This document shows, piece after piece, positions 1 to 25,620 of a DNA stretch of 25,620 nucleotides; within the stretch, counting starts at the first letter, position 1, and each line of letters begins with the position of its first letter. Source of the stretch: a virus. Below the pieces are notes generated by a model, which saw nothing but the letters and a program-made list of their open reading frames with translations, was not told the origin of the DNA and made no database searches. The stretch spans positions 1 to 25,620 of the IMG/VR virus record IMGVR_UViG_3300009104_000113. One strand, given 5' to 3'. The position numbers were made by a program, and so were the translations under genes.

Positions 1-89
1 AGTTTAGTATGGCCGATTATAGTAAAATACTCATCTTTCTCTAACGCTGCACCAATAGTGTGCATTGCTTTATCACAGAACGCAATCAT
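1..89 (-). CDS. Hypothetical protein, cut by the window edge
   Basis: This reading frame starts with ATG at 89-87 and stays open to the left edge, giving the first 29 codons (it begins MIAFCDKAMH). An AAGGAG Shine-Dalgarno sequence lies 8 bases before the ATG, inside the end of the upstream gene, and the two overlap by 4 bases (ATGA). That arrangement indicates translational coupling in a leftward operon. No domain can be recognised from this fragment. Confidence 0.6.
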   Translation of the reverse strand, partial: MIAFCDKAMHTIGAALEKDEYFTIIGHTK

Positions 90-247
90 ATCAAATACTC
101 CTTCGCAAACTTCACAGCATCCCTATAAGAACCATCATAGTAACCCATCACCGTATAGAGAGGGCTGTCCCAGATATTGTCCTCATAGGTACGCCATACC
201 TTTAGTTTCTTATCGTTAAACAATAGGATTACCCAAGACTTTCTCAT
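86..247 (-). CDS. Small hypothetical protein (53 aa)
   Basis: A 53-codon ORF starts at ATG 247-245, preceded by GAGGT about 6 bases upstream, and ends with TGA at 88-86. The product is rich in Trp, Tyr and Lys (it starts MRKSWVILLF) and has no signal peptide or membrane segment. It is the first gene downstream of the strong leftward promoter at 282-311 and overlaps the next gene by 4 bases. I do not recognise the family. The promoter, ribosome site and coupling make it likely to be real. Confidence 0.65.
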   Translation of the reverse strand: MRKSWVILLFNDKKLKVWRTYEDNIWDSPLYTVMGYYDGSYRDAVKFAKEYLI

Positions 248-281
248 ACTCTAACCTCATTTATCCTTAAGTACATATACT

Positions 282-311
282 ATTATACTGGCCCTCAGAG
301 GGCATTGTCAA
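282..311 (-). promoter_or_regulatory. Sigma70-like promoter, leftward
   Basis: Reading leftward, TTGACA (311-306) is followed by an 18-base spacer containing ATGCCCTCTGAGGG and then a perfect TATAAT (287-282). It sits about 35 bases ahead of the 53-aa gene. It is the best-consensus member of a promoter family repeated in this window with a C-rich spacer. Both boxes are perfect matches. Confidence 0.85.
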
Positions 312-432
312 GCGGTTTGGAGCGTTATTTCTGAGAAAATCTCTGTTGACAAACTCGATAAATAATGGTTAAAGTCCCATACTCTAGAGAACCTTTATAC
401 GTTTTTCAGAACCTTTTTACAATTCCTCCGCA
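312..432. other. Intergenic gap with no convincing gene
   Basis: About 120 bases separate the MazG stop from the promoter at 282-311. I see only very short reading frames. There is an imperfect direct repeat of the form AGAACCTTT(A/T)TAC at about 389-402 and 411-422. No clear terminator hairpin with a T-run is visible. Confidence 0.4.
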
Positions 433-762
433 TTACCTGTTATCTCCACTACCCTGTATTTTATTTCGATTCTTTCTGTCCTGTAACTTAGCGACATTGT
501 GTATTGCAACCGTTTCTAGGTCTGATTCAATGTGGTTTGCAAGGGCAGTAACATAGAATAGTACATCACCCAGCTCTTTGATGAGTTCCATCTTATTCGG
601 TGCATGATTATCTCTTATACACTTCTTGATCTTCTCTGCGACTTCTCCTGCCTCACCTACTAATCCTAGTGTATTCTCTATCATTCTTTCATTATCAGCA
701 GTGATGATAAATCCCTCAACTGATTCTCCATACTCTTTCATATTCATATTATTCTGTTCCAT
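433..762 (-). CDS. mazG: MazG-like nucleotide pyrophosphohydrolase
   Basis: The 109-aa product carries the all-alpha NTP pyrophosphatase signature: GEAGE with E37 and E40, then ELGD with E63 and D66, which together bind Mg2+. MazG-type enzymes hydrolyse (d)NTPs to monophosphates. Phage versions are common in marine T4-like phages and are thought to act on nucleotide pools or alarmones. The length fits a single MazG domain. The start at 762 is preceded by AGGGA; ATGs at codons 6 and 8 are alternatives. It overlaps the upstream gene by 14 bases, so it lies within a leftward operon of small genes. Confidence 0.88.
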   Translation of the reverse strand: MEQNNMNMKEYGESVEGFIITADNERMIENTLGLVGEAGEVAEKIKKCIRDNHAPNKMELIKELGDVLFYVTALANHIESDLETVAIHNVAKLQDRKNRNKIQGSGDNR

Positions 763-979
763 ATCCTTCCCTATACATTTTTAATATTCTTTCACCCTCA
801 GTTCGATTACACGCCCATTGTACTACCTCCCTGTCTCCCTTCTCACTAAAGAAAACAAGGTCATAGTCCTCTCCATCACGCACGATAACTTGTAGTCCGC
901 TAGGTGTCTCTTGTGCATACTCAGGTGGTACTGTACCCCAGCCAACTACTCTGTCCCATTCTCTTTGCGTGTATTTCAA
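749..979 (-). CDS. Hypothetical protein (76 aa), TTG start
   Basis: This is an acidic soluble 76-aa protein with no recognised domain. The only usable start is TTG at 979-977, which overlaps the stop of the upstream coiled-coil gene (ATTGA). An AAGGT lies about 9 bases upstream. There is no in-frame ATG until near the C-terminus. Overlaps at both ends (4 bases upstream, 14 with mazG downstream) fit a translationally coupled series. Function unknown. Confidence 0.6.
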   Translation of the reverse strand: MKYTQREWDRVVGWGTVPPEYAQETPSGLQVIVRDGEDYDLVFFSEKGDREVVQWACNRTEGERILKMYREGYGTE

Positions 980-1173
980 TGTCCCAATACCTTTTTCTCT
1001 ATATTCTCTACCTTATCCAGTATATGCCAGACAATCTTCATTTCTTCTTCTAATGTCTCTAGTCTTGCATCAATCATTCTTAGTCCATTCTTTTCTAACT
1101 TTGATATTTTTTGTTTTAGTTTCTCGTTTTCCTGTTCTAATTGATAATAATAGTCTGTAAGTTCGCTATCCAT
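976..1173 (-). CDS. Small coiled-coil protein (65 aa)
   Basis: The 65-aa product is almost entirely predicted coiled coil: heptad-like Leu, Ile and Val spacing runs from about residue 10 to 62 in a sequence dense in Glu and Lys. ATG at 1173 is preceded by a perfect AGGAGG 8 bases upstream, a strong ribosome site. It overlaps the next gene by 4 bases. It may oligomerise or act as an adaptor, but no specific function can be assigned. Confidence 0.7.
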   Translation of the reverse strand: MDSELTDYYYQLEQENEKLKQKISKLEKNGLRMIDARLETLEEEMKIVWHILDKVENIEKKVLGH

Positions 1174-1185
1174 TGTACTTCCCTC

Positions 1186-2052
1186 CTATTCGTAACGGTG
1201 TGTTTCTATGTTTCCTGTACTTTCTGTCACTTTGATGATTCCATTGTCTAGTCTGTGTCTTGTTTCGGTGAGACTTTTCTTATCTTTCTTTCGTCTTGCA
1301 CGTTTTTTACTGCGTTTCATATCCCGAAAGGACATATTGGCTGCGATGAGTAGTAGTACTGCCAGTGGGTCAAACACCAGTACCAGTAGTATAATCACTC
1401 CACGAACGGCAGACTCTAGGACTTCTTGGGTGGATTCACCGTATATGAGTTCTGCAATGTACCGTATTGGGCCGACTTCTGCATCGAGAGTGATTTGTTC
1501 TTTCTGGAGCGTTGACTTATTCTTCGTAAGTGTTGCGATTGTTTCTGTCGCATCTGTAATCGTCTGGGTGAGATCATTGCGTTCCTGTTCTTGCTCCTTT
1601 CTGGCAGTGAGTCCTTTGGTGATTGCACCGAGTTCAGTGTATCGTTCCAATGCATTATCTAGTAAATTCAATTGTTTCTCAGCCCGCGAAATGTCTGTGA
1701 GTTCTCTCTGTATCGATGACTGTATGAGTTCGATCTCCAGTGTATTATCAGACGCGAGTGTGGTCTGTTCTATATGTGCTTTGGATAGGAAGCCGAAAAT
1801 TCCGAGTGAAGTAATGAACATCAATACGACTACCGCAAATGACAGATAACCCTTGAGTAGTTTGGGTACGGTTTTCCAGTTCTGGTACAACCATGAGGCG
1901 GTGACGAGTTTCCCGACTTCGAGTACGATACCCATAACCGCAATCGGTATGACAGCTGCGGAAAAGATCGCAATCAGTCCGACTATCGAATAGTATGCAG
2001 CGACCGCAGAGATCGTCAGTGCGGTGAATAGAGTGAGTAATGCAAGAATCAT
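1186..2052 (-). CDS. Membrane protein with long central coiled coil
   Basis: The 288-aa protein has hydrophobic segments at about residues 2-48 (probably two helices) and 69-93. A charged region rich in Gln, Glu and Lys follows from about 95 to 200 with coiled-coil character. Another membrane segment lies at about 213-240, and the C-terminus is very basic, with a run of Lys and Arg near 245-260. The layout suggests a membrane-anchored protein with an extended helical domain and a basic cytoplasmic tail. I recall similar proteins from marine T4-like phages but know of no function. There is no good Shine-Dalgarno; a GATAAATA late-promoter-like sequence lies 5 bases before the ATG. Confidence 0.75.
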   Translation of the reverse strand: MILALLTLFTALTISAVAAYYSIVGLIAIFSAAVIPIAVMGIVLEVGKLVTASWLYQNWKTVPKLLKGYLSFAVVVLMFITSLGIFGFLSKAHIEQTTLASDNTLEIELIQSSIQRELTDISRAEKQLNLLDNALERYTELGAITKGLTARKEQEQERNDLTQTITDATETIATLTKNKSTLQKEQITLDAEVGPIRYIAELIYGESTQEVLESAVRGVIILLVLVFDPLAVLLLIAANMSFRDMKRSKKRARRKKDKKSLTETRHRLDNGIIKVTESTGNIETHRYE

Positions 2053-2055
2053 ACA

Positions 2056-2262
2056 CTATTTATCAAAGAAGTCTTTTGAAACTGCAAAATGTGGTGCGTT
2101 CTCTATTGCCTTGTCCACCAGTTTTTTTATTTCCTCTAGGTCTTTCAGTGCGACCAGTTTATTGAATCCATCCAGACCCTTATCATTCAGTTGAGATATT
2201 CTCCACTCAATGTGGTCAATAGCTTGATTGGTTCTTGTTTCTAACATTTCTTTATCGCTCAT
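2056..2262 (-). CDS. Small hypothetical protein (68 aa)
   Basis: This 68-aa soluble protein is helical and charged, with no cysteine motifs or membrane segments. ATG at 2262 has GAGGAA about 9 bases upstream. It lies 1 base after the stop of the upstream gene and 3 bases before the next start, typical of this operon. The family is not recognised. Confidence 0.65.
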   Translation of the reverse strand: MSDKEMLETRTNQAIDHIEWRISQLNDKGLDGFNKLVALKDLEEIKKLVDKAIENAPHFAVSKDFFDK

Positions 2263-2263
2263 T

Positions 2264-2488
2264 TTATAGTTCCTCGCATCGGCCGCGTATGATTACTTCT
2301 GGTCTAAGAACCAGTGTTGCACCCTCGATATTGGCTGCCGTTTCCCAACATTCCTCCATCGTTTCCATCTCCATTTTAAACTGCATGAGTTGATTAAATG
2401 CTGGTTCGATGACTTCTCGTTGTTGCTCCCACTCTTTATCGTCCTGTAAATTGATAATCATACTAATGACTAGAATCCATTTTTCCAT
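2264..2488 (-). CDS. Small hypothetical protein (74 aa)
   Basis: This is an acidic 74-aa protein. Its N-terminus is moderately hydrophobic (MEKWILVISMI), and the remainder is charged and rich in Met and Glu. ATG at 2488 is preceded by AAGGTGA about 7 bases upstream. The gene overlaps the 3' end of the upstream membrane-protein gene by 26 bases and could be expressed from the promoter at 2619-2647. Function unknown. Confidence 0.62.
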   Translation of the reverse strand: MEKWILVISMIINLQDDKEWEQQREVIEPAFNQLMQFKMEMETMEECWETAANIEGATLVLRPEVIIRGRCEEL

Positions 2489-2651
2489 TGTTTTTCACCT
2501 TTTCGTTCATTTCAGTTATCATTTTGTGCAATCGATATTCCTCTACCATTGATAGGGTAACACCAACTGCTCCAAGTGCAAATATAAAAATAATAATGTT
2601 TATACAATACTTACCTATACTATACAGTATTTTCAAACGATTGTCAATCAT
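2463..2651 (-). CDS. Small single-pass membrane protein (62 aa)
   Basis: From ATG 2651 (ATGA overlap with the upstream oxygenase stop) the product has a basic N-terminus, one hydrophobic segment at about residues 12-33 and a charged tail rich in Lys and Glu. That is a typical small phage inner-membrane protein. The ribosome site is weak, so coupling to the oxygenase gene is likely. A sigma70-like promoter lies inside its coding sequence. Function unknown. Confidence 0.5.
   Translation of the reverse strand: MIDNRLKILYSIGKYCINIIIFIFALGAVGVTLSMVEEYRLHKMITEMNEKVKNNGKMDSSH
2619..2647 (-). promoter_or_regulatory. Sigma70-like promoter, leftward, internal
   Basis: TTGACA (2647-2642), a 17-base spacer and TATAGT (2624-2619) form a good sigma70 promoter reading leftward. 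It lies within the small membrane-protein gene and could feed the gene starting at 2488. Its spacer is AT-rich and lacks the C-run seen in the other promoters. Confidence 0.6.
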
Positions 2652-3259
2652 ACATACATCGCTATCTGTTTTGCGTCTTCGATTTCCCACACTCTGTCGA
2701 AGTACATATTCATATTGGGATTCGCGGCTGGGTATATCTTGGGTAAGTCCACCCAAAAGATCATACCGATTGATACTCGATTACCTTCATAGGGTAGGAC
2801 TTGATGAACAACGTCTGCTGGAAATGCAATCAATCGATTCTCAATCGCAGAGATGGTGTCAGTCTCATGTTCTTCCCAGACGATATCCTTACCCGCTCCA
2901 AAGAATCGAGCTCGCGTGTATATTGCAAGATGTCCACCTTTCTCTGGTGCTTTGAGATAGTAAATAAAAGTCTTTTCGGGTAAAGTATTCGGACGATATG
3001 AGACATTGTTTTGTGTTGAGTAAGACTCGATGTCTGAATGTGCTCGACAGTCTTTTGCTCTGACGTTCCACCAGACTGTTGCTCCTGTTATTCCAACCTG
3101 TTTAACATGACTATCAAAAACATTCAGTGTTAAATCGTGTAAGGGACACTCTGGCTCGGCATTGATGCCCACCCATGCGACTCGACCGTAGAAGTGACTA
3201 GTCGTACACAATTGACCGTACAGATCTTTAGAAATATAATTATCAACTATCTCTATCAC
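2648..3259 (-). CDS. 2-oxoglutarate/Fe(II)-dependent oxygenase
   Basis: The 203-aa protein has the Fe(II) facial triad of the 2OG oxygenase superfamily: H74-x-D76 and distal H152 (motif FPADVVHQVLPY). R161, about nine residues later, is suited to bind 2-oxoglutarate. The segment between reads like the double-stranded beta-helix core. Such enzymes hydroxylate proteins, nucleic acids or small molecules; the substrate here cannot be told. The start is GTG at 3259, with a 17-base overlap with the upstream gene. Marine T4-like phages often carry several of these, and a second lies at 18567-19211. Confidence 0.82.
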   Translation of the reverse strand: MIEIVDNYISKDLYGQLCTTSHFYGRVAWVGINAEPECPLHDLTLNVFDSHVKQVGITGATVWWNVRAKDCRAHSDIESYSTQNNVSYRPNTLPEKTFIYYLKAPEKGGHLAIYTRARFFGAGKDIVWEEHETDTISAIENRLIAFPADVVHQVLPYEGNRVSIGMIFWVDLPKIYPAANPNMNMYFDRVWEIEDAKQIAMYV

Positions 3260-3470
3260 GTTTATCTTCTAGGTATTCTCGAATATCGATTACCTTTTCA
3301 TTCTCCACAATTTCAATAATATAATTTGTGAGTTGTATTTCCTTACGCAGAAAGAACATTTTCTTTTGCAGTTCTTCAAGCTGTTTAGTGTAATACTCTA
3401 ACTCTTTTTCTTTTCTTACTTTCTGTTCTATAAAGTCTGTTAGTAAAACTATTTTCTTCTCGTCTACCAT
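3243..3470 (-). CDS. Small coiled-coil protein (75 aa)
   Basis: ATG at 3470 overlaps the end of the upstream 59-aa gene by 7 bases (ATGGTAG), with GGAG only 2 bases before the ATG, so translational coupling is likely. The product is rich in Lys and Glu, with heptad-like spacing over residues 10-60, suggesting a coiled coil. Extending the frame upstream is possible but would bury the recognisable 59-aa gene. Function unknown. Confidence 0.6.
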   Translation of the reverse strand: MVDEKKIVLLTDFIEQKVRKEKELEYYTKQLEELQKKMFFLRKEIQLTNYIIEIVENEKVIDIREYLEDKRDRDS

Positions 3471-3643
3471 AACTCCAACACTCGACCGTTTCCAATGATT
3501 ATGAACAAGCAAGTGATGATATGCAACAGAAACCAAAAAGTTCTGATTGTTAGATGCACCCAATTGTCATCCCTGTCATCATCGTATGCGTGTGACCCCA
3601 TCGCCTTAGCCCAGTATCTCCACACACGATTCAATATGTTCAT
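3464..3643 (-). CDS. Small membrane protein (59 aa), marine phage type
   Basis: ATG at 3643 opens 59 codons ending TAG at 3466-3464. The N-terminal half is rich in Trp, Tyr and Arg (MNILNRVWRYWAKAMGS), then acidic (AYDDDRDD). One membrane helix at about residues 31-51 (FWFLLHIITCLFIIIG) follows. I recall proteins of this layout (basic aromatic start, DDR motif, one helix) from cyanophages and other marine T4-like phages, without a known role. The Shine-Dalgarno is weak. Confidence 0.65.
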   Translation of the reverse strand: MNILNRVWRYWAKAMGSHAYDDDRDDNWVHLTIRTFWFLLHIITCLFIIIGNGRVLELW

Positions 3644-3667
3644 AATTTTATATAGTCAAGTATTACC

Positions 3668-3946
3668 TTACGGTGTTAGCAGTATGTAATCCAACTGATG
3701 AAGTCTTGGAAAAGATTTTTCTTTTTCCTTCACTACTTCCACATCAACTTCCTTCCTACGAAGTTTAGTCGGCCGACTAACATCGAACTGTTCGTGTTTC
3801 GGGTTAACTGGATATGTTCTTTGTTCTTCTGCAACCGCAGAACTTAGAAGAGCCATCTGAAGAATGATGGGAAATATGATTGATGTTGTTAACATAGATG
3901 CCACAGAGAATGATATAATTTGTAATAAGAAACCACGCGGTTTCAT
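3668..3946 (-). CDS. Secreted or membrane-anchored hypothetical protein
   Basis: The 92-aa product begins with a basic N-terminus and a long hydrophobic stretch (about residues 6-38) ending SSAVA before EEQ, a good signal-peptidase I site. The remaining 50 or so residues are charged and rich in Lys, Glu and Val. ATG at 3946 has AAGGAG 5 bases upstream. It may be a periplasmic protein or stay anchored by the hydrophobic segment. A late-promoter-like TATAAATA lies upstream at 3999-4006. Function unknown. Confidence 0.65.
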   Translation of the reverse strand: MKPRGFLLQIISFSVASMLTTSIIFPIILQMALLSSAVAEEQRTYPVNPKHEQFDVSRPTKLRRKEVDVEVVKEKEKSFPRLHQLDYILLTP

Positions 3947-3968
3947 CTTCGCTCCTTGTATAAAAAAA

Positions 3969-3996
3969 TGTGATGGATCTGTATTGATCCATCACA
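3969..3996 (-). terminator. Intrinsic terminator, leftward
   Basis: An 11-base-pair perfect stem (3969-3979 with 3986-3996) closes a 6-base loop and is followed on the minus strand by a run of seven T. It would end transcription of the coiled-coil gene at 4045-4308. It also sits just downstream of a late-promoter-like TATAAATA at 4006-3999. Confidence 0.8.
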
Positions 3997-3998
3997 AT

Positions 3999-4006
3999 TA
4001 TTTATA
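3999..4006 (-). promoter_or_regulatory. Possible late promoter (TATAAATA), leftward
   Basis: The minus strand reads TATAAATA, the T4-type late promoter box recognised with the gp55/gp33 sigma system. Transcription starting about 6 bases downstream would lead into the secreted-protein gene at 3946. The transcript would begin inside the terminator hairpin, disabling part of the stem. The assignment rests on the box alone. Confidence 0.45.
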
Positions 4007-4044
4007 AGTGATGTTGCGTTGCAGTATGACTTTTTCATTACATT

Positions 4045-4308
4045 TTAAAAATAATTTTCCTCATACGCAACGTCCATTGCGTTCATCCACTCTTGTTGAC
4101 GCAGTAGTTCTTCCTCTGCCTCAATCTTCGATGCTTCGTCAATTATAAACTGAAGTTCAGCGACCTCATCGCAAGCACGATTCAAATCGTCACTCAGTTC
4201 TTTTTGTTGAAGAGCACTAAGATTATCCCAATCTTTATACTCTTCTCGCAATGCATCGCGTTCCTGTAGAGCATATTTGAGCTGTTTTCCTAATGGTATC
4301 TCGTTCAT
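4045..4308 (-). CDS. Coiled-coil hypothetical protein (87 aa)
   Basis: ATG at 4308 is preceded by GAGGT at a spacing of about 6, better than the ATG at 4329. The 87-aa acidic product has long helical stretches with heptad-like Leu and Ala spacing (about residues 10-75). It follows the C-rich-spacer promoter at 4339-4368 and is ended by the hairpin at 3969-3996, so it may be a single-gene early transcript. Family not recognised. Confidence 0.68.
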   Translation of the reverse strand: MNEIPLGKQLKYALQERDALREEYKDWDNLSALQQKELSDDLNRACDEVAELQFIIDEASKIEAEEELLRQQEWMNAMDVAYEENYF

Positions 4309-4338
4309 CTTTTTAACCTCAATTTTCATTATACATAT

Positions 4339-4368
4339 AGTATCCCATACTCTGGGGGGCATTGTCAA
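4339..4368 (-). promoter_or_regulatory. Sigma70-like promoter with C-rich spacer, leftward
   Basis: TTGACA (4368-4363), an 18-base spacer starting ATGCCCCCCAGAGTATG and GATACT (4344-4339) read leftward. The spacer is nearly identical to that at 7286-7315 and similar to others in the window. It drives the coiled-coil gene at 4308. Confidence 0.75.
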
Positions 4369-4390
4369 CCCCTATATAAGTGTATAAATT
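4362..4390 (+). promoter_or_regulatory. Possible rightward promoter region for the 4404 gene
   Basis: The rightward pair of small genes needs a promoter here. Candidates are TTGTCA (4362-4367) with TAAATT (4385-4390) at 17 bases, or a late-like TATAAATT (4383-4390). Neither is strong, and the late-type start would fall inside the Shine-Dalgarno. The segment shares bases with the -35 of the leftward promoter. Confidence 0.3.
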
Positions 4391-4403
4391 ATAAGGAGTT
4401 TTT

Positions 4404-4550
4404 ATGGCCAGAATGTTAATATTTTCCTCTCGTAGAGCAGAAAGTAAGTCCAAATCCAAGAAAACCTCGATAGGTGCAAATGCATCTAAGGGTAAAATGA
4501 ATAAGAGTAAGGCACGTTCCTACAAAAAATATCGGGGTCAGGGTAGATGA
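4404..4550 (+). CDS. Small highly basic protein (48 aa)
   Basis: ATG at 4404 is preceded by AAGGAG at a spacing of 5, and 48 codons follow to TGA at 4548-4550. The product is extremely rich in Lys, Ser and Arg and ends SYKKYRGQGR; I recall similar C-termini in small marine phage proteins. The composition suggests binding to nucleic acid or to an acidic partner. It is encoded opposite to its neighbours and overlaps the next gene by 4 bases (ATGA). Function unknown. Confidence 0.68.
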   Translation: MARMLIFSSRRAESKSKSKKTSIGANASKGKMNKSKARSYKKYRGQGR

Positions 4551-4696
4551 TATCTAGACTGATTATAGGTGTGATATTTTTTGCTCTTGGATACTTTTCT
4601 CTGGGAACTGGTGTTATAAATTTCTCTATGGGAATGATGGCTGTAGGATTCTACCTCACACTCTCATCCCTATTCATTTACTTACTCAGGGAGTGA
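4547..4696 (+). CDS. Small two-helix membrane protein (49 aa)
   Basis: This ORF begins with ATG overlapping the stop of the basic 48-aa gene and runs 49 codons. It is almost entirely hydrophobic, with segments at about residues 4-22 and 27-46, so it is probably a hairpin in the inner membrane. Its 3' end overlaps the convergent gene at 4682-4894 by 15 bases. A holin-like or membrane-modulating role is possible, but nothing in the sequence proves it. Confidence 0.6.
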   Translation: MISRLIIGVIFFALGYFSLGTGVINFSMGMMAVGFYLTLSSLFIYLLRE

Positions 4697-4894
4697 ACCA
4701 TTGTAGAGAACAAAGTCCTCTGCAAGATTTTCTGCTTCTTGTTCTGATGGTTTTTCAAAAGAACCGCTCCACACTTCATCAGTGTAACAATCGACAAGAA
4801 ACCTTTTTCGCATACCCGATGTTTCGATTAGAACCTTAGCGGTTCTCCCATTACCGTTACCGTAGTATTCACTCAGTTCTGATTTAATTCCCAT
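4682..4894 (-). CDS. Small hypothetical protein (70 aa)
   Basis: The 70-aa acidic protein starts at ATG 4894 with GAGGAT about 7 bases upstream. It contains a Gly/Asn-rich turn (YYGNGNGR) and alternating hydrophobic residues that suggest a small beta-sheet fold. It lies directly downstream of the tRNA-Thr gene (17-base gap), so it may be co-transcribed with it. Family not recognised. Confidence 0.65.
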   Translation of the reverse strand: MGIKSELSEYYGNGNGRTAKVLIETSGMRKRFLVDCYTDEVWSGSFEKPSEQEAENLAEDFVLYNGSLPE

Positions 4895-4911
4895 AATGTA
4901 TCCTCAATTAG

Positions 4912-4985
4912 TGGAGCCCCTACACAGAATCGAACTGCGAATTGATCATTACAAGTGATCTGTTATACCGTTTAACTATAGGGGC
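4912..4985 (-). tRNA. tRNA-Thr (anticodon UGU)
   Basis: Read leftward from 4985, a 7-base acceptor stem GCCCCTA pairs with TAGGGGC (4922-4916). There is a D-arm (GTT...AAC), an anticodon arm GATCA-CTTGTAA-TGATC giving anticodon TGT, a 4-base variable region, and a T-arm CGCAG-TTCGATT-CTGTG with one G-U pair. The discriminator T and an encoded CCA (4914-4912) complete a 74-base cloverleaf. It decodes ACA (and other ACN by wobble), a codon likely to be frequent in an AT-rich phage. Its 5' end overlaps the 3' end of the upstream CDS by 14 bases. Confidence 0.95.
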
Positions 4986-5226
4986 GTTGTTTACAAATAA
5001 CTTCTGCGTCCGTTTCTATCCAGACTTTTGCACCACATGATAATGGTTTCTCTGGACTGTACACAACCTTACTGTCGCCAAGTATTTCTACCTCATGAGC
5101 ATAGTCATTCGACAGTAAAACTGTTTTGGTGTTTGGTTTATATGTCTTAACAGTCAGGACAGGATCATTCGTACCATGTTTTTTGTTACTACGAATTTTC
5201 CCCATGTTCACATGGATTCGTTTCAT
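4972..5226 (-). CDS. Hypothetical protein (84 aa) overlapping tRNA
   Basis: This 84-aa basic protein starts at ATG 5226 (ATGA overlap with the nuclease gene) and is mostly beta-like. Its last codons (...CGC CCC TAT AGT TAA) run into the acceptor stem and D-arm of tRNA-Thr, so CDS and tRNA share 14 bases. RNA processing to release the tRNA would remove the stop codon from the message. Function unknown. Confidence 0.65.
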   Translation of the reverse strand: MKRIHVNMGKIRSNKKHGTNDPVLTVKTYKPNTKTVLLSNDYAHEVEILGDSKVVYSPEKPLSCGAKVWIETDAEVICKQRPYS

Positions 5227-5642
5227 TCTATATCAACTAGTTCTCTATTTCTCAAATGTTCTTCTTCAATCTCTTGTTTGGATTGGCCGTGATACTTGAC
5301 TCCGTAATGTTCATCGATCATGATTTGATTGAGCGTTCTCCACGCATCAGTCTTTGCATCATAAACTACAAACTCACCAAGTATGCGACCAAACTTTCCT
5401 TTACCGTCTTTCTGGGTTCTCAGTGTTTGCGTTGAGTCTTTCGGTAAGAATGATTCCACAAATGCCTTTGCAGCCAACCCATATTTTTTTTCTACCAAGT
5501 CTCTCGTTCTTGACTCAGGGGTGTCGATACCGTACATACGAACACGTTCTTCTCGTAACCATACACCGAAACCTAGATCAATATCTACGTCTACGGTGTC
5601 TCCATCAACGACTCTATCAATTCGGCATTTATACTCGTACAT
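5223..5642 (-). CDS. Staphylococcal-nuclease-like (thermonuclease) protein
   Basis: From ATG 5642 the 139-aa product matches the SNase fold: VVDGDTVDV near residue 11, then R35, the DTPES motif with E43, and R86 in KFGR. These correspond to the three catalytic residues of micrococcal nuclease. It would cleave DNA or RNA using Ca2+. It could aid host DNA degradation, though that is inference. There is no signal peptide, so it should act in the cytoplasm. An upstream TTG extension of 19 codons is possible but lacks a ribosome site. Confidence 0.85.
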   Translation of the reverse strand: MYEYKCRIDRVVDGDTVDVDIDLGFGVWLREERVRMYGIDTPESRTRDLVEKKYGLAAKAFVESFLPKDSTQTLRTQKDGKGKFGRILGEFVVYDAKTDAWRTLNQIMIDEHYGVKYHGQSKQEIEEEHLRNRELVDIE

Positions 5643-5856
5643 CGATATTTGTTCCAACCTTATTGGGTGGAACAATCGTTTTCTCTGAAACAGTGTCAAC
5701 TCCCCTCACGACTTGGCCGTTAGGATAGGTTGTACTGGTGTACTCAACGTACTCTTGTGATATTCCACCGCTCGCACTTCTGTTGACCGTCACCATACTT
5801 TTCAGAAAGGTGATTGGATTGAGAGTTGCGATTCTGTCTAATGCGTCCATAACCAT
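5629..5856 (-). CDS. Small hypothetical protein (75 aa)
   Basis: This 75-aa protein has an amphipathic helical start and then a Ser/Thr/Val-rich, beta-like remainder (YVEYTSTTYPNGQVV). ATG at 5856 has AAAGG about 11 bases upstream, and ATG at codon 3 is an alternative. It overlaps the SNase start by 14 bases. Function unknown. Confidence 0.6.
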   Translation of the reverse strand: MVMDALDRIATLNPITFLKSMVTVNRSASGGISQEYVEYTSTTYPNGQVVRGVDTVSEKTIVPPNKVGTNIDVRV

Positions 5857-5859
5857 TAT

Positions 5860-6114
5860 TTATGCAACCTTTTTACACTGGTCATACCAGTACTTCGATG
5901 AATTTCTCAGTTCTTGATTTGATGATCGAACATACTCAAGAGCGTTGTTAATCGCATCCCTTTGAGTAAGTGACCACACATCATCCTTGTTACGTTCAAT
6001 GAGTTGGTCAATCATCTCTTGAACATAATTGATTGTAGGACAGGTATCGCCAGGCACAGATGGTGCGTTTTGTTTTGCAGATACCAAGTTTACTTTTTTC
6101 TGTCTAGTAGCCAT
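5860..6114 (-). CDS. Hypothetical protein (84 aa)
   Basis: ATG at 6114 is preceded by GAGGT about 8 bases upstream. The 84-aa product has a basic, flexible N-terminus and a helical body (about residues 28-80). It is rich in Asn and Gln and has two Cys that do not form a recognisable metal motif. It lies 4 bases after the upstream gene. Family not recognised. Confidence 0.65.
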   Translation of the reverse strand: MATRQKKVNLVSAKQNAPSVPGDTCPTINYVQEMIDQLIERNKDDVWSLTQRDAINNALEYVRSSNQELRNSSKYWYDQCKKVA

Positions 6115-6118
6115 AAGA

Positions 6119-6310
6119 CTAACCTCGTTTTAGTTGAACAAATTTTCTACGCGATTTAGAGAACTGTTTGAACGGTTTACTGAAATATATTTCCTCAGTA
6201 GTGCCAGTCTTTATGTAACCGACATTCTCATCATTCTCATTGAAGATGTATGTATGATTCGGAGTCTCAGGTGACTCAGACCATTTAGTAATCTCTTTCA
6301 GATACTTCAT
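6119..6310 (-). CDS. Small hypothetical protein (63 aa)
   Basis: I chose ATG 6310, which overlaps the stop of the upstream gene (ATGA) and has GAAGAAGG just before it. An in-frame ATG at 6322 is possible. The 63-aa product has a basic, Lys/Arg/Phe-rich C-terminus (FSKPFKQFSKSRRKFVQLKRG in part) and an aromatic, acidic N-terminal half. Function unknown. Confidence 0.6.
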   Translation of the reverse strand: MKYLKEITKWSESPETPNHTYIFNENDENVGYIKTGTTEEIYFSKPFKQFSKSRRKFVQLKRG

Positions 6311-6615
6311 ACCTTCTTCCATCCCATGTTCTCACAAACATACTTCTCAGTTCCGATCAGAACCATGTCTCCAACACTAGTGCTTCGACATCCTTGTTCT
6401 GGGAACATCGGGGTAACTTCCTCATTCTCCCACCATGCATACTCAATGCTGTTGGTGAGTCGAAATGCGAGTTCTAGTTTTTGATTCACAGTTGCACTTT
6501 TAGGAACTTCTACAAACGCAACGGTTTGTGGTGCTTCCTCATATGCAGCGTGAATGACTGCGACCTTTTCTTTGAAGGTCTTTTCTAAATTCTTAGTGAG
6601 TGCTTCGTTCATCAT
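6307..6615 (-). CDS. Conserved phage protein with RSTSVGD motif (102 aa)
   Basis: The 102-aa protein has a helical N-terminus and a C-terminal half with NSIEYAWWENEEV followed by CRSTSVGDMVLI and a YVCENMGWKKV ending. I recall a phage and plasmid family with the same order (Trp/Asn-rich segment, RSTSxGD, then a final aromatic strand), but not its function. ATG at 6615 has GAAGGT upstream; a second ATG follows at codon 2. It overlaps the upstream gene by 4 bases. Confidence 0.68.
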   Translation of the reverse strand: MMNEALTKNLEKTFKEKVAVIHAAYEEAPQTVAFVEVPKSATVNQKLELAFRLTNSIEYAWWENEEVTPMFPEQGCRSTSVGDMVLIGTEKYVCENMGWKKV

Positions 6616-6773
6616 GCGACCTTCTTTTTTTCTTCTAATATCAAATATTCATACGCACAAATCTGTCCCATCACTTTGAGTTTGAGATCTGTGATAAGTT
6701 TTTCTTTGGTTTTAAGATTCTCAAGTTCTTGTTCCAACTTCTGAATCTCATCTCTCATTTCTTGAATCGTCAT
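6612..6773 (-). CDS. Small coiled-coil protein (53 aa)
   Basis: ATG at 6773 has GAGGT 6 bases upstream. The product is a near-continuous heptad coiled coil (Leu, Ile and Met spaced over residues 5-40) with a hydrophobic CAYEYLIL patch. It is the first gene after the promoter at 6806-6834, and its stop overlaps the next start (ATGA). Function unknown. Confidence 0.65.
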   Translation of the reverse strand: MTIQEMRDEIQKLEQELENLKTKEKLITDLKLKVMGQICAYEYLILEEKKKVA

Positions 6774-6805
6774 TTTTTCAACCTCTTTTCTCAACATCAG
6801 AGTAT

Positions 6806-6834
6806 ATTATCGCAAAATCAGGGGGCATTGTCAA
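6806..6834 (-). promoter_or_regulatory. Sigma70-like promoter with C-rich spacer, leftward
   Basis: TTGACA (6834-6829), a 17-base spacer starting ATGCCCCCTG and GATAAT (6811-6806) form a near-consensus promoter. It lies about 30 bases ahead of the coiled-coil gene at 6773 and probably drives the overlapping genes down to about 4972. Confidence 0.82.
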
Positions 6835-6855
6835 GCCCCTCCGTAAGTCATTGAT

Positions 6856-7257
6856 TTACCTACGTTTTCCTGTATTCGGATCATCTGCTTCGACCTTAGA
6901 AAGTACCTGATATCCACCCTTATTGTATGCCTGACCAATGATATAGTTCTGACTGACCTTTTGTTTGTAGTCATCCATCTTTTTAGACGTATCTGCAACA
7001 CCTCCTACTCCATGGCTGGGTGCATATTCCACCGTCCTTCTGAATACTGGTTCTGGTTTCCAAGTATCAGGTTTCTTGGACTTCTTGACGATACCTCGAC
7101 AGCTGTCAATATACTCCTGTAGAGTGAGGGGTGAGAGCTGCATACGTTTGAGAAACTTGTTGTGTTTCCTCCACTCAGTCTCATATTTCTGGGGATTGAC
7201 CTTTTTCTTGCGTCTACTGTATCGAGTAGTCGTGTAGTACGCTGGTAAAAGTGGCAT
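6856..7257 (-). CDS. Conserved phage hypothetical protein (133 aa)
   Basis: ATG at 7257 is preceded by GAGGT 7 bases upstream. The 133-aa protein is strongly basic. It begins MPLLPAYYTTTRYSRRKKK and contains YETEWRKHNKFLKRM. I recall this start and EWRKHNKFL segment from small proteins of marine phages of several morphologies, without an assigned function. It is expressed from the promoter at 7286-7315. There are no membrane segments. Confidence 0.7.
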   Translation of the reverse strand: MPLLPAYYTTTRYSRRKKKVNPQKYETEWRKHNKFLKRMQLSPLTLQEYIDSCRGIVKKSKKPDTWKPEPVFRRTVEYAPSHGVGGVADTSKKMDDYKQKVSQNYIIGQAYNKGGYQVLSKVEADDPNTGKRR

Positions 7258-7285
7258 AGATATACCTCTCACTAATGAAAGATAT

Positions 7286-7315
7286 ATTGTCTCATACTCT
7301 GGGGGGTAATGTCAA
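7286..7315 (-). promoter_or_regulatory. Sigma70-like promoter with C-rich spacer, leftward
   Basis: TTGACA (7315-7310), an 18-base spacer beginning TTACCCCCCAGAGTATG and GACAAT (7291-7286) read leftward into the gene at 7257. The spacer closely matches that at 4339-4368. Confidence 0.75.
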
Positions 7316-7378
7316 GTCTGTAATATAATTGTAACAATTCCGACATATATATGGGTATTACTAACCAAAGGAGAACCG

Positions 7379-7957
7379 ATGAAAACCCTATTTCTTGCAC
7401 TTATAATATTAGCTGCCCCTCTGGTCAGCATGGCTGACAGCTGGGAAAAAACAGAACACAACTGGAATATCAAATATAAAGATTTTGGACTGAATGTAAG
7501 AAATCAGTTTGGTAGTGATTATGACCATGTAGAAACGTCATACAAACTTGGTAAGTTTACTGCAGCGATGCGATTTGCAGAAAAGGATGGTGCAAATGAA
7601 TACCGACCTAAACTAACACACAAGGTATTCAAGTGGAAAGTATTTGACATAGGACATAGGATTGAGTATAGACACCATGACGGTTCTAAGGATTCAAACT
7701 GGAGATACCGACTCATAGGTAAAGCAAGTGTCCCTGTCACAGAAAAGTTCAGTGCGTTTTTTAAGATTCAACCTCGATGGGAATTTGGTAAGGGCAAGGA
7801 TGACGATTTAAGTTTTGACGATATCAAGAACCAATTCGGTGTAAAATACAAACACAACAAAAATCTAAGTTTCAGTCCTCATGTCATGTATGTTTTAGAT
7901 GATGACTTCAATAAGAAATCAATTATGTTTGGAACTGCACTAACTGTTAAATTCTAA
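7379..7957 (+). CDS. Predicted outer-membrane beta-barrel protein
   Basis: The 192-aa protein has a clear signal peptide (MKTLFLALIILAAPLVSMA, cleaved before DS). About ten amphipathic strands with alternating polar and aromatic residues follow, ending in ALTVKF. A terminal Phe after alternating hydrophobics is the usual BAM-recognition signature of outer-membrane proteins. The layout resembles small 8-12-strand porin-like barrels (KdgM/DUF2490-like); which family cannot be fixed by eye. ATG has AAGGAG 6 bases upstream. It is a lone rightward gene between leftward blocks and overlaps the convergent kinase gene by 4 bases. It may alter host surface or permeability (inference). Confidence 0.7.
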   Translation: MKTLFLALIILAAPLVSMADSWEKTEHNWNIKYKDFGLNVRNQFGSDYDHVETSYKLGKFTAAMRFAEKDGANEYRPKLTHKVFKWKVFDIGHRIEYRHHDGSKDSNWRYRLIGKASVPVTEKFSAFFKIQPRWEFGKGKDDDLSFDDIKNQFGVKYKHNKNLSFSPHVMYVLDDDFNKKSIMFGTALTVKF

Positions 7958-8619
7958 GCACGTTTCTTCATTTGAAGTTGTTGTGAGATCCAAGCTTTAC
8001 CTCGACCATTCTGAACTTTTTTGTTGGCTAATCGTCTAACTCTTTTGAATATTTGCAACATCATATCTTCATCAACATCATTGTTATCTAGAATAATGAA
8101 ATTACCCTTGAAGAAGTTACTGAACTTACCGATGTTGTTCTGCACCGCTTTCCAACTGTTCGTGACGATTGATGTGGGTACACTACGAGCACGTTTTGCA
8201 TTTCTCTCAAGTGCAACGTCTAGTGATGTGTTTACAAAGATCATGTGCGTGTCATATCCAAGACCCTCTAACTCACGAGCCTGTTTTGCAATTTTGTCGT
8301 ACTCTCGACCAGTTCCGTCAATGATCAGACCCAACCGACCTTCGACATAGTTTGCCTTTCTCTTTGCGGTGAGTTCTTTTGCACGACCTCTTGCAACATC
8401 TCTGGGTTCTTCTTCCTCTGGAGGCATCTTCAAAGACAGCCCTGCATCTTTGAGAAGTTTCTCAAATGCATCGTCACTGTTTACAATTTTCATGCCGAGG
8501 CCACCAGTGGTACGTTTTACAACATAAGACTTACCACTGCCTGGCCCGCCTGCAAGGAAAAATGCTTTTAGTATGTTAGGATCGTAGACCCCCTCTTGCA
8601 AATCTTGGAATGTTTTCAT
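7954..8619 (-). CDS. P-loop kinase (AAA_33 / zeta-toxin-like)
   Basis: The 221-aa protein has a Walker A motif GGPGSGKS at residues 24-31. Next comes KIVNSDDAFE, typical of the substrate-side acidic motif in zeta-toxin and polynucleotide-kinase-like folds. The strand LGLIIDGTGRE looks like Walker B, and an Arg-rich lid region lies near residues 140-150. It probably phosphorylates a nucleotide, nucleic acid or sugar; the substrate is unknown. ATG at 8619 has AAGGA upstream. Similar proteins occur in marine T4-like phages. The C-terminus is Lys/Arg-rich. Confidence 0.75.
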   Translation of the reverse strand: MKTFQDLQEGVYDPNILKAFFLAGGPGSGKSYVVKRTTGGLGMKIVNSDDAFEKLLKDAGLSLKMPPEEEEPRDVARGRAKELTAKRKANYVEGRLGLIIDGTGREYDKIAKQARELEGLGYDTHMIFVNTSLDVALERNAKRARSVPTSIVTNSWKAVQNNIGKFSNFFKGNFIILDNNDVDEDMMLQIFKRVRRLANKKVQNGRGKAWISQQLQMKKRA

Positions 8620-8752
8620 TCTGTCCTTCTATAGATTTTTCTTGTTCAATCAGTTTCAACAAGTATTTATCATCCTGTGTCATTGGTTCAATTCTTCTTT
8701 CTTTTGATAGAAAATTCATTTTTTCTAATCTTCTTTTTCTCTTAATAGTCAT
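8576..8752 (-). CDS. Small basic hypothetical protein (58 aa)
   Basis: ATG at 8752 has GAGGT about 7 bases upstream. The 58-aa product is basic and helical (MTIKRKRRLEKMNFL), with an RFARGG segment near its end. Its last 44 bases overlap the start of the kinase gene in another frame, a longer overlap than usual here. The gene could therefore be spurious past that point, but the ribosome site supports its start. Function unknown. Confidence 0.5.
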   Translation of the reverse strand: MTIKRKRRLEKMNFLSKERRIEPMTQDDKYLLKLIEQEKSIEGQNENIPRFARGGLRS

Positions 8753-8809
8753 AACTGTACCTCTCATTAAAATTTAACATGATGTGAGTTTCTATAGATT
8801 GTACCTCCT

Positions 8810-10156
8810 TTAATGTGCTGTTGGTGATGAATCTTTGATTAGTGATAAAATGGTTTCGTACTTTTTATTTGGAATATCGAAAATATGTCGAGCCTTTGCA
8901 ATTAGAAACTTTCCACTATATAGGGAATTTATGTCTTCATCACCATGATCCCTACCTATTACCTGTCTATTAAAAATTACAGGATTACCAACTCTTATTG
9001 CTGAGTGCCCGTTGGTTCTTATTACAACCTCAGAGGTAGTATCTAACTCTGCATATTTTGCTTGTCTGTCTAGGAATGTTGATTTTATTTGATTTGGATT
9101 GTACAACATCTTTTTATTTTTAGAATAGGATTGTGCGTCCATAGCATTATAAGAGGATGTTGGATGAAGATGTAATGATGCATCTGGATAATCTGATATT
9201 CTTTTTTGTGTGCCAGGAATATTTGTATCCACATACACTGGATTGTTTTTTGATACATCATCACTAATTCTGTCATACTTATCAAAATCATCAAAGTAGT
9301 TATATGTTACTGTTTCGTATGATTTAGTAAAAATGTTATACTCTATCATTTTTGAACTTAACATACCTTCTTCAATATTGGCCATCATGTTATTTTGGGA
9401 TGAGACTGACATACTAATAATTCTTTTCATTTCCTCATCAAAATCATTGAGTTTGGACAATCCTGCTCCAGATAATAATATTGCATCTCCACTATGAAAT
9501 TCTTGTACTGTATTGGACTTGTACATATTGATTAAGTTTTCAAAATGCACTCCGTCCAAAGATTCAAAAAACATAAAAAATGGAGCACCTTTATTACCCT
9601 CTGGAATTGATTCTGTTGCAAGTCTTTCAATCACATGGTCTGGATGTGAATTAGGAAAAACAAATTTTCTTATTCCTACGGTTTTATCAATAAAAACTTT
9701 TGATGGATCGTACCCAAGAATTTCACTGTCTGTTAATATACTTTTTACAATATTAGATATGGTATCTGTGTAGCTACCCGATACCACTGTACGCATCCCT
9801 TGTAAAAATTCTAAGGACACAAGGTTCAAAGTAAAAACTTCTGTCCCTCTGGTGAACTCACTTCTACCAGAAATTTCATAGACCGCAAATTGTTTTGTTA
9901 TTGAAAGTTCTTCAAGACCAGCTGTCTTAATTTTAATATCTATAATCTCTTGACCTAATATTGGTAAATTTGACAGTATATTATTATCGTCAACAATTGT
10001 TAGTTTAGCTGTAACCGCATTATTATAGATACTCTCATACATATCCAATTGGTATTGTCCAGTTCCAGTGAGACTTTCTGTAGCACCTGTTTTCGATGAA
10101 GTTATTGTAAGTCTCTCAATTAAAAACTCACCAACGTATTGCATACCGTTAGACAT
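8810..10156 (-). CDS. 27: Baseplate hub protein, gp27-like
   Basis: The 448-aa protein shows the T4 gp27-type pattern. Its N-terminal barrel region contains YQLDMYESIYNNAVTA followed by LTIVDDNNIL and LPILGQEIIDI, and a second barrel follows near residues 90-180. T4 gp27 (391 aa) forms the trimeric hub joining tail tube and spike. No lysozyme or gp5 beta-helix part is present, so the spike must lie elsewhere. The start overlaps the gp53 stop (TAATG). Gene order gp48-gp53-hub supports the call; sequence identity to T4 is low. Confidence 0.7.
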   Translation of the reverse strand: MSNGMQYVGEFLIERLTITSSKTGATESLTGTGQYQLDMYESIYNNAVTAKLTIVDDNNILSNLPILGQEIIDIKIKTAGLEELSITKQFAVYEISGRSEFTRGTEVFTLNLVSLEFLQGMRTVVSGSYTDTISNIVKSILTDSEILGYDPSKVFIDKTVGIRKFVFPNSHPDHVIERLATESIPEGNKGAPFFMFFESLDGVHFENLINMYKSNTVQEFHSGDAILLSGAGLSKLNDFDEEMKRIISMSVSSQNNMMANIEEGMLSSKMIEYNIFTKSYETVTYNYFDDFDKYDRISDDVSKNNPVYVDTNIPGTQKRISDYPDASLHLHPTSSYNAMDAQSYSKNKKMLYNPNQIKSTFLDRQAKYAELDTTSEVVIRTNGHSAIRVGNPVIFNRQVIGRDHGDEDINSLYSGKFLIAKARHIFDIPNKKYETILSLIKDSSPTAH

Positions 10157-10689
10157 TAGAAATTAGACGCACCTATTAAAGATTTGAACTCACTCACCAC
10201 CTGTCGTACATACTCAGTTTTAAGTAATCTTATTTTTGACTTCTCGTCATTTAGTTCTAGTTCATATTCATAATTTGTTACAGGTGTTGCATCAGTATAA
10301 GCATCAGAATCCACATCATTCTCTACCCATATTTTAGTTGTGGTGTCACCAGAACTTTGTGCAATTTCGTAATGATGTATTGCGTTAATGTTGGAATACT
10401 TTTCTGCGACATACTGATTAAATTGACCTGTGTGCATTGGCCACTGATGATATACATCACTGATGTCATTGACCATTAGAACAAGCCAATGTAACTCTGG
10501 ATCATTGTATAGTTTTGCTGCAACCATCTCAGGGGTTTCTCCCTCTTTCACTTGATAGGTATCAAAAACTAAAACATTAGTTTTTACCTTTGACCTAAGT
10601 GCAACCCTTCTTAAAATATTGGTAACAGTTTTAAATTCATAGTCACCAATGGAATCATAGGGCATTACTGGAAAAGAACTAAAATACAT
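10156..10689 (-). CDS. 53: Baseplate wedge protein gp53
   Basis: The 177-aa protein begins with a short strand motif (MYFSSFPVMPYD). It then has a LysM-like segment (YQVKEGETPEMVAAKLYNDPELHWLVLMVN), characteristic of T4-like gp53, the wedge subunit that binds the hub periphery in baseplate assembly. The length is near T4 gp53 (196 aa). ATG at 10689 has GAGGG upstream. It is translated right after gp48 (1-base gap) and overlaps the hub gene by 1 base. Confidence 0.85.
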   Translation of the reverse strand: MYFSSFPVMPYDSIGDYEFKTVTNILRRVALRSKVKTNVLVFDTYQVKEGETPEMVAAKLYNDPELHWLVLMVNDISDVYHQWPMHTGQFNQYVAEKYSNINAIHHYEIAQSSGDTTTKIWVENDVDSDAYTDATPVTNYEYELELNDEKSKIRLLKTEYVRQVVSEFKSLIGASNF

Positions 10690-10690
10690 A

Positions 10691-11977
10691 CTAGAAACCC
10701 TCGTAAACTCTCTCTTTGGTAATAAGTTCCAACTCTTTAAAATTTAATGTCATAGTTGTTTCTACTGGTGGTGTACCATCTCCAGCATCGGGGAATGTTC
10801 TATACCTATCTCCACCGTAGGTTACATTCATAGACTCTAAAACACAGGTTGATATTTTATGTAGAAAATCGTTATCCCTGTTCATGTACATATATCTTAT
10901 GTCAAATGTATTAGGGACAACCATTCCTCTACCAGCTGTTCCTTCTTTTATTTCTGGTAACATATTTGCTTTAAATGTAAAAACAATTTTTCTTATTTCT
11001 TCTGCTTCTTGTTCACTTTTGGGAATCATTTTAAACGTGTATTGAAATCCTCTTTTCGGTAAACCTTTAAACGCCAACTCCATTCGGTCTGCAATAATTT
11101 GACCTGTAGCCATGCCCGCAACTTCTTCTAAACCTTGTGTGCCAGGAATGATACTACCTATCGCTCCAAGTATTTGTCTTGCTGCAACATTTTTAAGTTC
11201 ATCAGGTACGGTATCAAGAAATGACCTAGCACCAGCAGCCAACTTACCTGTCCTGTTGAACTCTCTTATTGCAGCGCCCGCACCAACAGAGAACGCACCA
11301 ATTTCTGTATCTACATAATTTGCAGCATAACTAACATTAACAGAGGGTGGCATATACATTGCGATTGCGGTTTCTAATCTTGTGGTTGGTGCTCTCTTAA
11401 CTCTAACCATTGATTTTGCGACTCCAGAAAATCCTTTCTCTTTGATTCCTTTCACTATATCAGATCTATCGACTGTACCAGCCATAACGCCCCCGCCACC
11501 AAGTAAAATAGTGCCCCGTTTAAAATCCTCGTTGAGAATATCTCCCAATCCCTCATCATATCTCCTTCCGACATATTCGGAAACACCAGTTGGATCTAGT
11601 TCTCTTATGTATTCTGGTACGGATACTTGTCTTGCTTGTTCTACAACCGCCTGTGTACCATCGCTAAATGCAGATTCTCCTTCCTCACCAAAATTGAGTT
11701 TTGCTGGTTCCTGTTTGTTTATGTAAAATAAAATATAATGACCATGATTACCCATAGGATTTTTGGGATCAGATGCTACGTTTAATGGGAACGAATATAT
11801 AGGTGTCTTTTCACCAAAGTTTGCAACACCATTAATCTCTCCATTTTTAGAACTACTAGCGTTGTCAAAAGAATCTGAAACTATATCTCTGAGTTTATCA
11901 AACGATGCTCGTATTCCACTATTTGCAATACTGGTAAATTGATTTTTTAGAGAATATTTGAGTGTGTTGAGAGCCAT
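10691..11977 (-). CDS. 48: Baseplate tail-tube junction protein gp48
   Basis: From ATG 11977 (AAGGA about 10 bases upstream) the product is 428 aa. It has the gp48 features FPLNVASDP and HGHYILFYIN near residues 55-80. A central Gly/Ala-rich hydrophobic domain and a C-terminal region with MNRDNDFLHKI and a tube-like ending (TMTLNFKELELITKE) follow. In T4, gp48 caps the hub and, with gp54, starts tube polymerisation. It is longer than T4 gp48 (364 aa). A late promoter TATAAATA (12008-12001) lies just upstream. Confidence 0.82.
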   Translation of the reverse strand: MALNTLKYSLKNQFTSIANSGIRASFDKLRDIVSDSFDNASSSKNGEINGVANFGEKTPIYSFPLNVASDPKNPMGNHGHYILFYINKQEPAKLNFGEEGESAFSDGTQAVVEQARQVSVPEYIRELDPTGVSEYVGRRYDEGLGDILNEDFKRGTILLGGGGVMAGTVDRSDIVKGIKEKGFSGVAKSMVRVKRAPTTRLETAIAMYMPPSVNVSYAANYVDTEIGAFSVGAGAAIREFNRTGKLAAGARSFLDTVPDELKNVAARQILGAIGSIIPGTQGLEEVAGMATGQIIADRMELAFKGLPKRGFQYTFKMIPKSEQEAEEIRKIVFTFKANMLPEIKEGTAGRGMVVPNTFDIRYMYMNRDNDFLHKISTCVLESMNVTYGGDRYRTFPDAGDGTPPVETTMTLNFKELELITKERVYEGF

Positions 11978-11978
11978 A

Positions 11979-11986
11979 TATAAATA
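11979..11986 (+). promoter_or_regulatory. T4-type late promoter box, rightward
   Basis: TATAAATA on the plus strand lies 26 bases before the gp4 ATG at 12013, with room for a start near 11992. This is the box used by T4-type late sigma (gp55) with gp33 and the clamp. It faces a second box at 12001-12008. Confidence 0.65.
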
Positions 11987-12000
11987 ATCCTTATTTAAAG

Positions 12001-12008
12001 TATTTATA
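12001..12008 (-). promoter_or_regulatory. T4-type late promoter box, leftward
   Basis: The minus strand reads TATAAATA at 12008-12001. Transcription would begin near 11994 and give a short leader containing AAGGA before the gp48 ATG at 11977. It probably drives gp48, gp53 and the hub gene. Confidence 0.65.
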
Positions 12009-12012
12009 CAAT

Positions 12013-12459
12013 ATGGCGTACAGTGGAACATACAAACCAGTAAATCCTAAAAAGTATCGGGGTAATCCTAACCAAGTGATATACCGTTCTCTATGGGAAC
12101 GTAAACTCATGGTGTACTGTGACCACAATGATGCGGTTCTTGAGTGGGGTAGTGAGGAAGTCATTATACCTTATTTATCGCCATGGGATGGTAAACTGCA
12201 CCGTTATTTTCCAGATTTTTATATGAAAGTTCGACAGTCTGATAAGACAATCAAGAAGTTCATCATCGAAGTCAAACCAAAGGCTCAATGTAAACCACCC
12301 ATTAAGAATCCCAAAAGAAAAACTAGAAGATGGTTCAAGGAAGTTGAGACATGGGGTGTCAATCAAGCCAAGTGGAAGTCTGCAACCGAATACTGTAACG
12401 ATCAGGGTATGGAGTTTAAGATATTGACAGAAGATCATCTCAATCCTAAGTATAAATAG
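12013..12459 (+). CDS. 4: Head completion nuclease gp4
   Basis: The 148-aa product matches the T4 gp4 (gp50/65) family in length and motifs: YRSLWERKLM near residue 25, FPDFY with the acidic Asp near residue 59, and IIEVKPKAQ near residue 75. These form a PD-(D/E)XK-like nuclease core (E, PD, ExK). In T4, gp4 acts on filled heads at head completion and may trim DNA ends. ATG lies 26 bases after the late box at 11979-11986. Confidence 0.9.
   Translation: MAYSGTYKPVNPKKYRGNPNQVIYRSLWERKLMVYCDHNDAVLEWGSEEVIIPYLSPWDGKLHRYFPDFYMKVRQSDKTIKKFIIEVKPKAQCKPPIKNPKRKTRRWFKEVETWGVNQAKWKSATEYCNDQGMEFKILTEDHLNPKYK
12451..12458 (+). promoter_or_regulatory. Possible late promoter box, rightward
   Basis: TATAAATA overlaps the stop codon of gp4, 5 bases before the ATG of the next gene. 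Starting 6 bases downstream would give an almost leaderless transcript, so the match may be chance arising from the ...KYK-stop codons. Confidence 0.35.
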
Positions 12460-12463
12460 TTAT

Positions 12464-13018
12464 ATGGCGACTGAATTTATTCAAAAAGTACTGGACGAAA
12501 CAAGAGGACAAGAGCGTTCTGTTTCTTGGTTTCGTAAAAAAATAAGAGAGTTTGGAGCTCCAACCTCAACAGAACTGGTTCGTGAAGGTAAACGATCAGC
12601 AACACCATTTTTCGGTAGATTAAATATGTTTTTCTATTCACCGAAACATAAAGACAAACTACCCTACTATGATAGGTTTCCTCTGGTTCTACCGTTAGAG
12701 AGGTACAGAGGGGGGTTTATGGGCATTAATATGCACTACCTACCGATACCACTACGAACAAGATTACTGGATAAATTGTACGAGTTTAGTAGCAACAATA
12801 AGTTTGATAGTACGACAGAGTTAACCGCAACATACAATGGTGTTAAAAATATTTCACTGGTAAAACCAACTCTGCATCGATACTTGTACAACTTTGTGGA
12901 GTCACCGTTTCGCAGAATAGATGCAGATGAATTTATTGTTGCGACATTGTTACCAGTGCAAAGATTTAAAAAGGCTTCAGATAGAAAAGTCTGGAGAGAT
13001 TCGAGAGGTATGATCTGA
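12464..13018 (+). CDS. Conserved T4-like structural or head protein (184 aa)
   Basis: The 184-aa basic protein has a strongly patterned core: MFFYSPKHKDKLPYYDRFPL near residues 52-71, then GINMHYLPIPLRTRLLDKL. I recall the PKxKxxLPYYDxFPL...NxHYLP pattern from many marine T4-like phages. Its position beside gp4 suggests a head or neck completion protein such as a gp2/gp3 counterpart, but this is not provable by eye. The stop overlaps the next ATG by 1 base (TGATG). Confidence 0.65.
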   Translation: MATEFIQKVLDETRGQERSVSWFRKKIREFGAPTSTELVREGKRSATPFFGRLNMFFYSPKHKDKLPYYDRFPLVLPLERYRGGFMGINMHYLPIPLRTRLLDKLYEFSSNNKFDSTTELTATYNGVKNISLVKPTLHRYLYNFVESPFRRIDADEFIVATLLPVQRFKKASDRKVWRDSRGMI

Positions 13019-13764
13019 TGAGCGTATTTACAGGAGTTAAAGAAGTATTAAAACCGACATTTAACGTATCTGGTTTTCTGGATTCAGTTGCGTATGGTAT
13101 ACTTGATGAAGTATTTGCAGAGTTTCGTAGTGATGATGGATTCGCAAGACCATCACGTTATGAAATTTTATTGGAACCCCCATTCCAGAAAAATGATACC
13201 AATTTTTGGCAAAGAATAATAGGTGACAATATAAAGGAAGGTATTACAAGAAAAACTGCATTGCGTTGTCAGTCTATAGAATTTCCTGGCCGAGATCTGG
13301 AAACCTCACAAGACACGAATATATATGGCCCAACCAGAGAAGTAGTGCAAGGATTTTCTTTTGGACAAATAACTGGAACATTTCTATGTGGTTCTGAAAT
13401 GAGAGAAAAATTGTTGTTTGAGAATTGGCAGAGACTTGCATACAATCCCGAAACGTGGACGATGGAATACTATAATGATTATGTTGGGAACATAAAAATA
13501 TTTCAGTTGGATGAACAGGATAGAAGAAGATATGGAGTAAATCTGGTTGAGTGTTTTCCTAAAACAATTGCAGCACAACCCATCGCATATGGTTCTGTAA
13601 ATCAGGTTCAAACAGTTCAAGTTAGTTTCTCGTATCGTTATTGGGAACAGATGGGTGATGAGGGTACGTCTGCTGGAAAACCAATTATACAAAGAATTTT
13701 AGAACGAGTGATAAATAGTGCAGAAAGTAATTTCAACATAGACCCACTAAGTAGATTAAGATAA
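13018..13764 (+). CDS. 54: Tail-tube-fold protein, gp54-like tube initiator
   Basis: The 248-aa protein contains a T4 tail-tube (gp19-type) domain: RPSRYEILLEPPF near residue 42, CQSIEFPGRDLET, then LFENWQRLAYNPETW and a last strand VQVSFSYRYWEQ matching the VTLALDYWE ending of gp19. It is longer than gp19 (163 aa) because of N- and C-terminal extensions. Together with its place between gp4 and gp26, that favours the gp54 tube-initiator role over the main tube protein. A gp19 assignment cannot be fully excluded. Confidence 0.68.
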   Translation: MSVFTGVKEVLKPTFNVSGFLDSVAYGILDEVFAEFRSDDGFARPSRYEILLEPPFQKNDTNFWQRIIGDNIKEGITRKTALRCQSIEFPGRDLETSQDTNIYGPTREVVQGFSFGQITGTFLCGSEMREKLLFENWQRLAYNPETWTMEYYNDYVGNIKIFQLDEQDRRRYGVNLVECFPKTIAAQPIAYGSVNQVQTVQVSFSYRYWEQMGDEGTSAGKPIIQRILERVINSAESNFNIDPLSRLR

Positions 13765-13797
13765 TCGAATTGTCAATTTTTATAAGGATGAAACATT

Positions 13798-14505
13798 ATG
13801 GCATTACCGAAGTTAGATACACCAACCTATAGGTTGACCTTACCATCGACAGGAAAGGAAATAAAATACAGACCGTTTTTAGTCAAAGAACAAAAAGTTT
13901 TAATGATGGCTGAAGAAAGTGAGAACGAACAAGAAATAACTGATGCAGTTGGAAAAATGGTAAACTCTTGTACGTTTGGTGCGGTAGATCCCATCAATGC
14001 TCCAATGTTTGATGTTGAGTATATATTTTTACAATTGAGAGCAAAATCGGTTGGAGAAAAAGTACAATTGTTACTCACTTGTCCAGACGATGAGGAAACA
14101 AAAGTTCCTACGGAACTAGACTTGAACGATGTTGAAGTACAAGTAACTAATGAACATACAAATGAAGTGAGTTTGTCAGACACCATAAAAATTTTTATGA
14201 AGTATCCAGTTTTAGGTGATATGCAAGAAATTCCAACATCAGCTTCTGCGATGGAACAGGTTTTTCATATTTTGACAAAATGTATAAACGAAATACGTTT
14301 TGGCGATGAAGTGTTTAATCGGATTGACATAACAGAAAAAGAGATAGATGATTTTGTTGATCAAATGACCGCAGATCAATTTAAGATGGTCACAGATTTT
14401 TTTGATACAATGCCCAAACTACGTCATGTGGTTTCAATTAAAAACCCCAAGACGGAAGTAGAAAGTGAGGTTGTAGTGGAGGGCCTGTCAAGTTTTTTAG
14501 GATAG
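13798..14505 (+). CDS. 26: Baseplate hub / tail assembly protein gp26
   Basis: The 235-aa product fits the T4 gp26 family (T4 baseplate protein): YRPFLVKEQKVLMMA near residue 24, EYIFLQLRAKSVGE near residue 83, and a helical C-terminal half with TEKEIDDFVDQMTADQF. ATG has AAGGATG about 9 bases upstream. The 3' end holds a slippery T TTT TTA (14493-14499) with an upstream GGAGGG (14478-14483) and a downstream hairpin (14507-14522). A fraction of ribosomes should therefore shift -1 into the following 64-codon frame. This mimics tail assembly chaperones encoded just before tape measures. Confidence 0.85.
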   Translation: MALPKLDTPTYRLTLPSTGKEIKYRPFLVKEQKVLMMAEESENEQEITDAVGKMVNSCTFGAVDPINAPMFDVEYIFLQLRAKSVGEKVQLLLTCPDDEETKVPTELDLNDVEVQVTNEHTNEVSLSDTIKIFMKYPVLGDMQEIPTSASAMEQVFHILTKCINEIRFGDEVFNRIDITEKEIDDFVDQMTADQFKMVTDFFDTMPKLRHVVSIKNPKTEVESEVVVEGLSSFLG

Positions 14506-14522
14506 GACTTTCTCATGAAAGT
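14478..14522 (+). promoter_or_regulatory. Programmed -1 ribosomal frameshift signal
   Basis: Four elements are in order: an internal Shine-Dalgarno-like GGAGGG (14478-14483); a heptamer T TTT TTA in the correct phase (14493-14499) 9 bases later; a 7-base spacer; and a hairpin ACTTTC-TCAT-GAAAGT (14507-14522), extendable by two G-U pairs. This matches the architecture of known bacterial -1 frameshift sites such as dnaX. The zero-frame stop (14503-14505) lies two codons beyond the slip. Confidence 0.72.
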
Positions 14523-14693
14523 TTGTTTGACTACTATAAGTCTAACTTTGCAATGATGCAACATCATAAGTATAGTTTAACAGAACTTGAAAATATGATG
14601 CCATGGGAAAGAGACATTTACATAGGATTATTAATGGAGTTTATCAAAGAAGAAAACGAAAGAATAGAGAGGGAGAATAATAGACATGGCTGA
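14499..14693 (+). CDS. -1 frame extension of gp26 (tail chaperone tail)
   Basis: In the -1 frame, 64 codons follow the slippery site, starting RIGLSHESLFDYYKSNF and ending at TGA 14691-14693. They include HHKYSLTELENMMPWERDIY, a helical pattern like the C-terminal parts of tail assembly chaperones and of gp26/gp51-like proteins. No ATG with a good ribosome site starts this frame near its beginning, which favours production as a fusion of about 298 aa. It overlaps the next gene by 8 bases. Confidence 0.7.
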   Translation, partial: RIGLSHESLFDYYKSNFAMMQHHKYSLTELENMMPWERDIYIGLLMEFIKEENERIERENNRHG

Positions 14694-15018
14694 GGAAGAA
14701 GAAGTAAAAAAACATCACCCAGCAGATACTAATGGTGATGGGAGAGTATCAGATGAGGAACATCGGTTGTACTTGGAGTTCAAACGTAAAGAACTTGAGG
14801 ATGCAGATGCCCGTAGAGATGCAATGCGTCATATGACATGGTTTGCATTGTTCGGTATGTTGTGTTATCCATCAGGAATTTTAATCACTTCAATGTTAGG
14901 GTTTGAAAGTACCGCAAAAATTATTGGTGATATTGCACCGACATACTTTGTTGCAATCTCAGCGTTAGTTGCTGCATACTTTGGTGCAAACGCATACGCA
15001 GATAAGAAGAGTAAGTAA
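14686..15018 (+). CDS. EF-hand, two-helix membrane protein
   Basis: The 110-aa protein has a canonical 12-residue EF-hand loop DTNGDGRVSDEE at residues 14-25 (ligands D14, N16, D18, S22, E25). A charged helix follows, then two membrane segments (about 50-70 and 82-103) and a basic tail. I recall this EF-hand plus two-helix layout from cyanophages. Its place between the gp26 region and the tape measure suggests a tail-associated or holin-like role; binding of Ca2+, abundant in seawater, could matter during infection (inference). Stop and next ATG are directly adjacent. Confidence 0.78.
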   Translation: MAEEEEVKKHHPADTNGDGRVSDEEHRLYLEFKRKELEDADARRDAMRHMTWFALFGMLCYPSGILITSMLGFESTAKIIGDIAPTYFVAISALVAAYFGANAYADKKSK

Positions 15019-16719
15019 ATGGCTGAAGTAACTTTTGCACATCTGTTAGAAGAACAAAAAAAGACTAACGAACTACTAGCGAAACAGAGAAATCCTCTGG
15101 ACGGACGTACTGGTGCTGGTCGTGCGTTATTAGAATCTCAAAGAGAAACTACCAGTGCAGTCAGGGAGGGTGATAAACAAACAGCTGGTGATTATATAAA
15201 ACAAAGTGCAATAGAAGTCTTTGCAGAATACGACACATTTCGTAGAGAGAAAAAATTCAAAACTGACCCTAAGAATAAAAGTCAAGATGATGACCAATTT
15301 GAAAAGTCAAGAAAACAAATAAAGGGTAATGTAATTCCTTTACATAAAAAATCTTTGGACGTACAAGAAAGTCAATTAACGGAATTGGTATCCATCGCTA
15401 AAAATATGGGGTTGGTGGTGAAGATGAACAAAGAGTCCATTGAAAGGATGAAAGAACAGGTTCAAGCACTGGCTCCAACCAAAAGTGATGGGGTTCCAAA
15501 TGCGTTGCAACTTGAAGACAAGAGAGGATTTTTTTCAAAATATCTTTCAAGAGAAAGGGGAATGTTTCAGTCAAAAATTAAAGATCCCATTTCGTCTGGT
15601 TTTTCTGGTTTAAAAGGTGCAGCTATGTCAAAATTCTCTAAAGGACTTACTGCAATTGGAGGATTCGCAAAAAATTTCACTCTCATAGGTGCTGGAATAT
15701 CTGTACTTAAAACTTTGCCAGGAATATTTAAAGCGGGATTTAACCTCACAACAAAACTTGTTAAGAGTGTCGCTAGTATAGGTAAGACAGTTTTCGGTGT
15801 GGTTAAAGGTATCGCTGGTTCAGTTTTGAGTTTGGTGGGAAGTATTGGAAATGTTCTTTTGGCCCCATTCAAAAAGGTTGGAGGAATTTTATTTTCGGTT
15901 CTTAAATTTTTAGGTTTTGCTGGACTTGCGTTCTTTGCAATGAAAAATTTTCAAACTATCAGAAACGTAATTGTAGGTCTTGCTGAATATTTTGATAGTG
16001 GTAAGTTTCCACAGGATGCAAGTAAAGTTTTAGATATCATAAAGAATGTGTATGGTACGATAGTGAGCATCGCAACCACAATAAAAGAATATATTCAAAA
16101 TCTTCAGACACAAGCAGAGGAATCACTGGGATTTGGTTTTAGTGATGCGATTAAATCAATGAAAGAGGGAGATTATTTGGATGCTGGTAAACAAATTTTA
16201 TCCGTTGTTGCAACAATGATAGGAAAAGGATTTACACAAATTGTTGAATCAGAAGAATTTAGAGAGACAATTCATAATGCGTTAAATGCAATTTTAACTC
16301 CAATTAATGATTTTTTTGCAAAAAGTCTTTTAGGAAGATTGGTTGGATTTAGGAAAGCAGGGCCAGAGGGAGTTATGGGAAGGTTTGAATACCAAAGACC
16401 TCAGACTGCAAAGGAACTAGCAGAAGAACGTATAGCTCACTTGCGCCTTATGCGACAAGAGACTGTCTTTGGTGGGCCTCATGGTGACGTTCCTAGTTTA
16501 CAATTTAAACCAGGCGTTTCAGATTTAACTCAAGAACAAATTGATCTAATTTACGAGAAAGCTAAAAAAGATGTAGAAATGAGAGATCGGCCAAAAGGTC
16601 TATTCAATTTTACAGACAACTCTGGTAATGGTGGTACGACTGTCAATATGAATGGTGGTGAACGTGTTGATGATGCAGTATATGTTGGGAGGACTGGAAG
16701 AAATACAAGAGGACTATAA
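15019..16719 (+). CDS. 29: Tape measure protein (gp29-like)
   Basis: The 566-aa protein has a charged, helical N-terminal third (residues 1-170). A long hydrophobic, Gly/Ala/Ile/Val-rich middle (about 190-320: VKSVASIGKTVFGVVKGIAG and similar) follows, then helical and Gly/Asn-rich ends. That is the usual layout of tape measures. T4 gp29 is 590 aa, so the tail tube should be close to T4 length. Position after a frameshifting chaperone-like gene supports the call. The hydrophobic centre may also act in membrane penetration. Confidence 0.8.
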   Translation: MAEVTFAHLLEEQKKTNELLAKQRNPLDGRTGAGRALLESQRETTSAVREGDKQTAGDYIKQSAIEVFAEYDTFRREKKFKTDPKNKSQDDDQFEKSRKQIKGNVIPLHKKSLDVQESQLTELVSIAKNMGLVVKMNKESIERMKEQVQALAPTKSDGVPNALQLEDKRGFFSKYLSRERGMFQSKIKDPISSGFSGLKGAAMSKFSKGLTAIGGFAKNFTLIGAGISVLKTLPGIFKAGFNLTTKLVKSVASIGKTVFGVVKGIAGSVLSLVGSIGNVLLAPFKKVGGILFSVLKFLGFAGLAFFAMKNFQTIRNVIVGLAEYFDSGKFPQDASKVLDIIKNVYGTIVSIATTIKEYIQNLQTQAEESLGFGFSDAIKSMKEGDYLDAGKQILSVVATMIGKGFTQIVESEEFRETIHNALNAILTPINDFFAKSLLGRLVGFRKAGPEGVMGRFEYQRPQTAKELAEERIAHLRLMRQETVFGGPHGDVPSLQFKPGVSDLTQEQIDLIYEKAKKDVEMRDRPKGLFNFTDNSGNGGTTVNMNGGERVDDAVYVGRTGRNTRGL

Positions 16720-16723
16720 AAAA

Positions 16724-16754
16724 ATACCCCCCTTGCAGGCGCCTAGGGGGGTAT
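16724..16754. terminator. Bidirectional terminator hairpin
   Basis: A perfect 10-base-pair stem (ATACCCCCCT at 16724-16733 with AGGGGGGTAT at 16745-16754) closes an 11-base loop holding GGCGCC. It lies just after the tape measure stop, where the rightward late module meets the leftward gp32 operon. The plus side lacks a T-run, and the A-run at 16718-16724 gives a T-run for leftward transcripts. Termination is therefore best supported leftward, and the stem may block or protect 3' ends of rightward messages. Confidence 0.75.
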
Positions 16755-16808
16755 GGACGTTTCTCGATTAGATCAGGGACTAGTTTGACATCGAGTGGCG
16801 TGCCGGCC

Positions 16809-17699
16809 TTAACCGTTGGCTAACTTCTCAAAGTATGCCATTGTGTCTTCTTCGTTTTCCTCAGAGGAATTAGAAGATGATGCTTCCACAGGTGTAGTAT
16901 CAACCTTTGGTGCAGCAACTGGTTCGTCATTCAACTCATCAGTTACATTACCAACAGATACCGTTCCAGACAAGACCGCATCAAGACGAGTTTTTAACTC
17001 ATCATACGACTTGAAGTTAGAGTCAGCAGAAAACTCTGCGAGAGGATATTGCATTTTCCACAATGTCTCGATCTCAGCATCGTTATCGAATAGAGGACTT
17101 ACTGAATCGAACTCTGACTTATCATAGTTCCAGTAACCATCTACCTTGCGAACTTTCAACTTGAAGTTTGCACCCTTCCAGAAATCAAATGGATTGATTG
17201 CTTCCTCGTCCTCAAACGCTGGTTGCATCGCTTCCATAATCTTATCGAAGATCTTCTTACCGAAACGATAGAGGAAAACCTTTCCTTCATTTTCTGGGTG
17301 TTTGGAATCACTCACAACATAGATGTTTGCGAAGTATTGCAACTTCCTCTTTTGTTTGCGAGCAATCTCTTTGTCTGATTCCAGACCAGTGTTCCACAAC
17401 CTTGTGTTGTGTTCGGAAACAGGATCTTTCTGACCTATGGTAGTGAGAGAGTTCTCGATATACCATTGACCTGTCGGCCCTTGAAACGCATGATTCCAGA
17501 CTTTTGCCCATGGCAAGTCTTCACCATCGACTGCTGGTAGGAATCGGATAACTGCATATCCATTACCAGATTTGTCCATCTCTGGTTTCCACAATCGGTC
17601 ATCCTTGTAGGACTTCTTCTCTTGTGGTGCAGAATCTTCCTTGACTGCGTTGAGTAATTTGTCAAGCGAACTTGACTTTTTTAGACTATCTAAAGACAT
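16809..17699 (-). CDS. 32: Single-stranded DNA-binding protein gp32
   Basis: The 296-aa protein is a clear gp32 homologue: a basic LAST-like KKSSS near residue 7, GQWYIE, then RKLQYFANIYVVSD, ENEGKVFLYRFGKKIFDKI and NYDKSEF, ending in an acidic Ser/Glu/Asp-rich tail that recruits partners. It coats ssDNA in replication and recombination. Unlike T4 gp32 it contains no cysteine, so the structural zinc site (His and three Cys in T4) is absent; the region reads NSLTTIGQKDPVSEHNTRLW. AAGGAG precedes the ATG. It is last in the leftward operon that includes gp33 and gp59. Confidence 0.96.
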   Translation of the reverse strand: MSLDSLKKSSSLDKLLNAVKEDSAPQEKKSYKDDRLWKPEMDKSGNGYAVIRFLPAVDGEDLPWAKVWNHAFQGPTGQWYIENSLTTIGQKDPVSEHNTRLWNTGLESDKEIARKQKRKLQYFANIYVVSDSKHPENEGKVFLYRFGKKIFDKIMEAMQPAFEDEEAINPFDFWKGANFKLKVRKVDGYWNYDKSEFDSVSPLFDNDAEIETLWKMQYPLAEFSADSNFKSYDELKTRLDAVLSGTVSVGNVTDELNDEPVAAPKVDTTPVEASSSNSSEENEEDTMAYFEKLANG

Positions 17700-17716
17700 A
17701 ATATCTTCTCCTTATG

Positions 17717-18574
17717 TTAACGTATGTTATTGTTTAGTTCTTCGTATGTAATAAATTTTACATTGGAATGTTGTTCAAAAACATCTTTACCTATTTGGTT
17801 ATCGATGTCTTTGCATACCCAATAGAATGTAGTATCCTCGAACTCATTAAAAACAGATCTGTATTGCTTTCTCCAAACGATGCAATCAAAACCTTTTGCA
17901 TAATAATAGTTCTCAGTATTTTTATACACTCCTATGTATTTATCACCCTCCTCCATCATGTCAAAACCAAACATGAAAACTGTTTTGGCTCCTTCATGAC
18001 AGGCAAGGTACATTGCGGTTGCACCAGATCCTCGACCTTTGAATACTTCAATGTCTTTCACCTTATCTTCGTTGGCTAACCAACAAATGTACAACCCACA
18101 ATTCTTTGTAAGCTTGACTTCTAATTCCTTCGGATCTTTATCAGGATTATGTTCAATAGCTTGTTTTAATTTGACTGCTGCATCGTTAGGGTTCTTACCC
18201 TGTACGACACACCTATTACTTTTCTCGTAACGTCCAGTTTTTTTATTGTATGGTCTTCTCCTAGTTTCAAAAATGAGTTCTTTAGGGAAACCTGTTCTAA
18301 GTAGGTCAACTTGACCTTTGGGAGCCCAAGTAAGTGGTTGAGTAAATTCCTTTGGTAGTATATTCCAATCTAGAAACCAGCAAGTGTTATCTAGAGCATA
18401 TTCTGATTCGTATATTTCTTGTTGCATATTGTAATCAACTGCAACCAGATTATCAACTTTACCGTCACGATAGATTGCATTACAACCCCAAGTAGTGACA
18501 CCTTCAAATTCCTGATTGATGTCCCAACCCATTCTGGACTCACCGTTACCATAAACAAAAGCAATCTCACTCAT
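17717..18574 (-). CDS. GT42/DUF115-like glycosyltransferase-related protein
   Basis: The 285-aa protein begins with a Rossmann-type FVYGNGESRMG and then WGCNAIY. It carries GSGATAMYLACHEGAKTVFM followed by GFDM near residues 182-206. The order GNGxS, CN, then SGxxAxxxAxxxGxxxVxxxGxD is that of GT42 sialyltransferases (CstII) and the DUF115/MptE-like fold. Those enzymes use CMP-sugars or related activated donors. The match is motif-level only. It overlaps the upstream oxygenase gene by 8 bases and lies 17 bases before gp32. It may glycosylate a phage or host surface component (inference). Confidence 0.6.
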   Translation of the reverse strand: MSEIAFVYGNGESRMGWDINQEFEGVTTWGCNAIYRDGKVDNLVAVDYNMQQEIYESEYALDNTCWFLDWNILPKEFTQPLTWAPKGQVDLLRTGFPKELIFETRRRPYNKKTGRYEKSNRCVVQGKNPNDAAVKLKQAIEHNPDKDPKELEVKLTKNCGLYICWLANEDKVKDIEVFKGRGSGATAMYLACHEGAKTVFMFGFDMMEEGDKYIGVYKNTENYYYAKGFDCIVWRKQYRSVFNEFEDTTFYWVCKDIDNQIGKDVFEQHSNVKFITYEELNNNIR

Positions 18575-19211
18575 AGTAATTCACCGTTTCCTCGTATGTC
18601 TGTACGTCTTTAAAATTATCTAACTTGTAATTATGTAGTACGACTGTAGATGATTCCATTACCAAACAAACAAACCGTCTGGGATACTGTGACTTTTCTC
18701 TCCTAGTGATTGTATGCCAACTAATCGGTAAATTTGGAAATAGAATAATTTTATTCGTATCATATTTAAAAATGTCTTTCTCTTTGGTCACAGGATTATA
18801 TAAAACTAAATCACCACCATCGTCATCATCTGGATCTTTGAAGTACCATAGACCAGAAACCATTTTGTTACCATTGTCCAGATGTAACTTTCTCATGTCG
18901 TAACCTGTATCTGATGGTGGATTCTCAGAAAATAAATGATGGGCGTTATCTGCGATGGGTAAGTTACCCAGCTCTGGATAATATTTCTTATATAAATCTT
19001 CTGACCTCAAAATAGATTCATTACCAACTTCTGTTAAGATATCCGTAATTTCAGAGCTTTCAATTTTAATATTGGAACGTACTTTTGCATTGTTCCATTT
19101 CTTTTTGGTTTCTTCTGTTGACCACATATCATTTACATAACCATAAAAGTCATCATCAAAAGAACCATGAAAGTGTGGCCAAGGATATTCTGTATACGTT
19201 ACGTTGATCAT
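18567..19211 (-). CDS. 2OG-Fe(II) oxygenase family protein
   Basis: The 214-aa product contains H110-x-D112 (KLHLDNGNK), a DPDDDDGGDLVLYN strand-turn, and distal H166 (ISWHTITRRE). The candidate 2-oxoglutarate-binding Arg is R179 (YPRRFVCLVM). This is the prolyl-hydroxylase-like arrangement. The substrate is unknown. The start overlaps the radical SAM stop by 4 bases and the end overlaps the GT42-like start by 8, so the three are translated together and probably act in one pathway. Confidence 0.78.
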   Translation of the reverse strand: MINVTYTEYPWPHFHGSFDDDFYGYVNDMWSTEETKKKWNNAKVRSNIKIESSEITDILTEVGNESILRSEDLYKKYYPELGNLPIADNAHHLFSENPPSDTGYDMRKLHLDNGNKMVSGLWYFKDPDDDDGGDLVLYNPVTKEKDIFKYDTNKIILFPNLPISWHTITRREKSQYPRRFVCLVMESSTVVLHNYKLDNFKDVQTYEETVNYYE

Positions 19212-20140
19212 ATAATTCTTAAATCGTCTAATACTTTGGATTGATTGTATACTCTGTTGTCCATGTTAGTCCATACCAAACTCTCTGGAACATCATACAG
19301 TTGGTCACAGTCCTTACAATAAGATATATCGTCAAACCGTCCCTCTGTATGTGCAAGTCTTAGTTCTTCGTACTTGTCTCCGTTTATGACCTCTTCTATT
19401 GTATGTGTGTCCAGATGTCCTAGTGTCGCAGCCTTGTCGTTACCTAGTACCATACAACACGCAACGACTGCTCCTTGATGTCCGTCTAATCCACCAGCTC
19501 TTACCTGTAGTATCGGTGAGAATGGTCTACCACAACCCCTTCGATTTTCTTTCCTTCTTTCATATGGACTGTCGTATTCTCCAGACCAGTTATGCATCAT
19601 CCATATCTCTGACTTGGTGTTTGTGTAGTCCACCCAATTCTTTCGATACTGTTCTATCTCGTATTCTTTCTCGTCCATATTTAGAATGAGATGTTGAGCC
19701 TCAACTGAAGTGTTAGTACCCTTGCATAACTCCACCAGTTTTTTCACGTTATCACGAACCTGATGAAATGCATCTTTCTTCATCCATTCAAAGTATGTCT
19801 TTGCATTGTATCCAACAACAGACAACCGTAGAGTATCCAAACCGCTGTCTGCAATCTTCTGGTTCAGTGTATCATTCAGTAGATAACCGTTACTGATACT
19901 GGTACACTTTGCACCCCTGTCTTTTATATACTTGATGCAGTCGATAAACCTTTTGTGTAGTGTGGGTTCACCGCCACCATGCACACTGATAGACTCGACA
20001 CCATGAGAGATTGCATCGTCAACTATCTTGACAAAGTTATCCCAAGTGAGAGACTTCTTAAACTCTCTTTCTCTGCCTGGCTCTCCTTGTGGACACATCT
20101 GACATTTGTAGTTGCATCCACCAAAGAGCTCCATGTCCAT
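19208..20140 (-). CDS. Radical SAM protein with SPASM-like C-terminus
   Basis: Counting from an upstream TTG, C13-xxx-C17-xx-C20 (GGCNYKCQMCPQ) binds the 4Fe-4S cluster and SAM, and HGGGEPTLH is the GGE-type SAM contact. C-terminal cysteines (GCGRPF, ACCM, YCKDCDQLY) look like a SPASM/twitch domain for further clusters. Such enzymes modify peptides, sugars or cofactors by radical chemistry. ATG at 20140 lies 4 bases after the ThyX stop, and I prefer it to the overlapping TTG at 20152. With a 2OG oxygenase and a GT42-like gene downstream, a surface-modification or peptide-modification role is possible. Confidence 0.82.
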   Translation of the reverse strand: MDMELFGGCNYKCQMCPQGEPGREREFKKSLTWDNFVKIVDDAISHGVESISVHGGGEPTLHKRFIDCIKYIKDRGAKCTSISNGYLLNDTLNQKIADSGLDTLRLSVVGYNAKTYFEWMKKDAFHQVRDNVKKLVELCKGTNTSVEAQHLILNMDEKEYEIEQYRKNWVDYTNTKSEIWMMHNWSGEYDSPYERRKENRRGCGRPFSPILQVRAGGLDGHQGAVVACCMVLGNDKAATLGHLDTHTIEEVINGDKYEELRLAHTEGRFDDISYCKDCDQLYDVPESLVWTNMDNRVYNQSKVLDDLRII

Positions 20141-20144
20141 CTGT

Positions 20145-20798
20145 CTAATCAATCAACGCACCCCAACTTGCTGGGAACAATTTAGTCATGTATAGATCAA
20201 TTTTATTTGCGATTGTTCTAGTCTCTTGCTGTGCGTCTGGTTTGCATCGTAAGTTACATACCCTTGCAAACGCATAGAGTGTTCCACTCCAGTACCACTC
20301 AGTAATCATACTCTGTGGTAGAACCATGCGAGCCTGTTCTGGACATACACCCTTCCTCAGAAGTTCTTCATACGTCCATTTTGCAGTCCTCAATACTTGT
20401 TGGTAGTCATTGACCATCCAGTTCTCTGGATTGATGTCAATCGACTCATCAGAACTACCTTGTTTCTTGTCATCTGCTTTACCTCGCCAGACATCGGGTT
20501 CAAAGAACACTGGTTCATCGTCAACATACCGTCTTGATATCTCGTTCCACGTTAAACCAATCTGGTGTTTCACCAACTGTCGTGCAACGAACACAGGCGC
20601 CTTGATATGAAACTGTGCAGAACAATGACCAAAGGGACTCCAGTGTTTATGTTTTGCAAGGTATGAAATTAACTTCCCATCCTTCAGGTCATCAAACTCT
20701 GATACTCGTTTACCAAAAGATACACGAGCTGCGTTTACAACCGTCAGGTCATCACCCATACTGTCTATGAGTTCTACAGATAAAAAATCACTTGACAT
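20145..20798 (-). CDS. thyX: Flavin-dependent thymidylate synthase ThyX
   Basis: From ATG 20798 (AAGGAA about 9 bases upstream) the product is 217 aa, normal for ThyX. It contains VNAARVSFGKR, HWSPFGH and a signature region RQLVKHQIGLTWNEISRRY that corresponds to the RHRxxSxNExSxR motif with K-H-Q in place of R-H-R and one extra residue. ThyX makes dTMP from dUMP using FAD and methylene-tetrahydrofolate. It supplies thymidine for phage DNA and fits hosts that lack ThyA. A longer frame upstream to 20912 overlaps a separate small gene and lacks a ribosome site. Confidence 0.92.
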   Translation of the reverse strand: MSSDFLSVELIDSMGDDLTVVNAARVSFGKRVSEFDDLKDGKLISYLAKHKHWSPFGHCSAQFHIKAPVFVARQLVKHQIGLTWNEISRRYVDDEPVFFEPDVWRGKADDKKQGSSDESIDINPENWMVNDYQQVLRTAKWTYEELLRKGVCPEQARMVLPQSMITEWYWSGTLYAFARVCNLRCKPDAQQETRTIANKIDLYMTKLFPASWGALID

Positions 20799-20997
20799 TC
20801 TTTTTGGGGTTCCTTCTAGTTGGTCTGTAACCTCTCGGCCACTCTGGAGTACGACTTGCGAGTTTCTTAGTTCTTTCTCGCAATTCTTCGTTCTCACGTT
20901 GTAATTCTGCACAAGAGAACTCTAAGTCCTTTATGCGACCCTTTGCGTTTTGAAACTTATTTTCAAAAAAGTTTTCTGAACGACTCTTCTGAGGCAT
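20788..20997 (-). CDS. Small basic coiled-coil protein (69 aa)
   Basis: ATG at 20997 has AAGGAG at a spacing of 7. The 69-aa product has a coiled-coil core (about residues 10-48, heptad Leu/Phe with Glu, Arg and Lys) and a basic Pro/Arg-rich tail (PRGYRPTRRNPKKNVK). It overlaps thyX by 11 bases. It is transcribed from the promoter at 21033-21061 inside gp59. The basic tail suggests nucleic acid binding; function unknown. Confidence 0.65.
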   Translation of the reverse strand: MPQKSRSENFFENKFQNAKGRIKDLEFSCAELQRENEELRERTKKLASRTPEWPRGYRPTRRNPKKNVK

Positions 20998-20998
20998 T

Positions 20999-21583
20999 TT
21001 ACTGCTCCTTCTTTATCAAATTTATTAAGACTATCTTACACCTTTCTCTGGGTATTGTCAAGAACTTTTTATAGTCATTCATCAATTTTTTGATGTCTGG
21101 CCAAAAAAGATCTTCACTCATTTTTTTATCCCAATTTTTTTGATACTGCACTAACTCGTCCAGTATAATAAGTGTTTCTAATGATACACGTTTACCAAAG
21201 TATTCTTTTAGTAGTAATGGGTGAGAACCCTCTGGTACTTCAAACAATTTTTCAAAGTCGCCAACGTGTGGTGACAACTCTTGTTCAAAATTATAACTTA
21301 AACTCTGCGTATGTTTTTTCCAATTCTCATAGACAACATCACTAAACTCACCTATCCAACCCTTCTTACTTGCCCAAACAAAATTTGCAACAAGATAATC
21401 TTTGATATCATCATACTCTTTTAATCGGTTGGCTAACTTTACAAAAAACAAACGGTCTTTTCTTTTGTAAAAGGATTTTCTGGAAACTTTGGATTTTCCA
21501 CCAAACTTATGAAAGTTATAATCACCTTCGCCAAAATGTGCTTTGATTGCACAGTATAACAAGTAAACATCAACAGATTCCAT
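20999..21583 (-). CDS. 59: Helicase loader gp59
   Basis: The 194-aa product aligns by eye with T4 gp59 (217 aa): DVYLLYCAIKAHF at the start, KSFYKRKDRLFFVKLANRL, FVWASKKGWIGEFSD near residue 70, and a helical C-terminal domain with VSLETLIILDEL. gp59 loads the gp41 helicase onto gp32-coated forks. It starts by overlapping the gp33 stop by 1 base (TAATG), the T4 order 33-59. In T4, gene 32 follows directly; here five genes lie between. Confidence 0.9.
   Translation of the reverse strand: MESVDVYLLYCAIKAHFGEGDYNFHKFGGKSKVSRKSFYKRKDRLFFVKLANRLKEYDDIKDYLVANFVWASKKGWIGEFSDVVYENWKKHTQSLSYNFEQELSPHVGDFEKLFEVPEGSHPLLLKEYFGKRVSLETLIILDELVQYQKNWDKKMSEDLFWPDIKKLMNDYKKFLTIPRERCKIVLINLIKKEQ
21033..21061 (-). 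promoter_or_regulatory. Sigma70-like promoter within gp59, leftward
   Basis: TTGACA (21061-21056), a 17-base spacer starting ATACCCAGAG and TAAGAT (21038-21033) lie at the 3' end of gp59. It would feed the coiled-coil gene, thyX and the downstream cassette independently of gp33/gp59. Confidence 0.7.
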
Positions 21584-21795
21584 TATATCGGTAGTTTGGC
21601 CTTCTTAGGTAGGAAGTTTAGGTCAGCTGCATTTGCTTCTATCTTTTCTTTCAGTCCCTTACTGATAAGTCTTGCAACGGTTGATGGGTCTATTTCATTT
21701 TTAGAACAATACCACAACACCGCATCCATATGGGATATGTTTTTCTCCAGTGCGATTTGTTCTATCTTGAGTGAAAATGTTTTAGTGGTTTGCAT
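21583..21795 (-). CDS. 33: Late transcription coactivator gp33
   Basis: The 70-aa product (ATG 21795, GGAG 5 bases upstream) matches the core of T4 gp33 (112 aa): ALEKNISHMDAVLWYCSKNEIDP followed by a helix and IEANAADLNFLP. gp33 bridges RNA polymerase beta-flap and the sliding clamp to activate late promoters. It lacks the long N-terminal part of T4 gp33. An in-frame ATG at 21834 would extend into the tmRNA terminator and is less likely. Confidence 0.85.
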   Translation of the reverse strand: MQTTKTFSLKIEQIALEKNISHMDAVLWYCSKNEIDPSTVARLISKGLKEKIEANAADLNFLPKKAKLPI

Positions 21796-21809
21796 ACAAA
21801 CTCCATAAT

Positions 21810-21843
21810 AAAAAGGTGGCCCGTTGAATAACAAGGTGGGCCA
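21810..21843 (-). terminator. Intrinsic terminator after the tmRNA
   Basis: On the minus strand TGGCCC (21843-21838) pairs with GGGCCA (21822-21817), followed by CC and TTTTT (21814-21810). This is a good intrinsic terminator just after the tmRNA coding piece. Some read-through or a separate start must supply gp33. Confidence 0.7.
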
Positions 21844-21983
21844 GACCCCGATGAGGTTCTACGCAGCTAAGCGATATTCCTCATAGTACCAATTATCGTT
21901 GGCAGTTATATTAACCGTTAAGGTGGTTAACCTCGTACTCTCCGCTTGTCTACTAGTTGCCCAGTCGAATCTAGTTCACCCCC
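21840..21983 (-). other. tmRNA coding piece (5' domain)
   Basis: It begins GGGGGTGAACTAG at 21983, continues through ATTCGAC and a pseudoknot-like GGTTAACC/TTAAC region, then the tag frame and the TGAGG...CCTCA stem. The 3' limit near 21840 is approximate, before or within the terminator stem. Confidence 0.85.
21859..21903 (-). other. tmRNA proteolysis tag reading frame
   Basis: Codons from GCC (21903-21901) to TAG (21861-21859) encode ANDNWYYEEYRLAA. The ANDN start is typical of alphaproteobacterial tags, and the LAA end is the ClpXP/ClpAP recognition terminus. Confidence 0.9.
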
Positions 21984-21984
21984 C

Positions 21985-22101
21985 TCAAAAAAAGACTAGA
22001 TAAATGATTCCAGAAATTAGAGCGATGTCTGCACATATACTCCATGCAATATAAACTCGAAATCCCCATTTCGAGACATCTTTTAATAAACGATTCTTCA
22101 T
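21985..22101 (-). CDS. Small membrane protein nested inside the tmRNA gene
   Basis: Between the two tmRNA pieces an ATG at 22101 opens 38 codons (MKNRLLKDVSKWGFRV then a hydrophobic helix ending IYLVFF) and stops with TGA at 21987-21985, one base before the coding piece begins at 21983. A GGTGAT Shine-Dalgarno (22111-22106) is 4 bases upstream. The product is a basic amphipathic start plus one membrane segment. A competing frame from ATG 22129, with AGGGGA upstream, runs 52 codons but ends inside the coding piece. Function unknown; the exact fit between the pieces is striking. Confidence 0.5.
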   Translation of the reverse strand: MKNRLLKDVSKWGFRVYIAWSICADIALISGIIYLVFF

Positions 22102-22142
22102 CGTCATCACCCATATTTTTCTGTATCATACTAATCCCCTTT

Positions 22143-22200
22143 TGGTGGAGGTGGGCGGAATTGCACCGCCGTCCTAAACAATTTCCAACTCGCATCATTG
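22143..22200 (-). other. tmRNA acceptor piece (3' domain)
   Basis: Elements in order leftward: a pairing region with AGTTG, GGAC, the T-arm at 22170-22154, acceptor strand CACCTCC (22153-22147), discriminator A (22146) and encoded CCA (22145-22143). The 5' end is estimated from the promoter at 22215-22244. Confidence 0.85.
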
Positions 22201-22214
22201 AATACGTTCTATAT

Positions 22215-22244
22215 ATACTATCAAAGTTCTCTAGGTAATGTCAA
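22215..22244 (-). promoter_or_regulatory. Sigma70-like promoter for the tmRNA, leftward
   Basis: TTGACA (22244-22239), an 18-base spacer beginning TTACCTAGAG and TAGTAT (22220-22215) lie about 10 bases upstream of the estimated tmRNA 5' end. It overlaps the 22248 gene end only marginally and belongs to the shared promoter family. Confidence 0.72.
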
Positions 22245-22247
22245 TAC

Positions 22248-22577
22248 CTAAACTGCAAAAGAGCTACCGCAACCACAAGTCGTTTGCACGTTTGGATTGC
22301 GAATAACAAACTGCGATGAAAAATGGTCTGACGAATAATCAATCTCTGCACCACTCAAGTATTGCAAACTCAGTGGGTCAACCACAAGTGTTACACCATC
22401 TGTAACTACTACTTCATCGTCCTCTTTCTTTTCATCAAAAGTAAAACCGTACTGAAAACCAGAACAACCGCCACCTTCTATGAACACACGCAAACTGGTG
22501 TCTTCAGTGACATCTGGATCTTCACCCATAATTTCTTTTACCTTCTTGGCAGCTGCACTATGAAATACTAAACTCAT
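22248..22577 (-). CDS. erpA: A-type Fe-S cluster carrier (ErpA/HesB-like)
   Basis: The 109-aa product matches the A-type carrier family over its full length. [11 protein letters not shown] places C38, and a C-terminal TCGCGSSF places C101 and C103, the three cluster ligands. [15 protein letters not shown] also fits ErpA. It would pass Fe-S clusters to apoproteins; the radical SAM enzyme encoded nearby needs such clusters, a plausible but unproven link. HesB-like genes occur in marine T4-like phages as auxiliary genes. The start lies inside the 3' end of the nuclease gene (20-base overlap) with GAGGAAG upstream. Confidence 0.93.
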
Positions 22578-23241
22578 TGATTGCTTCCTCTAATAATGGT
22601 AAGTACTCATGTTTACTTTTTACAAACTCTTGTACTACACCGTCCTCAGTCACCACTAGAATAACAATTTGGTCTGTAGGTATACCAGTTCTTTCCTCAT
22701 ACATCTCTGCATACGCAGCAGTCTGTATGTAGTAGTTTTCATTGTACTCGTCATTACGTTCAGAGGTGGATGTCTTGAAGTCTATAATAGACAACACATC
22801 GTTATACTCTGCAATACAATCAACCCTACCAGCTACCTTATATTTATCAGAATACAAACCACATTCTTGTGCATGGATATTATTTATCCGTTGCAATGGA
22901 CGATTTCTTAATTGATTGAACAAACAAAATGGAAGAAAGTTTTTCTCTGCCTCTTCCCACCAATGGGGTTGATCAAACCCAACATTGTTCAAATAGTCCT
23001 CGCACATCTGGTGAACCAGAGTTCCACGTTTTGCAGCCTTGCGTGAGATATAGTTTGCAACATCATTACCGACACGTTTACGCCACTCGAATAATCCTTG
23101 TTTACCCCTGTTAGATAATACAGTGGTGATAGATGGATACTCTTCCCCTTCTGGTGTAACGTAGTATCTTTTTCTGTCGATTGTTTTTGTTGATAGTTCT
23201 GGTAAATTTGTTCCAATATGTTTAAAGCGAAATGTGCTCAT
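22558..23241 (-). CDS. PD-(D/E)XK (RecB-like) exonuclease
   Basis: The 227-aa protein has [13 protein letters not shown] (H77) and then [22 protein letters not shown] with D141, D154 and K156. It continues to [10 protein letters not shown] with Q173 and Y177. This is the RecB/Cas4-like core (H, D, DxK, QxxxY). T4-like marine phages carry a similar exonuclease, probably for recombination or host DNA degradation. No Cas4-type cysteine cluster is present. ATG at 23241 has AAGGA upstream. Confidence 0.85.
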
Positions 23242-23250
23242 TATATATCC

Positions 23251-23703
23251 TTACATTAATTCAAAGTGTGGTGCATCGATAAACGGTCTGCGTCCCTGAC
23301 TCCTTCTGGTATCAATGTAAGAGTTCATTGCATCTTCCATTGTTCCTTCCCATTCACGAATATCGGTGACAGTCCAAGCTGCACCCCAACGAACTGCAAC
23401 GTCCACTTTGACAGCTGCTTCTTTCATTGCGTCTGCGATTTCATCATAGACGTTTAGTTCCCATGAACCTCGTCCACCGATGTACGCCATCAAGTCAACT
23501 GCACGACCCTCTAGGTGTTTTGATTTCATTGTTTGAGATGCACCAGACTCCACAAGTTGTTTTTGTTTTTCCTCAGTGCGTAGTCCCTCTATAACACCAA
23601 AGTCTATCTTTGTGACTTTGATTGCTTCATAGACAACCTCTTTTAGTTCGGGTTCTACACCCATAAGTCTCTCTTGAGATCTTGTTGAAAGTTTATAAGC
23701 CAT
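23251..23703 (-). CDS. Endolysin, M15-type peptidase
   Basis: The 150-aa product carries the M15 (L-alanyl-D-glutamate or D-Ala-D-Ala type) zinc motif. SKHLEGRAVDLMAY gives H63 and D70, and DAPHFEL near the end gives H146. This fold cleaves peptide cross-links of peptidoglycan, so it is the likely lysis enzyme. There is no signal peptide, so a holin is needed; small membrane proteins in the window are candidates. The ATG overlaps the PhoH stop (TAATG). Confidence 0.88.
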   Translation of the reverse strand: MAYKLSTRSQERLMGVEPELKEVVYEAIKVTKIDFGVIEGLRTEEKQKQLVESGASQTMKSKHLEGRAVDLMAYIGGRGSWELNVYDEIADAMKEAAVKVDVAVRWGAAWTVTDIREWEGTMEDAMNSYIDTRRSQGRRPFIDAPHFELM

Positions 23704-24407
23704 TATTCAAATCCTAATCCTAGTTTTGTTTTTTGAATGAGATAACTCCTTACGAATCCAGAGCGAACAATATCACCAATCGTAAATTCGGTGAGATTGA
23801 ACTCGTCCATTTCTTCTAGGATTCTAGTGAAGTCGTGTAGTCCGTTCTTCTCATTCTGTTTAGTTAAATCTGTTTGCATAAAATCACCACAGAAAAATAT
23901 TTTGGAGTCCTGTCCGATTCTTGTGATGATAGTGTCTAGTTCGTGAAAGTTTAGATTCTGACATTCATCCACAATTATAATCGCATTGTCAAAAGTTAAT
24001 CCACGCAAGAACGATGTCGATAGAAAATAGAAACTTCCTTGAGCCTTCAACCTCTCGTACAACGCACTAAATGCTTGTTCATTAGGTTGCTCGAACATGA
24101 ATTGCACCATGTTCGCATAGGGAACTTGATAGAGTGCAGCTTTGTCTTCCTCATCGCCTGGCAAGAATCCAATCTCTCTTGTCGGTATAAGGGAACGCAC
24201 CACAATCACTTTGTCGTATGGTGTTTCGTTTTTTAACACTTCACTCAATGCAAGGTATAACGAAATAAATGTTTTACCTGTACCAGCACAACCAAAAAGA
24301 AATTGGTTTCTACCATCTTTCCAACTTTTGAATACTTCTTCTTGATTGTCTGTGATTGGCTTTACTTGAACTAAATGTGAGTAGTTGATTTCTTTTTTCT
24401 TAGACAT
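23703..24407 (-). CDS. phoH: PhoH-like ATPase
   Basis: The ATG at 24407 (codon 3 of the longer frame) is chosen because AAGGATGG lies 4-6 bases before it; ATG 24413 would sit on the Shine-Dalgarno. The product (about 234 aa) has Walker A GCAGTGKT near residue 40 and a Walker B region AIIIVDECQNL near residue 165, plus FFCGDFMQTDL. PhoH-type ATPases resemble superfamily 1 helicases and are frequent in marine phages. The precise role is unsettled. Confidence 0.93.
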   Translation of the reverse strand: MSKKKEINYSHLVQVKPITDNQEEVFKSWKDGRNQFLFGCAGTGKTFISLYLALSEVLKNETPYDKVIVVRSLIPTREIGFLPGDEEDKAALYQVPYANMVQFMFEQPNEQAFSALYERLKAQGSFYFLSTSFLRGLTFDNAIIIVDECQNLNFHELDTIITRIGQDSKIFFCGDFMQTDLTKQNEKNGLHDFTRILEEMDEFNLTEFTIGDIVRSGFVRSYLIQKTKLGLGFE

Positions 24408-24416
24408 TTCCATCCT

Positions 24417-24761
24417 TTACGTTGTCTTATATGTGTTACTAAGTTTCGGTACAACTTGGCCACCGTCTTTAACGAGTCCATGTTTCCTACCTACACCTTC
24501 AACTTTTTTCTTCGCATTGGTTCGATTATCACCAAACCGATCTGCAAGTGGACTGTTAGGGTGAGCTTCTGCAACTCGACTGAACACCTCTGTCATACCA
24601 CCGTCCATGCGTTTGACAACATGATCGCCTACAATAGCTGGTGCAGAGATTAACTTTCTGCACGTTGGATTATCAATCAAGTATTGTTGTAACTCTGAAT
24701 ACTTACAAAAGATTGTATAGTATTCATTTGTTTCATCATCCATAATTTCATACGTTGGCAT
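24417..24761 (-). CDS. FmdB-like protein lacking most zinc cysteines
   Basis: The 114-aa protein begins MPTYEIMDDET and has TCRKLISAPAIVG near residues 33-45. These match the MPTYEY... and ...RKLISAPA landmarks of FmdB-type zinc ribbons. Only C19 and C34 remain where FmdB proteins have four Cys, so zinc binding is probably lost. The C-terminal half is flexible, with Gly and Lys. GAGGG lies upstream of ATG 24761, which follows the previous stop directly. Function unknown; similar proteins occur in cyanophages as I recall. Confidence 0.62.
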   Translation of the reverse strand: MPTYEIMDDETNEYYTIFCKYSELQQYLIDNPTCRKLISAPAIVGDHVVKRMDGGMTEVFSRVAEAHPNSPLADRFGDNRTNAKKKVEGVGRKHGLVKDGGQVVPKLSNTYKTT

Positions 24762-24986
24762 TTAACATCCCTCACTCCAGACAGTATCTTCTTTGATTCG
24801 GTAATCAGATGTACTCAATGAGTGCTTCTCTGGATAACCTTCCAATTTTCTATTCGCTGATTTAAGTCTATCATTCTCTTCGATTAACTCTTTAATTCGT
24901 ATCATAGAATGATAGTTTTGTTTAGTTAACTCTGCGATATCCATTTTCAACAATTCAATTTCAGTAAAAGGTGAACCTAAAACCAT
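24762..24986 (-). CDS. Small coiled-coil protein (74 aa)
   Basis: The 74-aa product is helical with a heptad pattern (about residues 8-48: Leu and Ile spaced with Glu and Lys) and a polar C-terminus with a final Cys. ATG at 24986 overlaps the upstream gene by 10 bases. It resembles the other small coiled coils encoded across the window in style only. Function unknown. Confidence 0.62.
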   Translation of the reverse strand: MVLGSPFTEIELLKMDIAELTKQNYHSMIRIKELIEENDRLKSANRKLEGYPEKHSLSTSDYRIKEDTVWSEGC

Positions 24987-25507
24987 AATGGTTTCTCCCT
25001 GTTTTTCCAGTTTGCAAAATATGCCTTCTCATTTATGTAGTAATTCCTGTATCCACTAATCGGATCATTTGGAACTTTACAATAGTCTGGCATCGCCTGT
25101 GGTATCTCAGTCAATCCTACATCTGGAATGTTCTTAGGTGGTCTTTGCAGATACACCGATGGTTTAGATGAACCATGAACTTTTCCATATCTATATTTAT
25201 ATTCTGCGATACACGCTATATACAGTTTGAACAACATCATGTAGTTACTTAAACTTTCCCTAGCCCACACGTTAGAAGGATGGTTAACATGACTTGCTTT
25301 GAACAATACGTTCTCTCTGTAGTCAGGTAACATCCATCGTTTGATGTTCCTACCGTTCTTAGTTTTTCCATGATACATTTGACCGTCAAGAATACGATGG
25401 GCTGTAGACAACAGCTGACAATACTCAGTTATCATTTTTACAATGTGTTTGTCAACGTGCCACTTTGCACACTGTATCGGGTCATCATCAAGGTAAAATA
25501 TATTCAT
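24977..25507 (-). CDS. Conserved phage protein (176 aa), unknown function
   Basis: The 176-aa protein has MNIFYLDDDPIQCAKWHVDKHIVKMITEYCQLLSTAHRI at its start. KASHVNHPSNVWARES and SGYRNYYINEK follow later, and many His, Asp and Trp residues are spread along it. I recall a widespread phage family with the same landmarks (the start, HxxHPS.VWAR and YRNYY), but I cannot name a verified function. The conserved His/Asp pattern suggests an enzyme. It follows the promoter at 25541-25570. Confidence 0.72.
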   Translation of the reverse strand: MNIFYLDDDPIQCAKWHVDKHIVKMITEYCQLLSTAHRILDGQMYHGKTKNGRNIKRWMLPDYRENVLFKASHVNHPSNVWARESLSNYMMLFKLYIACIAEYKYRYGKVHGSSKPSVYLQRPPKNIPDVGLTEIPQAMPDYCKVPNDPISGYRNYYINEKAYFANWKNREKPLWF

Positions 25508-25620
25508 TTACTAATCTTTTTACTTTTTTTAGGTTCTTATATACTAACACATTATCGGACATACTGTCAATAGATTTCTTAAGTAATTTACCGTCAGTCC
25601 TCAAAACGTCCGTCAGAGGA
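25488..25620 (-). CDS. Possible 3' end of an upstream gene
   Basis: One minus-strand frame is open from the right edge to TGA at 25490-25488. It encodes a Lys/Leu/Val-rich helical end (LLKKSIDSMSDNVLVYKNLK). It would overlap the start of the 25507 gene by 20 bases and contain the promoter at 25541-25570. It is too short to be sure. Confidence 0.35.
   Translation of the reverse strand, partial: PLTDVLRTDGKLLKKSIDSMSDNVLVYKNLKKVKRLVNEYILP
25541..25570 (-). promoter_or_regulatory. Sigma70-like promoter, leftward
   Basis: TTGACA (25570-25565), an 18-base spacer and TAGTAT (25546-25541) lie about 35 bases upstream of the gene at 25507. The -10 region is the same TAGTATAT sequence as in the tmRNA promoter, but the spacer lacks the C-run. 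Confidence 0.65.

Follow-up and report, generated by a model that had tools for sequence, protein, structure and literature searches.

A predicted small membrane-protein gene between the two pieces of a permuted tmRNA in marine T4-like phages

Two-piece tmRNAs come from a single precursor, presumably through cleavage by RNase P and tRNase Z (PMC3985003). What the mature RNA lacks is the intervening segment (IVS), whose only notable contents, in the relevant passages of one study, are one tRNA gene and one repetitive element (PMC11915505). The DNA analysed here, which we call the window, is a stretch of 25,620 bases that makes up positions 1 to 25,620 of the IMG/VR virus record IMGVR_UViG_3300009104_000113. 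A sequence-only reading of it had placed a membrane-protein ORF within a permuted tmRNA, between its two pieces, and had suggested that expression of the peptide and maturation of the tmRNA may be linked. We asked whether the nested frame is a gene and whether its place in the precursor matters to it.

The Rfam model for permuted tmRNA (RF04321) matches the window at 22206..21859 on the minus strand with 100.4 bits (E 8.9e-19; gathering score 47), and ARAGORN calls a tmRNA* at 22235..21768 whose tag frame ends in alanines. Boundaries were set by reading the sequence: the CCA end lies at 22143, and position 21983 opens the coding piece, where GGGGGUG pairs with CACCUCC, and all 7 acceptor-stem pairs form between the two pieces. 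The locus is laid out as follows.

22248..22577, minus strand: IscA-like protein gene, upstream context; taken from the ORF list, function by sequence reading, retained upstream in the window's close relatives
22215..22244, minus strand: sigma-70-like promoter candidate TTGACA-18-TAGTAT just upstream of the acceptor piece, a consensus match only
22143..22206, minus strand: tmRNA acceptor piece with the T arm, the 3′ acceptor strand CACCUCC and an encoded CCA; the RF04321 match starts at 22206
21984..22142, minus strand: IVS of 159 nt between the CCA end and GGGGGUG, predicted to be absent from the mature two-piece tmRNA
21859..21983, minus strand: tmRNA coding piece from its 5′ end to the tag stop, with tag ANDNWYYEEYRLAA at 21903..21859 (ARAGORN and RF04321)
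21583..21795, minus strand: gp33-like late-transcription accessory gene, downstream context; matches gp33 of Melnitz and Mosig

Transcription from the promoter-like site at 22215..22244 would yield acceptor piece, IVS and coding piece as a single precursor. A protein gene found at such a place (hereafter cargo) might simply lie between two dead pieces of a relic tmRNA, and the unusual tag end RLAA could be taken in that sense. We regard this as very improbable, given that acceptor pair 6 covaries in 191 of 191 cases (A-U in 103, G-C in 86 and U-A in 2), that tags are open, and that model scores are good in tmRNAs of both the alpha and the beta type. In ten loci whose cargo lies within or next to the tmRNA, Rfam permuted-tmRNA scores range from 86 to 120 bits; the cargo-bearing tmRNAs L166, L249, L323 and L326 match the alpha-type model, and L064 and L138 the beta-type model. 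The covariation and the scores together indicate that the tmRNA is still under RNA constraint.

The frame nested in the IVS, termed ORF-b, and its presumed ribosome site are these.

21985..22101, minus strand: ORF-b, predicted gene for a 38-aa single-helix membrane protein with a basic start, MKNRLLKDVSKWGFRVYIAWSICADIALISGIIYLVFF; hydropathy window 2.05
22106..22112, minus strand: GGGTGAT, Shine-Dalgarno-like site before the ORF-b start; a G-run is kept at this place in relatives (AGGGGATCAAG and others)

As the sequence-only reading had described, ORF-b is nested between the pieces and runs from ATG 22101 to a TGA at 21987..21985, with 38 codons before the stop; further in-frame starts are GTG 22110 and ATG 22107. 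The ORF-b family was assembled by IMG/VR pattern scans for the distance from CCA to coding piece and by a search of IMG/VR with the peptide alignment, which gave 303 stretches and 282 relatives, of which 80 were fetched. The commonest IVS length in the family is 159 nt, and among the 51 distinct family IVSs of this length ORF-b is intact, with its own ATG conserved, in every one. pN/pS, obtained from pairwise counts uncorrected for saturation and shared ancestry so that the contrast between frames and not the absolute value is the evidence, is 0.23 in the ORF-b frame of these 51 IVSs and 1.07 and 1.91 in the other two frames. None of 200 column permutations of a 15-sequence subset gave a value as low as that of ORF-b. 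The conserved core of the peptide is KW....Y..WSICAD..L..G...L.FF, and in 75 of the 80 loci fetched (from the 282 relatives) the stop falls 1 nt before the GGGGG[CT]G coding piece.

Conservation of this kind could belong to the RNA, with ORF-b a chance frame in a structured spacer, and the helix strands at both ends of the IVS are indeed constrained as RNA. The constraint across the middle of the IVS is frame-specific, however, residues are kept across divergent DNA, and a copy of ORF-b also occurs outside the IVS in a different RNA context. Because selection is frame-specific, we exclude the chance frame as extremely unlikely. The peptide, rather than the RNA only, is thus what has been conserved in the comparison that the earlier reading had called for, and since ORF-b is intact throughout the family and pN/pS is low in its frame and no other, we conclude on comparative sequence evidence that it is a real protein-coding gene under purifying selection.

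We tentatively suggest that the small product sits in the inner membrane and that, in infection, the host envelope is its probable target. A peptide-only search of cultured phage records gave no match to ORF-b, and a Pfam scan of one ORF-b relative gave no match and no endonuclease domain. The family phrog_7343 (function unknown) was considered for ORF-b and dropped: the window peptide matched it with E 5.8e-4 over 25 residues, and two divergent relatives were without a match. Its profile is matched by the window clade only, and it was not found in the cultured phages tried.

A second frame had been held to compete with ORF-b for the same segment.

21971..22129, minus strand: ORF-a, leader-like reading frame with its start at IVS +14; 52 codons in the window

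In the window ORF-a opens with ATG 22129 and ends 13 nt into the coding piece. Its start codon stands at IVS +14 in 51 of 51 family members (GTG in 35, ATG in 12 and TTG in 4), preceded by a Shine-Dalgarno of the AAAGGAG type. Its length is 19 codons in 38 of the 51 and 18, 23 or at least 48 codons in the remainder, and ahead of the overlap with ORF-b its pN/pS is 1.0, which indicates no protein constraint. Since conservation extends to its start but not to its peptide, ORF-a looks like a leader ORF and not like a rival protein. The second frame therefore stands as a conserved start, and was dropped as a conserved product.

Another way to account for the conserved start is that the product under selection is a fusion, begun at +14 in ORF-a and carried into ORF-b by a +1 shift, or is ORF-a itself. 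This is unlikely in our view. The start and its Shine-Dalgarno are conserved in all 51 members, and ORF-a also precedes ORF-b in two closely examined copies sited upstream of the tmRNA (L279 and L307), which speaks for such a product; yet the part of ORF-a before the overlap lacks constraint, and the candidate shift site CCC-U/C of most family members is absent from the window clade. Moreover, ORF-b has its own conserved ATG with a G-rich site ahead, and in L342 and L345 ORF-a is replaced by another gene while ORF-b is retained.

The start and stop signals of these frames overlap RNA elements at the two ends of the IVS.

22131..22142, minus strand: AAAGGGGAUUAG, the 5′ strand of the closing helix, paired with 21999..21988; also the Shine-Dalgarno for the start at +14
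21988..21999, minus strand: 3′ strand of the closing helix; also encodes C-terminal codons of ORF-b
21984..21987, minus strand: UGAN spacer (UGAG in the window) just before the coding piece; serves as the ORF-b stop

The first 11-12 nt of the IVS pair with the nucleotides directly ahead of the UGAN spacer, and in a set of 92 distinct end pairs, duplexes average -10.5 kcal/mol between an IVS's own ends against -3.7 kcal/mol between swapped ends. For the window family, the Shine-Dalgarno AAAGGAGAUU forms the 5′ strand, and the last ORF-b residues (...L[VI]FF) are encoded by the 3′ strand. Pairs 1-11 are formed in 49-51 of the 51 members, with exchanges among G-C, G-U and A-U at pair 4 and from U-A to G-U at pair 10. 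Computed folds of 50 precursors give a mean pair probability of 0.98 for the closing helix and 0.99 for the acceptor stem. In the fold computed for the window the Shine-Dalgarno strand is buried at pair probabilities of 0.98-1.0, and the ribosome site of ORF-b, too, is largely paired. The sealed ribosome site is a feature of computed folds, and the 3′-strand codons and the Shine-Dalgarno could each keep the helix without a regulatory role. A physical link between ORF-b translation and tmRNA maturation is plausible, because the start and stop signals overlap precursor RNA elements and the Shine-Dalgarno strand is buried in the folded precursor. The placing of the TGA one base before the coding piece, to which the sequence-only reading had drawn attention, is correct, but a stop at -1 that is special to ORF-b had to be abandoned: UGAU is the general end of IVSs, found in most of them with or without ORF-b, among them 81 distinct non-family IVSs and IVSs free of any ORF.

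In other phages the IVS holds cargo unrelated to ORF-b, and some IVSs have no gene. The cargo types are given below.

NEFEL cargo: 68-74-aa membrane protein, within the L322-L353 set
DUF2061-like cargo: 68-aa protein in L326, L328, L330 and L344
L334 cargo: 76-aa membrane protein
Short amphipathic peptide cargo: YEDLC, MFDRL and Melnitz type
Membrane peptide cargo of 24-41 aa: L064, L138, L132, L188, L207, L216 and L027
L228 cargo: zinc-ribbon-like peptide, IVS of 133 nt
Tandem cargo, YEDLC then ORF-b: L340, L342 and L345

Other IVSs either measure only 10-80 nt or are structured and lack ORFs of this kind. In the multi-member cargo families, pN/pS in the frame read is 0.20-0.52 (NEFEL 0.32, DUF2061 0.20, Melnitz-type 0.29, MFDRL 0.47 and YEDLC 0.52) against 0.73-2.08 in the other frames. 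Among 67 clusters of IVSs of at least 80 nt, 20 hold an ORF of at least 22 codons with a Shine-Dalgarno start that fills at least half of the IVS and stops within it, where dinucleotide shuffles lead one to expect 3.9. By hydropathy, about 11-12 of 18 peptide types have a transmembrane-like stretch, the DUF2061 value of 1.63 being borderline. The match of the L326/L328/L330/L344 cargo to DUF2061 (PF09834) covers 51 of 52 positions with E 1.8e-4 and 22.3 bits, just under the cut-off of 23.1, and neither this cargo nor NEFEL gave a match in cultured phages. Some cargo frames cross the processing site (Melnitz-type, L125, L158, L172 and L228), so being complete inside the excised RNA is not universal. 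The L228 frame, which extends into the coding piece, has two CxxC pairs and a match to Zn_ribbon_8 at E 6e-4, below cut-off.

A DNA pattern with a gap of 134-164 nt was found in 45 viral contigs; in about 85,000 bacterial and archaeal genomes the same pattern gave 6 hits, none of them called a tmRNA, and cargo as a trait common to bacteria was dropped for gaps of this size. The permuted tmRNA spacer of marine T4-like phages is, on these comparisons, a cargo site for small protein genes. Two further kinds of IVS were seen. A second type of phage permuted tmRNA has an IVS of 79-170 nt without the closing helix (L024, L107, L183, L200, L006, L023, L133, L136, L152, L234 and L113). It carries a conserved frame, YYTENEWSRLGxxGPLPPERN (pN/pS 0.41 vs 1.16 and 1.32). 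In L024, L107, L183 and L023, which were read through, this frame is already open in the acceptor piece, continues across the IVS and reaches the coding piece without a stop, so the protein may be overprinted on the tmRNA itself. In L258 and L352, where the IVS is 236 nt long, what resembles an entire older IVS hairpin (AAACACTTGG...CCAAGTGTTTCTGAT) has been inserted, with a duplicated GGAGATTAGA on one side and ORF-b on the other; it may document the way in which cargo came to be added.

In most loci long enough to show it, the tmRNA sits between phoH/exonuclease and gp33/gp59 homologues, and a gp33-like gene follows most related tmRNAs wherever the contig extends so far. Cargo swaps have occurred mostly at one syntenic locus (exonuclease - tmRNA - gp33), in alpha-type and beta-type tmRNAs. 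On an exonuclease tree, a quick one with some placements unsure, there are at least 28 changes of cargo label, compared with about 58 for shuffled labels and a least possible number of 10, which indicates that IVS cargo is partly inherited and often exchanged. In five loci (L278, L279, L281, L300 and L307) ORF-b lies just upstream of the tmRNA and not in the IVS, and the IVS of these loci is short (10 nt in L281 and 36 nt in L307, for instance). Upstream, L307 and L306 share 98.5% identity across 2,350 bases, yet ORF-b is outside in the former and inside the IVS in the latter; the two ORF-b copies are about 81% identical, pointing to replacement by recombination and not to a simple jump. A tRNA-Thr (TGT) gene occurs at 4912-4985 of the window, and one also lies downstream of the tmRNA in L278, L279, L281, L300, L307 and L270.

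Coupling to the tmRNA is not essential to the ORF-b peptide, because cargo is optional and exchangeable and ORF-b stands outside the IVS in these five loci. An obligatory link between peptide expression and tmRNA maturation is also not supported by tmRNAs at the same place, which have short IVSs or unrelated cargo in some phages; what survives of the proposed link is the plausible physical one, with the Shine-Dalgarno strand paired at 0.98 or above. Related phages with an unrelated intervening segment, which the sequence-only reading had named as evidence against itself, do exist and speak against coupling of ORF-b to the tmRNA, yet those segments are often genes themselves.

How might a gene so placed be expressed? 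We think it likely that the spacer is a cargo site in which the conserved ORF-b follows a leader start, and that the peptide is made from nascent or unprocessed precursor before folding and processing seal it. One transcript would comprise acceptor piece, cargo and coding piece. During transcription the Shine-Dalgarno strand that opens the spacer would be unpaired and ribosomes could load; once the end of the spacer had been transcribed, this strand would pair with the codons of the protein's last residues and the acceptor stem would form atop the closing helix. Host tRNA end-maturation enzymes would then excise the spacer with its ribosome sites sealed, so that the peptide would come mainly from nascent or uncut RNA and the excised spacer would be mostly silent. 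We infer translation at this stage because the Shine-Dalgarno is free until the spacer end is made and sealed afterwards. The scheme is built on the nesting, purifying selection, leader start, helix, spacer and cargo exchange seen in these sequences; translation itself and its timing, the enzymes that process the precursor and any regulation of the tmRNA are what we propose in addition.

The strongest rival, to which we give somewhat less than an even chance, is that the nesting is passive: phages pressed to pack genes would use the spacer like any other gap, helix and UGAN would persist for tmRNA processing only, and translation and maturation would not affect one another. Cargo that is swapped or absent in relatives, with the 28 label changes of the exonuclease tree, fits this well, as do the ORF-b copies directly upstream of the tmRNA and the presence of the UGAU end and closing helix without ORFs. 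Less readily accommodated is a start 14 nt after the CCA, with its Shine-Dalgarno in the closing helix, that is kept in 51 of 51 members though the leader peptide is not, and this suggests that ribosome loading there matters. That the spacer is a switch between translation and maturation, with ribosomes at the leader start holding the closing helix and acceptor stem open, seems doubtful to us. If it were so, the amounts of peptide and mature phage tmRNA would be traded off on each transcript, and the peptide gene would have been swapped while the switch was kept.

The two-piece tmRNA of marine phages has been reported and linked to streamlined hosts in the Melnitz paper, whose passages on the subject do not discuss an IVS ORF (PMC9004378). 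No report of a protein gene in a tmRNA IVS was found in the open-licence papers searched; as far as we have found, small protein genes that sit in the permuted tmRNA spacer and differ among marine phages are apparently undescribed. Permuted tmRNA spacers have so far been treated as waste, and in abundant marine phages they house small protein genes, among them those for a set of conserved, functionally uncharacterized small membrane proteins. Such genes will probably escape gene callers, as in the Melnitz record, where only 'SsrA' is annotated over the IVS. With Melnitz in culture, a possible competition between the translation of a nested ORF and the maturation of the structured RNA around it becomes open to direct test.

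The known permuted tmRNAs (RF04321, RF01849 and RF01850; phages Melnitz and Mosig) have the same order of acceptor piece, IVS and coding piece, the tag frame and the exonuclease-gp33 locus; Pelagibacter phage Mosig is a named carrier. The cultured Methylophilales phage Melnitz has a 142-nt IVS with a Shine-Dalgarno-started frame (MFKWLSKTRLVVITRDYF...) that is conserved in environmental relatives. In its record (L141, MZ577097) this frame, at 4169-4333, crosses the processing site, so that cutting of the precursor would leave a stop-less message, itself a tmRNA substrate. Phage S-CAM1 (L354, KU686192) was dropped as a cargo case, with about 4 nt between its tmRNA pieces; its 'hypothetical protein' frame at 675-800 runs across a permuted tmRNA missing from the annotation and is probably a spurious gene prediction. 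For a short Sinorhizobium frame that overlies the tag region, a test showed the start codon to be dispensable for tag translation (PMC10117765); ORF-b, in the IVS, occupies a different place. Homing endonuclease ORFs of group I introns, tmRNA introns included, are likewise protein genes in an RNA segment that is removed, with ORF and structure interleaved; such ORFs are given for tmRNA-gene introns (36/883), and endonuclease ORFs for introns only, in the pertinent sections of PMC11915505. The IVS cargo differs from them in that there is no splicing (the tmRNA pieces stay separate), endonuclease motifs are absent and the products are mostly small membrane proteins, and it seems to be exchanged through phage recombination, not by homing. 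In the RNA phage MS2, the lysis gene is a short membrane-protein frame that begins within another frame, in the +1 register and upstream of that frame's stop. ORF-b has the same overlap layout, with a leader that is an unconserved 19-codon peptide and not a coat protein.
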